DNA of 64,000 nucleotides from contig NZ_QKNW01000001.1 in NCBI RefSeq assembly GCF_009663395.1, forward strand, positions 558,001 through 622,000, written 5' to 3'. This stretch comes from Halosegnis longus (lineage in GTDB: Archaea > Halobacteriota > Halobacteria > Halobacteriales > Haloarculaceae). The notes below the pieces were generated by a model. The model did not search any database, had not been told where the DNA came from, and was given only the letters and a program-made list of their open reading frames with translations. Of the stretch, positions 1 through 64,000 are shown in pieces (positions within the stretch are counted from its first letter, which is position 1; each line of letters opens with the position of its first letter). The position numbers and the translations under genes are program-made.

Positions 1-409
1 GCGAGATGACCTCGCCCTCCGAGAACGCGCTAGTGAAGGGCGTGTCGGCGTTCTCGACGCGCAGGTGGACGTGTTCACACTGGAAGCGCGCCGACCGGTT
101 CGTCGTGAACGCGCCGGGCGTCAGGCCGGACTCGGAGCCGATTTGCGCGCCGTTGCACACGCCGAGCACGGGAGTGCCTTCCTCGGCGAGGGCGCGCACC
201 TCGTCCATGATTGGCGAGCGGGCGGCCATCGCGCCGGCGCGGAGGTAATCGCCGTAGGAGAACCCGCCGGGGATGACGATGCCGTCGGGCGATTCCGGCA
301 GGCCGTCCTCGTGCCAGACGATGTCGGCGTCGATGTCGAGCGAATCGAGCGCGAGCGCGGCGTCGCGGTCGCAGTTCGAGCCGCCGAATCGGATGATGGA
401 GACGGTCAT
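1..409 (-). CDS. purQ: Phosphoribosylformylglycinamidine synthase glutaminase subunit (partial)
   Basis: This is the N-terminal 136 residues of PurQ; the gene runs off the left edge. PurQ is the class I glutamine amidotransferase that supplies ammonia to PurL in step four of de novo purine synthesis. The protein opens with MTVSIIRFGGSNCDRD, carries the oxyanion-strand motif IPGGFSYGDYLRAG near residues 46-59, and has the nucleophile elbow GVCNGAQ with Cys85. Its ATG at 409-407 overlaps the purS TGA at 408-406 (ATGA), so the two are almost certainly translationally coupled. This fits the archaeal and Gram-positive PurSQL organisation, in which PurS bridges PurQ and PurL. Confidence 0.96.
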   Translation of the reverse strand, partial: MTVSIIRFGGSNCDRDAALALDSLDIDADIVWHEDGLPESPDGIVIPGGFSYGDYLRAGAMAARSPIMDEVRALAEEGTPVLGVCNGAQIGSESGLTPGAFTTNRSARFQCEHVHLRVENADTPFTSAFSEGEVIS

Positions 410-660
410 TCCGCCTCGACCACGTCCACGTCGTAGTCGTGGATGGTGGGGTTCGCGAGGAGGCGTTCTGCCATCTCGTCGGCGCGCTCGCGGGCGCTTC
501 TCGCGTCGTCTGCATCGAGGTCGATATCGAAGCGGTCGGCGCTCCGGAGGCCGTCGAGGTCGAAGCCGAGCCGTTCGAGCGCCTTGCGCGTCTGGTCGGC
601 CTCGGGGTCGAGCACCCCGTGTTTGAGCCGAACCGTCACCGTCGCGGTGTAGGCTGTCAT
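406..660 (-). CDS. purS: Phosphoribosylformylglycinamidine synthase subunit PurS
   Basis: An 84-residue PurS, the small third subunit of the PurLQS FGAM synthase complex. It begins MTAYTATVTVRLKHGVLDPE and contains KALERLGFDLDGLRSAD, the typical beta-alpha-beta layout of the family. The reading frame stays open far upstream, but the ATG at 660 is the family start and gives the usual length. It overlaps purQ by four bases. The facing gene on the other strand is purU, and the 120-bp gap between them (661-780) would hold both promoters. Confidence 0.95.
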   Translation of the reverse strand: MTAYTATVTVRLKHGVLDPEADQTRKALERLGFDLDGLRSADRFDIDLDADDARSARERADEMAERLLANPTIHDYDVDVVEAE

Positions 661-780
661 ACGCGGGGGTGCGTATCCGTGGATGAAAACGGTTCCGGGT
701 TCGGTGGCCTGTACACGGAGATGCACAGCGATGCTTGCGCGGAGCGCGCGGCTTTTGCCCGCCGGTGAACGTTGGCCGGT

Positions 781-1719
781 ATGACCCGCGAGTACACCCA
801 GATAACCGTCATCGGCGAGGACACGACGGGTATCATCGCCCGCGTGACCACCCTCCTGTACGACCGCGCCATCAACATCGAGGACCTCGACCAGGCCGTC
901 CGCGAGGGGCTGTTCCGGATGACCCTCCACGTCGACACGAGCGAGATGACCTGCTCGCAGGAAGAGCTCCGCGAGGCGCTCGACGAACTGGGCGAGGAAA
1001 TCGGCCACGAGGTCCGGGTTCGGTTCCCCGACGACCGCGACACGCAGACGATTGCCGTGCTCGCGACGAAGGAGACCCACGCGCCGGAGGCGCTGTTTGC
1101 CGCCCACGAGGAGGGGAGTCTCGACGCCGACATCTCCGTCGTCATCTCGAACCACAGCGACCTCGACGACCTCGCCGCCGACTACGATGTCCCCTTCCAC
1201 GACATCGGCGACGAGAAGGGGACCCCCGACGAGGACGAACTGCTCACCCTCTTGGAAGAGTACGACGCCGACCTCATCGTCCTCGCGCGGTACATGCGCA
1301 TCATCGGTCCGGAGGTCGTCTTCCGCTACGAGGACCGCATCATCAATATCCACCCGAGCCTGCTCCCCTCCTTCCCCGGCGCGCGCGCCTACCAGCAGGC
1401 CCGACAGGAGGGCGTCCGCGTCGGCGGCGTCACCGCCCACTACGTCACGACCGACCTCGATCAAGGGCCGATTATCGCCCAGCGCGCCTTCGACGTCCCT
1501 GCCGACGCCACCGTCAAGGAACTCGAACAGCGAGGCCAGCCGCTCGAAGCCTCGGCGCTGCTCGAGGCCGTTCGACTTCATCTGGACGACGCGGTCTACG
1601 TCCACCAGGGTCGCGTCGAACTCCGCGACGGCGTCGAGGCCGACGACTACCAGCTCGGTCTCCCGGAGAAGATGCGCGAGTGGAACCCCTCGACGCCGGT
1701 CGACGGCGAACCGCTCTAA
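781..1719 (+). CDS. purU: Formyltetrahydrofolate deformylase-like protein (PurU family)
   Basis: A 312-residue protein with an N-terminal ACT domain (about residues 6-80) followed by a formyltransferase domain. The GART/PurU catalytic triad is visible as Asn189 and His191 in NIHPSLLP and Asp227 in TTDLDQGPI; the 38-residue Asn-Asp spacing matches the family. The family hydrolyses 10-formyl-THF to formate and THF, which can feed formate-dependent purine steps. Gene order beside purS, purQ and purC supports a purine or one-carbon role. I chose ATG 781 over an in-frame TTG at 772. Its stop overlaps the convergent purC stop by four bases (1716-1719). Confidence 0.9.
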   Translation: MTREYTQITVIGEDTTGIIARVTTLLYDRAINIEDLDQAVREGLFRMTLHVDTSEMTCSQEELREALDELGEEIGHEVRVRFPDDRDTQTIAVLATKETHAPEALFAAHEEGSLDADISVVISNHSDLDDLAADYDVPFHDIGDEKGTPDEDELLTLLEEYDADLIVLARYMRIIGPEVVFRYEDRIINIHPSLLPSFPGARAYQQARQEGVRVGGVTAHYVTTDLDQGPIIAQRAFDVPADATVKELEQRGQPLEASALLEAVRLHLDDAVYVHQGRVELRDGVEADDYQLGLPEKMREWNPSTPVDGEPL

Positions 1720-2744
1720 CGCAGGTCGCGCACGGCCTCGACCGCCTCGGAGAGCGGTGGCGCGTCGAACAGGTCCCGGCCGAGATACGCGTTTGCACCC
1801 GAACGGTACATCTCGCTTGCCGTCTCCAGGACGGTCTCGGGGAGCGACTCGGGGTCGTGCTCGCACAGCTCCCGCCAGTCGGCAACGTCCTGTTTTTGTG
1901 CTCGCACCTTCGCCTCGCTCACGGCTTCGACCCACGCCTGCTGCTCGCGCTTGTGGTACTGTCGGATGACCTCCTTCGAGAGCTGTTGGCCGTCGTAGGA
2001 AAACCGGTTCTCGTCGAACGTTCCGACCACGTCGGCGACGAGAATCTCGCCGTTGAAGTAACAACACTCGATTTTGCCGTCCTCGTGGACGAGTCCCGCG
2101 CGGGCGGCTTTCCCCGTCACGAGGTCGTTCACGTCACGCGCGACGGTTTCGAGGGCGTCGATGTCGGCCTCGCCCGCGATCTCGTCGGCCTCCTCGCGGG
2201 TGAGATACCGGTCTGACTCCTCGTACTTCGTCGAGAACTCGATGACCGCTTCCGGGAGGTCGACCGACTCGTCGGGCCACGATTCCATATCGAGTCCGTA
2301 CTCGCTCGGCTCGCCACGCGACCGGAGCGACGACCCGACCGGTACCGTGTTCCGGAAGACGATTTCGAGCGGAACCAGGTAGTTCGAGCCGGCGTCGGCG
2401 TGGAAGGCGTCGTAGTCGTACGCGCGCCCCTCGTGTGGCAGGTCGGGAACCTGCGTCAGTTCGATTGCCATCTCGCGTGGCGGCTCCTCGGCCTCGGCGA
2501 GCGGAATCGGCTCGTCGCCGTCGTCGGGGACGACCCCGCGGTAGTGCGTGGAGATGCCCTCGGCTTCGAGCGCTTCGAAGTTCGCAGCCCCCATCGCACA
2601 GAGGCTCCGGCCCTTCTGTGGAATCTCGTCCGGCATCTTGCCCCAGTCGAAGACGGAGTAGTCGTCGGTGAACACGAACGCGCCCCGGCCCAGTCGTGCC
2701 GAAGTCGCCCCCTCCGCGACCCGGAACTCCTTGACGCTCGTCAT
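1716..2744 (-). CDS. purC: Phosphoribosylaminoimidazole-succinocarboxamide synthase
   Basis: A 342-residue SAICAR synthetase, which joins CAIR and aspartate with ATP in purine synthesis. It starts MTSVKEFRVAEGATSARLG and includes VFTDDYSVFDWGKMPDEI (nucleotide-binding hairpin), FRNTVPVGSSLRSR and the conserved GKIECCYFNGEILVADVV block. It is longer than the ~240-residue bacterial enzyme, resembling the haloarchaeal form. The frame is open upstream, but ATG 2744 sits 24-30 bp below a TATA-like box and gives the conserved N terminus. It is convergent with purU, with a four-base overlap. Confidence 0.93.
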   Translation of the reverse strand: MTSVKEFRVAEGATSARLGRGAFVFTDDYSVFDWGKMPDEIPQKGRSLCAMGAANFEALEAEGISTHYRGVVPDDGDEPIPLAEAEEPPREMAIELTQVPDLPHEGRAYDYDAFHADAGSNYLVPLEIVFRNTVPVGSSLRSRGEPSEYGLDMESWPDESVDLPEAVIEFSTKYEESDRYLTREEADEIAGEADIDALETVARDVNDLVTGKAARAGLVHEDGKIECCYFNGEILVADVVGTFDENRFSYDGQQLSKEVIRQYHKREQQAWVEAVSEAKVRAQKQDVADWRELCEHDPESLPETVLETASEMYRSGANAYLGRDLFDAPPLSEAVEAVRDLR

Positions 2745-2899
2745 ACGTCTCCGTTCTGGCGGCGTTGTATAGTCGTTTCCTCTCGTTTGTTTGGTGGTGA
2801 TTGTGTTTCGAACAGTTCCTCGGCGTCTTCGACATCGTCTCGGAAGTGTTCGCTCGGGTCGTCTACTGCTTCGATACGCCCTCGAAAGCCCCCGCGCCG
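2741..2899 (-). pseudogene. Possible C-terminal gene remnant upstream of purC
   Basis: On the minus strand an open frame without any ATG, GTG or TTG start runs from an in-frame TAG at 2902-2900 to a TGA that overlaps the purC ATG. Its middle reads like haloarchaeal protein: acidic IEAVDDPSEHF followed by DDVEDAEELFETQ. The last ~20 codons coincide with the AT-rich purC promoter and are unlikely to be coding. It could be the tail of a gene cut off when the adjacent repeat arrived, or chance acidic coding potential in GC-rich DNA. I do not recognise a family. Confidence 0.25.
2767..2775 (-). promoter_or_regulatory. TATA-like box of purC
   Basis: On the minus strand this reads gactataca, 23-31 bp upstream of the purC ATG at 2744. 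That is the spacing expected for a leaderless haloarchaeal transcript. The surrounding 2760-2815 stretch is clearly AT-richer than the neighbouring coding DNA. Confidence 0.5.
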
Positions 2900-2907
2900 C
2901 TACCGCA

Positions 2908-3260
2908 CCAACCTTTCCCCACACCGCACACGCTCGCACGGCGAGCGGTGCGGTAGGCCACCGCCTCGGTTGCTTGTGCGGTGGCGTGGTCCGAGCGCGC
3001 ATCGGCGCGCGAGTCAGTGCGAGGTCGTCGCGAGGGCACCGAGCGACGGCTTGTCAGAGCGTGCGCTGACAGTGGACGAGTGAGCACCGCGAGCGAGTCG
3101 GCTGGGGAGGCGTGTGGGCGGTGCTGTCGGGTGGACTGAAAGGGGCGGGCGTGTCGCGCGTGTTCGGTCGGTTCCGTGACCACTATCGGGAGCGAGCGCA
3201 GCGAGCGACCGATATGTCACGGGGAGACCGCGACACGTCCGGGGCTTTCAAGCCGTACTC
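2908..3260 (+). repeat. Dispersed structured repeat, copy A
   Basis: Non-coding region between divergent purC and nreA. It shares order and sequence with 49663-49951 (copy C) and partly with 20217-19960 on the minus strand (copy B). Shared blocks include gccaccg-ctcggttgc, a GC-rich hairpin near 2994-3013, cgagtcggctggggaggc, and a terminal module 3137-3250. The module has 22-bp inverted arms (3137-3158 and 3229-3250, starting tgaaag and ending ctttca) around an inner hairpin formed by ccgtgac (3174-3180) and gtcacgg (3216-3222). I see no credible protein in it. It could be a structured RNA, a regulatory leader or a MITE-like element. Confidence 0.75.
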
Positions 3261-3352
3261 ACCAACGTAGTTGCGGTCACCAAGCGACACGTCCGGGGCT
3301 TTCAGGCTGGTCACAACAGAGCAGTCACCAGACGACACGCCCGGAGTGTTCA
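3231..3352 (+). repeat. Three tandem degenerate copies of the repeat's right arm
   Basis: The motif cgacacgtccggggctttca occurs at 3231-3250, again exactly at 3285-3304, and in degenerate form (cgacacgcccggagtgttca) at 3333-3352, with periods of 54 and 48 bp. The spacers share gtcacca-type sequence, and acagagcagtca appears twice (near 3316 and 3367). The array ends about 90 bp before the nreA start. Copy C of the element has only one arm at this place. Confidence 0.8.
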
Positions 3353-3443
3353 AGCGGTCACCAATAACAGAGCAGTCAAATGAGTAGAGAGGTCCAGAAA
3401 CAGGCGAACAGTTCAAGACCGAGAAAGCAGAAACTGAACCCGA

Positions 3444-4709
3444 ATGCAGCTCGACGACTACATCGACGGGCTCGGCGACGACGAGGAGGCGCGGCGTCGC
3501 CAGCTCGCGAAGGAGAAATCCTACGAGATAACCGAGTATCTCGAGGACGTCGAGCAATCCATCGACGAAACCCTCCAGGACGACACCCTGTTCGGCTCCA
3601 CGGCACCCGGCATCTTCGTCGGAAGCTCGTCGTATCCGGACGTGTCGGCGGGCGTGCTCGCCCCGGTCAGCGAACCCGACCGCGCCGCCGAGTTCGAAAC
3701 CGGGCCACACTGGTACAAGCGCGGCTACACCATCGACGACGTGTTCCAGTCGCGGACGAACCTCCTCAACTCCGCGAAACGGACGAACGTCCACGTCGCC
3801 GACGAGTGGGACGGCTTCACCGGCGTCCAGCGAGAGGTCGCCATCGCCGACCGGCCCGTCGACGTGGAACTCGGACTCGACGGCCGTCCCGAAGTCGACA
3901 TGGACCTCTCCGTCGACGACATCTCGACGCCGACGGGACCCCGTGCGACCGCCGAGTACGCCGACCTCGCGGAGAATCCACACGTTCCAAAGCCCGTCGA
4001 GTACACCCTCTCTGACGACGACTGGAAGGCCGAGGGCGCGATGACGTACCTCTACAACCGCGGGCTCGACGTGTACCAAATCGAGAACGTGCTCGCGGCC
4101 GGGGCGCTCGGAGAGACACAGAATCGCAAGCTCGTCCCGACGCGGTGGTCGATTACGGCCGTCGACGACACCATCTGTAACTTCCTGCGCGGACAGATTC
4201 ACAACCGCCCGAGCGTCGACGCGACGGAGGTGTGGTACAACGAGTATCTGGGCAACCGATTTTGGGTGCTTCTCGCGCCCGGCGACTTCGAGTTCGAGCT
4301 CGTGGAGCTGAAAGCCCCCGGCTCCGTCTGGAATCCGGCGGGTCGTGGCTACAACGTCACCAGCGACTACGAGGGGTTCGAAGGCCGGACGAGCTACGCG
4401 AGCGAGACGGCCGGAGCCTACTACGCCGCCAAGCTCGGCGCGTTAGAGAACCTCGCCGACCGCGGCCGGCAGGCGAAGGTGCTCGTCGTCCGCCACGTCA
4501 CCCCCGACTACTGGGGACCGGCGGGCGTCTGGCAGGTGCGCGAAACCGTCAGAAACGCCTTCGAGGAGGGCGAGCCGGGAGAGGCCGAAACCCTCCACGA
4601 CGCCGTGCGTGAACTCACGCCGCGGTGGCCCGTCGACATCGACACGCTCCGGCGCAACTCAGAGCTCGTGGCTGGCGTCCAAGCGAGCCTCGCGGATTTC
4701 GGACGATGA
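3444..4709 (+). CDS. nreA: NreA-like archaeal DNA repair protein with PCNA-binding tail
   Basis: A 421-residue protein of the archaeal Nre family (DUF650/DUF651), implicated in DNA damage tolerance. Recognisable blocks are IFVGSSSYPDVSAGVLAP (residues ~57-74), WYKRGYTIDDVFQSRTNLL, LVPTRWSITAVDDTI and TSYASETAGAYYAAKLG. The last ten residues VQASLADFGR form a PIP-box-like motif (Gln, Leu and Phe in Q-x-x-L-x-x-F), the PCNA-docking feature known for haloarchaeal NreA. The start ATG gives the family N terminus. It is the first gene downstream of repeat copy A. Enzymatic activity of the family is not established to my knowledge. Confidence 0.92.
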   Translation: MQLDDYIDGLGDDEEARRRQLAKEKSYEITEYLEDVEQSIDETLQDDTLFGSTAPGIFVGSSSYPDVSAGVLAPVSEPDRAAEFETGPHWYKRGYTIDDVFQSRTNLLNSAKRTNVHVADEWDGFTGVQREVAIADRPVDVELGLDGRPEVDMDLSVDDISTPTGPRATAEYADLAENPHVPKPVEYTLSDDDWKAEGAMTYLYNRGLDVYQIENVLAAGALGETQNRKLVPTRWSITAVDDTICNFLRGQIHNRPSVDATEVWYNEYLGNRFWVLLAPGDFEFELVELKAPGSVWNPAGRGYNVTSDYEGFEGRTSYASETAGAYYAAKLGALENLADRGRQAKVLVVRHVTPDYWGPAGVWQVRETVRNAFEEGEPGEAETLHDAVRELTPRWPVDIDTLRRNSELVAGVQASLADFGR

Positions 4710-4746
4710 AAAAGTAATAACTGCGTCCACCGGTCAAGCCGTTGGT

Positions 4747-4875
4747 ATGCTCGCGCCGCTCGCGTTGGGTCCCCTCGACGTGGTCGTCGTCTTGGGACTA
4801 CCGCTACTGATTATTTCTATCGCGGCGTGGCGGATGATGGAGGCGTTCGAGCCGGAGTCGGACGAAGAGGATTAA
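4747..4875 (+). CDS. 42-residue single-span membrane protein
   Basis: A very small gene starting at ATG 4747. It encodes a hydrophobic segment (VVVVLGLPLLIISIAAW, about residues 12-28) followed by an acidic tail ending PESDEED. The layout suggests an N-out, C-in single-pass protein. It follows nreA by 37 bp on the same strand and overlaps the convergent DUF302 gene stop by four bases. I do not recognise a family. It could be a real micro-protein; the clear hydrophobic core and acidic haloarchaeal tail argue against chance. Confidence 0.6.
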   Translation: MLAPLALGPLDVVVVLGLPLLIISIAAWRMMEAFEPESDEED

Positions 4876-5318
4876 GCCGCGTCGAGGTGTTCCCACGCCT
4901 CGCTCACCAGGTCGCCGGTGTCGGCGATGATGTCGGCCATCGTGTCGTCGTCGGGCGCAATTCCCGAGAGACGCGCAATCTTCATGATGGAGACGTGATA
5001 GACGACCTGCCGGCCGGGCGACTCCTCCCACACGACGACGTTACACGGGAACAGCGCGCCCAGCTTCTTGTCCGAGGCGTCGAGCGCGCGGTCGGCCATT
5101 CTCGGGTTGCAGGCCCCGAGCACGTAGTAGGGGTCGCGGTCGGCGTCGACCTTCTCGTTGAGCATCTCCGAGGGCGAAAACTCGACCGGGACGCCGAAGC
5201 CGGCGTCGGTGAACACCGCACGGACGTGTTCGATTGCCTCGTCGTGGTCCATCTCCAAGACTGCGCGGTGTTCGCCGATCTCTTCGGGGTCGAGCGTCGC
5301 GGGGTCGAACGGAAGCAT
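4872..5318 (-). CDS. DUF302 domain protein
   Basis: A 148-residue soluble protein of the DUF302 family. Diagnostic blocks are FTDAGFGVPVEFSPSEMLNE (residues ~36-55), YYVLGACNPRMADRALD and LGALFPCNVVVWEE, with two conserved cysteines. Function of the family is unknown; it is widespread in haloarchaea and bacteria and sometimes lies near heavy-metal or redox genes, which is not the case here. Start ATG 5318 gives the full domain. The downstream DUF5789-like gene lies upstream on the same strand by 39 bp, so a two-gene unit is possible. Confidence 0.88.
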   Translation of the reverse strand: MLPFDPATLDPEEIGEHRAVLEMDHDEAIEHVRAVFTDAGFGVPVEFSPSEMLNEKVDADRDPYYVLGACNPRMADRALDASDKKLGALFPCNVVVWEESPGRQVVYHVSIMKIARLSGIAPDDDTMADIIADTGDLVSEAWEHLDAA

Positions 5319-5357
5319 AGCTACGGGTTCGGGCGCGGAGACAAAAGGTATGGCAGG

Positions 5358-5642
5358 TCACTCGGTCGCGACGGGGCCGGTGCCGGCGACGGCACGGACC
5401 GCCTGTTCGAACTCCTGTCGGGTCGGGAAGTAGGTCTCGTCGCTTTCCTCCAAGAGCGTCCCCAGTTCGCGGGGGCCGTCGGGCGTGCGAATCTCGGTGT
5501 CGCCCTCGCGGCGCACGATTTCGCTCACCTCGATACCGAAGTGGAGTCGCGAGGTGACCTGTGCGAGCGGGACGCCGGCCACGTCCGGCCCCTCGCCAAG
5601 TTCGACAGCCGGTTCCTCGGGTTCCGCCTCGTCGTCAGCCAT
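5358..5642 (-). CDS. Small haloarchaeal conserved protein (DUF5789-like)
   Basis: A 94-residue acidic protein. The core LGEGPDVAGVPLAQVTSRL, then EIVRREGDTEIRTPDGPREL and ETYFPTRQEFEQAV, matches a short protein conserved across haloarchaea that I associate with DUF5789; the DUF number is from memory. There is no transmembrane segment or catalytic signature. It is divergent from the zinc-ribbon regulator at 5734, with 91 bp between starts. The function is unknown. Confidence 0.75.
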   Translation of the reverse strand: MADDEAEPEEPAVELGEGPDVAGVPLAQVTSRLHFGIEVSEIVRREGDTEIRTPDGPRELGTLLEESDETYFPTRQEFEQAVRAVAGTGPVATE

Positions 5643-5733
5643 ACTACTGATTCCGGTGGCCGGCGGTTAATCGTTGCGGACCGGCGGAGACAGCGAGCAG
5701 AAGACGTATTCACCGGCCCGCGGTACCACGCGT

Positions 5734-6018
5734 ATGGCCGAGCGAACGACCCGCGAGCAGATCGCCGACCACCTGCGCGAGCAGTCGGCCGAGGCCGGCA
5801 CGCTCGCAAACGAGTTCGAGATTACGACGGCGGCCGCGCTGTCGCACGTCGACCACATCGCCAAGTCGCTCGACGGCACCGACGAACAGCTGCTCGCCGC
5901 ACCCCCCACCTGCAACGACTGCGGCTTCGACGACTTTGACAACCTCATCAATCGCCCGTCGCGGTGTCCGGAGTGTAAAAGCGAATCCCTCACCGAACCC
6001 GCCTTCACCATCAGATGA
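5734..6018 (+). CDS. Predicted HTH regulator with zinc ribbon
   Basis: A 94-residue protein with an N-terminal winged-helix-like region (TTREQIADHLREQSAEAGTL, residues 4-23) and a C-terminal zinc ribbon with two CxxC knuckles, CNDCGF and CPECKS. It resembles the archaeal predicted-regulator group that couples an ArsR-like HTH to a rubredoxin-type ribbon. The frame extends 20 codons upstream, but ATG 5734 gives the conserved MAERTTREQ start. Its end overlaps the convergent membrane gene by eight bases. The DNA target is unknown. Confidence 0.75.
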   Translation: MAERTTREQIADHLREQSAEAGTLANEFEITTAAALSHVDHIAKSLDGTDEQLLAAPPTCNDCGFDDFDNLINRPSRCPECKSESLTEPAFTIR

Positions 6019-6523
6019 GCAGCCGGAGGAAGCCGGGGACGATGACGCCGAGCGCGAGCACGTACGTCGTCGCCGTGGCGAGCCAGTCGCGGCGAATCTG
6101 TCGGTAGCTCCCGGATAGCGAGTCGAACCGCGGAAGGACGACGTACGAGAAGAAGCCGACAAGGAAGACGAACGTCACCAACAGCGCGAGCAGATGCGTC
6201 AACAGCGGGAGCTGTGTGCCGCCGACGTACAGCTCCGGCGGGGGCGTGACGCCCTCGATACCGTACTCGACGGCGGTGTAGAACACGCCCGCGAGGATGC
6301 CGGCCGCGTAGTGGAGCCCGGAGGCGAGCGTCGGGTCGACGCCGTCGGGGGCAGAGTTGGTGAGGACCCCGGCGGCGACGAACGGCGGGGTCGACCCCTC
6401 GGGGAGCCGATGCATCGGCACGTTCGAGACGATTGCGGCGAGCAGGCCGGCGACCGCCCCGAGCACGTAGACGGTCGACGTCGTCAACGCCGGACTGTGC
6501 AGAAACACGTCGAAGGTGAACAC
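6011..6523 (-). CDS. Four-span membrane protein, unknown function
   Basis: About 170 residues with four hydrophobic segments: VYVLGAVAGLLAAIVSNVPM, LHYAAGILAGVFYTAVEYGI, LLALLVTFVFLVGFFSYVVL, and TYVLALGVIVPGFLRLLI at the C terminus. I chose the GTG at 6523 because the more distal start at 6592 would overlap the end of the upstream kinase gene by 40 bp and adds a basic, non-conserved-looking leader. It follows the PfkB kinase on the same strand. I do not recognise a characterised family. Confidence 0.7.
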   Translation of the reverse strand: MFTFDVFLHSPALTTSTVYVLGAVAGLLAAIVSNVPMHRLPEGSTPPFVAAGVLTNSAPDGVDPTLASGLHYAAGILAGVFYTAVEYGIEGVTPPPELYVGGTQLPLLTHLLALLVTFVFLVGFFSYVVLPRFDSLSGSYRQIRRDWLATATTYVLALGVIVPGFLRLLI

Positions 6524-6552
6524 GGGTAGAGACGTGCGCTCCAGCGACAAAA

Positions 6553-7410
6553 TCACTCGCGTTTTCGCGCTATCGCGTCGAGCCGCTCCCACCCGAGGTC
6601 GGTCTTCGGTCCCTTCGACTCGGTGGCGAGCGCGCCGGCCGCGTTCGCCGTCGCGAGCGCCTCGGGATGGTCACAGTCGCGGAGTCGGCTGGCGATGTAG
6701 CCGGCCGCGAAGGCGTCGCCCGCGCCCGTGGTATCGACCGCCGGCGGCCGGTAGCCGTCGTGTTCGTACCGCGACTCGGGCGTCTCGACGACCGCGCCGT
6801 CGGTGCCGCACTTCCTGACGACCACCGGCGGGGTCGGCGCGTCGAGACAGTCGGCCTCGCGGTCGTTCACGAACAGCAGGTCGGCGGCGTCGAGGACCGG
6901 CCCGTACTCGCGTGACTCCACGCGCCGTCCGGGGTCGATGGAGAGCGGGACTCCGGCGTCGGTCGCGATATCTGCAACGCGAGCGACGGTGTCGGGTCGG
7001 TGGGCCGTCACGTGGACGTGGTCGGCGGCGCGAATCGGCTCCGGGTCGATGTCGTCGGGCCCGAGCGCCTCGTTCACCCCCGGGGTCGCGAGCACCGACA
7101 CCTCGCCGGTGTCGTCGACGAGCAGGTACTTCGTCGTCGTCTCGCCGTCGACGGTTCGGAGCCGGGAGAGGTCGACGCCCGCGCGGTCGAGGTCGCGGCG
7201 CGCGAGCAGCCCGTGTTCGTCGTCGCCGACGCTTCCGACGAGAGTCACGTCACAGTCGAGGCCGGCGAGCCCGACGGCGACGTTGGCAGCAGAGCCGCCG
7301 CCGGTCTGGCTCGTCTCGCGGACGACCGCCTCGGCGTCGGGGTCGGGGAGCGCATCGAGTCGGAGGGTCACGTCCCAGTTGACGTGGCCGACACAACAGA
7401 CCCGGGACAT
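6553..7410 (-). CDS. PfkB-family sugar or nucleoside kinase
   Basis: A 285-residue ribokinase-fold kinase. The N-terminal signature TGGGSAANVAVGLAGL (residues ~36-51) and the C-terminal catalytic and anion-hole motif DTTGAGDAFAAGY (catalytic Asp in GAGD) are intact. The substrate cannot be read from the sequence; the family phosphorylates ribose, adenosine, ribose-1-phosphate, 2-keto-3-deoxygluconate and others. Within about 2.3 kb lies deoC, so a role in (deoxy)ribose or nucleoside metabolism is possible but only an inference. The start ATG 7410 is preceded by 49 bp separating it from the DUF63 gene. Confidence 0.88.
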   Translation of the reverse strand: MSRVCCVGHVNWDVTLRLDALPDPDAEAVVRETSQTGGGSAANVAVGLAGLDCDVTLVGSVGDDEHGLLARRDLDRAGVDLSRLRTVDGETTTKYLLVDDTGEVSVLATPGVNEALGPDDIDPEPIRAADHVHVTAHRPDTVARVADIATDAGVPLSIDPGRRVESREYGPVLDAADLLFVNDREADCLDAPTPPVVVRKCGTDGAVVETPESRYEHDGYRPPAVDTTGAGDAFAAGYIASRLRDCDHPEALATANAAGALATESKGPKTDLGWERLDAIARKRE

Positions 7411-7459
7411 ACCCCCATCTCGCGCCGGTCGCGGTGAAAGTCTCGCGGTTTCGGGCCGG

Positions 7460-8275
7460 TCAGGCGATGGTGAACAAGACGAGATTGTGGACGCCGGGGC
7501 CGAAGCCGACGGCGGCCACCAGCCCGAGAACCAGCGACCCCTCGCCCGGGTCGTCGCGGACGTAGTCCCGGAAGGCGAACAGCACGAGCGTCGCGACGAC
7601 GATCTTCACGAGGACGAACAGCCACGCCTCGCCGAACACGGCTGCGGGCGGGAGACCGTTGCCGGCCTCGATGAGCGCGGCCGATAGCGGCGTCTGCTCG
7701 CCGAAGCCGAGGGCGATGCCCTGTGCCGTCGAGATGCCGTCGAGCGTGTGGCCGAACAGGGCGAGCACGCCCGGAAGCCCCGTGACGCCGACCCACGAGC
7801 GAACGGCGAGCCAGAGACCGCCCGTGACCACGACCGACAGCGCCAGCGCGCGCACCGGTCCGGCGGGCGTCACGGTCCCCGTGGCGAGGGCGTACCGGAT
7901 TCCCACGCCGACGAGAACGGCGAAACAGGCGCTGCCGGCGAGTGCGAGCGCGCCCGGAACGCCGGCGAGCGACCACGCATCTGCGGGGCGGTCGGCGACG
8001 GCGAGCCAGAGTGCGCCGGCGACGACGAACGTCGTCGCGTACACGGTCGGGTTTCCGAACAGCGGGGCGACAACGTCGGGGACGGCGTCGGCCTGATACA
8101 GCGCGTAGCCGGCCGCGCCGGTCGCCATCCACGGTGCGAACCCGCCGACGACTGCCGGCGTAACCGCGGGGCGGCGACGGCGGAGACCGAGCCCGACGGC
8201 CCCGAGACCGAGGAGGACGGCGAGTAGATACGGCAGCGGCGGGAGGGCCGTGCCGGCGGGCAACAGCGGTGACAT
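7460..8275 (-). CDS. DUF63 family integral membrane protein
   Basis: A 271-residue protein with about eight hydrophobic helices. It carries the DUF63 hallmark FGHTLDGISTAQGIALGF followed by GEQTPLS and a C-terminal GFGPGVHNLVLFTIA. DUF63 proteins are common in archaea and their function is unknown. Start ATG 8275 gives MSPLLPAG at the edge of the first membrane segment. It is transcribed with the kinase and four-span membrane gene downstream, and is divergent from the gene at 8361. Confidence 0.88.
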   Translation of the reverse strand: MSPLLPAGTALPPLPYLLAVLLGLGAVGLGLRRRRPAVTPAVVGGFAPWMATGAAGYALYQADAVPDVVAPLFGNPTVYATTFVVAGALWLAVADRPADAWSLAGVPGALALAGSACFAVLVGVGIRYALATGTVTPAGPVRALALSVVVTGGLWLAVRSWVGVTGLPGVLALFGHTLDGISTAQGIALGFGEQTPLSAALIEAGNGLPPAAVFGEAWLFVLVKIVVATLVLFAFRDYVRDDPGEGSLVLGLVAAVGFGPGVHNLVLFTIA

Positions 8276-8360
8276 ACTCGTGGGGTCTCCCGCGCGAGTG
8301 AAAGCGTTGTGGACTTGCCGCTGGTCTGGCCGTTATCAGCGTCGAGCCCGAACTACTTGG

Positions 8361-8747
8361 GTGTCTGTGAGTTCGCAGTACGAAGCCGGGGTCTGCAACA
8401 TCGGGGGCAGCGAGCGACGGAGGCGACGGCGCTACGCCGCGGTTGCCTTCGTCGCCGCCCTCGCGTATCTGGTCGTCGTGCTCGCGAGTTCGCTCCCGAC
8501 GCTGCTGCTCGTCGGCCTGTTCGTTCCACTCGCTATCGGCTTCGAGATGGCGCTGCAGGCCCGCCGAGCCTTCTGTGCGAGCCTCGCACTCTCGGGCGAG
8601 TACGCCTTCGACGACGAGCGCGGGCAGGTGGCCGACTCCGACGCGCGACGGACCGACCGCGCGGCCGGGCTGAAGCTCACCGTGCTCGGCATCGCCGGGG
8701 GCGCTGTCACGACGGCCGTCGTCTACGGCGTCGTGAGCCTGCTGTAG
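8361..8747 (+). CDS. Haloarchaeal conserved two- to three-span membrane protein
   Basis: About 128 residues. It begins VSVSSQYEAGVCNIGGSE followed by a poly-Arg stretch, then three hydrophobic segments: YAAVAFVAALAYLVVVLA, TLLLVGLFVPLAIGFEMAL and LGIAGGAVTTAVVYGVVSLL. The pattern of a short cytoplasmic CNIG motif, a basic stretch and membrane helices recurs in haloarchaeal genomes in my memory, without known function. The true start is probably GTG 8361 or the in-frame GTG at 8367. The longer frame from 8250 would run antisense over the divergent DUF63 gene. Confidence 0.7.
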   Translation: MSVSSQYEAGVCNIGGSERRRRRRYAAVAFVAALAYLVVVLASSLPTLLLVGLFVPLAIGFEMALQARRAFCASLALSGEYAFDDERGQVADSDARRTDRAAGLKLTVLGIAGGAVTTAVVYGVVSLL

Positions 8748-8789
8748 CGCGACCGGGACGTTTTCCATCACGGCTTTCGAGTGTCGGGT

Positions 8790-9425
8790 ATGAACCGCGA
8801 GGCACTCGCCGCCAGCATCGACCACACCGTTCTCGGTCCGGAGACGACACGCTCGGACGTGACGACGGTCCTCGACGAGGCCGCCGAGTACGGGATGAAC
8901 GCCTGCATCCCGCCCTGTTACGTCGCCGAGGCGAGCGAGTACGCCCCGGACGTGCGCCTCGCGACGGTCATCGGCTTCCCGCACGGGCAGCACGCACCCG
9001 GGGCGAAGGAGTGCGAGGCCGAACTCGCGTGGGAGGCCGGCGCAGACGAGCTGGATATCGTCATCAACGTCGGCAGGCTTCGCGCCGGCGACGACGAAGC
9101 CGTGCAGGCAGAACTGGAGGCCGTCGTCGCGGCCGTCCCCATCCCGGTGAAGATCATCATCGAGACGGCGCTCCTGAGCGAGGCGGAGAAACACCGCGCC
9201 TGCGAGGCGGCCCGCGACGCCGGCGCTGACATGGTCAAAACGTCGACCGGGTTCGCGGACGGCGGCGCGACCGTTGAAGACGTAGAGCTGATGAGCGAGT
9301 ATCTCCCCGTGAAGGCCTCCGGCGGCGTCGGGAGCTACGAGGCGGCGCTGGCGATGTTCGACGCCGGCGCGGAGCGTATCGGCGCGTCTTCGGGCGTCGC
9401 TATCGTCGACGGGTACGAGGACTGA
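8790..9425 (+). CDS. deoC: Deoxyribose-phosphate aldolase
   Basis: A 211-residue class I aldolase that splits 2-deoxyribose-5-phosphate into glyceraldehyde-3-phosphate and acetaldehyde. The Schiff-base lysine is Lys150 in VKTSTGF; the proton-relay lysine lies in PVKASGGVG and the catalytic Asp is Asp89 in [10 protein letters not shown]. Length and motif order match short archaeal DERA. ATG 8790 is preferred over an in-frame GTG at 8781. It would serve deoxynucleoside salvage, perhaps with the PfkB kinase upstream, although the two are on opposite strands. Confidence 0.95.
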
Positions 9426-9475
9426 GTCACCGAAGCGTCGCGTTTTTGCTCGCGCGTCCGTTTGTACGCGTACGA

Positions 9476-10756
9476 ATGGCCCGCTATCACATCGAGACGT
9501 ACGGCTGTACCTCGAACCGCGGCGAGAGCCGCGAAATCGAGCGGCGGCTCCGCGACGCGGGCCACCACCGCACCGACCTCGCCGAGGCTGACGTCGCCAT
9601 CCTCAACACCTGCACCGTGGTCGAGAAGACCGAGCGCAACATGCTCCGGCGGGCCGAGGAACTCGAAGCCGAGGTGGCAGATCTCATCGTCACCGGCTGC
9701 ATGGCGCTGGCACAGGGCGAGGAGTTCGCCGACATCGACGCACAGGTGCTCCACTGGGAGGAGGTGCCGACGGCCGTCACCAACGGGGAGTGTCCGACGA
9801 CGACGCCCGACGCCGAGCCGATTCTCGACGGCGAAATCGGAATTCTCCCGATTGCCCGCGGCTGCATGTCGAACTGCTCGTACTGCATCACGAAGTTCGC
9901 GACCGGGCGCATCGACTCCCCGCCCGTCGAAGCGAACGTCGAGAAGGCGCGCGCGCTCGTCCACGCCGGCGCGAGCGAGATTCGCGTCACCGGCCAGGAC
10001 ACGGGCGTCTACGGCTGGGACGAGGGCGAGCGCAAGCTGCCCGAACTGCTCGACCGTATCTGCGCCATCGACGGCGACTTTCGGGTTCGGCTCGGGATGG
10101 CCAACCCCGGCGGGATTCACGGCATCCACGAGGAGCTGGTCGAGGTGTTCGCCGACAACGAGAAGCTGTACAACTTCATTCACCTGCCCGTCCAGTCCGG
10201 CTCCGACGACGTGCTCGAAGAGATGCGCCGCCAGCACAGAGTGGGAAAGTTCCGCGAAATCGTGGAGACGTTCGACGACCGGCTCGACCACTGGACGCTC
10301 TCGACTGATTTCATCGTCGGCTTCCCGACCGAGACGGACGCCGACCACGAGCAGTCGATGGAGCTGCTTCGCGAGGTGCGCCCGGAGAAGATCAACGTCA
10401 CGCGGTTCTCGAAGCGGCCGGGCACCGACGCGGCCGACATGAAGGGGCTGGGCGGCCAGACGAAGAAGGACCGCTCGAAGGCGATGTCCGAACTGAAGAT
10501 GGACGTGGTCGGGGAGGCCTACGGGTCGATGGTGGGCGAGCGCCACGAGGTGCTCGTCGTCGAGGAGGGGACCGGCGACTCGGTGAAGTGTCGCGACGGC
10601 GCCTACCGACAGCTCATCGTCCAGCACGCGGGCGAGCACGGCGTCGAACCGGGCGATTTCCTCACCGTCGAGGTGACGGGCGCACAGTCCGTCTACGCGT
10701 TCGCCACCCCCGTCTCGACCCCGGAGTCCGACGAGGACCTCGCCATCGCCGACTGA
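9476..10756 (+). CDS. tRNA t6A37 methylthiotransferase (archaeal MtaB type)
   Basis: A 426-residue radical SAM methylthiotransferase, the archaeal/eukaryotic e-MtaB (CDKAL1-like) group that converts t6A37 of tRNA to ms2t6A. The N-terminal UPF0004 domain binds the auxiliary cluster through three cysteines (YGCTSN, NTCTV, TGCMAL). The radical SAM cluster motif CMSNCSYC is near residue 132, and a C-terminal TRAM domain follows. ATG 9476 gives the usual MARYHIETYG start; the frame upstream is short and unconserved. It could work downstream of the KEOPS complex, whose Pcc1 subunit is encoded at 53353. Confidence 0.93.
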   Translation: MARYHIETYGCTSNRGESREIERRLRDAGHHRTDLAEADVAILNTCTVVEKTERNMLRRAEELEAEVADLIVTGCMALAQGEEFADIDAQVLHWEEVPTAVTNGECPTTTPDAEPILDGEIGILPIARGCMSNCSYCITKFATGRIDSPPVEANVEKARALVHAGASEIRVTGQDTGVYGWDEGERKLPELLDRICAIDGDFRVRLGMANPGGIHGIHEELVEVFADNEKLYNFIHLPVQSGSDDVLEEMRRQHRVGKFREIVETFDDRLDHWTLSTDFIVGFPTETDADHEQSMELLREVRPEKINVTRFSKRPGTDAADMKGLGGQTKKDRSKAMSELKMDVVGEAYGSMVGERHEVLVVEEGTGDSVKCRDGAYRQLIVQHAGEHGVEPGDFLTVEVTGAQSVYAFATPVSTPESDEDLAIAD

Positions 10757-10811
10757 GCAGACGACGCTTGACTGGCGCGGATTTTTACCCACGACCGGCC
10801 CACCACCAGGT

Positions 10812-11735
10812 ATGGCCGACCACGAACTCGCACGCGAGGACGACCACGTCCACTACGATTTCGACCGCGAGCGCGACCCCGTCTTGACAGTCGATTCGGG
10901 CGAGACAGTCGCCGTCGAGTGTGTCGACGCCGGCGACGGGCAGCTCCCGCCGGACGCCGCACCCGAGGACGTACAGGCCGTCGACGCGCCGGGCCACCCG
11001 ATGACCGGCCCAATCGCAGTCGAGGGGGCAGAGCCGGGTGACACCCTTGCCGTCGAGATTCTGGACGTGAGCCACGTGGGTATCGGGTGGACCTACGTCG
11101 CGCCGGGAGCCGGCTTCCTCCCCGAGGAGTTCCCCGACTTCGCCGTCCACACGTGGGACCTCGACGGCGACGTGGGCTACTTCCACGGCATCGAGGTGCC
11201 GCTTCACCCGTTCCCCGGCAATCTCGGACTCGCGCCCGCCGAACCGGGCCCCCACTCCACGATTCCGCCCCGCGACGTTGGCGGTAATCTCGACATCAAG
11301 CATCTGACTCCCGGGTCGACCCTGTATCTCCCCGTCGAGGTTGCGGGCGGTCTCTTCTCCATCGGTGACCTCCACGCCGCACAGGGCGACGGCGAGGTGT
11401 GTATCACGGCCGTCGAGATTCCGGGGACGGTGACGGTTCGGCTTCGGCTGGCCGACCGCGACGTGGATGGACCGCAGTTAGACACGAGTGGACCGTTCGC
11501 GCCGGCCGGCCACGTCGACGGCGAGGTGGACGTGCGGGCCGTCGCCGGCCTCGGCGACGACGTGAACGAGGCGTCCCGCGAGGCAGTCAGGGAGATGATT
11601 GCCCTGCTCGTCGACGAAACCGACCTCACCCGCGAGCAGGCGTACATGCTCTGCTCGACGGCGGTCGACCTGAAGGTGAGCGAGGTCGTGAATCAGACGG
11701 TCGTCGTGACGGCGTATCTCGGCGTCCGGCTCTAG
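10812..11735 (+). CDS. Acetamidase/formamidase family protein
   Basis: A 307-residue protein of the FmdA/AmdA family, which hydrolyses short amides to ammonia and a carboxylate. Family blocks include GHPMTGPIAVEGAEPGDTL, GNLGLAPAEPG, RDVGGNLDIKHLTPGSTLYL and DLHAAQGDGEVCITAVE. The last two carry the conserved Asp and His/Glu residues that bind the metal in this family. The start ATG follows a short 55-bp gap after the methylthiotransferase gene. The substrate is not defined; formamide or acetamide use is the family expectation. Confidence 0.9.
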   Translation: MADHELAREDDHVHYDFDRERDPVLTVDSGETVAVECVDAGDGQLPPDAAPEDVQAVDAPGHPMTGPIAVEGAEPGDTLAVEILDVSHVGIGWTYVAPGAGFLPEEFPDFAVHTWDLDGDVGYFHGIEVPLHPFPGNLGLAPAEPGPHSTIPPRDVGGNLDIKHLTPGSTLYLPVEVAGGLFSIGDLHAAQGDGEVCITAVEIPGTVTVRLRLADRDVDGPQLDTSGPFAPAGHVDGEVDVRAVAGLGDDVNEASREAVREMIALLVDETDLTREQAYMLCSTAVDLKVSEVVNQTVVVTAYLGVRL

Positions 11736-11736
11736 G

Positions 11737-12657
11737 TTACTCCTCTTCGAAGGCGGCGAGGCGGTCCACCTCGCTGTCGGCTTTCCACTCGTCCAACTCC
11801 TTCGGGTCGACGTGGACGAACACGTCGTCCACTTCCGGTATCTCGCGCACCGACTGGACGACGGCCGTCTCGATGTCGTGGGCCTCCCGGACGGTCGTGG
11901 CCCCCTCGATTTCGATGTGGAGCGACACGTCGACCTCCGGGCCGACGTAGTGGGCGACCACGTCGTGTGCGCCGGCCACGTCGGGGTGTGCGAGCGCGCG
12001 CTTGAGAATCTCGGCGCGGAGTTCGTCGGACGGTGCCCCGCCGACGAGGTAGGTGAGGTTGTCGCGCACGACCTCGACCCCGGTGTAGCCGATGGCGACG
12101 CTGACGACGAGCGCGGCGACGGGGTCGAGCAGCGGGAGGCCGGCCTGTGCGCCGAGGACGCCGAACAGCGCCGCTCCGCCCGCGAGGATATCGTTGCGGT
12201 TGTCGAGTGCGGTCGCGCGGAGCGCGGGCGACTGCTCTCGGTTCGCGACCCGGAGCACGTACCGGTAGAGACCGAACTTCGCGAGCGCGCCGGCGGCGAG
12301 CACGGCGGCGGCGGTCGGGCCGCGCGAGACGGTGATGGACCCGGACAGGAGGGTCGTGATGGCGTTGTACGCGACGGCCCCACCGGCCAGAAAGATACCG
12401 CCGGCGACGACGAGCGAGACGAACGGCTCGATGCGCTCGTGGCCGTGCGGGTGGTCCTCGTCGGCCGGCCGGGTGGTGAGATACAGGCCGGCGAGCACGA
12501 CCGCGGAGTAGGCGCTGTCCGAGAGGCTGTTCGCGGCCTCGGAGCCGACCGCGAGGCTCCCGGTCGTCTGCCAGACGACCGCCTTGACGGCGAATAATCC
12601 GAGGTTCGCGACGAGGATGACGAGACCGACCCGTCGCAGCGACTCCGCGCGGGACAT
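11737..12657 (-). CDS. Cation diffusion facilitator (CDF) metal efflux protein
   Basis: A 306-residue CDF transporter with six membrane helices and a C-terminal cytoplasmic dimerisation domain ending around VDDVFVHVDPKEL. The transport site reads NxxxD in TM2 (Asn43, Asp47, in ANSLSDS) and DxxxD in TM5 (ALDNRND). Known Zn-type CDFs use H/DxxxD pairs, while the Asn/Asp pattern is closer to Mn/Fe-type members. A short histidine-bearing loop (DEDHPHGHER) follows TM2. It is convergent with the amidase gene (one base apart) and divergent from larC, 80 bp away. Confidence 0.9.
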   Translation of the reverse strand: MSRAESLRRVGLVILVANLGLFAVKAVVWQTTGSLAVGSEAANSLSDSAYSAVVLAGLYLTTRPADEDHPHGHERIEPFVSLVVAGGIFLAGGAVAYNAITTLLSGSITVSRGPTAAAVLAAGALAKFGLYRYVLRVANREQSPALRATALDNRNDILAGGAALFGVLGAQAGLPLLDPVAALVVSVAIGYTGVEVVRDNLTYLVGGAPSDELRAEILKRALAHPDVAGAHDVVAHYVGPEVDVSLHIEIEGATTVREAHDIETAVVQSVREIPEVDDVFVHVDPKELDEWKADSEVDRLAAFEEE

Positions 12658-12737
12658 ACCGGAACCTGACGAGCGGGCGACTTGGCTGTGTCGCTCACGG
12701 TCGAACCGCTTTTCGCCGGTGCGGCCCGCTTGCGGGT

Positions 12738-14144
12738 ATGCGAACGCTCGCCTTCGACGGCCGGACGGGTGCGGCCGGCGATATGCTGCTGGCCGCGCTC
12801 CTCGCGGCCGGCGCTGACGCCGACGCACTCACCCCCGTCACCGACGCGCTCCCCGTCGAGTACCACATCGACCGCCGGGACGAACACGGAGTGTCAGCCG
12901 CCACGGTCGACGTGCTCCTGACCGACGAGGGAGGAGACGACGAGAACCGAGACGACGACTCCCCGTCGCTCGATAAAGCCGGTGGACACGGACACAGCCA
13001 CGACGAGGGAGATAGCCACACGCACGAACACGGCGACGGAAGCCACGACCACGAGCACAACGATGAGAGCCACGACCACAGCCACGGTTCTGACGGACAC
13101 ACGCACGACCCGGACGGCCACAGTCACGGCCCTGACGGCCACACCCACGCCGAGGGCCACGGCGTCACCCGCACCTACCCCGAGGTGGTCGGTATCGTGG
13201 AGTCGCTGAACCTAGGCGAGCGCGCCGAATCAATCGCACTCGGAGCGTTCCGACGATTGGGGGAGGCCGAGGCGACGGTTCACGACACCGACCTCGACTC
13301 GACCGCGTTCCACGAGGTGGGGGCCGACGACGCCATCGCCGACATCGTCGGCGTCGCGCTCCTCGTCGCCGACCTCGACCCCGAGGCGGTCGTGACGACG
13401 CCGGTCTTCGCCGGCGGCGGCGAGACCACGATGGCACACGGCACCTATCCGGTTCCAGCGCCCGCGGTCGTCGAGATTGCGAGCGAGGCCGACTGGGAAC
13501 TTCGCGGCGGCCCGGTCGACGAGGAACTGCTCACCCCGACCGGCGCGGCGATTCTGGCCGAACTCGCCGACGGCGCGGAGTCGCTGCCACCCATGGAGGT
13601 GACGGAGTCGGGCTACGGCGCGGGAACGCTCTCGCTTCCCGACCGGCCGAACGTCGTCCGCGCGGTCGTCGGCGAGGCACGTTCGGGACTCGTGCGCGAC
13701 GAGATTCGCGTGCTGGAGACGAATCTCGACGACGCCAGCCCCGAACTGTTGGGGAGTCTCCAGCGCTCGCTGAAGGCGGTGGGTGCACGCGACGTGAGCA
13801 TCGTCCCGGTGACGATGAAGAAGGGGCGACCCGGCCACCTGGTGAAGGTCATCGTCCGCCCGCCGGACGTGCAGGCGGTGGCGCGGCGACTCGCCGAGGA
13901 GACCGGCACTCTCGGCGTCCGGGAGACGGGCGCTGGCCACCGGTGGGTCGCGACACGCGCGTTCGAGACGGCCGAACTCGACATCGACGGTGAGACGTAC
14001 GGCGTGAGCGTGAAGGTCGCCAGCGACGCCGACGGGACGACCTACGACGTGAGCGCGGAGTTCGATGACGCCGACGCCGTCGCGGAGGCGACGGGGCTGT
14101 CGGTGCGTGAAGTGATGCGCCGCGCCGAAGCACAGGTTCGCTAG
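12738..14144 (+). CDS. larC: Nickel-pincer cofactor synthase LarC with a His-rich insert
   Basis: A 468-residue LarC (DUF111), the enzyme that inserts nickel into the pyridinium bisthiocarboxylate mononucleotide cofactor. The N terminus MRTLAFDGRTGAAGDMLLAA and the later FHEVGADDAIADIVGVA and DEELLTPTGAAIL blocks are typical. Residues ~84-142 form an insert with 19 histidines in a repeating His-x-His pattern with Asp, Ser and Gly, a probable metal-binding or storage loop. The protein is a single uninterrupted frame, unlike lactobacilli where larC is made by frameshifting. I find no larB, larE or lactate racemase gene in this window. Confidence 0.92.
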   Translation: MRTLAFDGRTGAAGDMLLAALLAAGADADALTPVTDALPVEYHIDRRDEHGVSAATVDVLLTDEGGDDENRDDDSPSLDKAGGHGHSHDEGDSHTHEHGDGSHDHEHNDESHDHSHGSDGHTHDPDGHSHGPDGHTHAEGHGVTRTYPEVVGIVESLNLGERAESIALGAFRRLGEAEATVHDTDLDSTAFHEVGADDAIADIVGVALLVADLDPEAVVTTPVFAGGGETTMAHGTYPVPAPAVVEIASEADWELRGGPVDEELLTPTGAAILAELADGAESLPPMEVTESGYGAGTLSLPDRPNVVRAVVGEARSGLVRDEIRVLETNLDDASPELLGSLQRSLKAVGARDVSIVPVTMKKGRPGHLVKVIVRPPDVQAVARRLAEETGTLGVRETGAGHRWVATRAFETAELDIDGETYGVSVKVASDADGTTYDVSAEFDDADAVAEATGLSVREVMRRAEAQVR

Positions 14145-14869
14145 TCGGGTCGTTCGTGTTCCGCGAGCGCGGCGTCGAGCGTGAGGTCGCCGCGCGCGAC
14201 CCTGCGGGCGAGGTCGGCGTCGATGGTGCGGTCGTTGTCGCTCTGCTCGCGCGAGCGGCGCTTGATCTGTTGAATCTCGCCGGCCGTGGGTTCGATATCG
14301 CGCTCCTCGGTCTCGTCGCCGGCGATGCGGGCGATGTTGACGGCCGCGAGCACGTCACCCATCCCGCGCGCGCCGGTGCCGAGGGCGGGGGTCGTCCCCG
14401 TTTCGTCCACGAGTTCGACGGTGTACCCTTCGAGCGCGTCGATGATGCGCGCACTCTGGAGTCGGGAGCCGTCGCCGACGCGAATCAGGGGGTCGTCCAC
14501 GCCGTCGAGTTCCTGCGCGATGGTTTCGCCGACGTGGTCGAGCGGGATGTGAAAGGCGGCGACGACGGTGTCGCCGACGAGGACGGCAATCCCGGGGCGG
14601 TCGCCGGGGTCGATACCGACGACCGTGCGCCCGTCGTCGGCCCGGAGGAAGGCGAGCGCTTCCTCGACGCCGCGGCGCGGGGCGTCGGCCGTCGCGCGGA
14701 TGACCGGGGCAACGTCGGGGACGGTGTCGTCGCTCCCAGTGATAATGACATCGCAGTCGGGCATCTCGTCCGTCGTGGGGTCGACGGTGGTGAAGGTGAC
14801 GTTGCGGGCGTCGAGTTCGTCCACCAGCCCGTGGTACAGTTCGAAATCCGTCGTGGCGACGACGAGCAC
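14141..14869 (-). CDS. RNase H-fold (RuvC-like) archaeal protein beside radB
   Basis: A 242-residue protein starting at GTG 14869. After an N-terminal Rossmann-like part (VLVVATTDFELYHGLVDEL) it contains VVGIDPGDRPGIAVLVGD near residue ~95, the first strand of an RNase H/RuvC-type fold with its metal-binding Asp. Later come RVGDGSRLQSARIIDAL and GTGARGMGDVLAAVNIARIAG, which could supply further acidic ligands. The C-terminal part is a helical, charged tail. It is divergently arranged with radB (76 bp between starts), which fits a recombination or repair role, but no function is established that I know of. It overlaps the larC stop by four bases. Confidence 0.75.
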   Translation of the reverse strand: MLVVATTDFELYHGLVDELDARNVTFTTVDPTTDEMPDCDVIITGSDDTVPDVAPVIRATADAPRRGVEEALAFLRADDGRTVVGIDPGDRPGIAVLVGDTVVAAFHIPLDHVGETIAQELDGVDDPLIRVGDGSRLQSARIIDALEGYTVELVDETGTTPALGTGARGMGDVLAAVNIARIAGDETEERDIEPTAGEIQQIKRRSREQSDNDRTIDADLARRVARGDLTLDAALAEHERPD

Positions 14870-14945
14870 AGCCGAGATACGGGGTCGGCGACGAAAAGCG
14901 CCGCGGGAAGCGGGTGTTTTTCGGCGATGCCGCCGAAGCAGGCGT

Positions 14946-15644
14946 GTGAGCGAGCCGATTCCGACGGGGTGTGCGAGCATCGACGACCTGCTGGGCGGGG
15001 GGTTCGAGCGCGGAGCCGTCACGCAGGTGTACGGCCCACCCGCGGCCGGCAAGACGAATCTCGCACTCGCCGCCGCCACGGAGGTCGCCGCCGGTGGCGC
15101 GAAGAGCCTCTACATCGACACCGAGGGCGTCTCCGTCGACCGGTTCGAGCAGCTCGCCGCCGCCCACGCCCGCGACGGCCAAACGCTCGAGGATATCGCC
15201 GGCCGGGTCATCATCTCTGACGCGCTCGACTTTCAGGAGCAGGAGGAGGCCGTCCGCGACGCCGAGGCCTTCGCCGACCAAGTCGACCTCATCGTGCTCG
15301 ACTCCGCGACCGGCTTCTACCGGCTCGAACGCGACAGCGACGACGGCGGCGAGACCCTCCGGACGGTGGCGCGCCAGATTACGCATCTGCTCTCGCTGGC
15401 GCGCAAACACGACATCGCCGTCGTCGCGACGAATCAGGTGTTCACCGACCCCGACAGCGACTCCGACCGCGTGAAACCGCTCGGCGGGAACACCCTCACC
15501 CACTGGTCGGGGGTCGTCCTCCGGGTCGAGCGGTTCCGCGGCGGGATTCGCCGCGCCACCCTGGAGAAACACCGGTCGAAGCCCGCCGGTGAGACGGCCC
15601 GGTTCAGGATTACCGGCGACGGGTTGGAGGCCGTCGAGGAGTAG
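14946..15644 (+). CDS. radB: DNA repair and recombination protein RadB
   Basis: A 232-residue RadA paralogue. Walker A is GPPAAGKT (about residues 31-38) and Walker B is LIVLDSATGF. It lacks the N-terminal HhH domain of RadA, as RadB does, and ends soon after the core. RadB acts as a recombination mediator with RadA in haloarchaea. The start is GTG 14946, directly giving VSEPIPTGCASIDDLLGGGF. It stands divergent from the RNase H-fold gene. Confidence 0.93.
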   Translation: MSEPIPTGCASIDDLLGGGFERGAVTQVYGPPAAGKTNLALAAATEVAAGGAKSLYIDTEGVSVDRFEQLAAAHARDGQTLEDIAGRVIISDALDFQEQEEAVRDAEAFADQVDLIVLDSATGFYRLERDSDDGGETLRTVARQITHLLSLARKHDIAVVATNQVFTDPDSDSDRVKPLGGNTLTHWSGVVLRVERFRGGIRRATLEKHRSKPAGETARFRITGDGLEAVEE

Positions 15645-15645
15645 C

Positions 15646-16065
15646 TTATCGGGAGTCGCGCGCCGTCAGCGTCCCCACGTCGACGCGCACGAGCACGTCG
15701 TCGGGGTCGAAGGTGAGTTTCTCGCCCGCGACGCCCCACGCTTCGGGGTCGTCGCCGTCGAGGTACTCGGGGAAGATGCGGCGGGCCGCGTCGTTGATTT
15801 CGGCCACGTCCTCGCTGACGGTGGCGGTGCCGCGAATCGAGACGTGCCAGCGTTCCTCGGGGTTGCGAACCGAGAGCGCGACCTTCGGATTCTCGCGGAT
15901 ATCGGCCACCTTCTGGCCCTTACCGAGGAACTCGATGACCTCGCGGTCGGGGTCGTAGGCGTACCAGACGGGCGAGACCCGCGGTTCGTCGGCCGTCGTG
16001 GTGGCGACGTGGGCCACGTAGGCGGTGTCGGTCACCAGCTCGGCGGCGTCGGTGTCGAGTGCCAT
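15646..16065 (-). CDS. Pyridoxamine 5'-phosphate oxidase-like flavin protein
   Basis: A 139-residue split-barrel protein. It begins MALDTDAAELVTDTAYVAHV and continues PRVSPVWYAYDPD, then KGQKVADIRENPKVALSVRN, the usual FMN or F420 phosphate-binding region of this superfamily. Proteins of this size bind FMN, F420 or haem. The window encodes several F420 biosynthesis enzymes, so F420 is a candidate, but the sequence alone does not decide. ATG 16065 is the family start; the open frame upstream is not conserved-looking. It is convergent with radB by one base. Confidence 0.85.
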   Translation of the reverse strand: MALDTDAAELVTDTAYVAHVATTTADEPRVSPVWYAYDPDREVIEFLGKGQKVADIRENPKVALSVRNPEERWHVSIRGTATVSEDVAEINDAARRIFPEYLDGDDPEAWGVAGEKLTFDPDDVLVRVDVGTLTARDSR

Positions 16066-16161
16066 ACCGGCGGTACGCCCGCCCGGCGCAAGAAGAGCGA
16101 AGAATCGGCTCGTCTTGCCGGGTTCCCGACGGGCTATGTGACCGACTCGCGAGGGAGAGAC

Positions 16162-16482
16162 ATGGACAGTCCACTCGCCAACGAGGTCGTCGTCGGGAAA
16201 ATCGAGTCGGCCGAGGTGTTCGAGACCGCGCGGAAACCGAAGCTCGCGAAGCTCGACATCGACCTCGGTGACGAACGCGCACAGTCGGCCGCCCAGCTGC
16301 TGTACCACCACGACATTGACGACCTCCCGGGGACGCGTGTCCTCTGTGTGACCGACCTCGGGACGGTGAACATCGCCGGCTACACGTCGGAAGTACTCAC
16401 GGTCGGCGTGCCGGGCGAGGACGGGAACCCAGTGCTCGTCACGCCCTCGAAGGACGTGCCTCTCGGCGGCGAACTCTACTAA
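16162..16482 (+). CDS. CsaA-like tRNA-binding domain protein
   Basis: A 106-residue protein with the EMAPII/CsaA OB-fold. It reads VVGKIESAEVFETARKPKL (residues ~10-28), then DIDLGDERAQSAAQLLY and VTDLGTVNIAGYTSEVLTVG. Bacterial CsaA homologues bind tRNA-like substrates and have been proposed as export chaperones. I chose ATG 16162; the longer frame would run antisense across the PPOX gene. It is close to the expected 110-residue family length. Confidence 0.85.
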   Translation: MDSPLANEVVVGKIESAEVFETARKPKLAKLDIDLGDERAQSAAQLLYHHDIDDLPGTRVLCVTDLGTVNIAGYTSEVLTVGVPGEDGNPVLVTPSKDVPLGGELY

Positions 16483-16502
16483 GTTGAAACGACGACAGGG
16501 AG

Positions 16503-17360
16503 CTACTCCTCCGCGACGGCGGTCTGCATCGCCTCGGAGTTGAACGCCTCGCCGATCTCGCCCTTGTTGTCGGCGACGATGATACCGGCCGTCGAGCCGG
16601 TGAGGTCGGCGAACTCCTCCATCGCGAGGTCGGCCGCGTCGCTCGCGGTGCGACCCATCTCTAAGTGGTCGACCGCGCGGCGCGCGAGCGTGACGCGGGC
16701 GATATCCTCACCGGCCCCGGTCGCACTCGCGCCACCGGCACGAGTCGCGTAAAACCCCGCCCCGACCTGCGGTACGTCGCCGACGCGCCCCGCGAGCGCG
16801 AGCCACCGACCGCCCGTCGAGGTGGCGGCCGCGATGCGGTCCTGATTGCGTGCGACAGCGCCGACCGTATCGCTTCCCCCGAACTGCTCGCGCAGCCAGT
16901 CGAGCTGTTCGCGTTTGTCCGTCGGGTCCGGCCGCGAGTCGAGCTCGCGCCACTGCTCGCGCCGGCGGTCCGTCCAGAGGTCGACCTCGGTCTCGACGCC
17001 GAACTCGTCGGCGAGGTCGACGGCGTGGACGCCGGAGACGAGGATATGTGGCGTCTCCTCCTTGACGACGCGGGCGGCGTCGACGGCGTGTTCGACGCCG
17101 GGCATCGACGAGACAGCGCCGACGGCACGGTCGTCGGTCATCAGCCCCGCGTCGGTGCGGATGATGCCGTCGGACTGGACCGTCCCGCCGACGCCGGCGT
17201 TGAATCGCGGGTCGGATTCGAGAACGGCGACGGCAGCACACACCGCGTCGGTGACGGAGTCGGTCGCGACGCCGGCCTCGGCGGCCTCGTCGATGACGGC
17301 CTGTCGCTCGGGCGGTTCCTCGGGGGGCGACCCCGCACCGCCGTGGACGATGATGTTCAT
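16503..17360 (-). CDS. Isoaspartyl peptidase / plant-type L-asparaginase
   Basis: A 285-residue Ntn-hydrolase. It starts MNIIVHGGAGSPPEE and has the autocleavage nucleophile motif GGSDTVGAVARN, in which the Thr becomes the N terminus of the beta subunit (about residue 164). Downstream are STGGRWLALAGRVGDVP and the substrate-binding TGAGEDIARV. These enzymes hydrolyse isoaspartyl dipeptides and L-asparagine. Start ATG 17360 matches the family. It is divergent from icd with a 229-bp promoter-rich gap. Confidence 0.92.
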   Translation of the reverse strand: MNIIVHGGAGSPPEEPPERQAVIDEAAEAGVATDSVTDAVCAAVAVLESDPRFNAGVGGTVQSDGIIRTDAGLMTDDRAVGAVSSMPGVEHAVDAARVVKEETPHILVSGVHAVDLADEFGVETEVDLWTDRRREQWRELDSRPDPTDKREQLDWLREQFGGSDTVGAVARNQDRIAAATSTGGRWLALAGRVGDVPQVGAGFYATRAGGASATGAGEDIARVTLARRAVDHLEMGRTASDAADLAMEEFADLTGSTAGIIVADNKGEIGEAFNSEAMQTAVAEE

Positions 17361-17432
17361 ACTCGCTCCTGTGAGCCGACCCGTTTAGTCGCCTCGCCTC
17401 GCGAGCGTCGCCGAAAACGGACTATCGTTCGT

Positions 17433-17440
17433 GATATATT
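17433..17440 (+). promoter_or_regulatory. Candidate TATA box of icd
   Basis: The sequence gatatatt lies in an AT-rich patch upstream of icd. If used, transcription would start near 17465 and give a leader of about 125 nt that contains the two palindromes at 17539-17572. A second AT-rich stretch (actatcactattgtacatt) lies nearer the gene, so the assignment is uncertain. Confidence 0.35.
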
Positions 17441-17538
17441 CCGCCACTGTGTGAAATTCTGACACAGCCAATCCGGCTGCAGTCTATCGATTTTCGCACC
17501 AGCACGGAGTCGACAAACTATCACTATTGTACATTTCG

Positions 17539-17572
17539 ATTCGTACGAATAACGGTACGCCTTTCCGTACCG
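17539..17572. promoter_or_regulatory. Two adjacent palindromes upstream of icd
   Basis: Positions 17539-17550 form a perfect 12-bp palindrome (attcgtacgaat). Two bases later, cggtacg (17553-17559) pairs with cgtaccg (17566-17572) across a 6-base spacer. Both share the core gtac. The pair ends 18 bp before the icd ATG. The layout suggests a repressor operator or an RNA hairpin near the start; no known regulator site is recognised. Confidence 0.5.
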
Positions 17573-17589
17573 ACTCAGAAATCGGTGTA

Positions 17590-18852
17590 ATGTCACACGA
17601 GTACGAGCAGGTTGACGTGCCGGAGAACGGCTCGACCATCGACGTAGACGAGAACGACGAGATCGTCGTTCCGGACGACCCGATCATTCCGATTATCCAC
17701 GGAGACGGTATCGGGACGGACGTCGGCCCGGCCGCCCAGAAGGTACTCAACGCAGCCGCCGAAGCGACCGGTCGCGAAATCAACTGGATGCGCGTCTACG
17801 CCGGCGAGTCCGCCCGCGAGAAGTACGGCGAGAACCTCCCGGACGACACCGTCGAGGCGATGAAGGAGTTCCGCGTCTCCATCAAGGGGCCGCTCACGAC
17901 GCCGGTCGGTGCCGGCTTCCGCAGCCTGAACGTCGCGCTCCGCAAGAAGCTCGACCTCTACGCGAACGTTCGCCCGACCTACCACCTCGACGGCGTCCCG
18001 TCGCCCGTCAAGGAGCCGGAGAAGATGGACATGGTCAACTTCCGCGAGAACACGGAGGACGTCTACGCCGGCATCGAGTTCGAGGCCGGCACCGACGAGG
18101 TCCAACAGGTCAAGGAGTTCGTCGAAGACGAGATGGGCTTCGACTCCACCATCCACGATGGTCCGGTCGGCATCGGCATCAAGCCGATTACCGAGTTCGG
18201 TACGAAGCGGCTCGTCCGGCGCGCAATCGAGTACGCCATCGAGAACGACCGCGACTCCGTCACGCTCATCCACAAGGGGAACATCATGAAGTTCACCGAG
18301 GGCGCGTTCCGCGACTGGGGCTACGAGCTCGCCGAGGAGGAGTACCCCGAACGGACCATCGACGAGGACACGCTCTGGGAAGAGTACGACGGCGAGGCTC
18401 CCGAGGACGTCGTCGTCATCAAGGACCGCATCGCCGACAACATGCTCCAGCAGCTGCTCACCCGCACGGAGCAGTACGACGTGCTCGCCATGCCGAACCT
18501 GAACGGCGACTACCTCTCTGACGCCGCCGGCGCACAGATTGGCGGGCTCGGCATCGCACCGGGCGCGAACCTCGGTGAGGGCCGCGTGCTCGCAGAGCCG
18601 GTCCACGGCTCCGCACCGAAGTACGCCGGACAGGACAAGGTGAATCCGAGCGCGATGATTCTCTCCGGTCGACTCATGCTCGAACAGCTGGGCTGGGAGG
18701 ACGCCGCGCTGCTCGTCCGTGACGCCGTTGAGGCGCAGATTTCCTCCGGCGAGGTCACGTACGACATCGAGCGACAGATCGACGGCGGCGAGAAGCTCGC
18801 CACCTCCGAATTCGCCGAGGGAGTCGTCGAGCACATCCACGACCTCGCGTAA
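17590..18852 (+). CDS. icd: Isocitrate dehydrogenase (NADP+)
   Basis: A 420-residue TCA-cycle enzyme that oxidatively decarboxylates isocitrate to 2-oxoglutarate. It contains IIHGDGIGTDVGPAAQKVL, the substrate helix and RENTEDVYAGIE, and the cofactor region HGSAPKYAGQDKVNP, whose Lys-Tyr pair is the NADP-type signature known from E. coli ICDH. Length is close to the haloarchaeal enzyme. ATG 17590 was chosen over an in-frame TTG at 17527 because it begins the conserved MSHEYEQV and leaves the palindromic region non-coding. Confidence 0.97.
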   Translation: MSHEYEQVDVPENGSTIDVDENDEIVVPDDPIIPIIHGDGIGTDVGPAAQKVLNAAAEATGREINWMRVYAGESAREKYGENLPDDTVEAMKEFRVSIKGPLTTPVGAGFRSLNVALRKKLDLYANVRPTYHLDGVPSPVKEPEKMDMVNFRENTEDVYAGIEFEAGTDEVQQVKEFVEDEMGFDSTIHDGPVGIGIKPITEFGTKRLVRRAIEYAIENDRDSVTLIHKGNIMKFTEGAFRDWGYELAEEEYPERTIDEDTLWEEYDGEAPEDVVVIKDRIADNMLQQLLTRTEQYDVLAMPNLNGDYLSDAAGAQIGGLGIAPGANLGEGRVLAEPVHGSAPKYAGQDKVNPSAMILSGRLMLEQLGWEDAALLVRDAVEAQISSGEVTYDIERQIDGGEKLATSEFAEGVVEHIHDLA

Positions 18853-18922
18853 GCTCACGCGACTCACTTCTCAGTTCTTTCACCCGCGATAGCCGCTGCT
18901 CTCGACCCGAGAAACAGCGGCG

Positions 18923-19261
18923 TTACTCGTCGCCCCAGTCGGGATTCGTGCGCGGCGGCGAGAAGATATCCACGCCGAGGAACGGCTCGTCGCCGCGGTT
19001 CTCGACGCCGTGGACCTCGTTCCCTTCGAGCACGTACGAGTCGCCCGGGCCGAGCGTAATCTCCTCGCCGTCTTCGAGCAGGAAGGTACCCTGCCCCTGA
19101 TAGATGAAGCCGGCCTGCTCGTGGTGGTGGTCGTGTTTCGGGACCGTGGCACCCGGTTCGATGCGGAAATGCTGGACGCTCGTTTTCTCGCCGCTCGCCA
19201 TCTGTGCGAGGAACACGTCCTCGACCGCCTCGGTCTCCGCGCCGATGTCGTCGGTGTCCAT
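18923..19261 (-). CDS. Small cupin-domain protein
   Basis: A 112-residue single cupin. The first metal motif is visible as HDHHHEQAGFIYQGQGTF (residues ~43-60), with several histidines and a Glu, and the second as LEGNEVHGVENRG. The protein probably binds a divalent metal; the substrate is unknown. It lies upstream of trpG on the same strand? No: trpG (19286-19912) is transcribed toward it, so the cupin gene follows trpG by 24 bp and may be co-transcribed. Confidence 0.85.
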   Translation of the reverse strand: MDTDDIGAETEAVEDVFLAQMASGEKTSVQHFRIEPGATVPKHDHHHEQAGFIYQGQGTFLLEDGEEITLGPGDSYVLEGNEVHGVENRGDEPFLGVDIFSPPRTNPDWGDE

Positions 19262-19285
19262 GGCGACTGCTCACACGCCCCGGGC

Positions 19286-19912
19286 TTAATCCCGTCGGGA
19301 AGCCGTGGCGAGGAAGCTACGGACCATCTGTCGCCCGTGGTCGGTGAGGATAGATTCGGGATGGAACTGCACGCCGACGTGGGGGCGGTCGGCGTGGCGC
19401 ACCCCCATCACGACCCCGCGCTCGTCTTCGGTGCGTGCGGTCTCGGTGAGCGCGTCGGTCAGGTCCGCGCGCTCGACCGCCAGCGAGTGATACCGGCCGA
19501 CGTGCAGTTCGTCGGGGAGGTCGGCGAAGACGCCCCGGCCGTCGTGGCTGACGACCGAGGGCTTCCCGTGGACCACCTCGTCGGCCTGTCCGACCGGGAC
19601 GCCGTTTGCCGCACACAGCGCCTGATGGCCGAGACAGACCCCGAGGGTCGGATACGCGAGGTCGCGGAAAATCGGGAGCGAGACGCCCGCCTGCTGTGGG
19701 GTTCCCGGTCCCGGCGAGACGACGACTGCGCGCGGGGTCATCCGGTCGATGTCGCTCGTCGTGACGGCGTCGTTTCGCCTGACCTCGATTGTATCGCGCG
19801 CCTGTTCGTTCGTCAGCCCCTCAGCGAGGAGTGCTTCGCCGACGTACTGGACGAGATTGTACGCGAACGAGTCGTAGTTGTCGATGACGAGGATGGGATT
19901 TTGTTCGTTCAT
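19286..19912 (-). CDS. trpG: Anthranilate synthase component II (glutaminase; TrpG/PabA)
   Basis: A 208-residue class I glutamine amidotransferase that supplies ammonia to the chorismate-using partner encoded upstream. It begins MNEQNPILVIDNYDSFAYN, has the nucleophile elbow GVCLGHQALC and the catalytic His/Glu in VQFHPESI. TrpG and PabA cannot be separated by sequence alone. ATG 19912 is the family start. Unusually, 321 bp containing a repeat copy separate it from trpE, where a tight or overlapping junction is normal. Confidence 0.9.
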   Translation of the reverse strand: MNEQNPILVIDNYDSFAYNLVQYVGEALLAEGLTNEQARDTIEVRRNDAVTTSDIDRMTPRAVVVSPGPGTPQQAGVSLPIFRDLAYPTLGVCLGHQALCAANGVPVGQADEVVHGKPSVVSHDGRGVFADLPDELHVGRYHSLAVERADLTDALTETARTEDERGVVMGVRHADRPHVGVQFHPESILTDHGRQMVRSFLATASRRD

Positions 19913-19959
19913 CTGTTCCACCCAGTGATTTTGTTCGTGATGGAGGCAACTGCTGGAAG

Positions 19960-20217
19960 AGTACTGCTTCCGAAGCCCTCGCACTTGCTCCGGTCGATGC
20001 GCCGGCTGCGCGCCTCGGGGTCGCGCTGTCGCGCGGCCACCTGCGGTGCTTGCTCGTGCGCGTCGTCCCGGAGCGGGCTCGCCCTTCGAGTCCGCCGAGG
20101 GACCGCACCGCCCACACGCCTCCCCAACCGATTCCGTCGCTCACGTTCGTTCGCTCCGTCATCCCTCGCGCTGACTCGCGCGCACGAGGCGCGCTCGGAC
20201 CACGCCACCGCAGGAGG
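19960..20217 (-). repeat. Dispersed repeat, copy B, between trpE and trpG
   Basis: On the minus strand this region reads through the same blocks as copies A and C: gtggcgtggtccgagcgcgc, then cgcgagtcag, cggttggggaggcgtgtggg and a ggactcgaagggcgag start of a terminal module, which ends with gagggcttcg...gcagtactc near 19960. The 5' half is close to copy A; the 3' module is diverged but keeps the same arm pattern. It points in the same direction as trpG. I see no credible ORF in it. Confidence 0.6.
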
Positions 20218-20233
20218 GCGGGGAGAATCGGAG

Positions 20234-21700
20234 TTACACATCACCATCACCCTCCACGGAGAGCCGGGTTTCGAGCGCGGTATCGAGGGCGGTAATCAGG
20301 GCGCGACCCTTGTCCAGCGTCTCCTCGTACTCGGCGTCGGGGTCCGAATCGTGGACGATACCGGCACCGACCCGGAGCCCGTACTCGCCGTCCGTGTGGA
20401 CGAGCGTCCGGATGACGATGTTGAGGGTGGCGCGCCCGTCGAAGCCGAGCGCGAACATCGACCCCGTGTACGGCCCGCGCTTCGTCGCCTCGACTTCCTC
20501 GATAATCTCCATCGTCCGGGGCTTTGGCGCGCCGGTGATGGTCCCGCCGGGGAACGCCGCCGCAATCGCATCGACGGCGTCGAACTCCGGGCGGAGTTCA
20601 CCGGCCACGAGCGAGACGAGATGCATCACCTCGGAGTAGCGGTCCACCCGGCGGTACTCCTCGACCTCGACGCTCCCGAACTGCGACACCTTCCCGAGGT
20701 CGTTGCGCTCGAGGTCGACGAGCATGGCGTGTTCGGCCCGCTCCTTCGCGTTCTCGGTGAGTTCGCGTTCGAGCGCGGCGTCGATATCGGCGTCGCCACC
20801 CCGGGGACGGGTGCCGGCGATCGGCTCCGTCAGGAGTCGGCCGTCGTCGACGTCGAGCAGGAGTTCGGGCGAGGCGCTCACCAGGTCCACGTCCGGGAAC
20901 TCCACCAGCCCGGAGTAGGGAGCCGGATTCACCCGCCGGAGGGCGTCGTACGCCGCGACGGGGTGGACGGCCGCGGGCGCGGTGAGCCGCTGGCTCACGT
21001 TCGTCTGGAAGGTGTCGCCGGCGCGAATCAACTCTTTCACCCGGCGCACGCGGTCGGCGAACTCGGCACGCGTCGCGTCCCCGACGAACTCCACGGAGTC
21101 GGTTTCGACCGGTGGGTCGGGCAGCGACGGCTCGCCCGTCGTCAGGTCGGTCGCGAGCGATTCGGCCCGGTCGCGCGCCCGCTCGTAGATTGCTTCGGGG
21201 CCCTCGTCGCCGTCGACGCGCGGGCAGACACACACCCGGAGCGTCGGGTCGCCGTCGCGCGCATCGGCCGCCTCCCACGCCACGACGCTGTCGAAGCGGC
21301 CGAACTGGACCCGGGGAAGCCCGCGGTCGTCGACCGTCTCGTCGGGCAGCGCTTCGAGTTCCCGGACCGCGTCGTAGGAGAGCCAGCCGAACAGGCCACA
21401 CGGGTACGGAACCGCACAGTCGCCGCGGACGAGCCGTTCGTCGGCGACTGCATCGCGGAGCGTATCGAAGGCCGACGTCTCGGGACCGACGCTGACGACT
21501 TCCTCGGGGTCGGTCGCGAAGTAGCCCCACCCGTCCTGTCCGCCGGTGGTCTCGTAGAAGACGCCGTGGTCGCCGCGCGCGCGGCGATAGGCGTCGAAGG
21601 GGTCGGCCACGACGCGCGCTTCCACGGGGATGCGCGCTCCGGCCGGCGCGTCGGCTGCCAGCTCGCGGAAGGCGGTCTCGTCGGTAGCGACCCGAACCAT
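20234..21700 (-). CDS. trpE: Anthranilate synthase component I (TrpE-type chorismate-binding enzyme)
   Basis: A 488-residue chorismate-binding enzyme. The catalytic half shows [46 protein letters not shown] and [11 protein letters not shown]. The motif PIAGT has Ala where aminodeoxychorismate synthase PabB has the catalytic Lys (PIKGT), which favours anthranilate synthase. The site equivalent to the LLES tryptophan-feedback motif reads FYET here, so feedback control may differ. It lies between a HhH protein gene and the repeat-separated trpG, with aroE further upstream. PabB activity cannot be excluded. Confidence 0.88.
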
Positions 21701-21739
21701 GTGGAAAACAGCGTCGCGGCCGATAACGGGGTTTCGGTT

Positions 21740-22210
21740 CTACTGCTCGCCGGCGCGGGCGATCCAGTCGGTCAGCCGCTTCGCCGAGATGCCGGTCTCG
21801 TCGGCGAGCCAGTCGGCGTCGGCGTCGGCGAGTTCGGCGACCGACTCGATGCCGGCCTCCTCCAGTCGCTTGGCGTAGGCCGGGCCGATACCGTTGATGG
21901 ATTCGACGTGCGGGCTTCCGTCGGTCGGCTCCTCGGGGACCGGACCCGCGGCCTCTGCCGGTTCCGCGGCGGACGTCTCGGTGCCGGCGTGGTCGGTGAC
22001 CTCGGTCGCCTCGGCCGGCTCCGCCACGTCGTCCTCGGGCGGCTCCTCCGTCATCGCGGCCGACCCCTCCTTGTGGGCGACGGCTTCGTCGTCTTCCTTC
22101 TCACTCGTCGGCGATTTGACGGCGTGCTCGCTGCTCGCGTCCGGCTGTGGCTCCGTGTCGCGGCCGGAGCCGAGCCCCAGTACGGATTTGATAGTGTCCA
22201 ACAGTCCCAT
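21740..22210 (-). CDS. Helix-hairpin-helix protein with acidic linker
   Basis: A 156-residue protein. The N-terminal ~15 residues (MGLLDTIKSVLGLGSG) form a short amphipathic helix, residues ~20-95 are a low-complexity Glu/Ala/Pro-rich acidic linker, and the C-terminal ~55 residues carry a helix-hairpin-helix domain (ESINGIGPAYAKRLEEAGIE, then ISAKRLTDWI). This HhH type occurs in topoisomerase tails, as in topA in this window, and in many haloarchaeal small proteins. A nucleic-acid or protein-interaction role is likely. It sits between aroE and trpE, so it may be co-transcribed with aromatic biosynthesis genes. Confidence 0.8.
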   Translation of the reverse strand: MGLLDTIKSVLGLGSGRDTEPQPDASSEHAVKSPTSEKEDDEAVAHKEGSAAMTEEPPEDDVAEPAEATEVTDHAGTETSAAEPAEAAGPVPEEPTDGSPHVESINGIGPAYAKRLEEAGIESVAELADADADWLADETGISAKRLTDWIARAGEQ

Positions 22211-22235
22211 ATTCGGACGTACTCGCGCGCCTGAC

Positions 22236-23036
22236 TTAAAGCCGGTCCCGGAGCGCGCGGTTCATCGCGTCGACGGGCGCGTCCTCGCCGGTCCAAAGCT
22301 CGAACGCCTCGACCCCCTGAAACAGGAGCATCCACGCGCCGTCGACGGTCGTCGCGCCTGCCGCGTCGGCCTCGCGGAGCAGCCGTGTGTCGAGTGGCGT
22401 GTACACCGCGTCGAGCACGGCGAGGTCGGCGTGGAGCGCGTCGCCCGGCACGATCGTCTGCTCGCGGTCGTCCATCCCGACGCTGGTACAGTTGACGAGC
22501 ACGCTCGCCTCCTCGATGAGCCGCGGCAGGTCCGGGAGTCCGTGCCCGCTCGCGCGGGGTATCTCCGCGGCCAGCTCGCGGGCGGTCTCGACGGTCCGGT
22601 TCGCGATTTCGACGTTCATCCCCGCGTCGGCGAGTCCGAAGGCGACGGCCCGGCCAGCGCCGCCGGCCCCGACGACGACCGCCGTACCGGAGAGGTCCAC
22701 GTCGTGGTGGCCGAGGGCGCGCACCGCGCCGGCGGCGTCGGTGTTGTGGCCGGTGACCGTCTCACCGGAAAAGTCGAGTGTGTTGACCGCGCCGATGCGG
22801 GCCGCGAGGTCGTCCGGCTCCACGAGGTCGTGGGCCTGCTGTTTGAACGGAATCGTGACGTTCAGCCCGCGGATGTTGAGCGCGTCGGCCCCGTCGAGCG
22901 CCTGGGGGAGCGTCTCGGTCGTCGGCTCGAAGGTGACGTACCGGGCGTCAAGGTCGCGTTCGGCGTAGGCGGCCTCGTGCATCGGCGGCGACAGCGAGTG
23001 CTCGACCGGGTTGCCGAGCAGTCCGAAGACGTGCAT
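22236..23036 (-). CDS. aroE: Shikimate dehydrogenase
   Basis: A 266-residue NADP-dependent shikimate dehydrogenase. The shikimate-binding N terminus reads [17 protein letters not shown] (SLS motif), followed by [11 protein letters not shown] with the catalytic Lys and [12 protein letters not shown] with the catalytic Asp. The cofactor loop is [17 protein letters not shown], and the C-terminal block is [17 protein letters not shown]. It heads a same-strand run with the HhH protein, trpE and trpG, so it probably feeds chorismate to them. Confidence 0.95.
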
Positions 23037-23118
23037 ACCGGCGTTCGGCGGCGGCGGGCGATAAAACGGTCGGCCCAGAGCAAAAGAGATAGGTCCGCCC
23101 CTGCCGGCTGTCTACAAA

Positions 23119-24486
23119 ATGGGCTTTACCGACCGATTCCGGCACCCGCTGATTCCGGTCTTCCTCGCCGTCGGCTTGACGCTCCCGTGGGTAGTCTCCG
23201 ACCTCACCGGCGCGGCCGACGGCTTCTCGGAGCTGACGGTCGTCGCCGTCGCGGGACTCGCCGTGCTCGGCGCATCGTTCCTCCTCGCGTGGGGGGCAGA
23301 GACGGCAGAGAAAGACGTTCCCCGCGCCTTCGCCATCGCCGTGCTCGCCGTGCTCGCAGTCGCCCCCGAGTACGCCGTCGACGCGCTGTACGCGTGGCAG
23401 GCAGGCAGCGGCGGCGCGACCGCCGAGGCGTGTGCACAGTTCACCACCGCACAGATCGAAAACGAGATCAACGACCTCGCGTCGGCGTGTCACAACGCGA
23501 ATCTCGCCGTCGCGAACATGACCGGCGCGAACCGCATCCTCATCGGGCTCGGCTGGTCGGGCATCGCCATGTTCACGCTCTTCCGGGCGGGACGGAGCGA
23601 AGACCCCGCCGTGGAGTCGCGCGAGGGCTTCCTCGCCGACCGCGTGAACCTCGACCCGAGCATCTCCACGGAGATCGCGTTCCTCTTTTTCGCGACCGTG
23701 TGGGCCTTCTTCGTCCCGCTGGGCGGCGGTATCGACATCCTCGACATGACCGTGCTCGTCGGGCTGTACGTCGTCTACATCGGCATCATCCTGAAGGGTG
23801 ACGTGGACGACGACGACCACCAGGTCGGCGTGCCCGCGTACTTCCAGGCGAAGGCGCGCCACATCCGCGTCCCGGTGGTGCTCACGCTGTTTGCGTACTC
23901 GGGCATCCTCATCTTCACCGCGGTCGAGCCGTTCGCCCACGGGCTGGAGTCGCTCGGCCAGCAGTTCGGAATCCCCTCCTTCTTCATGATTCAGTGGGTG
24001 GCACCGCTGGCCTCCGAGTCGCCGGAGCTCATCGTCGTTGCGTATCTCGTCAACAAGGCGCGCTCAACGGCCGGCTTCAACGCGCTCATCTCCTCGAAGC
24101 TGAACCAGTGGACGCTGCTCATCGGGACGCTGGTCGTCGTCTTCTCCATCGCGTCGGGCGGCTACGAGCATCTCCCGTTCGACGCGAAGCAGTCGGCCGA
24201 AATCTGGATTACGGCCGCCCAGTCGCTGTTCGCGCTGGCCATCCTCATCAACTTCAACATCAGCGTCCGCGAGGCGGTCGTCCTGCTCGTCCTGTTCGCC
24301 TCGCAGGTCATACTGGAGTTTCTCATCATCCGCGACGTTGCGATTCCGTTCACGAGCCGGGAGCTACTCATCGGCTACGCGGTCGCGTACATCGTGTTCG
24401 CGCTGGCACTGTTCGTCTACCGGCGGAACGCGCTCCGGCAGCTGTTCGCGCGGCTCGCGGAGACGGTCAAGACAGTCCGGGGCTGA
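23119..24486 (+). CDS. Sodium/calcium exchanger family membrane transporter
   Basis: A 455-residue protein with about eleven membrane helices arranged as an inverted pair of Na/Ca exchanger domains. The two alpha-repeats are recognisable as LAVLAVAPEYAVDALYAW (residues ~76-93) and APLASESPELIVVAYLVN (~295-312), each with the acidic residue that binds cation. A long periplasmic segment (~97-130) and a cytoplasmic loop (~230-245) lie between. Ion specificity cannot be read from sequence; Ca2+/Na+ or H+ antiport is the family expectation. It starts 82 bp from the divergent aroE. Confidence 0.88.
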   Translation: MGFTDRFRHPLIPVFLAVGLTLPWVVSDLTGAADGFSELTVVAVAGLAVLGASFLLAWGAETAEKDVPRAFAIAVLAVLAVAPEYAVDALYAWQAGSGGATAEACAQFTTAQIENEINDLASACHNANLAVANMTGANRILIGLGWSGIAMFTLFRAGRSEDPAVESREGFLADRVNLDPSISTEIAFLFFATVWAFFVPLGGGIDILDMTVLVGLYVVYIGIILKGDVDDDDHQVGVPAYFQAKARHIRVPVVLTLFAYSGILIFTAVEPFAHGLESLGQQFGIPSFFMIQWVAPLASESPELIVVAYLVNKARSTAGFNALISSKLNQWTLLIGTLVVVFSIASGGYEHLPFDAKQSAEIWITAAQSLFALAILINFNISVREAVVLLVLFASQVILEFLIIRDVAIPFTSRELLIGYAVAYIVFALALFVYRRNALRQLFARLAETVKTVRG

Positions 24487-24531
24487 GAGGCGACCCAAAC
24501 CCCTTTGCGGGGGACCCCCGTACCCGAGGTA

Positions 24532-25446
24532 ATGGCGGAATGTGACGTGTGTGGCAAGCATATCGACATGCCCTACGAGTGTCGCCGCTGTGGCGGTAAC
24601 TTCTGTGCGGAACATCGCCTCCCCGAGAACCACTCCTGTCCAGGCCTGAACGAGTGGAACGACCCGGAGGGCGTCTTCGAGTCCGACATGGATGACAAAC
24701 AGACCGGGCGGGCCGGCAGTGGCATCTTCGATTCGCTCTCCTCTGGTGGTGGTCTCCTCTCCTACTTCGACGGCAACGTCTCGTATCTGTTCTTGGGTAT
24801 CATGGTCGTCGTCTTCGCGTTCCAGTACATGATTTACCCGCTGCTCGGCTTCGAGGCGGTGTTCAGTGACGTGTGGCGTGCGAGCTTCGTTCTGACGGCA
24901 GAGCACCCGGAGTACGTCTGGACGTGGCTCACCTCGGTGTTCTCACACGGTGGCTTTACTCACCTGTTCGGGAACGGCATCGCGCTGTTCTTCTTCGGGC
25001 CCATCGTCGAGCGGTACATCGGCTCGAAGCGGTTCACCGCGCTGTTTCTCGCCTCGGGCGTTCTCGCCGGGCTCGGCCAGATTGCACTCGGACTCGCAGT
25101 CGGTGACTTCACCGGCGTGCTCGGAGCCAGTGGTGCCATCATGGCCATCATGGCGCTGCTCACGGTTCTGAACCCGGATATCAAGGTGTTGTTGTTCTTC
25201 TTCATCCCGATGCCGATTTGGGGGCTGACGCTCGGCTACGCACTCATCTCGGTGTTCGGTGCGTTCGGCACGTTCGGCGGCGGTATCGCACACATGGCAC
25301 ACCTGCTCGGTCTCGTCGTCGGCTTCGTGTACGGCAAACGCATCGAGGATGAGGTGTCGCTGCCGAACCAGTTCCAGTTCGGCGGCGGCGGTGGCGGCGG
25401 CATGGGCGGCATGGGTGGCGGTGGCGGCGGTCGCCGACGGTTCTGA
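24532..25446 (+). CDS. Rhomboid intramembrane serine protease with AN1-type zinc finger
   Basis: A 304-residue protein. Residues 1-45 form an AN1-like zinc finger (CDVCGKHIDMPYECRRCGG then FCAEHRLPENHSCPG). Six to seven membrane segments follow, with THLFGNGIALFFFGPIVERY (oxyanion Asn), GASGA (catalytic Ser) and GGIAHMAHLLG (catalytic His), so the protease dyad is complete. The tail is Gly/Met-rich. Haloarchaeal rhomboids of this layout have been linked to cell-surface glycoprotein processing. ATG 24532 gives the zinc finger start. Its TGA overlaps the endonuclease V ATG by one base. Confidence 0.93.
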   Translation: MAECDVCGKHIDMPYECRRCGGNFCAEHRLPENHSCPGLNEWNDPEGVFESDMDDKQTGRAGSGIFDSLSSGGGLLSYFDGNVSYLFLGIMVVVFAFQYMIYPLLGFEAVFSDVWRASFVLTAEHPEYVWTWLTSVFSHGGFTHLFGNGIALFFFGPIVERYIGSKRFTALFLASGVLAGLGQIALGLAVGDFTGVLGASGAIMAIMALLTVLNPDIKVLLFFFIPMPIWGLTLGYALISVFGAFGTFGGGIAHMAHLLGLVVGFVYGKRIEDEVSLPNQFQFGGGGGGGMGGMGGGGGGRRRF

Positions 25447-26186
25447 TGGACTTCGCGCCCGACCCCGCCCTCTCGCGTTCGGAGATGGAGTCGCTCCAAC
25501 GCGAGATTGCGGCCGCGGCTACCTTCACGGACGACATCGACTTCACCCCCGAGGACGTGCGCGACGGCGACGCACTCGTCGCCGGCGTCGACCAGGCGTT
25601 CCTCCTCGATGAGGACCCCGAGCGAGCACTCTCGGCCGTCGTCGTCGCACGCGGCGGCGAAGTAATCGAACGCACCCACGCCGTGACGGAGCTGTCGATA
25701 CCGTACATCCCTGGTCTGCTCGCCTTTCGGGAGGGCGGACCGATTCTCGCCGCACTCGACACGCTCGAGTCCGACCCGGACCTGTTCCTGTTCGACGGCT
25801 CGGGGCGTATCCACTACCGCGAGGCCGGACTCGCCACACACGTCGGCGTCATCACCAACACACCGAGCGTCGGGGTCGCGAAGAGCCTGCTGTGTGGAGA
25901 ACCGCGCGCGTCCGTCGACGGACTGGCCGAAGGAGAGCGCGTCGCCATCGACGGCGACGACCAGATGCCGACCGACGAAGTGGTCGGCTACGCCTACCAG
26001 AGTCGGCAGTTCGACTCCGGGCGCATCAATCCGCTCTACATCTCGCCGGGCCACCGCGTGAGCGCCGAGACCGCGGTGGAGTTCGTCGCCGCCTGCGGCG
26101 GGGAGTACAAGCTCCCGGAGCCGACGCGGCAGGCAGACGCCTACGCCGACGAGAAGAAACAGGAGTACGCAGATACAAACGCCTAA
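25446..26186 (+). CDS. nfi: Endonuclease V
   Basis: A 246-residue deoxyinosine 3' endonuclease, which cleaves near deaminated adenine. Family motifs are VAGVDQAF (first metal Asp), SIPYIPGLLAFREGGPIL (wedge region), LFLFDGSGRIHYREAGLATH (second Asp; most family members have DGHG here) and PSVGVAKSLL. The DGSG variant changes the usual His but keeps the metal Asp. It overlaps the rhomboid gene by one base, implying coupled translation even though no functional link is known. Confidence 0.93.
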   Translation: MDFAPDPALSRSEMESLQREIAAAATFTDDIDFTPEDVRDGDALVAGVDQAFLLDEDPERALSAVVVARGGEVIERTHAVTELSIPYIPGLLAFREGGPILAALDTLESDPDLFLFDGSGRIHYREAGLATHVGVITNTPSVGVAKSLLCGEPRASVDGLAEGERVAIDGDDQMPTDEVVGYAYQSRQFDSGRINPLYISPGHRVSAETAVEFVAACGGEYKLPEPTRQADAYADEKKQEYADTNA

Positions 26187-26210
26187 CATCGGGGCGAGAG
26201 ACTGGCCCAT

Positions 26211-27032
26211 ATGGAACGCACCGCACTCGTGACGGGCTGTTCGTCCGGTATCGGGCGGGCGACGGCCAGAGCCTTCAGCGATGAGGGCTGGACCGTCTAC
26301 GCGACCGCACGCGAGGACGCCGACCTCGCCGACCTCGCCGGACTCGACACCGAGACGGCGACGCTCGACGTGACCAGCGACGACGACGTGGAGCGGGTCG
26401 TCGACCGCGTCATCGAGGAGACCGGCCGCGTCGACTGTCTCGTCAACAACGCCGGCTACGGCCAGTACGGCCCGCTGGAGGACGTGACGGCCGACCAGCT
26501 CACCGACCAACTCGACGTGAACGTCGTCGGCCCCCACCGGCTCGTGCGCGCCGTGCTCCCGCACATGCGCGCGGCCGAGGAGGGGACCATCGTCAACGTC
26601 TCGTCGGTCGCCGGCCGGGTCGCCCCGCCGGGTGCCGGCGCGTACGCCGCCTCGAAGTTCGCGCTCGAAGGCTACTCCGACACCCTGCGCAACGAGGTCG
26701 CCGGCCTCGGTATCGACGTGGCGCTCGTCGAACCGGGTCCGGTGGAGACGCCGTTCCGCGACCGCGTCGAGCAGGAACTCGACACGCTCGCGCGCACCGA
26801 CGACTACGAGTGGGTGTACGAGATGCAGGAGGACGCTGGCCTGCTCTCCGGGTCGGAGTCGCCGTTCGCCTCGACGCCCGAGGAGGTCGCCGCGACGATT
26901 CTGGAGGCCGGCGTCTCCACGAATCCGAACGCGCGGTACGCCGTCGGTGGCTTCGCGAAGGCTCTGCTGTTGGGTCGGTTCCTCCCCGATGGGCTCCGCG
27001 ACCGCGCCAGTGCGCTGTTCCGAAAGCTATGA
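26211..27032 (+). CDS. Short-chain dehydrogenase/reductase
   Basis: A 273-residue classical SDR. The cofactor motif TGCSSGIGRATA is at the N terminus, NNAGYGQYG follows the fourth strand, and the catalytic Ser-Tyr-Lys set is in NVSSVAGRV and YAASKFALEG. The acidic residues after strand two are not clear enough to decide NAD or NADP. The C-terminal extension resembles 17-beta-HSD- or retinol-dehydrogenase-like archaeal SDRs. Substrate is unknown. Its stop overlaps the next small membrane gene start (ATGA). Confidence 0.9.
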   Translation: MERTALVTGCSSGIGRATARAFSDEGWTVYATAREDADLADLAGLDTETATLDVTSDDDVERVVDRVIEETGRVDCLVNNAGYGQYGPLEDVTADQLTDQLDVNVVGPHRLVRAVLPHMRAAEEGTIVNVSSVAGRVAPPGAGAYAASKFALEGYSDTLRNEVAGLGIDVALVEPGPVETPFRDRVEQELDTLARTDDYEWVYEMQEDAGLLSGSESPFASTPEEVAATILEAGVSTNPNARYAVGGFAKALLLGRFLPDGLRDRASALFRKL

Positions 27033-27214
27033 ACACGGCAGTCACCGCGACGTACGCGATTCACGGGCTCGTCTGTGTCGTCTTACTCGGGCTTGCGGTC
27101 GGCAACTACCAGACGACCGGCGACCCGTTGAGTGCCGTGACGCCACTCCTGATGGCGTTGCTCGTCGCCGGGCTGGGCGTGACGGTGGGTCGGGTCGTCG
27201 CGAGACGAGACTAG
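27029..27214 (+). CDS. 61-residue two-span membrane protein
   Basis: A small protein coupled to the SDR by an ATGA overlap. It has two hydrophobic segments, YAIHGLVCVVLLGLAVG (residues ~9-25) and TPLLMALLVAGLGVTVGRVV (~38-57), and a short RRD tail. Codon use is like the neighbours. No family is recognised. It converges with the Get3-like gene, overlapping its stop by four bases. Confidence 0.7.
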   Translation: MNTAVTATYAIHGLVCVVLLGLAVGNYQTTGDPLSAVTPLLMALLVAGLGVTVGRVVARRD

Positions 27215-28251
27215 TCGAGACAGGCCGCGACGACGCGCAGCGGAGCCTCGCCGTGGACCTCCTGTGCGAACAGCGGGACGCGCTTCACGTCGTGGCCGCG
27301 GAACAGCTCTTGCGCCTCGGAGAGCGCGCTACGCTGGACCTCCCAGCGGCGCTGACAGAACTCACAGTTGTCGAGGTCGGGCGCGACAAACCACTCGGCG
27401 TCGGTGTCGGCCACGTCCGTGAGCGGCTGCATCACGCGGTTCACGACGACCGTTCCGACCGGGATACTGAACTCGTTTAGCTGCGAGACGAGCCGCTTCG
27501 ACTCGGTGACGCTCATCGATTCGGGAATCATGACGACGCGGAAATCCGTCTTCGCCGGGTCGGTGAGCACGGCGCGAAGCCGTTCGACCTTCGCGGAAAG
27601 TTCGCGCAAGCTCTCGACGCCTTGCTCCATCTCGGCCTCGCTCGGGCCGTCGCCGCCGAACATCCCCGTGATGGACCCCATCATGCCGGACATGCGCTCG
27701 CGCAGCGACAGCAGCTTCCCGACCATCGAGTCCATCACGTCCGGCAGTTCGAGCAGTCGGAGGGTGTGGCCCGTCGGCGCGGTGTCGACGACCACGCGGT
27801 CGAAGCGGTCGTCGTCCATGTACTGGAGGAGGAGTTGGAAGGCGGCCGCCTCGTCGGCACCGGGCATCGAGCCGGGCTGCATCGGATTCTCGCCGCCGAG
27901 CAGTCCGCCGAGTCCACCCATCCCACCCATGCCGCCAGCGCCGTCCGCGCCCGCGCCGGCGAAGGGACCGCCCTCCAGAGTGTCGGGGTCGATTTCCGCG
28001 CCGTACAGGGGATACTCGTCGTCGATACGCCCCGGCGTGGCGGGCACCTCACGGCCGAGCGCGTCCGACAGAGAGTGGGCCGGGTCCGTCGAGACACACA
28101 GCGTAGCGGTCCCGTCACGCGCCGAGGAGAGTGCCGTCGCCGCGGCCATCGTCGTCTTGCCGACGCCGCCTTTGCCCCCGTAGAGGACGTACTCAGGGGC
28201 GTCGACCGTCGGCGTCACCGACTCGACCGCCTCAACGTCGATTTCGCTCAT
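27211..28251 (-). CDS. ArsA/Get3-family ATPase
   Basis: A 346-residue single-domain Get3/ArsA ATPase. The deviant Walker A reads YGGKGGVGKTTMAAATA (residues ~24-40) and the second switch DTAPTGHTLRLLELP. Residues ~95-118 are a Gly/Met-rich insert, and a methionine-rich stretch (RMSGMMGSITGMFGGDG) sits where TRC40/Get3 proteins bind tail-anchored substrates. A CEFC pair near residue 296 could bind zinc at the dimer interface. These features favour a Get3-type targeting factor over an arsenite pump. ATG 28251 is the start, in agreement with MSEIDVEAVESV. Confidence 0.88.
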   Translation of the reverse strand: MSEIDVEAVESVTPTVDAPEYVLYGGKGGVGKTTMAAATALSSARDGTATLCVSTDPAHSLSDALGREVPATPGRIDDEYPLYGAEIDPDTLEGGPFAGAGADGAGGMGGMGGLGGLLGGENPMQPGSMPGADEAAAFQLLLQYMDDDRFDRVVVDTAPTGHTLRLLELPDVMDSMVGKLLSLRERMSGMMGSITGMFGGDGPSEAEMEQGVESLRELSAKVERLRAVLTDPAKTDFRVVMIPESMSVTESKRLVSQLNEFSIPVGTVVVNRVMQPLTDVADTDAEWFVAPDLDNCEFCQRRWEVQRSALSEAQELFRGHDVKRVPLFAQEVHGEAPLRVVAACLD

Positions 28252-28338
28252 ACTCGCGGTCGGTCGCCGCGGGACATGGGCCTTGTCCATCGGACGCGGG
28301 GCCGGCACGGTTTTGGTGCCGGCCACGTCAGGTCGAGT

Positions 28339-29712
28339 ATGGACAGCGGCGACGAGTTCGACTTCGAGCACCTCCCCACGTCGGGACAGTCGTTCGAGAA
28401 CGCGCTCGCGAAGGCGCGCTCCGGCGACCGTCTCAGCGTCGACGACGCCATCGAACTGTTCACAACCGGCTCGGCCACCGAAGGCATCGACCCGCGCCGG
28501 AAAGAACAGGTGCTCGAAGCCGCAGACAACCGCCGCCGCGAGACGGTCGGCGAGGAGGTCACCTTCGTCGCCAACCTCAACAACAACGTCACCACCGCCT
28601 GCAACACCGGCTGTCTGTTCTGTAACTTCAAGGACACCGCCGCGAACTTCGAGGCGGACTCCGATGTCGACCACGTCGGCTTCACGAAGACGCCGGCCGA
28701 GTCACGCGCCGCCGTCGAAGCCGCTCTCGACCGGGGCGTCTACGAGGTCACCTCCGTCTCCGGACTCCATCCGGCCTTCGCCCTGAACGAGGAACACCAC
28801 GAGATTCTCCAGACGTACGAGAACCCCGACAGCGAGGTGAACTACAAGCCGCCGGAACGCTACGACACCGACCCCGGCACCTACGTCGAGCAGATGGAAG
28901 CGATGAGCGTCGGCGGCGCACACCTCCACTCGATGACGCCCGAGGAGGTGTACCACGCCGTCCGCGGGACGGAGTGGAGCTACGCCGACGCCTACGCCGA
29001 ACTCAAGCGGGCGGGACTCGCCTCCGCGCCCGGCACCGCAGCCGAAATCCTCGTCGACGAGGTGCGCGAGATACTCTGTCCGGGAAAGATGGATACCGGG
29101 GCGTGGCTCGACGCCATGGAGGGGGCCGACGACGCCGGTCTCTCGACGACGGCCACTATCATGTACGGCCACATCGAGAACGAGGCGCACCGCGCGCTCC
29201 ACCTGAAGCGCGTGCGCGACCTGCAGGACCGGACGGGCAACATCACCGAGTTCGTCCCGCTGTCGTTCGTCCACGAGACGACGCCCCTGTACGAGCGCGG
29301 CATCGTCGACGGGGGAGCGTCCACCAGCGAGGACGAGCTGATGATTGCCGTCTCGCGACTGTTCCTCGACAACATCGACCACATCCAGTCGTCGTGGGTG
29401 AAGTACGGCGACACGCAGGGGCTGAAGATGCTCTCGTGTGGCGCGGACGACTTCATGGGGACGATTCTCTCCGAGGAGATTACGAAACGCGCGGGCGGCG
29501 ACCACGGGGAGTTCCGGTCGTTCGGCGACTACGCGGAGATGATTCGCGCCGTCGGCCGAACGCCCGTCGAGCGGTCGACGGATTACGAGCAGCGCCGGCG
29601 ACTCCCGGAGACGGGACCGTACGGGCCGAAACTCGGCCCGCGCGCCGACGGGACGCCGATACTCGACACCGGAAGCGCCGCTGCGGCGTCGGGCGCAAAC
29701 GCGGACGACTGA
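28339..29712 (+). CDS. cofH: F420 FO synthase subunit 2
   Basis: A 457-residue radical SAM enzyme. CofH condenses the tyrosine-derived radical with 5-amino-6-ribitylaminouracil in FO formation, the deazaflavin core of coenzyme F420. The cluster motif CNTGCLFCNF lies near residue 92. YEVTSVSGLHPAFALNEEH and GGAHLHSMTPEEVYH are typical of the CofH branch. The N-terminal ~60 and C-terminal ~40 residues extend beyond the core. It faces cofG tail-to-tail, 99 bp apart, and is divergent from the Get3 gene. Confidence 0.95.
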   Translation: MDSGDEFDFEHLPTSGQSFENALAKARSGDRLSVDDAIELFTTGSATEGIDPRRKEQVLEAADNRRRETVGEEVTFVANLNNNVTTACNTGCLFCNFKDTAANFEADSDVDHVGFTKTPAESRAAVEAALDRGVYEVTSVSGLHPAFALNEEHHEILQTYENPDSEVNYKPPERYDTDPGTYVEQMEAMSVGGAHLHSMTPEEVYHAVRGTEWSYADAYAELKRAGLASAPGTAAEILVDEVREILCPGKMDTGAWLDAMEGADDAGLSTTATIMYGHIENEAHRALHLKRVRDLQDRTGNITEFVPLSFVHETTPLYERGIVDGGASTSEDELMIAVSRLFLDNIDHIQSSWVKYGDTQGLKMLSCGADDFMGTILSEEITKRAGGDHGEFRSFGDYAEMIRAVGRTPVERSTDYEQRRRLPETGPYGPKLGPRADGTPILDTGSAAAASGANADD

Positions 29713-29811
29713 TTATATACCATCCCGCGCCAGCCGGCGCGTGTAACGGGGTCGACTCGTGCGCGCCGAGGCGGGTGTGTGACCGACCGCACGAGAAGGC
29801 GAGGTCGCCTG

Positions 29812-30897
29812 TTAGCTACTGAGAACGGACCGATAGCGGTCGCCGGCGGAAGTGTCGGCAGCGAGTGCCGACTCGATGCGAGGAGAGAGCCAGCCGTCGT
29901 CGATGAACCGCTCGTACACCGGGAGCCGCTCGCGGAGTGGGACACCGCCAGCGTCGGCCACGGATTCGAGTTCACGCAGCGCCGGCCACGCGTAGTCGGG
30001 GTTGATGTGGTCGTCGGTCACCGGGGAGACGCCGCCGAGGTCGTCGATGCCGCAGTCGAGGAGCTTCGCGACCGGCGCGAGGTTCGGCGGCGACTGAACG
30101 CTCACTTCCTCGGGGAGACACGCCCGCGCCATCGCGGTCGTCTCGCGCATGATATCGAGCGCGGGCGCGGGGTCCGTCCACCGCTCGTTGGGCGTCACCG
30201 GCTGGACGATTATCTCCTGGATGTGGCCGTACTGCTCGTGGAGGTCACGAATCGCCAGCAGACTCTCCGCGCGGTCGCGGCGCGTCTCCCCGATGCCGAC
30301 GAGGATACCCGTCGTGAACGGCACGCCCAGTTCCCCGGCCACGCGGAGGGTGTTGAGCCGCTGGCCCGGCGATTTCGCGCGCGGGCCGCCGTGTGCCTGC
30401 ACGTCTGCCGTCGTCTCCAACATCACGCCCATCGAGGCGTTCAGGTCCGCGACCAGCCCCATCTGCTCGTAGGTCTGGTCGCCGGGGTTCGCGTGCGGAA
30501 GCAGGCCGGCGTCGAGTGCCACCTCGCAGGCGGCGCGCAGATACGCGTGGATTGAGTCGTACCCCCACGCGTCGAGCTGGTCGTGAATCTCGGTGTAGCG
30601 GTCGTCGGGGTCGTCGCCGAAGGTGAACAGCGCCTCGGTACAGCCGGCATCGGCTCCCCGTTCACAGATGTCGCGCACCTCCTCCAGCGACAACAGCGTC
30701 GCCTGCCCGGGGGCGTCGTAGTAGGTGCAGTAGGTGCAGGTGTAGCGACACGCCGTCGTCAGCGGAACGAACACGTTGCGCGCAAAGGTGAGTTCGTCGG
30801 CGCTCGCCACGTCGTCCGGCGTCGTCGCGAGCAGCGACTCGACCGCCGTCGGGTCGATATCGACCGTCACGTCGTACTCGTTGAGGCCGGAAATCAC
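29812..30897 (-). CDS. cofG: F420 FO synthase subunit 1
   Basis: A 361-residue radical SAM enzyme, the partner of CofH in making FO. The cluster motif is CRYTCTYCTYY (residues ~47-57). Further hallmarks are TFGDDPDDRYTEI, HANPGDQTYEQMG and GILVGIGETRRDR. I chose GTG 30897 (VISGLNEYDVTVD); an in-frame TTG lies 27 bp upstream. A 189-bp gap separates it from cofC, so it probably has its own promoter. Confidence 0.95.
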   Translation of the reverse strand: MISGLNEYDVTVDIDPTAVESLLATTPDDVASADELTFARNVFVPLTTACRYTCTYCTYYDAPGQATLLSLEEVRDICERGADAGCTEALFTFGDDPDDRYTEIHDQLDAWGYDSIHAYLRAACEVALDAGLLPHANPGDQTYEQMGLVADLNASMGVMLETTADVQAHGGPRAKSPGQRLNTLRVAGELGVPFTTGILVGIGETRRDRAESLLAIRDLHEQYGHIQEIIVQPVTPNERWTDPAPALDIMRETTAMARACLPEEVSVQSPPNLAPVAKLLDCGIDDLGGVSPVTDDHINPDYAWPALRELESVADAGGVPLRERLPVYERFIDDGWLSPRIESALAADTSAGDRYRSVLSS

Positions 30898-31086
30898 GAC
30901 AGATAGTGACGCCTCTGTGAGCAAAAGTGTGCGGATGCGCGCGAAACGAGGAAATGGACGCGCCGAGCCAGTGACAGTCAGGGTGCCCTCGACCGGCAGT
31001 TCCGGATCGGCGCGACCAGCGCGAGCGGGACTCGCGCACTCACTGGTACGGAGTGCTACGGTAAAATGGTTACTCCCTACGTGATA

Positions 31087-31695
31087 TCAATCCCGCCCGT
31101 CCCGACGAAATCGCGTGCGTCCGTCGGTGGTCTCGACTCGCCCGCCGTGCTCGCGGAGCCAGCCTGTTGTCTTCCCGTCACCGTGCAGGAGCACCTCGAC
31201 GAGGTCGGCCGGCTCGTCGATATCGACGCCGAGCCGGTAGGAGTCGACCGTCGACACCGTCGCGCCGACGGCGCGGGCGCGCTCGCGGTGGTCTCGCACC
31301 GAGACGCCGTGGTAGTCGGTCTCGAACTCCGGGTGGCGCACGACGAGCGCGTTGGTCCCGCCGCCGAGTCCGGGCGCGACGACCACGTCCCCCTCGGTGT
31401 CGAGGAGCCGCGTAATCGTCTCGCCGCGCACGAGCGGCAGGTCCGCCATCACGACCGCGGTCGGCCCCTCTCCGAGTCGCGCGTTCACCGCCGTCGTGAG
31501 CGGCCGGTCGTCGACTCGCGTCGGCGCGGCCGCGTCGACGGGTGCGTTCGCAACGACGACCGGCTCGTGGTCGGAAAGCGCCGCGAGCACGTCGTCAAGC
31601 ATCGCCTCGGCGAGGTCGCGGCGCTCTGAGGGCGAGAACACGGACGAAAGGCGGCTCTTCGGGTCTCTCGCCCCGAACGGGACGAGCACGCGCAT
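31087..31695 (-). CDS. cofC: 2-phospho-L-lactate guanylyltransferase
   Basis: A 202-residue nucleotidyltransferase of F420 biosynthesis that activates phospholactate (or a related phospho-acid) with GTP for transfer to FO. It opens MRVLVPFGARDPKSRLSSVF and has AVVMADLPLVRGETI, GDVVVAPGLGGGTNALVV and YRLGVDIDEPADL. Its ATG directly abuts the stop of the membrane-anchored protein gene (31696), placing it as the third gene of a cetZ-led run. Confidence 0.94.
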   Translation of the reverse strand: MRVLVPFGARDPKSRLSSVFSPSERRDLAEAMLDDVLAALSDHEPVVVANAPVDAAAPTRVDDRPLTTAVNARLGEGPTAVVMADLPLVRGETITRLLDTEGDVVVAPGLGGGTNALVVRHPEFETDYHGVSVRDHRERARAVGATVSTVDSYRLGVDIDEPADLVEVLLHGDGKTTGWLREHGGRVETTDGRTRFRRDGRD

Positions 31696-32475
31696 CTATC
31701 CGAGCTTGTCGTAGCTGTCCTGCTGGGAGCGCCAGTAGGCGACGCCGCCGACGAGCAGGCCGATCACGACGAGTCCGGCGACCGCATACAGGATGAGCTG
31801 GTTGCGGTTCTCCGTGCTCTCATCCTGTCGGGCCTGCTGTTCGGCGTTGTTCGCGAACGTCACGGCGGAGCCGAACTCCTCGTTGTTGTACGCCTCGATG
31901 GCGTTTTCGAGCGTCGTCTGGGCCTCGTTTCCGGCGTTGGTCTCCTCAATCGTCTGTTGTGCGGTCTCGATTGCCTCGCGCGCCTCCTGTGAGTCGGGCG
32001 TGAAGTGGTGGACCGACGTGCTGGAGAGGGCTTGGCTCGTGCCGCCCGAGCGGACGAGTCGGAACTGCGCGAGCGTGTACGTCTCTTCGGGCTCGAACTG
32101 GTAGCTCTCGATTTCCGGGGTCGTTCCCCGCACCTCGACGGTGACGCTGTTCGTCTCCGCGGAGCCGGAGTCGATGTCGATGCTCGCGTCGAACTCGCCG
32201 CCGTCGTACGACTGCTGGTCGATTTGGTTACCCGCTTGGTTGTACTTCGTCACCGTCCACGTGACGCCCGTGAGATTCGTCTGTCCGTTGAGCGTCCACG
32301 ACTCGTAGTCGGTGTACAGTTCTGTGAAGGTGTAGGTAGCCGTCACTTCGGTGCCAACCTCGGACTCCTGTGGAACGCCGTCGCTAGCTGTCTCGACCGC
32401 CGCCACCGCACCGACGGCAATCGAGAGGACGACTAGCGCGGCGATGACCGCGCTAGAATAGCGGCTCAAGTTCAT
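31696..32475 (-). CDS. Secreted membrane-anchored protein next to CetZ
   Basis: A 259-residue protein. A signal peptide (SSAVIAALVVLSIAVGAVAA, residues ~7-26) is followed by a beta-rich, Thr/Ser-rich extracellular domain (~30-150), then an Ala/Glu/Gln-rich helical segment (about 160-218, EAREAIETAQQTIEETN), and a C-terminal transmembrane helix (LILYAVAGLVVIGLLVGGVA) with a short basic cytoplasmic tail. Its start overlaps the end of cetZ by 23 bp. It may be a surface partner of the cytoskeletal protein, an inference from gene order only. No family name is recognised. Confidence 0.82.
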   Translation of the reverse strand: MNLSRYSSAVIAALVVLSIAVGAVAAVETASDGVPQESEVGTEVTATYTFTELYTDYESWTLNGQTNLTGVTWTVTKYNQAGNQIDQQSYDGGEFDASIDIDSGSAETNSVTVEVRGTTPEIESYQFEPEETYTLAQFRLVRSGGTSQALSSTSVHHFTPDSQEAREAIETAQQTIEETNAGNEAQTTLENAIEAYNNEEFGSAVTFANNAEQQARQDESTENRNQLILYAVAGLVVIGLLVGGVAYWRSQQDSYDKLG

Positions 32476-33631
32476 CTTCGTCGTCTTCGACGAGTCCGTG
32501 TAAATTCTCTTCGCTCTCGTTTTTGATCTCCTCGATGTTGTCCTGTGCCTCGATTGCCACCTGCTGGAGCTGCTTGATGCGTGGCACGTCCGTCACGCCA
32601 GACAGCAGGATGACGCCGGCGACGAAGCCGGACTCCGAGACCGGGTAGTCGCCGCCCCGGACCTCCATCGAGCCGGTCTGCTCTTCGAGCCACTTCCGCC
32701 CCCGCTCTATCCCCTTCCGATTCAGGTACTTCGGCGGTCCGGACATGACGAGCAGCGCCCGCTCCGTCCCATCGATTTCACACGGGAGCGTGAGTCGCCC
32801 CAGCGCGGCCTTGCGCACGAGCGACGTGATGCGGTTCGTGGTGTTGGCAACGTCGAGGTCGTCCTCGTCGTCTCCGCCTTTAAACCGTGAGAGCAGTCCT
32901 CCGGAAGACTGCTTTTCCACCTCCTCGGCGGCGTACCCGACCGTCGAGACGCCGCCGCCAGAGAGCGTGTTGATGATCTCAGAGGAGTCGACGACGGACT
33001 CGGCGACCTCGCCGCCCGGCTCGATTTCGCCCGCGCCAAAGAGGATACCGAACCGCTTGACGATTTCCTCGTTGATTTCGTCGTAGCCGCTCTCGACGGA
33101 CTGGCCGGTCTTGCGCCAGGCGTCGTTGTCGAACACCATGAGGTTGTCAACCTCGCGGACGAACGTCTGGAACGAGCGGGCCGCGTTGAGCGTGTAGATA
33201 CCCCCCTCGTCTTGGCTCGGCAGGATACCGAGTCCGTAGACAGGTTCGGTGTAGATGCGCTGGAGATGCTTCGAGAGGACGGGCGCACCGCCCGAGCCGG
33301 TTCCGCCGCCGAGTCCCGCGAGCACGAGGAACGCGTCCACCTCGTGGACGGGAATCGAGTCGATTGCACCCTGCACCTCGTCGATGTCCTCCTCGGCAAT
33401 CTCGGCTCCGAGTTCGTTGTCGGCCCCGACGCCGTGGCCTTTCACTCGGGCCTGTCCGATGAGAACCCGGTTTTCCTCCGGGACGTGTTCGAGTCCCATG
33501 AGGTCGGCCTTCGCGCTGTTGACGGCGATGGCCGCTCGGACAATCTCGCTGCCCGAGCGTTTGTCGTACTCGAGGAACTTGTCGAGTACTTTCCCGCCGG
33601 CTTGCCCGAAGCCAATCATTGCGAGTTTCAT
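32453..33631 (-). CDS. cetZ: Tubulin-like cytoskeletal protein CetZ (CetZ1-like)
   Basis: A 392-residue GTPase of the archaeal CetZ group. The N terminus MKLAMIGFGQAGGKVLDKFL, the GTP-binding loop GGGTGSGGAPV (Ser-Gly-Gly in place of the FtsZ GTGAAP) and the T7 region around NLMVFDNDAWRKTG identify CetZ rather than FtsZ. CetZ1 controls cell shape and rod development in Haloferax. The C-terminal tail is acidic and ends EDELEPLF. It leads a run with the membrane-anchored protein and cofC. Confidence 0.94.
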   Translation of the reverse strand: MKLAMIGFGQAGGKVLDKFLEYDKRSGSEIVRAAIAVNSAKADLMGLEHVPEENRVLIGQARVKGHGVGADNELGAEIAEEDIDEVQGAIDSIPVHEVDAFLVLAGLGGGTGSGGAPVLSKHLQRIYTEPVYGLGILPSQDEGGIYTLNAARSFQTFVREVDNLMVFDNDAWRKTGQSVESGYDEINEEIVKRFGILFGAGEIEPGGEVAESVVDSSEIINTLSGGGVSTVGYAAEEVEKQSSGGLLSRFKGGDDEDDLDVANTTNRITSLVRKAALGRLTLPCEIDGTERALLVMSGPPKYLNRKGIERGRKWLEEQTGSMEVRGGDYPVSESGFVAGVILLSGVTDVPRIKQLQQVAIEAQDNIEEIKNESEENLHGLVEDDEDELEPLF

Positions 33632-33732
33632 TCTCTTGGCTATACGCGGACTCGCGCACTTGATAAGCTTTCGCCCCAGAACGGCGCCCGATAGGCGGTT
33701 TCAGGCACCGCCATACCCGTCACTGCCCGCGA

Positions 33733-34722
33733 TTATGCTTCGAGGTCGGCGTCTGTCACGCCGAGATACGACTGGAGCGTCGTCAGCTCCGAGGCCTCCC
33801 AGCCGAACGCGTCCACGTCGTTGTCCTGTGTCGTGTTGTCGAACTTCAGCGACCGGTACTGGTCAGAGCCCATCGGCGCACCGGGCACCAGATCCAGCAT
33901 CGACAGCCCGATGCCCGCAAGCGCCATCGGCACGGGCAGAATCGAGACGGGCTTGTTTTTCGCCGCCCACGCCAGCTCCGCGACCTCCGCCAGCGTCAGC
34001 TCCTCCGGGCCGCCAATCTCGTAGGTGCGACCGGCGTGGGGGTCGTCGTCAGACTCGCCGACACGGACGATAGCCTGCACGACCTCGTCCTCGTCGTCGT
34101 CCGTCTCGGCGTTCGGTCCCGTCGTCGTCCCCTCGACGCCGTCGGCAATCATCTCGACCAACTCCTCGACGAAGACGGGCTGGAAGCGGGTCTTGCCCGC
34201 ACCCGGCAGCGGCGTCAGATACGGCGTCGCCAGCTTCCGCGTGAACGGGACGAACTCGCCGCCGTCGCCGAAGACGACCGACGGTCGGTAGATGACCCAC
34301 TCGCGGGTCGACCCCTTGACGACCTCCTCGGCCTGTCCTTTCGACTGGATGTACGCGGTCGGACCGTCCGGGTCCGCACCGAGCGCGGACAGCTGGACGA
34401 ACCGCGGCACGTCGTTTGCCTCGGCGGCCTTGACGGCGTTTTCCGTGCCGCGGAGGTGCACCTCGAAGTGGACCTCGTCGCCGCCGTCGGGCTTGAACAG
34501 CGGCGACAGCGCCACCAGCTGCACCACGCAGTCGACGCCCTCGAAGTGGGGTTCGATGGAGTCGTAGTCGGTCACGTCACCCTGTACCGTCGCCACGTCG
34601 CGGTCGAAGTCGGCCTCGTGTGGATTGCGCGCCAGCGCGGTCACCTCGTGGCCGCGAGCCGCGAGCGTGTCACACAGATACGAGCCGACGAAGCCGGTCC
34701 CACCAGTTACCAGTACGTGCAT
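33733..34722 (-). CDS. NDUFA9-like atypical NAD(P)-binding epimerase-family protein
   Basis: A 329-residue extended SDR. The cofactor motif GGTGFVGSYLCDTLAARG is at residues ~7-24, with LSALGADPDGPTAYIQSKGQ carrying the YxxxK-like position. It lacks a full classical Ser-Tyr-Lys triad: the segment reads PTAYIQSKG. This matches the complex I NDUFA9-like atypical SDR group. A C-terminal hydrophobic stretch (PVPMALAGIGLSMLDLVP) could associate with membrane. Function in haloarchaea is unknown. It has its own 87-bp gap to thymidylate kinase. Confidence 0.85.
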   Translation of the reverse strand: MHVLVTGGTGFVGSYLCDTLAARGHEVTALARNPHEADFDRDVATVQGDVTDYDSIEPHFEGVDCVVQLVALSPLFKPDGGDEVHFEVHLRGTENAVKAAEANDVPRFVQLSALGADPDGPTAYIQSKGQAEEVVKGSTREWVIYRPSVVFGDGGEFVPFTRKLATPYLTPLPGAGKTRFQPVFVEELVEMIADGVEGTTTGPNAETDDDEDEVVQAIVRVGESDDDPHAGRTYEIGGPEELTLAEVAELAWAAKNKPVSILPVPMALAGIGLSMLDLVPGAPMGSDQYRSLKFDNTTQDNDVDAFGWEASELTTLQSYLGVTDADLEA

Positions 34723-34809
34723 ACTCCCCCCTACGCGTGAACGAAACCTAAAGACTCGCCATTGGCACGGTTCCCCGGTGTTGATGTGCGGGGGCGACGA
34801 CGACCGGGT

Positions 34810-35388
34810 ATGCTCGTCACGCTCGAAGGAATCGACGGCGCGGGGAAGACGACGGTGCTGGAAGCCCTCTCTGACGCCTACCCCGATGCACGCACCACCC
34901 GCGAGCCGACAACCTCGTGGTACGGCGACGCCGTCAACCGCTCCATCTCCTCGCCCGACTCCGACTCGCTAGCGGAGCTGTTCCTGTTCATCGCCGACCA
35001 CGCAGACCACCTCTCGCGGGTCATCGAGCCGGCGCTCGACGACGGCGACCTCGTCATCTCCGACCGCTACGTCGACTCCCGCATCGCCTACCAGGGCGCG
35101 GCGTTACAGGGACAGGTTCCCCGACCGATGGAGTACATCCGCGGCATTCACACCGCCTTCACGCGGATGCCCGACGCCACCATCTACTTCGATATCGACC
35201 CCGAGACCGGCGCGGAGCGTGCCGGTGCGACGAACAAACTCGAACACGCCGACTTCCTGGCCGAAGTCCACGAGAACTACGAGCGGCTCATCGACCGCGA
35301 CCCCCAACGGTTCCACCGTATCGACGCCAGCCGGTCGCCCGAGGCCGTCATCGACGCGACCGAGGACGTGCTCGAGTCACTCCTGTAG
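34810..35388 (+). CDS. tmk: Thymidylate kinase
   Basis: A 192-residue dTMP kinase. The P-loop [16 protein letters not shown] is at residues ~5-20, the DRY motif ([15 protein letters not shown]) near 81, and [10 protein letters not shown] near 38. It phosphorylates dTMP to dTDP. ATG 34810 ([10 protein letters not shown]) was chosen over an upstream TTG at 34762. The end overlaps the convergent Nudix gene by 12 bases. Confidence 0.95.
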
Positions 35389-35856
35389 ATACGGCGCGAG
35401 TAGCTCGCGCTCGTGGAAGTCGTCCGGAAGCGACGAAACCCACCGCGCGTCGTGAATCTCCCCGTCGTGGACCCCGAGCGCGTCGGCGTCGGCGAGTTCC
35501 CCGTCGGCACGCGCGTCGAAGACGACGTACTCGGCGGTGAACCACTCGTCCCCGTTCTCATCGCAGTAGCGCTGGTCGAGCACCACGAGCGGCTCGCCAA
35601 TCTCGGCGTCGAGTCCCGTCTCCTCGCGCACCTCCCTGCGGGCGGCCGCGCGCGGCGTCTCGCCGGCCTCGACACCGCCGCCGGGGAGAAACCACCCGTC
35701 GGCCCACTCGTTTCTGATAAGCGCGAGCCGGCCCGCGGAATCGCGGACCCGCGCCGCGGCCGCTCGTCCGGTGCCATCGACGGCCCACGGCTCGAGTTCG
35801 GCGAGTCGCGACTCGGAGAGTCGGAGCGTCTGTGGCTGTCTGGGCGCGTCCTTCAC
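35377..35856 (-). CDS. Nudix hydrolase
   Basis: A 159-residue Nudix protein. The Nudix box is complete: [10 protein letters not shown] followed by [15 protein letters not shown] (pattern Gx5Ex7REUxEExGU). Substrate is unknown; the family cleaves nucleoside diphosphates linked to another moiety. The start is GTG 35856, overlapping the upstream membrane gene stop in a GTGA arrangement, so the two are probably translated together. The open frame extends further upstream but would run across that gene. Confidence 0.88.
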
Positions 35857-36167
35857 AGGTTGTCGGGCACCTCCACCTCGTCGGGGGAGGGCTGCCAGAA
35901 GTAGTCGAACGACATCCCCAGCGCGAGGGGCATCACGACCGTGAGTCCGAGCACGGTCGCGGCGCTGCCGAGATTCGGGCCGAGTCCCGCCCCGCCCATC
36001 ACGAGCACGAGCGTCACGAGCACGAGCGGCGTCAACAGCACGGAGTAGACAATCGGCCCCCACTGGGTGTTGAGTTGGACGCGGAAGAATCGAGTGAGCA
36101 GCGCCGCGACGACGCTGTTCACCCCGAGGATGACGAACAGCCCGACGATATCGACGGCCGAAACCAT
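35853..36167 (-). CDS. Three-span haloarchaeal membrane protein
   Basis: A 104-residue protein with three hydrophobic segments: VDIVGLFVILGVNSVVAALL, IVYSVLLTPLVLVTLVLVMG and AATVLGLTVVMPLALGMSFD. It ends in a short acidic Pro-rich tail ([13 protein letters not shown]). No family is identified. It overlaps the Nudix gene by GTGA and lies 37 bp after the gene at 36205 on the same strand. Confidence 0.75.
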   Translation of the reverse strand: MVSAVDIVGLFVILGVNSVVAALLTRFFRVQLNTQWGPIVYSVLLTPLVLVTLVLVMGGAGLGPNLGSAATVLGLTVVMPLALGMSFDYFWQPSPDEVEVPDNL

Positions 36168-36204
36168 ACCTCCGGTACGGGTGGGAGGGGTTTGGGTGCT
36201 CCGC

Positions 36205-36708
36205 TCACGTCCGACGCGTCAGCACAGTCACCGCGACCGCGACGAGCAGCGACGGGAACCCCGCCTTCACCAACGTGCCGACGTAGCTACCCACATTGAG
36301 TGAGCCGCCGCCATCTCCACCGCCGCCCGACAGCCGGAGACTCAGGAGAATCACGACGAGCAGCCCCATCACGAGGAAGCCGACGAAGTTCCCGACCGCC
36401 GCCGTGACGCCCGCCGGCCCCAGCGCGTCACCGAGCGACTCGTCCACGTGAAGGGTGACGGCGACGGCGACTACCGGACCGACCAGCGCCGCAAAGAGGA
36501 TGACGACGAGCGCGAACAGCCCGGAGAAGAGTTGGCTCTCCCCGCCGCCCCCGAGTGCGCCAATCATCAGGTAGCCGGTCAGTCCGATGCCGACCCCGAG
36601 GATGGCGAAGACGGCGAGGATGACGCCGAGCGGCCGGAGGCGAATCGGGGCGTCGCCGCCCGCGTCAGGTGCCGGCTCGCGCTGGTCGGCCGATTCGTCG
36701 TGTGACAT
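36205..36708 (-). CDS. Four-span haloarchaeal membrane protein
   Basis: A 167-residue protein. An acidic cytoplasmic leader (SHDESADQREPAPDAGG, residues 2-18) precedes four helices: GVILAVFAILGVGIGLTGYL, LFALVVILFAALVGPVVAVA, GNFVGFLVMGLLVVILLSL and AGFPSLLVAVAVTVLTRR. Between helices three and four lies a Gly-rich loop. It resembles DUF-type membrane proteins common in haloarchaea; no function is known. ATG 36708 is chosen; the long open frame upstream runs antisense to the YyaL-like gene. Confidence 0.75.
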   Translation of the reverse strand: MSHDESADQREPAPDAGGDAPIRLRPLGVILAVFAILGVGIGLTGYLMIGALGGGGESQLFSGLFALVVILFAALVGPVVAVAVTLHVDESLGDALGPAGVTAAVGNFVGFLVMGLLVVILLSLRLSGGGGDGGGSLNVGSYVGTLVKAGFPSLLVAVAVTVLTRRT

Positions 36709-36795
36709 ATCCGCACGGGGACGGGGCAGGTGAAAAATCGTTCGGCGCGTGCCGGGAACGCCGACGCTTTGCCGGTGGGCGCGTGAGTGTGGGCA

Positions 36796-38421
36796 ATGAG
36801 AGACGAGACCCTCGTGGAGTGGCGCGAGTGGGGCGAGGAAGCGTTTGCCGAGGCCAGCGCGCAGTCGAAGCCGCTGTTGCTCTCGCTGTCGGCGTCGTGG
36901 TGTGTCGCCTGCGACGAGATGGACCGCGGTGCGTACGCCGACCCGCGGCTCGCCGGCCACCTGAAGGAGAGTTTCGTCCCCGTCCGCGTGGACGTGGACC
37001 GCCAGCCCCGCGCTCGCGAACGGTACAACATGGGCGGGTTCCCCTCGACCGTGTTCTGCACCCCCGAAGGGAAGATTATCACCGGCGCGGGCTACCTCTC
37101 GGCCGACGGTCTGCGGCAGGCAATCGACACCGTCCGGGAGACGTGGGACGCGAAAGGGACCGAGGCCGGCCGCATTCCCCGCGCACTCCAGAATCCCGAC
37201 CCGCCACGGGGGGCGGTGACGGCCGAAATCGAGGCGCACTTCGTGGAGCAGGTCGCCGAGGCGTTCGACGCGGAGTTCGGCGGCTGGGGGACGGACGCGA
37301 AGTTCCCGCTTCCCCGCACCGTCGAGTTCGCCGCCAAACGCGACACCGAGCGCGCGAGCCGCACCCTCCAGGCGATTCAGGCGCACCTGTACGACACCTA
37401 CGCCGGCGGCTTCTACCGGTACGCCACCAATCGGAACTGGGCGGGCGACATCCACCGCGAGAAGCTCACCGACGAGAACGCCGCGCTCGTGCGAGCGTTC
37501 GCGACCGGCTATCTCCACACCGGCGACGAGTCGTACCGCGACACCGCACGGGGGACCGTCGAGTATCTGACGACCGACCTCTGGACCGGCGACGCCTTCG
37601 CCGGCTCGCAGGCCGGCGGCGACTACTACACCCTCGGTCCCGCAGAGCGCGAGGAGGCCGACCCGCCGGTCGTCGACGAGACGGTGTACGCCGACCGGAA
37701 CGGACTCGCCGCGGACGCGCTGTTCCGATTCGCCGGCTACACCGACAACGAGCGCGCCCGCACCTACGCCGCACGCGCCATCGAACACGTCACGGACACG
37801 CTGGTCTCGGACGGCGTCGTCACCCACTTCGACGAGCCGGACGCCGAGTCCGGGCTCCTGCTCGACGGCGCGCGCGTCCTGCTCGGGTTAACCGCCGGCA
37901 CGCAGGCCACCGGCGACGCGTCGTATCTCGACACCGCACGCGAGATTGCCGACACACTCCGGGTACAACAGGCCGACGACGGCGCGTTCCTCGACGGCCC
38001 GGAGACGGGTATCGGCCTGCTCGACCGCCCGCTGCGACCCCTCGACGCGAACATCGAACTCGCGAACGCGCTCATCGACCTCGCGGCGCTGACCGGCGAG
38101 GACGCCTACCGCGAGACGGCCGGCGAGACGCTCGAAGCCTTTGCGGGTGCAGCAGAGCGCATGGGCGCTGACGTGGCCGAGTACGGTGCCGTCTGTGCGC
38201 GCTACGTCTACGACCCGCTCGTCATCGAGACGCCGGAAGCCGGCAGCGACCTCCACCGCGCGGCGTGGCGCGTGGCCGACCACGAGAAGGTTGTCGTCCC
38301 GAGCGACCGGTCGGACGCCGTGGTCGTGCGTGGCGGCGAGCGCTCCGAGCCGGCAGAGACGCCCGAGGAACTGCTGGAGCGGGCCAGCGAGACCCGGCCG
38401 GAATCCGTCATCGGCGAGTAG
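36796..38421 (+). CDS. YyaL/SSP411-like protein with thioredoxin domain
   Basis: A 541-residue protein. The N-terminal ~115 residues are a thioredoxin-like domain (DUF255) with LSASWCVACDEMDRGAYAD (CxxC) and GGFPSTVFCTPEGK. The rest is an alpha/alpha-barrel resembling glycoside-type folds, with GGFYRYATNRNWAGDIHREK and LTDENAALVRAF, conserved in the spermatogenesis-associated protein 20 family. Family members are usually near 680 residues, so this one is short. ATG 36796 follows an upstream GTG by nine bases. Biochemical function is unclear; redox is likely from the CxxC. Confidence 0.85.
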   Translation: MRDETLVEWREWGEEAFAEASAQSKPLLLSLSASWCVACDEMDRGAYADPRLAGHLKESFVPVRVDVDRQPRARERYNMGGFPSTVFCTPEGKIITGAGYLSADGLRQAIDTVRETWDAKGTEAGRIPRALQNPDPPRGAVTAEIEAHFVEQVAEAFDAEFGGWGTDAKFPLPRTVEFAAKRDTERASRTLQAIQAHLYDTYAGGFYRYATNRNWAGDIHREKLTDENAALVRAFATGYLHTGDESYRDTARGTVEYLTTDLWTGDAFAGSQAGGDYYTLGPAEREEADPPVVDETVYADRNGLAADALFRFAGYTDNERARTYAARAIEHVTDTLVSDGVVTHFDEPDAESGLLLDGARVLLGLTAGTQATGDASYLDTAREIADTLRVQQADDGAFLDGPETGIGLLDRPLRPLDANIELANALIDLAALTGEDAYRETAGETLEAFAGAAERMGADVAEYGAVCARYVYDPLVIETPEAGSDLHRAAWRVADHEKVVVPSDRSDAVVVRGGERSEPAETPEELLERASETRPESVIGE

Positions 38422-38469
38422 CCGGTAAACGAAGCGAGTGTTTTTGTCCCCGGAGGGGAATACCGGACA

Positions 38470-39276
38470 ATGGCAACCCTGCGGGATTTGGGCCTCTCCG
38501 AGTACGAGGAGCGCGCCTACCGGGCGCTGCTCGATGCCGGACCGACAACGGCAAAGGAGTTGTCGGCGGCGAGCGACGTGCCGATGGGCCGCATCTACGA
38601 CGTGTTGAACAGCCTCGACCAGCAGAGTCTCGTCCGGTCACAGACCGCGAGTCGCCCCAAGAAGTACGCGCCCGTCGAGCCACAGACCGCACTCGACCGC
38701 CTGCTCGACGCCAAGAAGTCGGAGCTCGCCGCCCAGCGCGAGCAGTACGAGTCCATCGTCGGAACGCTACAGGGTGAACTCGAAACGACCGACACGCCCG
38801 ACGAGACGTTCTGGACGGCCGCCGTCGGGACCGAAGAGACGGCCGAACTCCTCGTCGAGCGGCTCGGCTCCGCGAGCGAGGAAATCGTGATGTGTCTCTC
38901 CTCACAGACCCCGCAGCTGTTCGATATCGACCGCTACGGCGAGACCGTGCTGGATGAACTCGTCGCCGCACTCGACCGGGGGGCGACCGTCAGACTCCTG
39001 CTCCGGCGGAATCTCGTCCCGGCGCTCCCGGAGGCGATCGGCGTGCGCTACCGCGAGTCGCTGTCGGACCACGACCGGTTTCAGGTCCGGACCAGCGACG
39101 ACATCACGGGGACGTTCACCTTCGTCGACACCGTCGAGACGGTCGTGGAGGTGCCACACCCGCTCGACCGGTCTGCCACCTTCGGCGTCATCGACCTGAC
39201 CGACCGCGAGTTCGCCAACTCGCTGTCGGACACTTTCGAACCCCGGTGGAGTGAGGCCGACCCGCTCTCGATTTAG
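38470..39276 (+). CDS. TrmB-family transcriptional regulator
   Basis: A 268-residue protein. The N-terminal winged helix spans LGLSEYEERAYRALLDAGPT to DVPMGRIYDVLNSLDQQSLV (residues ~7-60). A coiled segment (ALDRLLDAKKSELAAQREQ) follows, and the C-terminal half is a PLD-like regulatory domain of the TrmB family (ATVRLLLRRNLVPALPE). The effector is unknown; relatives bind sugars. It lies 48 bp after the YyaL-like gene and converges with the FAD oxidoreductase, overlapping by four bases. Confidence 0.87.
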   Translation: MATLRDLGLSEYEERAYRALLDAGPTTAKELSAASDVPMGRIYDVLNSLDQQSLVRSQTASRPKKYAPVEPQTALDRLLDAKKSELAAQREQYESIVGTLQGELETTDTPDETFWTAAVGTEETAELLVERLGSASEEIVMCLSSQTPQLFDIDRYGETVLDELVAALDRGATVRLLLRRNLVPALPEAIGVRYRESLSDHDRFQVRTSDDITGTFTFVDTVETVVEVPHPLDRSATFGVIDLTDREFANSLSDTFEPRWSEADPLSI

Positions 39277-40587
39277 CCGTCGCGCGCCACCAGATTCGCA
39301 ACCGTCCGGCCCGCGAGCGCCTGTGTCTCCATGGTCGAGGCGACCGACTCCATCGCGTTCACGTAGTAAAGCCCGTCAGCGAGCCGGAACGGCGGAATCG
39401 GCGTCGTCGGCTCCAGTCGCGGGAACGCCCGCCAGCTCACCTCCTCCAGCTCGTCGATGGAGGCAAACAACGACTCCAGTAGCGCGGGGGTGGCCCCCTC
39501 GCGGGTCGTCAGCTTGTACACCGACCCGTCGGCGCGCTCGCTCACGTCGCGCAGGTGGACGAACTCGGTCGGCGAGTCGGCGCTCGTGACGACCAATCCG
39601 GGGAGGTCCTCGACCGACTGCTCCCCGAAGTAGACGGGGTCGAGTCGGCCGGCGACGTACGCGACCGACAGCTCCGAGAAGTCGCGGTCGCCGTAGCCGG
39701 CGGGCGTCGAGACGCCCGAAAGCTCGATGTCGGCGAACTCGGCGGGCGCGGCGAGACAGACGGCGTCGTACTGTTTTCTCGTGCCGGACGCAGTGAGACG
39801 GGTCGTCTCCTCGCTGACCGCGACACGTTCGACCGGCGTCTCGGTGTGGACGGTCGCGTCCGCCGCTGCGAGCAGTCGCCGACACAGTTCGGCGTTCGGC
39901 ACGTCGAGGGTGTAGGTTCCGCTGCCCATTCCCGTCAGCGCGACCAGACAGGCGACGGCGTTCAGCGTCGGGTCCTGCCCGTAGATGGTGCGGGTCGTCC
40001 CGGCCACGAGTTCGTCGACGAACCGGGAGCCGACGCCGTGGTCGGTGAGATACTCGCGGCCCGACTGTGTACACACCTCCCCGAGTCCGACCGTCTCGAA
40101 CAGTCGCTCGGGCGTCTCGAAGGCCGTCTCGGCGTGGTCGTAGATGGCGTCGAACCGGTCTGCGACCGCCGCCGCCTCGGCGCGTGCTCGGCGGGGTGAG
40201 AGCCCGTACCGCGTGAGCAGCCGAAACAGCGTCACCGGCTCGGTCCCCGCGGTGGTGAGCGGGAACCGACGCCCGTCCCAGACGCCGGTGCGTCCGGTCC
40301 CACGACTGACGGACTGGCGCTCGAAGCCGAACCGGTCGACCAAGGAGCCGATACAGCGGTTGCGCTCGTGGATGTGTTTCCCGCCGGCCTCGAACCGTCG
40401 CCCGCCGACGGAGACGGAGCGGAGCCGACCGCCGACGCGCTCGCTCGCCTCGTACACGTCGACACGCGCCGTGTCGGACCGCTCGCGCAGAAACCACGCC
40501 AGCGACGCGCCGCCGATGCCGGCCCCGACGACCGCGACTGCCGGCCCCGACGACCGCGACTGCCGGCCCCGACTCGTCTCGTCGCAT
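39273..40587 (-). pseudogene. FAD-dependent amine-oxidase-like protein, frameshifted by a 22-bp duplication
   Basis: The gene starts at ATG 40587 (MRRDESGPAVAVVGAG) and would encode a 430-residue NAD(P)/FAD-binding oxidoreductase of the amine-oxidase/protoporphyrinogen-oxidase type. A 22-bp unit is repeated exactly at 40521-40542 and 40543-40564, adding one base modulo three inside the dinucleotide-binding motif. Removing one unit gives VAVVGAGIGGASLAWFL joined in frame to DVYEASERVGGRLRS and the rest to the stop at 39273. No start codon lies between the last upstream stop and the GTG at 40457 in the downstream frame. A 394-residue product from that GTG would lack the FAD motif. Either a genuine mutation, a switchable repeat, or a sequencing artefact. 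Confidence 0.85.
40521..40573. repeat. 22-bp exact tandem duplication plus 9-bp partial third unit
   Basis: The unit ggccccgacgaccgcgactg+cc occurs at 40521-40542 and 40543-40564, and ggccccgac recurs at 40565-40573. It lies at the 5' end of the FAD oxidoreductase and causes its frameshift. A 22-bp unit with a 9-bp partial copy is what slipped-strand replication would leave. Confidence 0.95.
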
Positions 40588-40640
40588 GTGGTAATTTATT
40601 TGACGAGCGAGGAAGCTAAAAGACTACGTCTGTTTTCTCG

Positions 40641-41570
40641 TCAGTCGTCGCCGTTCATCTCCGCGCGAAGCTGGCCGAACTCGGCGACGCGCTCTGCGTG
40701 GGCGTTGTGCTGGTGGATGGACTCGTCGTTCGACTGCACCATCGTCAACACGGCCTCGTCGGGGAGGTCGAGCCGGTCGACCGAGAGTTCGGCGAGCGAG
40801 CGCACGCAGTCCTCGACGAACTTCGCGTTGGCGTGAGACTCGTACGTCATGTGGTCTTCGTCCGGGCGCTTGGCGTAGTTGTAGATGCGCGCCGACATCG
40901 AGTCGCGCGCGACGTCGATGAGGTCGTGCAGCTCGATATCCGGCGTGCCGGGCGTCTCGACGGTGAGGGTGGCGTGGCCACGCTGGCTGTGACCCGGCTG
41001 TGGAACCTCATCGAGGAACTGTTCGATGACCTCGCCGTCGACGCCCATCTGATCGAGCGTCTCGCGGGCGCGCACCTCGCTCATCCCCTGTGAACAGGGA
41101 CAGACCGTCATCCCGACGACGTGACAGCCAATCTCCTCGTGGGTGCCGTCCTCGTCGGCCGTCGCGCCGGCGATGATGTCGGCGGTCGCCTGCGTCTGGC
41201 GACCCGACGCCGGCGTCTCCTCGCGGATGACGTACTCGGCTTCCATGTTGACCTCCGCGCGGGAGGTGTAGTCGTGTTTCTCGAGCAGGCGTTCCGCCAC
41301 ATCGCCACACACGTCCTCGACGCGGTAGGCCGGCTCGTCGAGCGCCTCCTCCAGCATCTCGTCGACGACCTCCATGTTGCGGGACATGTCGATGCCCTTC
41401 CGCCACTTCGGGAGGTCGACGTACGCTTCGAACTCCGCCATCAGAACAATCGGTCGCTCGTGTTCGCGGTCGATTTTCACGAGCTTCTCCACCCCGGTGA
41501 CCCCGACTCGATTCAGACCGACACTCACGTCCGGACTCGACGCCTGCACGTCCGGCAGTTGCTGACTCAT
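40641..41570 (-). CDS. mptA: GTP cyclohydrolase MptA (FolE2-type)
   Basis: A 309-residue archaeal GTP cyclohydrolase IV/IB that opens GTP toward methanopterin or folate-type pterins. Hallmarks are [34 protein letters not shown], the metal-binding [18 protein letters not shown] near residue 155 and [12 protein letters not shown]. In haloarchaea it supplies pterin precursors and has been linked to tRNA queuosine-like archaeosine. Start ATG 41570. It lies 53 bp upstream of the frameshifted FAD oxidoreductase on the same strand. Confidence 0.95.
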
Positions 41571-41636
41571 TGGGCTAGCAAGGGCCGGGACCCCTTTACG
41601 GGTTTCTACCCCCGTACTCGTTTGTGGGTTTTCCGG

Positions 41637-42449
41637 CTACTCCAGCTTCGCTAGCGCGGCGAAGAAGTCCAACTCCGGACCGACGGTCCGGGTGGGTGTC
41701 TGTGCCGTCTGGACCGTCAGCTCCGCGGGCGGTTCCAGCTGTGCCCGCGAACGGCCGTCGGCGACGACGTACGCTGTCTCCGCGTTCGACACGCGCACGG
41801 AGACCTCGTCGTCGGGGTCGATGACCAGCGGCGGCATCGCGCCGTCGGCTGCCATCTCGGTCACGACCAGCCCGTCGGCCCGCGGGTGGACCACCGGTCC
41901 CCCTTCCGAAAGGTTGTACGCGGACGACCCCGTCGGCGTCGCGACGATGAGTCCGTCGGCGTGCGCCTCGGAGTAGGTCTCGCCGTCCAGCCGCACCTCG
42001 ATGTCGAGTCCGTTGCCGTGGCCGCGCTGCGGGCCGAGCACCGACACCTCGTTGAGCGCCGGCGGCAGGTCGATACCCTCGCCGACGGCCTGCACGCGCC
42101 GCAGTTCCCGGTAGCTCGCCTCGCCGGCCCGAATCGCCGCCACGGTGTCGGCGACGACCGCCGGCGCTTCCTCGGGGGTGAGCGGGTTCAGAAAGCCGAC
42201 TTCGCCGAGGTTCACGCCCAGTATCGGCGCGCCGTCGGTGGTCCGAGCGGTGTAGAGGAAGGTCCCGTCGCCGCCGACGGAGACGACGAGGTCGTAGTCG
42301 GTCATCGACGCCGGCTCGACGCCGTCGCGGTCGAGGGCGCTCGCCGTCTCCGGGTCGAACCGGACCGTCGCGTCGAGGAGGCTATCGAGGTCGGCCGCGA
42401 GCCTGACCGCTCGGTCGTTGCCGCGTTGCGCGACGACACCAACGTGCAT
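41637..42449 (-). CDS. NAD kinase
   Basis: A 270-residue NAD(H) kinase that makes NADP. The GGDGT motif (VVSVGGDGTFLYTAR, residues ~57-71), NLGEVGFLNPL and the second conserved block ATPTGSSAYNLSEGGPVVHP are all present. ATG 42449 (MHVGVVAQRGN) is chosen; the open frame upstream is arginine-rich antisense sequence. It is divergent from the KaiC-like gene, 104 bp apart. Confidence 0.93.
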   Translation of the reverse strand: MHVGVVAQRGNDRAVRLAADLDSLLDATVRFDPETASALDRDGVEPASMTDYDLVVSVGGDGTFLYTARTTDGAPILGVNLGEVGFLNPLTPEEAPAVVADTVAAIRAGEASYRELRRVQAVGEGIDLPPALNEVSVLGPQRGHGNGLDIEVRLDGETYSEAHADGLIVATPTGSSAYNLSEGGPVVHPRADGLVVTEMAADGAMPPLVIDPDDEVSVRVSNAETAYVVADGRSRAQLEPPAELTVQTAQTPTRTVGPELDFFAALAKLE

Positions 42450-42553
42450 CGTCGGCGATTCGCTCGGCCCGCCGATAAGGGTCACGACCCCGAGGCCACA
42501 CTTATCTCTCTGCGTCGGGAACGGAGAGATATGCGCGGACAGGAGGGGGAAAC

Positions 42554-43690
42554 GTGAGCGAAGACGCCGAGGAGGACGACTGGTTCGAGTCGGACGCGAG
42601 CGACGACGAGTCGGACGAACTCGACTGGGACGACTGGGAGACCGGCTCGGACGGCGACTCGGACAGCGACTCGGACGAGGAGCCGTCGGAGGAATCCGGA
42701 GCCGAAGACGGCTCGGACGGCGGCTCGTTGACCGCCGGTCTCGGCGGCGCGTCGGACGCCGAAATTCCCCCCGACGCTGGCGACGAGTCGCCGGAGCCGG
42801 CCGCCGAGCCGACGGCCGACGAGTCCGGCGACAGCGCCGGCGGTCTTGGGAGTTCGGAGTTCTTCGGCGGTGAGTTCGGCACACCGGAGATGCCGAGCGA
42901 CGACGAGATGGACGACCCCTTCGCCGAGGACGACGAGGAGGAGGAGTCGCTGGAAGCCGCCCCCGGCACGGAGTTCGACGAGGAGTTCGAGTCGGAAATC
43001 CCCCGCATCGACATCGGGGTCACCGGACTCGACCAGATGATTCAGGGCGGGGTACCAGCCCGCTCGCTCATGGTCGTCATGGGCTCTGCCGGGACCGGGA
43101 AGACGACGTTCGGCCTCCAGTTCGCCAATCGCGGCCTGGAGAAGGGAGAGAAGGCGGTGTACATCACGCTGGAGGAGACCCGCGACGCCGTCATCGCCGC
43201 CGCCAGCGAGAAGGGCTGGGACTTCGAACGGCACACCGAGAACGGCGACCTCGCAATCGTCGACCTCGACCCGATCGAGATGGCGAACTCGCTGTCCTCC
43301 ATCCGAAACGACCTCCCCCGGCTCATCGACGACTTCGGTGCCGAGCGGCTGGTGCTCGACTCCGTGTCCCTGCTCGAGATGATGTACGACGACCAGGCGA
43401 AGCGCCGGACCGAGGTGTTCGACTTCACCAAGTCGCTGAAGAAGGCCGGCGTCACCACGATGCTCACCTCCGAGGGGAGCGAGGACAACCCGTACGTCTC
43501 TCGCCACGGCATCATCGAGTATCTGACCGACGCGGTGTTCGTGCTCCAGTACGTCCGCTCGGAGTTTCAGGAGACCAGACTGGCCGTCGAGATTCAGAAG
43601 ATACGGAACGCGAACCACTCGCGCGAGACGAAGCCGTACGAGATTACCGACGACGGCATCTCGGTGTACCAGCAGGCGAACATCTTCTGA
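42554..43690 (+). CDS. KaiC-like RecA-superfamily ATPase with long acidic N-terminus
   Basis: A 378-residue protein. Residues 1 to about 145 are an extremely acidic, Ser/Gly-rich disordered region. The remaining ~230 residues form one KaiC/GvpD/RAD55-type ATPase domain: DIGVTGLDQMIQGGVPARSL, Walker A MGSAGTGKTTFGLQFA (~residues 176-191), the catalytic glutamates in YITLEETRD, and Walker B RLVLDSVSLLEMM. Such proteins often act in signalling or chemotaxis in haloarchaea. The start is GTG 42554. Partner and role are unknown. Confidence 0.88.
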   Translation: MSEDAEEDDWFESDASDDESDELDWDDWETGSDGDSDSDSDEEPSEESGAEDGSDGGSLTAGLGGASDAEIPPDAGDESPEPAAEPTADESGDSAGGLGSSEFFGGEFGTPEMPSDDEMDDPFAEDDEEEESLEAAPGTEFDEEFESEIPRIDIGVTGLDQMIQGGVPARSLMVVMGSAGTGKTTFGLQFANRGLEKGEKAVYITLEETRDAVIAAASEKGWDFERHTENGDLAIVDLDPIEMANSLSSIRNDLPRLIDDFGAERLVLDSVSLLEMMYDDQAKRRTEVFDFTKSLKKAGVTTMLTSEGSEDNPYVSRHGIIEYLTDAVFVLQYVRSEFQETRLAVEIQKIRNANHSRETKPYEITDDGISVYQQANIF

Positions 43691-43701
43691 ACCTTTTTAC
43701 A

Positions 43702-43722
43702 CGGCGGGTCTGCGACCCGCCG
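43702..43722. terminator. Perfect hairpin after the KaiC-like gene, terminator-like
   Basis: cggcgggtc (43702-43710) pairs exactly with gacccgccg (43714-43722) across a tgc loop. The stem is flanked by ctttttac on the left and gcaaaaac on the right. It sits 12 bp after the stop of the KaiC-like gene, consistent with a transcription terminator or bidirectional mRNA end. Confidence 0.6.
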
Positions 43723-43761
43723 GCAAAAACGTTCACGAAAAAGACACGTCGGGCCTCCAGT

Positions 43762-43822
43762 CGCTGGCCTCCGGCCAGCGGTAGTCGGCCCTCGGTCCTG
43801 CGGCTCGCTCCGCTCGCCGCAG
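43762..43822. repeat. Two further hairpins in the intergenic region
   Basis: cgctggcc (43762-43769) pairs with ggccagcg (43773-43780) over a 3-base loop, and ctgcggc (43798-43804) pairs with gccgcag (43816-43822) over 11 bases. Together with the hairpin at 43702 they form three stems within about 120 bp. Confidence 0.55.
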
Positions 43823-43849
43823 CGAAATGCCTCCCGTTGGTCGGCGTAC

Positions 43850-43970
43850 ACTGAACTGACCGCAACCTCGACAGTGACCACAACGGCACAGCAACCACAC
43901 CACGACCGCACCGCACCAGCACAGCAGTCGCACCGCCGTCGCGCCGGACGGAAAGCCCCTTGAGGAGTCC
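43850..43970 (+). other. CA-rich non-coding tract before map
   Basis: About 100 bp with strong strand asymmetry, dominated by cac, cca and aca words such as cacagcaaccacaccacg and accgcaccgcaccagc. Similar words (cagcaccgcgacc) occur upstream of repeat copy C near 49530-49570. I see no start codon with a plausible protein. It may be a degenerate repeat or a promoter-adjacent element for map, which begins at 43986. Confidence 0.4.
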
Positions 43971-43985
43971 ACTCCGAGTCGGGGT

Positions 43986-44894
43986 ATGAGCGATATCGAC
44001 CTCGAGGCGGCGAAGTACGAGAAACACCGACAGGCCGGCGAGATTCTCGGCCAGGTGCGGGATGAGGCCGCCGAGCGAACGGAAATCGGCACGGGCTATC
44101 TCGAAATCTCCGAGTGGGCCGAAAACCGCATCCGCGAACTCGGCGAGGAGAAGGGCATCGACGCGAAGCCCGCGTTCCCGGTGAACGTCAGCGTCGACCA
44201 CGAAGCCGCCCACGGGGCCGCCGGCCCCGACGACGACCGCACCATCGGCGAGGAGATGGTGAAACTCGACATCGGCGTCCACGTCGACGGCTGGCTGGCC
44301 GACACCGCCGTCACCGTCGACTTCACCGGCGAGACCGAGTTGGTCGAGGCCGCAGAGCAGGCGCTCGATGCCGCGCTCGACCTCGTGGAACCGGGCGTCC
44401 ACACCGGCGAGGTCGGCGCGGAAATCGAGTCGGTCATCGACGGCTACGGCTACAACCCCATCGTGAACCTGACGGGCCACGGCCTCGGCCACTGGGACCA
44501 ACACACCGCGCCGAACATCCCGAATCGCGCGGTCGACAGCGGGACCGAACTCGAGGTCGGCGACACGGTCGCCATCGAGCCGTTCGCCACCGACGGCGGC
44601 GGAAAGGTCACCCAGGGCCAACAGGAGGAGATTTACTCGCTCGAACAGGAAGCGTCGGTCCGCAACCGACAGGCGCGACAGGCGCTCGAACAGATTGTCG
44701 AGGAGTTCAAGACGCTCCCGTTTGCCCGCCGGTGGCTCGACACCGACCGCGCGGAGATGGCGCTCCGTCGGCTCGAACGGCAGGACGTGGTTCACGGCTA
44801 TCCCGTCCTCCAAGAGGACGAAGGCTGTCTCGTCGCCCAGCGCGAACACACGATTATCGTCACCGAAGACGGCTGTGAAGTGACGACGAAGTAA
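43986..44894 (+). CDS. map: Methionine aminopeptidase, type II
   Basis: A 302-residue type II MAP that removes initiator Met. The dinuclear metal ligands are in KLDIGVHVDGWLADTA (two Asp), GHGLGHWDQHT (His), VAIEPFATDG (Glu) and QREHTIIVTEDG (Glu near the C terminus). The type II insertion lies between (residues ~220-270). Start ATG 43986 gives MSDIDLEAAKYEKHRQAGEI. It is followed 54 bp later by the DnaJ-ferredoxin fusion gene. Confidence 0.94.
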   Translation: MSDIDLEAAKYEKHRQAGEILGQVRDEAAERTEIGTGYLEISEWAENRIRELGEEKGIDAKPAFPVNVSVDHEAAHGAAGPDDDRTIGEEMVKLDIGVHVDGWLADTAVTVDFTGETELVEAAEQALDAALDLVEPGVHTGEVGAEIESVIDGYGYNPIVNLTGHGLGHWDQHTAPNIPNRAVDSGTELEVGDTVAIEPFATDGGGKVTQGQQEEIYSLEQEASVRNRQARQALEQIVEEFKTLPFARRWLDTDRAEMALRRLERQDVVHGYPVLQEDEGCLVAQREHTIIVTEDGCEVTTK

Positions 44895-44948
44895 CACGCA
44901 GATTGTCGGAGGCCGAGGGGATTTACACCCCGAAACCGTACGAGTGGT

Positions 44949-45686
44949 GTGGAGAATCCGTACGAGGTGCTCGGCGTCGAGTCGGACGCCGACGAGGCGA
45001 CCGTCGAGACCGCCTACCGCGAGCGCATCAAGAACGCACACCCCGACCACGGCGGCGACATGGAGGAGTTCCGTCAGGTGCGTGCCGCGTACGAGACGAT
45101 TCAGGCCGACGACCTCCCCGCGACGACCGAGGAACCGGATGCCCCCGCCACGACGGAGGAAGAACCCGACGACGACGCATCGACCGGTCCCGGCGAACGA
45201 CGGGGCGCGCGACGGCGCACCAGCCCCGACGAGGAGGAACCGGCCGACCCCGACTCGACGCCGGACAAGAGCCGCGTCGAGTATCTCAACTACGAGGTGT
45301 TCGACGACTACGGCTGGGAACTCACCGACGACGACCTCTTCGCGAAGGCCAGCGACGCCGACTTGGACCCCGAGGATTACGGTCGCCTGCTCGTCCAACA
45401 GAACGAAACCCTGCTCGAAGCCGCCGAGAATCGCGGCTTCGCGTGGCCCTACTCCTGTCGCGGCGGTGCCTGCTCGAACTGCGCCGTCGCGCTCGTCGAG
45501 GGGGAGATGCCCACTCCCGCCGGTCACATCCTCACCGAGGAGTGGCTCGACCGCGGCATCCGGCTGTCGTGTCTCTCCGCGCCCGTCACCGAGTCCGCGA
45601 AGGTCGTCTACAACGTGAAGCAGTTACCCGGACTGGAGGAGCTTATTCTGCGTCCGAGCCGATTCTCCAGTGCGAGGATGGACTGA
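44949..45686 (+). CDS. DnaJ domain-2Fe-2S ferredoxin fusion protein
   Basis: A 245-residue protein starting at GTG 44949. Residues 1-60 form a J domain with the HPD signature (NAHPDHGGD); residues ~60-110 are an acidic linker; residues ~115-245 are a plant/halobacterial-type [2Fe-2S] ferredoxin with cluster ligands in CRGGACSNC and the fourth Cys in IRLSCLSAP. The J domain would recruit DnaK/Hsp70, so the protein may couple iron-sulfur delivery or redox to chaperone action. Such fusions are known in haloarchaea; the role is not established as far as I know. Confidence 0.9.
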   Translation: MENPYEVLGVESDADEATVETAYRERIKNAHPDHGGDMEEFRQVRAAYETIQADDLPATTEEPDAPATTEEEPDDDASTGPGERRGARRRTSPDEEEPADPDSTPDKSRVEYLNYEVFDDYGWELTDDDLFAKASDADLDPEDYGRLLVQQNETLLEAAENRGFAWPYSCRGGACSNCAVALVEGEMPTPAGHILTEEWLDRGIRLSCLSAPVTESAKVVYNVKQLPGLEELILRPSRFSSARMD

Positions 45687-45692
45687 GCGAGG

Positions 45693-46229
45693 TTACGAAT
45701 CCTCGATTTGTTCCCGTACAGCGGGGAGCTTCTCGGCTAGTTCCGCGTGTATCGCCTCATCGCCGATGTACGGCTCCGATTTCTCGATGAAGTAGTCCAT
45801 CTTCGCGAGGAGCTGCTGTGCCAGTTCATCCGACGCTGCCAGCCCGTAGTAGTCGCTGTTGTCCAGAATATCCGCGGCCTTGACGAGGACCGCAGGTCGT
45901 CCGAGCGCGAAGCAGCTATCGTAGATGTCGTAGTGGCGTTCGAGATAATCGTCGATACTCGGGTCGAAACTGGCCGCGGCGACGATATCCGCGACTTCCG
46001 GTCCGAACCGCGACCGAATCTTGTCGGCGGTCACGTCCGTGTCCTCGATGAGGTCGTGGAGGAAGCCGGCGACGACAGTTGCTTCCTCGTACCCCCGGTC
46101 GTAGAGGTCCATCCCCACGCGCGTGCTGTGGAGCACCACCGGCTTCGGGTTGTCGCCCGAGGCCTCGAACGAGTGGACCAGATACTGGAGCGCCCGCTCG
46201 ATTTCCTCGTCTTCGGTCGCGTCGCGCAT
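45693..46229 (-). CDS. HD-domain phosphohydrolase, MESH1/SpoT-hydrolase-like
   Basis: A 178-residue HD protein. The metal and catalytic residues His34 (VLHSTRVGM), His58-Asp59 (AGFLHDLIEDTDV), Glu62-Asp63 and Asp120 (LVKAADILDN) match closely in order and spacing the small alarmone hydrolase MESH1 and the RelA/SpoT hydrolase domain. A (p)ppGpp, pppGpp-like or NADPH phosphatase role is possible but not shown; other HD phosphohydrolases also share part of this pattern. It converges with the ferredoxin gene and is divergent from the HIT gene, 90 bp apart. Confidence 0.72.
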   Translation of the reverse strand: MRDATEDEEIERALQYLVHSFEASGDNPKPVVLHSTRVGMDLYDRGYEEATVVAGFLHDLIEDTDVTADKIRSRFGPEVADIVAAASFDPSIDDYLERHYDIYDSCFALGRPAVLVKAADILDNSDYYGLAASDELAQQLLAKMDYFIEKSEPYIGDEAIHAELAEKLPAVREQIEDS

Positions 46230-46319
46230 CGTACCGAACGCGAGTCGCGGAGGAGTAATGTCCCTTCGGTCGACGCGACAGCGGGCGGCTATTTTACCCG
46301 CGGCGCGCACACGTCGGGT

Positions 46320-46850
46320 ATGGACCAACTGTTCGCCCCGTGGCGCATCGACTGGATCGAACGCGACGAGACCGACATCGAGGGGTGTCCCTTCTGCGTG
46401 TTGCCGGACCGCGACGACGACCGCGACTCCCGCATCCTCGCGCGCAACGACCACGCGTTCGTCATCCTCAACAACTACCCGTACAACCCGGGCCACGCGA
46501 TGGTCATCCCCTACCACCACACCGGGGAGTACCGCGACCTCGACGAGGAGACGCTGCTCGCGATCGCGACGCTCAAACAGAAGACGTTCGACGCGCTCGA
46601 TGCCGCGCTCGGCCCGGAGGCGTTCAACACCGGGATGAATCTCGGCGGTCCCGCGGGCGGTTCCATCACCGACCACGTCCACGCCCACGTCCTCCCGCGG
46701 TGGGGCGGCGACACGAACTTCATGCCCGTGCTCGCGGACACGAAGGTCATCGTCGAGGCCGTCGACGACACCTACGAGCGGGTTCGCGAGGCCTTCGCCG
46801 ACCTCGACGGGGCACACGACCCCGGCGAACCGGCCGCAGTCGAGTTCTAG
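46320..46850 (+). CDS. HIT-family nucleotide hydrolase
   Basis: A 176-residue histidine-triad protein. The catalytic motif HVHAHVLPRW lies near residue 119 and the substrate region reads NPGHAMVIPYHHTGEY. A CPFC pair (residues ~22-25) could bind zinc, as in some HIT/Fhit-like archaeal proteins. Substrate is probably a dinucleoside polyphosphate or AMP conjugate. ATG 46320 is the family start. It converges with topA, with a four-base overlap. Confidence 0.9.
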   Translation: MDQLFAPWRIDWIERDETDIEGCPFCVLPDRDDDRDSRILARNDHAFVILNNYPYNPGHAMVIPYHHTGEYRDLDEETLLAIATLKQKTFDALDAALGPEAFNTGMNLGGPAGGSITDHVHAHVLPRWGGDTNFMPVLADTKVIVEAVDDTYERVREAFADLDGAHDPGEPAAVEF

Positions 46851-49354
46851 TCGGCGGCTTCGGCGTCTGTGACCTCGGCCTGCCAGTCGCGCAGGCGGTC
46901 GGCAGAGACCCCCTGTACGTCCCCGGCGACGGTTTCGGGGTCGGCCGCAGAGAGGTCTGACAGGCTCTCGATGCCCGCGGCGGCGAGCTTTTCCGCTGTT
47001 TTCGCGCCGACGCCGTCGAGGTCCTCGATTGCGCTCGCGGCCTGTCGCTCCTGGTACTCCGCGTAGTTACAGATCGGACAGCCCAGTTCCCACGGCTCGT
47101 CGTCGTCCTCGCCGTCGCGCACGACGAGTTCGGGCAGGTCGTGCTCCTCGCAGCGGGCGTCCGTCACCTCGATGTCGCCCCGGCGCGGGAGCGGGAGCGA
47201 GTAGTCACAGTCCGGGTAGCGCGTACAGCCGACGAGCCGCGACCCCGACCGAAGCTGTTTGATAGCGAGTTCGCCACCGTGGTCCCCGCCGCACTCGGGG
47301 CAGGCACCGATGACCCTGTCCTCGGTCTCGTCGGCCTCGTCGGCCTTACAGAGGGGACAGCCGTGGGTGAACGTCGACCGGCCAGCGAGCATCTTCACGT
47401 GACCGAGCCCGTGTTCGTCACACACCTCGTCGGTGACGGTCGGCTCACCCTGACTCGGGAGCGGGAGCGTGTACTCGCAGTCGGGATAGCCGTCACAGCC
47501 GACGAAGTACGAGCCGCGGCGCGACCGGCGAACGAGCAGGTCGTCGCCACACTCGGGACAGGGACCGAGCGTCTTGTCCTCCTTCAGCGACGTGCGCAGG
47601 AAGTCACCGATTTCCTCGCGGTGTTCGTGGAGGTCCTCGAAGACGCGCTGGAGCATCTCGCGCGACTCGTCGGTCACCTCGTCCAGCGACTTCTCGCCGG
47701 CCGCGATGGCGTCCATATCGGCCTCCAGTTGGGCGGTCATCGCCTCGTCGGTGACGTGGTCGGCGAACTGCTCTGCGGCCTCCACGACCGCCATCGCCAG
47801 CCCGGTCGGTCGCGGCGGGTCGTTCTCGATGTAGCCGCGGTCGTACAGCTTCTGGATGGTCTCGTGGCGGGTCGCCTTCGTCCCGATGCCCATCGACTCC
47901 ATCGTCTCGATGAGCCGCGACTGCCCGCGGCGACGCGGCGGCTGGGTCTCCTTCTCCTCGAGCCGCACGTCCGAGAGGTCGAGGTCCTCGCCCTCCTCGA
48001 CTTCGGGAACGACGTTCTCGCTGGCCGAGGAGTACGGGTAGACGGCGTGGTAGCCGGCCTCGACGAGCCGCTTCCCGTTGGCCTTCAGCGAGCGACCGTT
48101 TGCGGTCGCGACGACGCGCAGATGTGCCCACGTCGCCGGCTCCGCACAGGTCGCGAGGAACCGCCGCACGACGAGTTCGAACACCTCCCACTCGTCCTCG
48201 CTGAGGTCCTGGCGGCCGGGAATCTCGCCGGTCGGGTGGATGGGCGGGTGGTCGGTCGTCTCCTCGTCGCCCTCGGTCGGCTCGATGTCGTCCTGTTCGA
48301 GCAGGCCGGCGGCGTCCTCGCCGAACGCGCCGGTGTCGGCGAAGGTGGCGAGCAGTTCCTCGGGGTCCAAGTCCTCGGGATAGACGGTGTTGTCCGTACG
48401 CGGGTAGGTAATCCAGCCGGCGGTGTACAGCTCCTCGGCGATTGACATCGCGCGCTGGGCGGAGTAGCCGAGCGACCCGGCCGCGCGGATGAACTGCGTC
48501 GTGTTGAACGGAGCCGGCGGGTCGTCGGTTCGGGTGCGTCTGCGCACGGACTCGACGCTCGCGCTCGTCGCCTCCCGGAGGTCCTCGTAGGCGGCGTCGG
48601 CGTCGGTCTCGTTCCAGACGCGCTCGTTTTCGGTGCCGTCTTCGCCCTCGTAGAAGTACTGCGCTTCGAACGCCTCGTCGTCTTTGGTGAGGTCGCCGAA
48701 AATCTCCCAGTAGTCGTCGGGGTCGAACGCCTGAATCTCGCGTTCGCGGTCGACGATGAGCTTCAGCGTGGGCGACTGGACCCGACCGACGGAGATGAAG
48801 TCGTTGCCGAGTTGGCCGGCGGTCAACGAGAGGAACCGCGTCAGTGCGGCCCCCCACATCAGGTCGATAATCTGGCGCGCCTCGCCCGCGGCCGCGAGGT
48901 CGAAGTCGAGGTCGTCGGGGGTGGCGAAGGCGTCCCGTACCTCGCGTTCCGTAATCGAGGAAAACCGGACGCGCTTGATGGGGATGTCCGCCTCCTCCTC
49001 GATGAGTTCGTACGCCTCCTTCCCGATGAGTTCGCCCTCGCGGTCGTAGTCGGTGGCGATGACGGCCTCGTCGGCCTCGCGGGCGAGGGATTTGAGCGCG
49101 GTGACGATGTTCTCCTTCGTGGGCGTCTTGACGACCGAGGCCTCGGAGAGTTCGACGGGCTGGACGTTGCGCCAGTCGCTGTACTCGGGCGGGAAGTCGA
49201 CGCCGACGACGTGGCCCGACAGCCCGATACAGCGCGTGTCACCCCACCGGTAGATGTTGACCCCGTTCGTGCGTTCGACACCGTGGCCGCCCTCCGAGAG
49301 AATCTCCGCGATGCGCCGGGCGGCGTTGTCCTTCTCGGTGACGATGAGTTCCAT
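46847..49354 (-). CDS. topA: DNA topoisomerase I (type IA)
   Basis: An 835-residue type IA topoisomerase. The TOPRIM domain begins MELIVTEKDNAARRIAEIL and includes ATDYDREGELIGKEAYE. The active-site Tyr is in GWITYPRTDNTVYP (about residue 323). The C terminus carries several zinc ribbons (CPECGDD, CDGYPDCEY, CPLC, CPECGG, CTRYPDCDY, CPIC), and ends with a helix-hairpin-helix like that of the protein at 21740. It relaxes negative supercoils. ATG 49354 follows a TATA-like box at 49379-49386, giving a leaderless transcript. Confidence 0.95.
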   Translation of the reverse strand: MELIVTEKDNAARRIAEILSEGGHGVERTNGVNIYRWGDTRCIGLSGHVVGVDFPPEYSDWRNVQPVELSEASVVKTPTKENIVTALKSLAREADEAVIATDYDREGELIGKEAYELIEEEADIPIKRVRFSSITEREVRDAFATPDDLDFDLAAAGEARQIIDLMWGAALTRFLSLTAGQLGNDFISVGRVQSPTLKLIVDREREIQAFDPDDYWEIFGDLTKDDEAFEAQYFYEGEDGTENERVWNETDADAAYEDLREATSASVESVRRRTRTDDPPAPFNTTQFIRAAGSLGYSAQRAMSIAEELYTAGWITYPRTDNTVYPEDLDPEELLATFADTGAFGEDAAGLLEQDDIEPTEGDEETTDHPPIHPTGEIPGRQDLSEDEWEVFELVVRRFLATCAEPATWAHLRVVATANGRSLKANGKRLVEAGYHAVYPYSSASENVVPEVEEGEDLDLSDVRLEEKETQPPRRRGQSRLIETMESMGIGTKATRHETIQKLYDRGYIENDPPRPTGLAMAVVEAAEQFADHVTDEAMTAQLEADMDAIAAGEKSLDEVTDESREMLQRVFEDLHEHREEIGDFLRTSLKEDKTLGPCPECGDDLLVRRSRRGSYFVGCDGYPDCEYTLPLPSQGEPTVTDEVCDEHGLGHVKMLAGRSTFTHGCPLCKADEADETEDRVIGACPECGGDHGGELAIKQLRSGSRLVGCTRYPDCDYSLPLPRRGDIEVTDARCEEHDLPELVVRDGEDDDEPWELGCPICNYAEYQERQAASAIEDLDGVGAKTAEKLAAAGIESLSDLSAADPETVAGDVQGVSADRLRDWQAEVTDAEAAD

Positions 49355-49378
49355 TATCGGAATTAGGGCCGACAGGCG

Positions 49379-49386
49379 AAATAAAC
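49379..49386 (-). promoter_or_regulatory. TATA box of topA
   Basis: On the minus strand gtttattt lies 25-32 bp upstream of the topA ATG at 49354, in an AT-rich patch in otherwise GC-rich DNA. This matches a leaderless haloarchaeal promoter. Confidence 0.55.
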
Positions 49387-49662
49387 GCTTCGACGGCCGA
49401 AATCGACAGCAGGCGCGCCTGTGCGCGTGCTCTCGCGTGTACGTGCTCGTGCGTGTCGTGGTCGGGTTGGAGTGGTCTGTTTTCGATACTGCTGACGCTG
49501 TTTGGTATGGTTTCGACAGCACCGCGACCACTCTCGATGCTTGGCATAGGGGAAACAGCACCGCGACCGCAGCGGTCGCATCGCGCCACGAGGGCGCGAC
49601 GGACCGCTCGCTCGCGTGTCGCTGCGCTCCCGCTCGCTGGCCCGCGGCCTCCGGCCGCTCTC

Positions 49663-49951
49663 CCAACCTTTCACCACGACACACACGCGCCACGGGCGCG
49701 GTGCGTCAGGCCACCGGCTCGGTTGCCTGTGCGGATGGCGTGGGCCGGCGCGCCTCGTGCGCGCCCGTCGTCGCGAGGGACGAGTGAGTGAAACGAACGA
49801 GTCGGTTGGGGAGGCTCGTGGGCGGTGCGGCCGGGGGGACTGAAAGGGGCGGGCGTGTCGCGCGTGTTTGGTCGGCTCCGTGACCCCTCTCGACGTGAGC
49901 GAAGCGAACGAGAGATGTCACGGAGAGACCGCGACACGCCCGGGGCTTTCA
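49663..49951 (+). repeat. Dispersed structured repeat, copy C
   Basis: Lies between divergent topA and truD. It matches copy A through cccaaccttt, aggccaccg-ctcggttgc, cggcgcgcctcgtgcgcgc, gagtcggttggggaggc and the terminal module. That module (49841-49951) has inverted arms tgaaaggggcgggcgtgtcg+cg (49841-49862) and its near-complement at 49930-49951 ending gggctttca. An inner hairpin is formed by ccgtgac (49878-49884) with gtcacgg (49917-49923). Base pairs in the inner stem differ from copy A but remain paired. The 49355-49662 stretch before it holds only the topA promoter and CA-rich sequence without a credible gene. Confidence 0.75.
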
Positions 49952-50045
49952 AACTGTACTCACCAAAGCAATCAGAGAAGTCGAACTCCTAATCAGAATC
50001 GGGCAAGCGACACGTCCAAACCACCGCCACCCGAACACCGAGAAA

Positions 50046-51371
50046 GTGAAACAGGCCCACCGCCACGAGCGTCCGACGGGCGTCGAGTGGTACGTCAGCG
50101 ACACCGACGGCACCGGCGGCCACCTTCGCGACTCCGCCGACGCCTTCCGGGTGCGCGAACTCGAAGCCGTCGAGCCGGAGCCGCTCGACGCCGACCCCGG
50201 CTCGTACGCACACGTCGTCTTCCGGGCGACGCTGCGCGAGTGGGACACCAACGCCTTCGCGGGCGCGCTGGCGTCGAAACTCGGCGTCTCCCGCGAGCGC
50301 GTCTCGTGGGCCGGCACGAAGGACAAGTACGCGGTGACGACACAGCTGTTCTCCGTTCGACTCGACGACGAGCGCGACCTGCCCGAACTCGACGGCGCGG
50401 ACATCGAGCCGCTCGGCCGCGTGGGCCGACCCGTCCTCTTCGGTGACCTCGCGGGCAACGAGTTCGAGATTTCGGTCGCGGAAGCCGACCATCCCGAACG
50501 CGCGAGCGACATCACCGCGGAACTCCGGGCGTTCGCCGGCGACGACGAGCGCGTCGGCGTGCCGAACTACTTCGGGCCACAGCGGTTCGGGAGCGCGCGG
50601 CCCGTCACCCACCGCGTCGGGCTGGCGATTCTCCGCGGCGAGTGGGAAGCGGCCGTCCGGACCTACGTCACGTTCACGAGCGAGACGGACCCCGAGGAAA
50701 GCGCGAAAGCGCGGCGGGCCGTCGACGACCGGTGGGGCGGCGACTGGGGTGAGCTGACGGAACTGCTCCCCGGCCGACTCAACTACGAGCGGTCGCTGTT
50801 GCAGGGACTGGCCGAGACCGGCGGCGACGACCCCGAAGACTTCCGGGCCGCGCTCGAACGGTTCCCGTCGAATCTCCAGCAGTTACTCGTCCACGCGGCG
50901 CAGTCGTATCTGTTCAATCGCATCGTCTCGACGCGGCTGGAGCGGGGGCTACCCTTCGACGGTGCGGTCGCGGGGGACGTGGTCGCCTTCGCCGACCGGG
51001 ACGCCCCGCTTCCCGTGCCGGACATGGACCGGCTCCAGCGCGTGGACGAGAACCGCGTAACGACCGTCAATCGCCACGTCGAGCGCGGGCGGGCGTTCGT
51101 CACCGCACCGCTCGTCGGCACGGAGACCGACCTCGCGGGCGGCGAGCCGGGCGATATCGAACGCGAGATACTGGCCGACGAGGGAGTCGAGCCGTCGGAT
51201 TTCGACCTGCCCGGTGAGTTTCACTCCGAGGGGACCCGGCGTGCCGTGCTCGTGACGACAGACCTCACGGTGACGGAGCCGCTGACCTTCCAGTTCCAGC
51301 TACCGAAGGGGAGCTACGCGACGACGCTGTTGCGGGAGTATCTGAAGGTCGCGCCCGACCAGTTGGGGTAG
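50046..51371 (+). CDS. truD: tRNA pseudouridine(13) synthase
   Basis: A 441-residue TruD/Pus7-family enzyme that modifies U13 in tRNA. The catalytic Asp is in [14 protein letters not shown] (residues ~91-104). Later come [10 protein letters not shown] and [15 protein letters not shown], characteristic of the family. The C-terminal block ends [19 protein letters not shown]. The start is GTG 50046 ([17 protein letters not shown]). It is the first gene downstream of repeat copy C. Confidence 0.94.
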
Positions 51372-51421
51372 CGTCACACGCCGCCAGCAGACTTTTTTCA
51401 CCGACCCCCGGTAGACGGCGT

Positions 51422-52138
51422 ATGGACCCCGAGAACGACGCCTACGGCCAACTGCTCCGCGACCACGTGGACGGCGAGGCAGGGCGCGAAATCCTCGAAC
51501 GCGACGACGGATTGGTGTCGGTCGCGCCGCCGCCGGACCGCTATTTCGCCGAGCGCGAGGAGTGGAGTCCACGCGAGCAGACGGCCATCGAGCGCGCCGA
51601 GGGCCGCGTGCTCGACGTTGGCTGTGGCGCGGGTCGGGTCGGGCGCGCCCTCGATACCGAGGTCGTCGGTATCGACGTGTCGCCGGGAGCCGTAGCGGTG
51701 AGCCGCGAGCGGGGCGTCGACGCGCGGGAGGTGGACGTGACCGAGACCACGCAGTTGGCTGGGGAATTCGACACGGTCGTCATGTTCGGCAACACCTTCG
51801 GGCTGGTCGGGACGCGCGAGCGAGCGCCGCGGGTGCTCGACGCGCTGGCGCAGGTCACGACCGACGACGCCCGGATTCTCGCGGACACGCGCGACCCACA
51901 CGCCACTGACGATGCCGTCCACCGCGAGTACCACAACCTGAACCGTCGGCGCGGCCGACTGCCGGGGGCGCTTCGGGTGCGGAGTCGCTACGAGACGACC
52001 GCCACCCCGTGGTTCGACCTGCTCACAGTGTCGCCCGACGAGCTGCGTGAGGTGCTCGCACCGTCGCCGTGGGACCTCCGCGAGGTCGTGGCGTCGGACG
52101 AGCGGGGCAGCTACGTCGCCGAGCTACGGAAGTCCTGA
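51422..52138 (+). CDS. Class I SAM-dependent methyltransferase
   Basis: A 238-residue methyltransferase. The SAM motif I is VLDVGCGAGRVGRALD (residues ~62-77), with an acidic residue after strand 2 (VVGIDVSPGAVAVSRERGVD) and a motif II-like DTVVMFGNTFGLVG. The substrate is unknown. An 18-residue N-terminal extension and small helical cap precede the core. It follows truD by 50 bp and precedes DUF2103, so it may belong to an RNA-modification or translation-linked run. Confidence 0.87.
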   Translation: MDPENDAYGQLLRDHVDGEAGREILERDDGLVSVAPPPDRYFAEREEWSPREQTAIERAEGRVLDVGCGAGRVGRALDTEVVGIDVSPGAVAVSRERGVDAREVDVTETTQLAGEFDTVVMFGNTFGLVGTRERAPRVLDALAQVTTDDARILADTRDPHATDDAVHREYHNLNRRRGRLPGALRVRSRYETTATPWFDLLTVSPDELREVLAPSPWDLREVVASDERGSYVAELRKS

Positions 52139-52183
52139 CGCCGGCTCCGGGCGGTTTATCCGCCGGCGTCGTCTCTCTCAGGT

Positions 52184-52906
52184 ATGGACTGTCGGCAGTG
52201 TGGCACGGCGCTCGAACGCCCCGGCGATTTCTGTCTCACCTGCCGCACCCCGAACACCGACACCGTCGTCATCGCCTGCGACCGCGACCGCGCGACCGTG
52301 ACCTGCCTGCTCGACGAGGAAATCGTCGCAGAACGGACCGTGACCACGCTGCCGGAGGACGACCCCGAACAGGAGCCGCGCGAGCTCCGGAACTTCGCCG
52401 GCAGAGTCGCCGACGAGGTCCACCGGAAACGGCCGGAGGAGGTGTACGCGGCCGGCGACAGGGAGGTGCTTGGCGCCGTGCGCGCGGAACTGCATTACAC
52501 GCTCTACCGTGTTCCTGACGAGGACCCCGTCGCGCACGTGCTCGAACGGCAGGGCGAACCCGCCCTCGAAGTCGTGAACACGCCGCCGCGCGAGAAGTTG
52601 GGCGGGAGCCACACGACGCTCATCGGGGAACGCGACGGGATGGAGGCCATCCAGACCGTCGGCGACCACCCGCACGTGAAGAAGATTATTCCCGGCCCAA
52701 TCGACGCGGGCGGTGCCGGCTCGAACTCGGGGGTACGGGCGAAGGCGACCCGCGCCGACGACACCGGCAACGTCCGGCTGTTGATTCGTGACGGCTCCTC
52801 GGTCCAGGAGAATCGCGTCGTCACCACCGCCGACAGCCGGGAGTTGGGCGAGCGCATCCGCGAGGACCTGAACCACGCGCTGCGCGAGACGGAGCTTCAG
52901 GAGTAG
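52184..52906 (+). CDS. DUF2103 family putative metal-binding protein
   Basis: A 240-residue protein. A zinc-ribbon-like N terminus (MDCRQCGTALERPGDFCLTC, two CxxC) precedes a central domain and the DUF2103 signature KLGGSHTTLIGERDGMEAI followed by HPHVKKIIPGPIDAGG (residues ~138-183). The family is archaeal and lies upstream of ribosomal protein eL43 genes, which is the case here. Function is unknown; involvement in translation or RNA metabolism is an inference from conserved gene order. Confidence 0.88.
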   Translation: MDCRQCGTALERPGDFCLTCRTPNTDTVVIACDRDRATVTCLLDEEIVAERTVTTLPEDDPEQEPRELRNFAGRVADEVHRKRPEEVYAAGDREVLGAVRAELHYTLYRVPDEDPVAHVLERQGEPALEVVNTPPREKLGGSHTTLIGERDGMEAIQTVGDHPHVKKIIPGPIDAGGAGSNSGVRAKATRADDTGNVRLLIRDGSSVQENRVVTTADSRELGERIREDLNHALRETELQE

Positions 52907-52951
52907 GGGCATCTCGCAGGGTTTATGCCCGCGACACCAGTTCGATACGAC

Positions 52952-53221
52952 ATGAGCAACAGTATCACCGGGAGCGCCGGCCGCTTTGGCGCACGCTACG
53001 GCCGTGTCGCTCGTCGCCGCGTCGCGGAGATCGAGGAGGACATGAACGCAGACCACAGTTGCCCCTCCTGCGGTGAGGACCGCGTCAACCGCAAGGGCAC
53101 TGGCATCTGGCAGTGTGGCGCCTGCGGCCACAAGTTCGCCGGCGGCTCCTACCGACCGGAGACCCCGGCCGGTCGCACCGTGCGACGGTCGCTGCGTGCG
53201 GCACTCGGCGACGAGGAGTAA
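52952..53221 (+). CDS. rpl37ae: 50S ribosomal protein eL43 (L37Ae)
   Basis: An 89-residue zinc-binding large-subunit protein. It contains [20 protein letters not shown] and a Cys4 zinc ribbon ([20 protein letters not shown] then CG). ATG 52952 ([10 protein letters not shown]) is used. It ends one base before rpoP, so the two are translated together. Confidence 0.96.
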
Positions 53222-53356
53222 ATGACGTACAAGTGTTCCCGCTGTAAGCGCGACGTGAGTCTCGACGAGTATGGCGGCGTGCGCTGTCCGTACTGCGGCC
53301 ACCGCGTCCTGCTGAAGGAGCGCAGCCGCGACATCAAAACCGTCCAGGTCAATTGA
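53222..53356 (+). CDS. rpoP: DNA-directed RNA polymerase subunit P (Rpb12-like)
   Basis: A 44-residue archaeal RNA polymerase subunit. It reads [16 protein letters not shown] and [19 protein letters not shown], a CxxC...CxxC zinc ribbon, ending TVQVN. The start immediately follows the eL43 stop. Its TGA at 53354-53356 overlaps the TTG start of pcc1 (TTGA). It is typical for this gene to sit beside eL43 and pcc1 in archaea. Confidence 0.95.
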
Positions 53357-53598
53357 GCCGGCCACACGCGGCGACGCTCGTTTTCGACTACGCCGACTCG
53401 ACAGCCGCGCGACTCGTCGCAGCGAGCGTCGAACAGGAACTCGACGACATCGGGGGCGACCGCACGCGCGCGACGCTGACACAGTCCGGGGCGTCCATCG
53501 AGGTACGGGTCACCGCCGACGACCTCACCGCGCTTCGGGCCGGGATGAACACTTGGTTCTCGCTGGTCGAGGTGGCGGAGTCGGTCGCCGAGGTGTGA
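53353..53598 (+). CDS. pcc1: KEOPS complex subunit Pcc1
   Basis: An 81-residue Pcc1-family protein. It begins with TTG at 53353 ([20 protein letters not shown]) and continues [20 protein letters not shown] and [19 protein letters not shown]. Pcc1 dimerises the KEOPS complex, which makes the t6A37 modification of tRNA. The TTG start overlaps the rpoP stop by four bases. The t6A product is the substrate of the methylthiotransferase at 9476. Confidence 0.92.
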
Positions 53599-53688
53599 AT
53601 CGAATCCGCTGCAGGCGGTCGAATCGGCGGCTGAACGGAGGAAGACGGAAAGCGGGGGTTTTTGGGTAGCAAGCCCGTCGCCGGAGAT

Positions 53689-54075
53689 ATGCAGGGCAAC
53701 CTTCCGCCGGAAGCACAGGAGAAAATCGAGGAGCTACAGGACCTTCAGGACACGGCCCAGCAGGTCGCCGCTCAGAAGGAGCAGGCCCAGACCACGCTGC
53801 AGGAGTCCAAGACCGCACTGGAGACGCTCGAAGACCTCGACGAGGGGCTGGAGATGTACCGCGAGGTCGGCGAGCTGCTCGTCGAGACCGACTACGACGA
53901 CGCCTACGAGGCGCTCGAAGAGAAGGTCGACTCGCTCGAAGTCCGCGTCGAGACGCTCGAAAAGCAGGAAGAGCGCGTCGAAGACCAGTTCAACGGGCTT
54001 CAGTCCGAGCTTCAGAACATGCTCCAGCAGGGCGGTGGCGGTCCGCAGGGTCCGCAGGGTCCGGGCGGCGCGTAA
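53689..54075 (+). CDS. pfdB: Prefoldin beta subunit
   Basis: A 128-residue archaeal prefoldin beta. It is a long coiled coil ([20 protein letters not shown] onward, then a beta-hairpin and a second helix ending [12 protein letters not shown]) with a Gln/Gly/Pro-rich tail. It captures unfolded proteins for the thermosome. ATG 53689 gives the family start. It overlaps the DUF3194 gene by one base. Confidence 0.95.
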
Positions 54076-54326
54076 TGGGCAACGACGAGCCGACTGACGA
54101 ACAGGTCGTCGAAACTGCCTCCGACGCCGCGGAGGGACTCGTTTTCTCACGCTACGCGCAGAGTGACGTCCGCGACCTCGACGTGACCGTCAGCTTCGAG
54201 GACGGCGTGCTCGACGTGGACGTGTATCTCGACGCCGAAGAGCACGCGGCGGAGGTCGCCGACGAGGCGGCCCGTGCCGCACGCGACGCCGTCGACGAGC
54301 TGTTCGAGTCAGGTCAGGAAGAATAA
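54075..54326 (+). CDS. DUF3194 family protein
   Basis: An 83-residue acidic protein found next to prefoldin beta across archaea. It has VVETASDAAEGLVFSRYAQ, DLDVTVSFEDGVLDVDVYLD and a terminal helix of Ala/Glu. Function is unknown; gene order suggests a link to prefoldin or to the ribosome/RNA polymerase block upstream. It overlaps the convergent DUF2070 gene by 18 bases. Confidence 0.88.
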   Translation: MGNDEPTDEQVVETASDAAEGLVFSRYAQSDVRDLDVTVSFEDGVLDVDVYLDAEEHAAEVADEAARAARDAVDELFESGQEE

Positions 54327-56180
54327 CACGACCGAGATGAGCGTGACGGCGAGGATGAACGTCGCCGCCAGCGCCCCACCCATCTGGACCATCGCGTTCG
54401 CGTGGGCAGCAAGCGACTCGGTGCGGTCGTTGCCGAACACCGTCACCTCGGCGCGTTCCGTCGCCATCCCCGCTTCCACCGGTTCGAGGTCGTCGCGCGC
54501 TTCTTCGAGCAGTTCGACGGTGAGCAGCCGGAGGTCGTCGCCGTCCATGCGCTCGCCCACCTGATTCGACGCCTCGACGGTGTTGACGATGTGGGTGTCG
54601 GTCGTCATCACCTCGGCGAAGTCGACGTGCGTCTCCAGCGTCTCGACGATTGTATCGCGCAGCCCCGGCTCCATGTTGTTCCCGTCGACGAGGACGTAGG
54701 CCGTCTCCTGGCCGTTCACCTCGATGACGGCGACGCGGACGCCGAGGGGACCGATACCGTCGAGCGGTTCCCAGCGGGTGCGGTCCCACGCCGTGCCGAG
54801 CTTGACCGGATACCGGGTCGCCTCGGCCAGTTGATTGCCGGACGCGCGTGCGCCCTCGATCATGTCGAACGAGCGCTTCGAGCCGGGGACGACGTGGCCG
54901 AGGTCGTCGCCTTCGAGCCCGTTGTTACAGTTGTGGGCGTCGGCGAGCATGATATCCTCCAGCCCGCCCTGTCGGGCCTCCGCCTGTGCGGAGAGCCCGA
55001 CGGCGTACTCCACGTCGTCTGCAAAGCCCGGCGCGTAGGTGGCGGTCATGAACGCGTCGTCGCCGAACGCCTGTGCGAGCAGCGTCGCATCTCCCTCGGT
55101 CGTGCGGACGCTCTCGGTCGCACAGTCGTGATACTCCAGCTCCTCCATCGCGCGGTCGGTCGCATCGAGCAGGGTGTCGACCTCGCGGGAGGTGACGAGA
55201 TTGAAGTCGTGGCCGGCGGTGGCGTGGGGCGGGAAGGCGAGCCCGTCGGCCTGCCGAGAGACGCGCTCGGGGAGGTTCCCGCCGCCGATTTCGCCCATCG
55301 GTCCCGGATGAATCATCGGGAGGACGAACCGGGCTTTTTCACCCTCGTCGGTACGGAAGGAGAGAACTGTAACGGGAACGACCGCCTCCTCGCCGATGCG
55401 CTCGAAGAACGTCTCCAGCTCGCGGGTCCCCTCGGCGATGTGGCCGATGAAGCCGCGGAGGAAATCCAGCACGGAGATACCCATCGACTGCTTCCACGGG
55501 CGGTCGATGACGGCGACGAACAGCGTCACCGCGGTCGCGTAGAGCACGCACATTCCGCCGAGCAGGAGGAAATCGGAGGGGACAACGATGAGCAGTTGCA
55601 GTTCCACCGGGGCCTCGCTGGCGCGCGTGGCCGGCGAGAGGAACGACTCAGTGAGCGACCCGCCCTCCAGATAGCGGGCCGCACCGGTGTAGACGAACAG
55701 CAGTATCGCGGCGGTGACGGTCTGGATGCTGGCGGGGAGACTCGCCCGCAGCGGCGACCGGTGGGAGATGGCCATCGTCACGAGCAGCCGGAGCGCGAAG
55801 ACGGCCGCGAGCGCCGCGAGCAGCGTGTCGAAGACGAAATCCTGCCCCAGTCCCGAGACGAATACCGCGAGCACGCTCGCTGCGACGAGCGCGCCGACGA
55901 GGAGCAGTTCACAGACGAGAGCGAGCAGGGAGGCACGGTTTGGCGTGAGGTTCCCGCCGAGGAGCCGGTCGACGTAGGGCGTCACGACGCTGGCGACGAC
56001 GGTCGGTATTCCGATGTAGAAGATCCCCTCCCACGCGTCTTCGAGGATGAACCGCGAGTCGAAGGCCGCGATACCGGCCAGGGCCGCGACGGCGAGCGCG
56101 AACGCGAGACTGGAGTACCAGCTCGGGGCGCGGAAGATGAACCGCGACAGCGAGGCGAGGTCTCCCTGCGATGCCGTCAT
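54309..56180 (-). CDS. DUF2070 family membrane protein
   Basis: A 623-residue archaeal membrane protein. The first ~230 residues hold six to seven helices; residues ~250-600 form a soluble domain with metal-like motifs LPMIHPGPMGEIGGGNLPER, TAGHDFNLVTSREVDTLLD and LADAHNCNNGLEG, and MTTDTHIVNTVEASNQVGER, each rich in His/Asp. The C terminus is a final helix (ATFILAVTLISVVLFFL). The domain may be a hydrolase, an inference from the His/Asp clustering. No activity is known. It is convergent with the prefoldin operon. Confidence 0.88.
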   Translation of the reverse strand: MTASQGDLASLSRFIFRAPSWYSSLAFALAVAALAGIAAFDSRFILEDAWEGIFYIGIPTVVASVVTPYVDRLLGGNLTPNRASLLALVCELLLVGALVAASVLAVFVSGLGQDFVFDTLLAALAAVFALRLLVTMAISHRSPLRASLPASIQTVTAAILLFVYTGAARYLEGGSLTESFLSPATRASEAPVELQLLIVVPSDFLLLGGMCVLYATAVTLFVAVIDRPWKQSMGISVLDFLRGFIGHIAEGTRELETFFERIGEEAVVPVTVLSFRTDEGEKARFVLPMIHPGPMGEIGGGNLPERVSRQADGLAFPPHATAGHDFNLVTSREVDTLLDATDRAMEELEYHDCATESVRTTEGDATLLAQAFGDDAFMTATYAPGFADDVEYAVGLSAQAEARQGGLEDIMLADAHNCNNGLEGDDLGHVVPGSKRSFDMIEGARASGNQLAEATRYPVKLGTAWDRTRWEPLDGIGPLGVRVAVIEVNGQETAYVLVDGNNMEPGLRDTIVETLETHVDFAEVMTTDTHIVNTVEASNQVGERMDGDDLRLLTVELLEEARDDLEPVEAGMATERAEVTVFGNDRTESLAAHANAMVQMGGALAATFILAVTLISVVLFFLT

Positions 56181-56276
56181 TGGCGCGGCTTGTCGCTCGG
56201 GTCAAATAACGCTACTGACAGTGTGGTGGGGTGTGAGGCGTTCACACCCCCGTTCCGTCTGACCGGCGTCAGACGC

Positions 56277-56825
56277 TCACGAACAGCGGGCGATGAAGTT
56301 CTCGAACAGCTCCTCGCCGCGCTCGGTGTGGGCCACCTCCGGGTGCCACTGGACGCCGTAGAGGTCGCGGTCGGTGTCGCCCATCGCCTCGACGCTGCAC
56401 ACGTCGCTGGAGGCGGTCCGCTCGAACCCTTCGGGCACCTTCGTCACCTCGTCGGCGTGGCTGGCCCACACCCGCGTCTCCGGGGCGAGCGAGCCGACGA
56501 GCGGGTCGGTGTCGTCGTCGATGTACACGTCGACGTCGGCGTAGCCGCCGTACTCGCCGGACGCGACCTCGCCGCCGAGTTCGGTCGCGATGAGCTGGTG
56601 GCCGAGACAGATGCCGAGGACGGGCACGTCGGCGTCGATGTACTCCGGGGCGCGGCCGACGCGGTCCATCGACGGCCCGCCCGAGAGGACGTAGCCGTCG
56701 GCGTCGGTGTCGGCGAGCGGCGTCTCGTTGTCGACGAGTTCGACGTCGACGCCCAAGTCGCGCAGCGTCCGGTGTTCGAGGTGGGTAAACTGACCGTGGT
56801 TGTCCACGACGACGATGCGGGTCAT
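56277..56825 (-). CDS. guaA: GMP synthase glutamine amidotransferase subunit
   Basis: A 182-residue stand-alone glutaminase of the two-subunit archaeal GMP synthase. It starts MTRIVVVDNHGQFTHLEHRT and has LSGGPSMDRVGRAPEYIDAD, the nucleophile GICLGHQLIATELGG and the His/Glu in GVQWHPEVAHTERG. The ATPase subunit is not in this window. It makes ammonia for XMP to GMP conversion, which pairs with the IMP dehydrogenase-like gene at 63525 in guanylate synthesis. Confidence 0.94.
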   Translation of the reverse strand: MTRIVVVDNHGQFTHLEHRTLRDLGVDVELVDNETPLADTDADGYVLSGGPSMDRVGRAPEYIDADVPVLGICLGHQLIATELGGEVASGEYGGYADVDVYIDDDTDPLVGSLAPETRVWASHADEVTKVPEGFERTASSDVCSVEAMGDTDRDLYGVQWHPEVAHTERGEELFENFIARCS

Positions 56826-56900
56826 GGACCGGATAGCACATCCGTGGTGAAATATCTGCGGAATACGACGACTGTCGCCGTCAGTACCCATCCCCGTGCA

Positions 56901-57431
56901 TTACTCGTCGTCGTAGCGGTCGGCCGCGGTCGTGAAGCTCGTCTCCGACTGCTCGTCGCTGCGGCGCTGTTCGCGGGCGGCGAGCGCCTCGGCGTCGGGG
57001 CTGGCGTCGTCGTCCACGCGCGCCCACGACTGGTGGACCTTCGCGTGACACCACCGACACAGCGAGACGGTGATTTCGTGGCTCAGCTCCCGGCGGTCGT
57101 CGTCGGGGTATTCGAGGTGGTGTTCCTCGAGGAGGGGGCGGCTGTCGTCGTGGGCCTGCCGGTGGGCGGACAGTCCACACCGGATACACTCGTCCCCGTG
57201 CGTGCGCGAGCGGAACTTCGGACAGTCGGCCCACTCCCACTCGCCGTGGGGGTCGGCGGCGGGACACCGGAGGTCGTCCTCTCTGCGCTCGCGGGCGAAC
57301 TCGGGGTCGTTGTGGCCGTGTTCGACGGCGTAGCGACAGCGTCCGTCGTCCGTCAGATACTCACACCGGTCGACGAACGCGTAGGGGTCGTCCACGCCGA
57401 CGGAGGTCCCTTGCGGCGTCTGTCGCACCAT
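56901..57431 (-). CDS. Cysteine/histidine-rich HNH-like haloarchaeal protein
   Basis: A 176-residue protein. A Cys-containing N terminus (CEYLTDDGRCRYA then CPAADPHGEWEWADCPKF) is followed by GDECIRCGL, LLEEHHLEYPDDDRREL and EITVSLCRWCHAKVHQSWAR, a pattern like an HNH nuclease fold: HH, then CxxCHAKVH as in zinc-bound HNH endonucleases. The last ~30 residues are a charged tail. Start ATG 57431 (MVRQTPQGTSV). A nuclease activity is plausible but unproven; partner genes give no clue. Confidence 0.78.
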   Translation of the reverse strand: MVRQTPQGTSVGVDDPYAFVDRCEYLTDDGRCRYAVEHGHNDPEFARERREDDLRCPAADPHGEWEWADCPKFRSRTHGDECIRCGLSAHRQAHDDSRPLLEEHHLEYPDDDRRELSHEITVSLCRWCHAKVHQSWARVDDDASPDAEALAAREQRRSDEQSETSFTTAADRYDDE

Positions 57432-57537
57432 ACCCACGCGTTCGGTATCGCGCCGTTATACCGTTGCGTTCGGCCGTGTGACCGTGAACTGATAGGTATC
57501 CGAAGGGGTTTTCTCCCCGCGCCGGGTTTCGGCGAGT

Positions 57538-58281
57538 ATGACCGCTCCGTGGACCGACTGGGACCACATCGTGAAACTCGACCCCGATAAGACGCTGTAC
57601 GGCGACGAGACGTTCACGGATGTGTGTGCGACCGGCACCGACGCAATCGAAATCGGTGGCACGCTCGACATTACGGCGGAGAAGATGCGCGAGTATCTCA
57701 CCCCGTGTCTGGCGGCGTGTGCTGAACACGACGTTGCCTGTTACATCGAGCCGTCACACGCGAGTGCAGTCGTTCACGAGCCGAGTCCCGACGGCTTTCT
57801 CGTGCCCGTCGTGCTCAACGCCGGCGACACCTTCTGGACGACCGGCGCACATCTCAACTGGGTGAAAACCGACGAGCAGATCGACTGGAGTCGGACGTTC
57901 AACGAGGCGTACATCATCATGAATCCGGACGCCTCCGTGGCGACGTACACCGAGGCGAACTGCGACCTGGACGCCGACGACGTCGCCGCGTACGCAACCG
58001 TCGCCGAGCGAATGCTCGGACAGGATATCGTCTACGTGGAGTACTCGGGGATGTTCGGCGACACCGACATCGTCGGTGCGGCCCACGACGCGTTGGACGA
58101 GGCGACCCTGTTCTATGGGGGCGGCATCGGAACGTACGACGACGCCTACCGGATGCGACAACACGCCGACACCGTCGTCGTCGGCGACCTCATCCACGAC
58201 GAGGGGGCGGACGTGGTCGCGGAGACGGTCGACGGCGCGAAGGCCGCGGCGAGGGAACTCACCCCTGACAACACGGCATAA
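57538..58281 (+). CDS. Phosphoglycerol geranylgeranyltransferase (GGGP synthase)
   Basis: A 247-residue TIM-barrel enzyme forming the first ether bond of archaeal membrane lipids. It starts [20 protein letters not shown], has [24 protein letters not shown] and the phosphate-binding [13 protein letters not shown] and [15 protein letters not shown]. Length and motif order match the family. It is followed 57 bp later by two tandem Bat-type regulators. Confidence 0.92.
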
Positions 58282-58338
58282 TTTCAGCCGGCGAGAACGG
58301 CACATAGAGTTATATTCGGGGAATTCGACGGGTATCTT

Positions 58339-58968
58339 GTGAGCGTGATTGCTCGGTACGCGATTCAATCCGATGCACTACCCCTCGCCGAGACGTGCTC
58401 GCAGGGGTCGATTCGGCTCGTACTCGAACGGACGGTCGGGGTAGACCCGTCTCGGCCGGCACACTTCTCGTGGGTCACGGAGGGGGCGACGGCGTTCGAG
58501 GCGGGAACCGAAGCCGACCCGACGGTCCGTGACGTACGATGTCTCACCGAAAAGAACGGTCGCCGGCTCTACCGGTACGAAGTGACCGACGAGGCGCACA
58601 CGACGTATCCGAAGCTCGTCGACATCGGCGCACAGCGGCTGCACGCACAGTACGCCGACGGCTGGTGGCACGTCCGGACGCGGTTTCCCGACGCGGAGAC
58701 GTTCACCGCGTACAGGGAGTGGCTCGACGACGAGGGCGTGACGGTCCGACTGCTCCGCGAGTACACGTCGGACGCTCCGGGCGACAGCGGCCTCACACCC
58801 GAACAGGAAGCGGTGTTGAAGCTCGCGAGGGAGCGCGGCTACTTCGCGATTCCGCGGGAGACGACCGCGAAAGCGCTGGCCGAGGAGCTGGGTATCTCCG
58901 GGCAGGCGGTGAGCGAACGACTCCGACGGGGGTTGGCGCGCCTGACCGAGCGCCACGTGGGGGTGTGA
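58339..58968 (+). CDS. Bacterio-opsin activator-type HTH regulator, first of tandem pair
   Basis: A 209-residue protein starting at GTG 58339. The N-terminal ~150 residues are the HTH-10-associated sensor-like domain (GADG-like module, ending RLLREYTSDAPGDSGL), and the C-terminal ~60 form the HTH: TPEQEAVLKLARERGYFAIP, then LAEELGISGQAVSERLRRG. Such proteins resemble Bat, the activator of bop. It has no PAS or GAF domain that I can see. It is a paralogue of the next gene; the two differ clearly in sequence. Confidence 0.88.
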   Translation: MSVIARYAIQSDALPLAETCSQGSIRLVLERTVGVDPSRPAHFSWVTEGATAFEAGTEADPTVRDVRCLTEKNGRRLYRYEVTDEAHTTYPKLVDIGAQRLHAQYADGWWHVRTRFPDAETFTAYREWLDDEGVTVRLLREYTSDAPGDSGLTPEQEAVLKLARERGYFAIPRETTAKALAEELGISGQAVSERLRRGLARLTERHVGV

Positions 58969-58974
58969 CAGCCG

Positions 58975-59613
58975 GTGAGCTGCATCTTCTCGTACAGCTT
59001 CCGGTCGCCGGAGCTCGCGCTCGCAGAGACGCTGGCTGGTGAGGATATCGAACTGGAGGTGGAGTATATCGGCGCGCAGGGACCCGAGGAGCTTCGGCTG
59101 TTCGTCTGGGTCTCGGAGGGCGTGTCGGCGTTCGACGACGGCATCGAGCGCGACCCGACGGTGACCGACCCGGTCGTCGTGAGCGACGACGAGACGGAGC
59201 GACTCTACAGTCTCGCGACGACGGACGCCGTCGAGACGACGGTGTACCCGCTGTGGGCGACGCGGGACGGCGAGGGGTTGTCGGCCCACTACGAGGACGG
59301 ATGGTGGCACTCGGAGATTCGGTTTCCGACGCGTGAACAGCTTGCAGCCTACCGCGAGGCGCTGCTCGAATCGGGCGTGCAGGTGGAGATGCGCGGCATC
59401 TACAGGGAGGAGTCACACGAGCCTGCGCCGGGGCTGACGACCGAACAGCGTGAAGCGCTGACGGCCGCCTATCGGAACGGCTACTTCTCGGTGCCGCGGG
59501 AGACGACGACGGCCGCGCTGGCCGAGACGCTGGACATCTCTGGGCAGGCGGTGAGCGAGCGGCTCCGGCGCGGGTACGCCCGGCTCGTGGACGCGACGTT
59601 CGGCGACGAGTGA
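58975..59613 (+). CDS. Bacterio-opsin activator-type HTH regulator, second of tandem pair
   Basis: A 212-residue paralogue of the preceding gene starting at GTG 58975, six bases after its stop. It has the same plan: N-terminal domain with SYSFRSPELALAETLAG, and an HTH reading TTEQREALTAAYRNGYFSVP and LAETLDISGQAVSERLRRGY. The C-terminal HTH is the most conserved part between the two. Duplication with divergence is likely. The pair sits between GGGP synthase and AspRS with all three genes co-directional. Confidence 0.88.
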   Translation: MSCIFSYSFRSPELALAETLAGEDIELEVEYIGAQGPEELRLFVWVSEGVSAFDDGIERDPTVTDPVVVSDDETERLYSLATTDAVETTVYPLWATRDGEGLSAHYEDGWWHSEIRFPTREQLAAYREALLESGVQVEMRGIYREESHEPAPGLTTEQREALTAAYRNGYFSVPRETTTAALAETLDISGQAVSERLRRGYARLVDATFGDE

Positions 59614-59630
59614 ACCCGGAAAGACGGGGC

Positions 59631-59636
59631 TTAAGT
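59631..59636 (+). promoter_or_regulatory. TATA-like box of aspS
   Basis: ttaagt lies 23-28 bp upstream of the aspS ATG at 59659, consistent with a leaderless promoter separate from the Bat-type genes. Confidence 0.45.
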
Positions 59637-59658
59637 CGCGACCGCGGAAACTAGCCGT

Positions 59659-60960
59659 ATGGACGAACGGACGTACACGGCGGACGCGACGCCGGGCGAC
59701 ACTGTGACCGTCGCCGGCTGGGTGCACGAACTGCGCGACCTCGGCGGCATCGCCTTCCTCATCGTACGCGACACGAGCGGGAAGATTCAGGTGAAGCTCG
59801 AGAAGGACGAGATGGACGAGGAGCTCGTCGAGACCGGACTCGACGTGGCCCGCGAGTCGGTCGTCAAAATCGTCGGCGACGTGAAGGAGGAGCCGCGCGC
59901 CCCGACGGGCGTCGAGGTCGTCCCGACCGGTATCGAGGTCATCGCCGAGGCCGAGACGCAGCTGCCGCTCGACCCGTCCGGGAAGGTCGACGCCGAACTC
60001 CCGACCCGGCTCGACAACCGCACCCTCGACGTGCGCCGCGACGAGTCGAAGGCCATCTTCGAGATTCGCTCCGAGGTGCTGCGTGCGGTGCGCGAGGAGT
60101 TCCGCTCGTTCGGCTCGACGGAGATTACGACGCCGAAAATCGTTGCCACCGGCACAGAAGGTGGCACTGAGCTGTTCCCGATTACGTACTTCGGCGAGGA
60201 GGCGTTCATGAACCAGTCGCCACAGCTGTTCAAGCAGCTGATGGTCGGCTCCGGCCTCGAACGCGTCTTCGAAATCGGTCCCATCTTCCGCGCCGAGGAG
60301 CACAACACGCCGCGTCACCTCAACGAGGCCACCTCCATCGACTTCGAGTCGGCCTTCTTCGACCACACCGAGGCGATGGACGTGTGTGAAGCAGTCACGA
60401 AGGCAGCCTACGAGGGCGTCGCCGAGAACTGCGCCGACGAACTGGAGACGCTCGGCATCGACGACTTCGAAGTGCCCGAGGAGGCGTTCCCGCGGCTCAC
60501 CTACGAGGAAGCCATCGAGCGCATCAACGCGACGGGCGAACTCGACGAGCAGCTCGTGTGGGGCGACGACCTCCCGACCGAGGGCGAGCACGTGCTCGGA
60601 CAGGACGTCGGCGAACACTACTTCATCACCGACTGGCCCTCCGAAATCAAGCCGTTCTACATCAAAGACCACGACGACGACGAGACGCTCTCGACGGGGT
60701 TCGACATGATGCACCCGCGCATGGAGCTCGTCTCCGGCGGGCAGCGTGAACACCGCTTCGACCACCTCGTCGAAGGGTTCGAACAGCAGGGACTCAACCC
60801 CGACGAGTTCGAGTACTACACCAAGATGTTCAAGTACGGCATGCCGCCACACGCCGGCTGGGCGATCGGTGGCGAGCGGCTCATCATGACGATGCTCGGG
60901 CTGGACAACATCCGTGAAGCCGTGCTGTTCCCGCGCGATCGTCAGCGTCTGAGTCCGTAA
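59659..60960 (+). CDS. aspS: Aspartate-tRNA ligase, archaeal type, predicted non-discriminating
   Basis: A 433-residue class II archaeal AspRS. The OB anticodon-binding fold is at the N terminus ([19 protein letters not shown]), and class II motifs follow: [16 protein letters not shown] (motif 2) and [21 protein letters not shown] (motif 3). At the position equivalent to Trp26 of the Thermococcus enzyme, which marks tRNA-Asp-specific forms, this protein has His23 (GWVHE). In archaea that His goes with non-discriminating AspRS, which also charges tRNA-Asn. Start ATG 59659. It lies 46 bp after the second Bat-type gene. Confidence 0.94.
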
Positions 60961-60979
60961 GACGAAGACCTGAGAGCCA

Positions 60980-61037
60980 GCGAGGCGAACGAAGTGAGCC
61001 TCGCACGGACACGCAGCGACTTTCGCCGTAGGCGAAA
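60980..61037. terminator. Two hairpins between aspS and pantoate kinase
   Basis: gcgaggc (60980-60986) pairs with gcctcgc (60998-61004) over an 11-base loop (gaacgaagtga), and tttcgcc (61021-61027) pairs with ggcgaaa (61031-61037) over gta. They follow the aspS stop and precede the pantoate kinase promoter. The gaacgaagtga-type loop resembles loops in the repeat elements. A terminator role is likely but unproven. Confidence 0.5.
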
Positions 61038-61052
61038 TCGCCAAACAGATTC

Positions 61053-61058
61053 TTTAAA
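61053..61058 (+). promoter_or_regulatory. TATA box of pantoate kinase
   Basis: tttaaa, inside ttctttaaacc, lies 24-29 bp upstream of the ATG at 61082, the spacing of a leaderless haloarchaeal transcript. Confidence 0.55.
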
Positions 61059-61081
61059 CCGAGCCACACCGACGCCGGAGT

Positions 61082-61903
61082 ATGCACGCGACGGCGTTCG
61101 TCCCCGGTCACGTGACCGGGTTCTTTTCCACGCATCCCGACGAGCAGCCGCTTCGCGCCGGCTCCCGGGGCGGCGGCGTCGCACTCTCACACGGCGTCGA
61201 GACGACCGTCACCGACGAGGCGGGCGTGACGCTCAACGGCGAGGCGATTACCGTCGAACCCGTCGAGCGAGTGTTGGACGCACTCGGCGTCGACCTCGGG
61301 GTGGCGTGTGAGACGCCGCTCCCGCTCGGCTCCGGCTTCGGCGTCTCGGGCGCGATGGCGCTCGGGACCGCCTACGTCGTGAACGCCCACACCGAGGCCG
61401 GCCTCTCGGAGAACGACCTCGTGTCGCTGGCCCACCGCGCGGAGGTGGAGTCCGGGACCGGACTCGGTGACGTGGTCGGGCAGGCGCGGGGCGGAATTCC
61501 CCTGCGGCTCGAACCCGGTGCACCGGGCTACGGCGCGATGGACGGGGTGCCGGGCGGGTCGCGCGTCGAGTATTTTTCTTTGGGTGGGCTGTCGACGGCG
61601 GACGTACTCGGCGGCGACACCGAGACGCTGTCCGCGGCGGGCGAACGCGCGCTCGACACGGTGCGGGAGACACCGACGCTCGCGACCTTCGTCGCGGCGT
61701 CGCGACGCTTCGCCGAGGAGGCCGGCTTGCTCACCGACGAACTGCGGGGGATTCTCCACGACGTGGACGAGACCGGCGAGACGGCGTCGATGGCGATGCT
61801 CGGCGAGACGGCCTTCACGCTCGGGACCGGACTCTCCGATGCGGGGTACGACCCCGCAGTCTGTCGGATTCATCCGCCGGGAGCCGGTCTGCGCGTCGAG
61901 TGA
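61082..61903 (+). CDS. Pantoate kinase
   Basis: A 273-residue archaeal GHMP kinase that phosphorylates pantoate in archaeal CoA biosynthesis. The GHMP motif is PLPLGSGFGVSGAMALGTAY, and the N-terminal PGHVTGFFSTHP resembles the substrate region. Its downstream neighbour encodes the next enzyme, phosphopantothenate synthetase, 44 bp away, an arrangement typical of this pathway. ATG 61082 fits the TATA box at 61053. Confidence 0.93.
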   Translation: MHATAFVPGHVTGFFSTHPDEQPLRAGSRGGGVALSHGVETTVTDEAGVTLNGEAITVEPVERVLDALGVDLGVACETPLPLGSGFGVSGAMALGTAYVVNAHTEAGLSENDLVSLAHRAEVESGTGLGDVVGQARGGIPLRLEPGAPGYGAMDGVPGGSRVEYFSLGGLSTADVLGGDTETLSAAGERALDTVRETPTLATFVAASRRFAEEAGLLTDELRGILHDVDETGETASMAMLGETAFTLGTGLSDAGYDPAVCRIHPPGAGLRVE

Positions 61904-61947
61904 GCAGCTATCCGGTGACATTTGTAGCCGGCGCGTCGAGAGATGGT

Positions 61948-62724
61948 ATGAGCGACGAGCCACAGATACCCGTCTCTCCGGACGACGAAACCGAGATTCC
62001 GGAGTCACACCCGCGCTACGAGTCGCTGCTCACCCGCCACCGCATCGAACACGGCGTCGACATCGGCATCACCTCCCGACAGGGGCTCATCGCCCAGGGG
62101 CGCGGCGAGGCCTACGACTACCTGCTCGGCGAGCAGACCATCGAGAGCGCCGACGACGCGGCCCGCGCCGCCGCCGCCCACTTCCTGCTCGCGGACCAGG
62201 CCGTCGTCTCCGTCAACGGGAACGTCGCCGCGCTCGTCCCCGGCGAGGTCGTCGAGCTCGCCGACGCGACCGGCGCGGACATCGAGGTGAATCTGTTCAA
62301 CCGCACCCGCGAACGGATGGAGGCCATCGCCGACCACCTCCGCGAGCACGGGGCCGAGGACGTGAAGGGACTCGCCGCCGACGGCGAGATTCCCGGGCTC
62401 GACCACGCCCGCGCGAAGGTGGACGCCGACGGTATCGGGTCGGCCGACGTGGTGCTCGTTCCACTCGAAGACGGGGACCGCGCGCAGGCGCTTTCCGCGA
62501 TGGGAAAGACGGAGGTCGTCATCGACCTGAATCCGCTCTCGCGGTCGGCACAGGCCGCGAGCGTCCCCATCGTCGACAACATCATCCGGGCCGTCCCGAA
62601 CATCACGCGCCACGCCCGCGAACTGCGGGACGCGGACGAGGCCGAACTGCGCGCGGTCGTGGACTCGTTCGACGCCGAGACGGCCCTCGAAGCCGCCGAG
62701 CGCGCGATTCGACGCGGGGAGTAA
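61948..62724 (+). CDS. 4-phosphopantoate-beta-alanine ligase (phosphopantothenate synthetase)
   Basis: A 258-residue archaeal ligase of CoA biosynthesis, the second enzyme of the pantoate kinase pathway. It contains HPRYESLLTRHRIEHGVD, SVNGNVAALVPGEVVEL, NLFNRTRERMEAI and DLNPLSRSAQAASVPIVDN, family blocks for substrate and ATP binding. ATG 61948 gives MSDEPQIPVSP. The SDR gene starts 26 bp later. Confidence 0.93.
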   Translation: MSDEPQIPVSPDDETEIPESHPRYESLLTRHRIEHGVDIGITSRQGLIAQGRGEAYDYLLGEQTIESADDAARAAAAHFLLADQAVVSVNGNVAALVPGEVVELADATGADIEVNLFNRTRERMEAIADHLREHGAEDVKGLAADGEIPGLDHARAKVDADGIGSADVVLVPLEDGDRAQALSAMGKTEVVIDLNPLSRSAQAASVPIVDNIIRAVPNITRHARELRDADEAELRAVVDSFDAETALEAAERAIRRGE

Positions 62725-62750
62725 AGACGGAGCCGAGTGTCGGCGGCGGT

Positions 62751-63479
62751 ATGGCAAGCGCAGTCATCACCGGTTCCTCCCGCGGGCTCGGTCGTGCAAT
62801 CGCACTCCGGTTCGCCCGCGACGGCTACGACATCGCGGTGAATTACCACTCGAACGAACAGCAGGCCGAGACGGTCGCGGCGCGCGCCCGCGAACACGGC
62901 GTCGAGGCGGTCGTCGTCGGGGCCGACGTGTCGGCGTACGACGCGGCCGAACGACTGGTCGAGACGGCCGCCGACGCCTTCGGCGGCGTCGACCACCTCG
63001 TCAACAACGCGGGCATCGACCAGCACGTCTACACGGAGTCGCTCTCACCCGAGGATTTCGACCGCGTGAGCGACGTGAACGTCAACTCGGCGTTCAACTG
63101 TACGAAGGCCGCACTCGGGTATCTGCGCGAGTCGGCGGACGAGCCGTCGGTCGTGAATCTCTCCTCGATTCTCGCCTTTACCGGCGCGCCGATCGAGTGT
63201 CACTACGCGGCCTCGAAGGGGGCGCTGGTGTCGCTCACGAAGAGTCACGCCCGGGATTTCGCCCCCGAGATTCGGGTGAACGCCATCGCGCCGGGCCACA
63301 TCGAGACGGATATGACCGCAGACCGCACCGAAGCGGAAAAACAGGAGGAGTTGGCCGCGATTCCGCGCGACAGGTACGGCCAGCCCGAGGACATCGCCGA
63401 GGCGGCGGCGTATCTCCGAGACGCGGGCTTCGTGACCGGCGAGACGCTCCACGTCAACGGCGGCGAACGGATGGAGTAG
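62751..63479 (+). CDS. Short-chain dehydrogenase (FabG-like 3-oxoacyl reductase)
   Basis: A 242-residue classical SDR. It has TGSSRGLGRAIALRFARDG, NNAGIDQHVYTE, NLSSILAFTGAP (catalytic Ser), YAASKGALVSLTKS (Tyr/Lys) and a closing VTGETLHVNGGERM. This is the FabG/beta-ketoacyl reductase pattern. In haloarchaea it may act on acyl-CoA or polyhydroxyalkanoate precursors rather than fatty acids. Substrate unproven. It follows the CoA-pathway gene by 26 bp. Confidence 0.88.
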   Translation: MASAVITGSSRGLGRAIALRFARDGYDIAVNYHSNEQQAETVAARAREHGVEAVVVGADVSAYDAAERLVETAADAFGGVDHLVNNAGIDQHVYTESLSPEDFDRVSDVNVNSAFNCTKAALGYLRESADEPSVVNLSSILAFTGAPIECHYAASKGALVSLTKSHARDFAPEIRVNAIAPGHIETDMTADRTEAEKQEELAAIPRDRYGQPEDIAEAAAYLRDAGFVTGETLHVNGGERME

Positions 63480-63524
63480 TCGTGTCGATTCACTTATCAA
63501 GCAGCGAGCGTTGCTGACCGAAGG

Positions 63525-64000
63525 ATGATGGATTCGCTACGCACCGGACTGAGCTACGGGGACGTACTGCTCGTGCCGCAACGCTCACCAGTCGACAGCC
63601 GCGGCGACACCGACCTCTCGACGCAGTTGACGCCGAACGTCGAGCTGTCGAACCCGCTCGTCTCCGCGGCGATGGACACCGTCACGGAGGCCGACCTCGC
63701 GGTCGAACTCGGGAAGGCGGGAGGACTCGGCGTGCTCCACCGCTTTCTCACCGCCGAGGAGCAGGCCGAACAGGTGCGGGAGGTCCACGAGGCGGGCCAG
63801 CAGGTCGCCGTCGCAATCGGCATCAACGAGGATTATCTCGCCCGGAGCGAGGCGGTCGTCGCGGCCGGCGTCGATGCGCTCGTCGTCGACGTGGCCCACG
63901 GCCACCTCGAACGCGCGCTGGACGTGGTGGAGACGCTCGCCGAGGCGTTCCCCGACACCGACCTCGTGGCCGGCAACGTCGCCACGCCCGAGGGCGTGCG
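63525..64000 (+). CDS. IMP dehydrogenase/GMP reductase-like protein lacking CBS domains (partial)
   Basis: The first 158 residues of a TIM-barrel protein of the IMPDH/GuaC family; the 3' end is beyond the window. It reads SYGDVLLVPQRSPVDSRGD, NPLVSAAMDTVTEADLAVEL, GGLGVLHRFLTAEEQAEQV and then goes straight to VAVAIGINEDYLARSEAVVA and VDALVVDVAHGHLERALDV. Classical IMPDH has ~110 residues of CBS pair between those points; they are absent, so this is a CBS-less form or a GMP reductase-like member. ATG 63525 is followed by a second ATG in frame. Confidence 0.85.
   Translation, partial: MMDSLRTGLSYGDVLLVPQRSPVDSRGDTDLSTQLTPNVELSNPLVSAAMDTVTEADLAVELGKAGGLGVLHRFLTAEEQAEQVREVHEAGQQVAVAIGINEDYLARSEAVVAAGVDALVVDVAHGHLERALDVVETLAEAFPDTDLVAGNVATPEGV

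Follow-up and report, generated by a model that had tools for sequence, protein, structure and literature searches.

The window (the whole 64-kb stretch of Halosegnis longus DNA that was analysed) carries on its minus strand a component I gene (20234–21700, PabB-like) followed by a component II gene (19286–19912, PabA-like), which encodes 208 aa from an ATG at 19912. The nearest named match of the component I protein is that of H. rubeus F17-44, with 93% identity. The sequence-only reading had called the pair trpE and trpG, but this is the wrong pair. In NCBIfam profile searches component I scored 338 bits against TrpE-arch (cut-off 512) and component II 182 bits against the haloarchaeal anthranilate synthase II model Anth_synII_Halo (cut-off 320). 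The real TrpE (572 bits) and TrpG (338 bits), both above their cut-offs, are encoded at C1 ~758.8 kb in a trpDFEG operon, where trpG and trpE overlap by 4 nt and genes that read by eye as trpF and trpD lie upstream of trpE. The window component I reached 405.7 bits against PabB-clade2, 3 bits short of the curated cut-off of 408.55. In view of these scores, and of a true trpE/trpG pair elsewhere, a trp identity was ruled out and the window genes are best called pabB and pabA.

The two genes are separated by 321 nt (19913–20233, minus strand), in agreement with the distance given earlier. The corresponding spacer in H. rubeus is 357 nt long, and two genomes of the same genus have none: pabB and pabA overlap by 8 nt in G004 (GTGACTGA) and by 1 nt in G005 (TGATG). 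Two further genomes of the genus, G001 and G003, gave partial genes only. Component II lies downstream of component I in 47 of 49 haloarchaeal loci (the exceptions are L035 and L070), or in 48 of 50 when L081, which stands outside the 49-locus listing and whose component II was found by gene calling, is counted. Gene calling was based on codon usage. The pabA start codon is at −4 in 33 of 47 haloarchaeal loci. At the insertion point the pabB frame ends in GDV*, with one extra codon, in the window species and in GD* in G004. The overlaps in G004 and G005 and the common −4 start uphold the proposal that an insertion split genes that had been coupled. Since H. rubeus has a repeat-bearing spacer while the genes of G004 and G005 overlap, the spacer is an insertion that most likely arrived after G004 and G005 branched off but ahead of the separation of the window species from H. 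rubeus.

The three sequence blocks that had drawn attention to the spacer are present on the minus strand in the order quoted, and their match to two other copies in the window is real. Copy A (2930–3248, plus strand, in the region 2.9–3.4 kb) consists of a 5′ domain followed by a 3′ domain at 3130–3248 and matches at 2977–3004 (96%) and 3089–3128 (88%); copy C (49660–49949, plus strand, in the region 49.6–50.0 kb, with its 3′ domain at 49834–49949) matches as well. Matching sequence was also sought in the rest of the genome. With 40 of 67 candidates scored, at least 28 places (the spacer among them) matched at E ≤ 0.001; when neighbouring places are joined, they make up about 20 loci, with a weak match of 36 nt besides. 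The best non-self E value was 4e-26, so that chance does not account for the matches. Halosegnis copies are built from a 5′ domain and a 3′ domain. Each end carries repeated boxes, double-hairpin modules are optional and occur at fixed points, and full copies are about 350–500 nt long. For analysis, 28 Halosegnis 5′ domains (A1) and 22 of 23 Halosegnis 3′ domains (A2) were aligned; L152 was left out of A2 because its stretch is only 67 nt.

Each optional module is a pair of neighbouring, near-perfect hairpins placed at a fixed point within the repeat, and the modules resemble nested double-hairpin elements. They were seen in L012, L015, L016, L020, L023, L149, L150 and L158 (A2 columns 10–68 and 154–204). 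The double-hairpin elements of fungal mitochondria are mobile modules in which two hairpins stand side by side; these belong to another domain of life and the analogy is limited to the optional modules. The boxes CGACACGCCCGGGGCTTTC on the 3′ side and GACAGCACCGCGACCACTCTCGTTGCTTGG on the 5′ side recur every ~50–60 nt, with one to three occurrences in each copy (window 3211–3380; 5′ flanks).

In the pab copy all parts lie on the minus strand. The 5′ domain (TGCGGTGGCG...GGTTGGGGAGGC...GCGGTGCGGTC) occupies 20097–20212, and a hairpin with tandem GA/GA mismatches lies at 20130–20163, each arm being 4 nt longer than in H. rubeus. The 3′ domain (GGCGGACTCGAAGGGC...GCAAGCACCGCAGG...GCGAGGGCTTC), at 19972–20096, forms the covarying hairpin; its GC content is 0.76, and its R2 match of 71 bits is to a model that includes the sequence itself. 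This 3′ part had been taken for diverged sequence. It is instead the conserved 3′ domain of another subfamily, found in other genera. When 251 nt of the pab copy were compared with 146 family genomes (5 candidates scored per genome), 86 gave matches, several of them near full length with 72–73% identity. These near-full-length relatives in other genera rule out a truncated copy of the A/C type. The earlier alternative of an old insertion or a separate subfamily turns out to be true on both counts, because the insert predates the H. rubeus split and its 3′ domain is a cross-genus subtype. Rfam gave no match over the gathering score in the whole 64-kb window; with the element stretches searched at E ≤ 1, the pab copy had none and copy A had one sub-threshold match, to sR44. 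In the literature searched, no description of such a haloarchaeal repeat, its motifs or a structured RNA of this kind was recognized, which is a statement about that literature and not about absence from print. A search of PMC2864571 for a set of terms found no mention of haloarchaea.

Covariation was examined in the pab-type 3′ domain with an alignment of 20 members from Halosegnis and several other genera (A3), whose rows were chosen with a pattern in which the outer boxes, and not the covarying stems, were fixed. A3 shares one long hairpin with two-sided changes in 16 of 23 pairs. Two-sided cells numbered 70 against 22.4 in shuffles, the covariation value was 0.403 against 0.123, and on all five measures 0 of 500 shuffles did as well; covariation was far lower under sliding. 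The A3-built model matches the 3′ domains of copies A (E 7e-4) and C (E 5e-4), both outside the training set, and this ties the two subtypes of the repeat together. Eight further non-overlapping members (A5), found by a structure-aware model search and chosen by hand, were aligned without structure and again folded into a single long hairpin, in which 24 of 30 pairs showed changes in both partners. The Halosegnis alignments gave an excess of two-sided cells too, 66 against 23.4 in shuffles for A1 and 20 against 6.1 for A2 (0/500 in both). Some other measures did not clearly exceed shuffles, either in A1 (pairs changed on both sides, 305/500; further pair types, 489/500) or in A2 (further types, 260/500; pairs with change, 11/500). 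The 5′-domain hairpin is an alternation of Watson–Crick steps and tandem GA/GA in 26 and 27 of the 28 copies. Wobbles summed over A1, A2 and A3 comprise 120 G–T and 25 A–C cells, which points to the copy-A strand, the mRNA strand in the pab copy; A3 by itself shows no strand preference (7 G–T and 11 A–C cells).

By itself the window spacer has a predicted fold no stronger than that of its dinucleotide shuffles (z −0.11), although the H. rubeus spacer folds better than its own (z −2.84). Of the 23 A3 pairs, only 18 and 17 are preserved in the two pab copies as aligned, and a shifted register restores the inner helix only by eye. Hairpins form easily in GC-rich sequence, which is a point against reading the element as structured RNA, and paired changes could also arise by palindrome-directed template switching or by exchange between copies. 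Between the two species a 122-nt core is identical at 118 of 122 positions (97%) compared with 238 of 288 (83%) at pabB 4-fold sites (p 4e-5, for one species pair). Beyond the core, towards pabA, conservation is poor. In the 5′ hairpin, the gain of 4 nt on both arms in one species is as expected if pairing has been kept; copying from another repeat could give the same result.

Long spacers recur at this junction in other haloarchaea. Spacers of at least 200 nt occur in 7 of 48 pabB–pabA junctions (L029, L038, L059, L065, L071, L073 and L081). The 5′-domain pattern is present in five of these seven, from H. rubeus, three Haladaptatus and one Halorussus, and thus in 5 of the 48 junctions, with 6 matches in all. 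Elsewhere in the 50 loci (359 kb) it matched twice, once between genes in L050 and once in L053, and reversed sequence gave one match; the L053 match, which runs across the pabB/pabA start, was judged spurious. In the Haladaptatus and Halorussus spacers the 5′ domain is in the sense direction in four of four, one of which also has an antisense copy. Relatives with an equally long but unrelated spacer had been named as evidence that would speak against an insertion. Long spacers do exist in Haladaptatus and Halorussus, but 4 of 6 carry the 5′ domain of the repeat, and the insertion is not refuted. Halosegnis belongs to the Natronomonadaceae, and Haladaptatus and Halorussus to the Haladaptataceae. 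Because the families differ, and because same-genus relatives of the window species have overlapping genes, two independent arrivals at pabB–pabA are likely. We rejected recurrence as proof of function: it amounts to about 2 of 5 independent events, and over about 8 junctions the chance is near 0.1 by a hand estimate. Counted by events, the recurrence is suggestive only. Matches to the 3′ domain were found elsewhere in Halorubrum near aroE, in L050 and in L070. Several Halorubrum species carry this domain near aroE in the aroE–pabBA neighbourhood (L067:1544–1649, L072:564–680, L063:1528–1641, L055:1564–1676 and, with a weak match of E 0.086, L053:1504–1586).

The explanation we prefer, which we hold to be about evenly balanced between right and wrong, is by analogy: the spacer may be a structured intercistronic RNA element, similar to ERIC and NEMIS, that uncouples pabA translation and perhaps alters mRNA processing. 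The sequence comparisons establish the insertion, the family membership, the conserved structure and the conservation in two species; co-transcription, the loss of coupling and an effect on mRNA processing or subunit ratio are what we infer. The spacer is a full-length representative of a haloarchaeal family of structured, modular repeats found between genes; it entered at the stop codon of pabB, in an ancestor shared by the window species and H. rubeus. The repeat has the same orientation as the pabBA message and would therefore be expected to be transcribed as a structured intercistronic RNA. With the insertion the stop/start overlap was lost, so that translation of pabA would now begin either independently or following a long scan. 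A purine-rich sequence that may act like a Shine–Dalgarno motif precedes the pabA ATG in both species; by eye, this is a possible, weak GGTGG in the window (19918–19922, minus strand) and GGAGG in H. rubeus. That the hairpin core is conserved suggests a present role, in which it may influence how the pabB and pabA parts are processed, how stable they are or how much of each is made relative to the other.

ERIC/IRU of enterobacteria and NEMIS/Correia of Neisseria are short repeats that lie between genes, code for no protein and give rise to transcripts folded into long stem-loops (PMC2229807). The same paper describes ERIC in Yersinia as co-transcribed with its neighbours and as altering mRNA stability in an orientation-dependent manner. 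The likeness lies in the long stem-loop of the transcript, which is predicted here from covariation (A1, A2 and A3). ERIC and NEMIS are shorter than 200 bp and A+T-rich, with TA termini, terminal inverted repeats and usually target duplications, whereas the Halosegnis repeat has two domains plus optional double-hairpin modules, reaches about 500 nt and is G+C rich. No terminal inverted repeat was seen, and the structure covaries across genera. The repeat does not show the MITE-type combination of A+T richness, a length under 200 bp and TA termini.

A more ambitious version would place these dispersed two-domain elements in a novel structured-RNA class, present throughout haloarchaea and missing from Rfam, that settled at pabB–pabA at least twice independently, always with a sense copy, and sets the subunit ratio there; we regard this as rather unlikely. 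The element is uncatalogued, supported by covariation and spread over many haloarchaeal genera. The locus also offers a natural experiment, with the same gene pair overlapping in some species and holding the element in others, and the effect of a repeat on archaeal translational coupling is therefore directly testable.

The strongest competitor, less probable than the intercistronic RNA element yet to be taken seriously, is that the spacer is a neutral, selfish or relic repeat, tolerated at the junction with no role for pabBA and with a structure that serves its own spread. Many copies are scattered over unrelated intergenic sites and share no gene context. The copy at C1:488.9 kb (L011:1309–1818) is about 500 nt long and faces an empty site of about 10 nt in H. 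rubeus (G002 C7:499.41 kb, between convergent genes), a clean case of presence and absence in which neither a duplication nor a terminal inverted repeat was seen by eye, with boundaries that are uncertain by about 10 nt. At the site of copy A, the H. rubeus copy is closer to paralogues (85–88%) than to A itself (78%), which indicates shuffling. The pab core, however, is conserved above the 4-fold sites, and with its nearest paralogue at 71% it has no close source for conversion. Moreover, 15 of 17 H. rubeus copy loci are orthologous to own-genome copies, so that there is little current movement, and the own genome has no IS200-type Y1 transposase (PF01797). The H. rubeus copy at L171 lies in a rearranged place.

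Two other readings are improbable. The repeat might be a DNA-level replication element whose single-stranded hairpins are held in one orientation relative to the origin. The 15 strong R1 sites of the genome (C1 31 kb–2.19 Mb) all fall into two circular orientation runs, which has a chance of 3%: 11 full copies are on the plus strand left of the orc1/cdc6 pair (1.10–1.115 Mb), three are on the minus strand to its right and one is on the plus strand at 2.19 Mb, and the directions of flanking genes do not explain this. The pab copy nevertheless points the opposite way, as do partial copies at 1.660 and 1.663 Mb, and a prediction made beforehand for G020 failed: no orc gene lies in the predicted interval of 2.13–2.30 Mb, the nearest being at 2.375 Mb and a further one at 1.15 Mb. 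Replication polarity was dropped as the main explanation after this failure. About as doubtful is a relation to the PATEs of Haloquadratum walsbyi, which PMC3119063 describes, together with SMRs, as transposase-free, palindromic, nested repeats of a haloarchaeon; PATEs are related to IS605 ends and have strain-specific insertions. The many palindromes, the hairpins throughout, the fact that no target duplication was seen at the one empty site and the precedent of PATEs in haloarchaea would suit such an origin. Against it, PF01797 is missing from the genome, no TnpB was recognized by eye beside 17 of 20 copies, and members lie between housekeeping genes, several at positions common to related species. 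The repeat is set apart from PATEs by description rather than by sequence (no Y1 transposase; 15 of 17 H. rubeus loci orthologous), and an IS605/TnpB link was set aside as unlikely, with no Y1 transposase in the genome and no TnpB recognized by eye beside copies. A viral origin was likewise rejected, with no match in the phage collection; plasmid matches to the repeat were partial only (7, 7 and 8 records). Least probable of all is the earlier idea that the repeat supplies a promoter for pabA: the 321-nt gap leaves enough room, but no conserved promoter is seen, the spacer is 30% A+T and its only A/T-rich 7-mers (6/7) lie about 13–23 nt before the ATG, in sequence that aligns poorly with H. 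rubeus.

The window also contains a direct repeat of 108 nt with 81% identity, at 58836–58943 and 59478–59585 (642 nt apart). In several relatives a class IV aminotransferase-like (PabC-like) gene lies 3′ of pabA, as judged by eye; the one such gene scanned, in L031, had its top scores against branched-chain aminotransferase models, under their cut-offs. This PabC-like gene is missing downstream of the window pabA, where a cupin-like gene is found instead (18923–19261), and H. rubeus (L029:5431–6506) has a cupin-like gene and one further gene on the opposite strand in its place.

Follow-up and report, generated by a model that had tools for sequence, protein, structure and literature searches.

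A dispersed haloarchaeal hairpin, represented by copies A and C and a degenerate copy B in the window (the whole stretch of 64,000 nucleotides of Halosegnis longus DNA analysed here), is conserved in its folding, as RNA or as single-stranded DNA. The fold is real, conserved, widespread and apparently undescribed; this last point comes from the open-access literature, so a description elsewhere is possible. In our reading, the hairpin forms the core of non-autonomous mobile elements that are dispersed between genes, make up a family spanning the haloarchaea and resemble REPINs and PATEs; they may be recognised as a folded single strand. We give this reading a probability of roughly 0.5. A strongly covarying fold that occurs in about 80% of the sampled haloarchaeal genomes, often in many copies, and is absent from Rfam and from the open-access literature searched poses a testable question in tractable models, namely whether it acts as transcript or single-stranded DNA and which protein binds it. 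It also bears on the spread of palindromic repeats in archaea and on the reading of covariation where DNA hairpins may be involved.

The core hairpin of copy C, delimited by a fold calculation, occupies positions 49841 to 49951 of the + strand (111 nt) and is matched by the covariance model R1 with 37.5 bits (E 2.6e-6). It is built from TGAAAG/CTTTCA outer pairs, a GGG/GGG internal loop and 12-bp arms, inside which lie a 5' bulge of about 8 nt, an inner stem and an apical loop. The 5' arm gggcgtgtcgcg (GGGCGTGTCGCG; 49851 to 49862, +) and the 3' arm cgcgacacgccc (CGCGACACGCCC; 49930 to 49941, +) were read from the sequence, and the inner stem CTCCGTGAC/GTCACGGAG with its TCTCG/CGAGA apical variant was placed at 49876 to 49925 (+) by sequence and fold. 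Copy A, with the TATCGG/CCGATA variant, spans 3137 to 3252 (+; R1 34.9 bits, E 1e-5), and its arms cgcgacacgtcc contain a single G-T wobble. The letters that an earlier note on this DNA had quoted for the arms and inner stems of both copies are all present at their positions. Folded as RNA, copy C reaches -66.4 kcal/mol (z -6.7), and none of 200 shuffles was as good; under DNA parameters its z is -7.3, and copy A has a z of -5.6 in the shuffle comparison. Adjoining ccgtgac/gtcacgg, the inner stems read tctcg/cgaga in copy C and tatcgg/ccgata in copy A, which the note had taken as covariation. The covariation is real, but the TATCGG/TCTCG swap is a block exchange: the two core variants also differ in loop length, so the inner-stem swap alone counts as one event.

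Across the family, the fold measures about 100-115 nt and runs from TGAAAGGGG through variable arms of 10-13 bp, conserved internal loops and an apical hairpin to GGGGCTTTCA. The hairpin ends TGAAAGGGGC...GGGGCTTTCA are common across haloarchaea, while arm and core sequences differ and the arms remain complementary. The internal loops carry conserved G-A-rich motifs (GACGYAAGCAC/GCGCAGCGAG), and they are kept, together with bulge length and ends, between families whose arms share no sequence. Matches on Haloarcula and Halorussus plasmids, recruited by sequence similarity alone, have the same ends, bulge and internal-loop anatomy, and their arms are different yet perfectly complementary (CACGCCGCTGGCG/CGCCAGCGGCGTG and GGCGCGCTCGCG/CGCGAGCGCGCC). 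The 14-nt motif GGACTGAAAGGGGC was found in 35 of 59 genomes, against no matches for the reversed control; by hand count, 13 of the 20 loci fetched with this motif end in GGGGCTTTC and have arms that complement each other. The interior GACGYAAGCACC...GGAGCGCAGCGAG marks a second core type. Model R1 was built from an alignment of this type (A2) that holds no copy from the window or from its genome (G000), and it recovers window copies A and C as well as the degenerate B. It matches 235 of the 293 genomes of the order, in 70 of 87 genera. When 158 genomes sampled from the phylum were searched, none outside the order was among the matches listed, and all 23 genomes with a listed match belong to it. 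Phages gave no match to the element, viral contigs gave none to the 21-nt 3' arm motif, and Rfam returned no match at the gathering score and none plausible at relaxed thresholds. That the hairpin is a Halosegnis-only repeat kept by DNA-level exchange was considered and dropped on the cross-genus copies and the strand asymmetry described below.

The earlier note had proposed selection on the fold rather than on primary sequence, with the caution that two copies are weak statistics. The caution was borne out within Halosegnis, where most stem sequence does not vary and copies are homogenised: in the 17 copies, 98.3% of cells pair, double changes occur in 3 pairs, and the covariation score is 0.081 versus 0.054 for shuffled alignments. 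Stacking more members gives the proposal itself strong support. Alignment A2, whose members were recruited partly by arm complementarity, shows double changes in 20 of 29 pairs. In alignment A5 (91 distinct copies), 97.9% of cells pair, compensatory double changes occur in 26 of 29 pairs, and the covariation score is 0.626 versus 0.158 shuffled and at most 0.064 slid. Because the family alignments are fits to the model, they are biased towards the fold; given the effect size and the slid controls, an artefact is nevertheless unlikely. Among 78 arm pairs there are 75 different 5' arms, and 94% of positions are Watson-Crick. Stem positions varying independently, which the note had named as counter-evidence, were thus looked for among many members, and the pairs change in compensation instead.

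Statistically, the fold that is kept is shown to be that of the top strand. In the large family set, GU cells outnumber AC cells on this strand by 62 to 10 (p 3e-10), with 41 of the 62 GU cells contributed by two columns, without which the ratio is 21:10 (p 0.07); the apical triloops are GNA in 64 and TNC in 2 of 84. The tolerance of G-U far above A-C and the one-sided GNA loops together identify the top strand as the one that folds. Halosegnis copies alone give GU:AC ratios of 7:4 in the hairpin and 1:3 in the inserts, which have no power. Of the alternatives "folded RNA or DNA" in the earlier note, the folding stands and can be assigned to the top strand, but the GU:AC ratio and the GNA loops do not tell which polymer it is. 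GNA loops are exceptionally stable as DNA mini-hairpins (PMC4686876), and half of the GNA-triloop hairpins of genome G005 lie near the element motif, versus 8% expected. The GNA-triloop evidence leans to DNA without deciding. The comparison of DNA and RNA hairpin energies proved uninformative as a test of these loops, the parameter sets having no GNA bonus. In G005, 44 of 56 long triloop hairpins have GNA loops on either strand (p 2e-25), and a large excess is also seen in G052; in the samples from these two genomes (L217-L243), the hairpins in excess have loops of exactly 3 nt, in most cases GNA or the complementary sequence. It is absent from the G000, G008 and G058 samples.

The hairpin is a dispersed repeat, with about 15 full copies found by BLAST in G000, the window's Halosegnis genome (chromosome of 2.45 Mb), and about 11 full copies plus fragments in G002, taken as H. 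rubeus F17-44; in the single genome G001, the exact core motif is counted 70 times forward and 60 times reverse. Differences between sister species comprise inserted elements, gained modules, deleted hairpins and inverted loops. The orthologous topA-truD space of the sister species G003 is without the hairpin element, and two more loci measure about 600-660 bp in G000 versus about 30 bp in G003; no clean target duplication was found at these empty sites. At four loci in G002 the left part or tail is kept and the hairpin is absent, and hairpin deletions run between short GGGGC repeats. Two double-hairpin modules occur in some copies and not in others, always at the same points: ins1 lies in the 5' half, ins2 ahead of the 3' arm. 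At truD, for example, G002 carries ins1 and G000 does not; ins2-like modules are found independently in G005 and in G001, and no target duplication is visible where ins1 or ins2 was gained or lost between orthologous copies. The apical loop is inverted in two G002 copies (L071 and L074). Hairpin similarity is 0.862 between orthologs and 0.862 between paralogs within G000; as orthologous hairpins are no closer than paralogs despite flanks that are 89-94% identical, the copies exchange sequence.

The elements are intergenic, with neighbouring genes in every configuration, on which ground a cis-regulatory leader or terminator was rejected as a general explanation. Window copies A and C both lie between divergent genes; at 40 resolved sites in other genomes, 14 are divergent and 6 convergent. 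Back-to-back (-+) pairs outnumber head-on (+-) pairs by 16 to 1 in the sampled loci, and copies A and C are single. All full G000 copies at 305 to 1056 kb are on the + strand and all those at 1123 to 1406 kb on the - strand. This change of strand coincides with the best Orc1/Cdc6 gene (1114 kb) and with a sign reversal in GC skew; for the copies at 31 kb (+) and 2194 kb (+), the local skew is unclear. By hand count, 13 of 13 copies on clear arcs agree with their replichore, or 13 of 14 counting the exception; the exceptions are G000 2194 kb and G002 C6:248 kb, and hairpin-less fragments are mixed. With so few copies, a replichore-following orientation of the full Halosegnis copies is suggestive. 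Such orientation has been reported for single-stranded DNA transposons (PMC5371812). As a general rule it was rejected, since by eye the family matches of further single-contig genomes, G065 and G037 among them, do not show it. The + strand skew around the main Orc1/Cdc6 gene (G000:C1:1114 kb) is positive to the left and negative to the right, a sign opposite to that of the usual bacterial origin, unless this is not an active origin.

Under the mobile-element reading, a trans-acting enzyme would recognise the folded single strand by its shape, conserved ends and internal loops, and the element would spread and be kept through that recognition. Arms read in this way could drift only in complementary pairs. 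The recognised form would most likely be single-stranded DNA exposed at replication forks or by supercoiling. Loop inversion and homogenisation would come on top, through hairpin-templated repair and copies exchanging sequence. Put more broadly, and tentatively, the hairpins may form a haloarchaea-wide class of genomic elements with no counterpart in Rfam. Their folded single strand, perhaps single-stranded DNA with GNA-loop mini-hairpins, would be read by shape by a putative haloarchaeal enzyme or RNA machinery while the arms drift in complementary pairs. No transposase was linked to the element and no clean element ends were defined. G000, which is 99.85% complete, has no Y1 transposase (PF01797); elsewhere G002 has two, G005 and G022 one each and G003 a broken one. 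The G-U tolerance is also expected of an RNA, which counts against the mobile-element reading.

The main rival, which we regard as rather doubtful, is a structured RNA family, either a non-coding RNA or a processing element in transcripts, repeated through the genome and selected as transcript. In its favour are massive covariation (26 of 29 pairs), a large excess of GU over AC on one strand, G-A-rich motifs in the conserved internal loops and an excellent RNA fold. Against it, the position relative to neighbouring genes is not constant, no TATA-like box was found in the two window elements, and no Rfam match was obtained; neither the 70 forward versus 60 reverse core motifs of G001 nor the complete insertions and deletions, the inserts with double hairpins and the inverted loops suit it. 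A quite improbable alternative is a functionless DNA palindrome that owes its perfection to mutation bias alone, through template switching and gene conversion between arms and copies. The inverted loops of L071 and L074, paralogs as similar as orthologs, tail repeats that track the local arm sequence (L084, L080) and deletions between GGGGC repeats are as it would have them. A process equal on both strands should nevertheless yield equal GU and AC, and the 62:10 asymmetry leaves this reading strained; nor does it account for bulge length, internal loops and ends conserved where arms share no sequence. Strong hairpins in intergenic regions could also be transcription terminators or 3'-end stabilisers, a role made very improbable by the few convergent sites (6 of 40, versus 14 divergent), by the divergent genes around copies A and C and by the absence of a T-tract beyond CTTTC.

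Among known systems, the bacterial REP/REPIN sequences with their RAYT (TnpA-REP) transposases are likewise dispersed, intergenic, non-coding imperfect hairpins, often in inverted doublets. The present element is longer (about 100-115 nt versus 20-40), ends in GGACTGAAAGGGGC...GGGGCTTTCA without a GTAG/CGTC tag, has arms hypervariable even inside one genome, and in G000 is not accompanied by a Y1 (RAYT) transposase. Integron attC sites have conserved ends and variable complementary arms and are recognised as a folded single strand. The element has ends and arms of this kind, but its core boxes differ and no integrase or gene cassettes were seen here. The PATEs and SMRs of Haloquadratum walsbyi (PMC3119063) are also haloarchaeal, short, non-coding and palindromic. 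In PATEs, near-terminal palindromes are related to IS605-type transposons (PMC3119063), whereas here the palindrome is the core, and searches of plasmids and phages brought up no IS605-type insertion sequence. The H. walsbyi small repeats insert into palindromes of other elements without target duplication (PMC3119063), which ins1 and ins2 resemble. Both inserts are double hairpins, as in the mitochondrial GC clusters and double-hairpin elements (PMC4478555), which are GC-rich palindromes that multiply, merge and nest; they belong to another domain of life, and the abstract describes no large covarying fold.

The Halosegnis hairpin is one part of a larger intergenic element, ordered as left units of about 60 nt, a GC-rich palindromic module, the hairpin and 1-3 tandem units of about 50 nt in which the 3' arm recurs together with GGGGCTTTC. 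Compared as the terminal inverted repeats of a MITE, the left and right units proved weak inverted homologs, scoring 36 where the best of 2000 shuffles reached 34.5. In copy C, a left unit of about 60 nt (CAGCACCGCGACCACTCTCGATGCTTGGC) and the palindromic module ending TCGGTTGGGGAGGCTCGTGGGCGG occupy 49520 to 49840 (+) by sequence comparison, and the right tail (49952 to 50018, +) includes a degenerate second 3' arm (GCGACACGTCC, about 50008-50018). Copy A has its left palindromic module at 2880 to 3136 (+), likewise by comparison, and tandem right units of about 50 nt (GCGACACGTCCGGGGCTTTC, then ACGACACGCCCGGAGTGTTC) at 3253 to 3355 (+). Copy B, of the other core type (AAGCACCGCAG...GAGGCGCGCAGC), lies on the - strand at 19971 to 20089 (R1 26.5 bits, E 8.8e-4), and comparison places its left module, common to copies A and C, at 20100 to 20210 (-). 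Tandem repeats 3' of the hairpin match the local arm sequence (L084, L080, L041), so that a single 5' arm could have a choice of several 3' partners. The upstream module TCGGTTGGGGAGG...GTGGGACTGAAAGGGGC (window 20100-20210, 49748-49840 and 2990-3136; L079, L259) is itself kept across genera (a Halobaculum plasmid, G022). Other Halosegnis species (G005, G001; L138-L152) carry a related mosaic element with degenerate terminal inverted repeats GTGTTCAGATAAG...CTTATCTGAACAC, common inner ends CTGAAAGGGGC/GGGGCTTTC and many double-hairpin inserts; its inverted ends are clear in one 260-bp copy.
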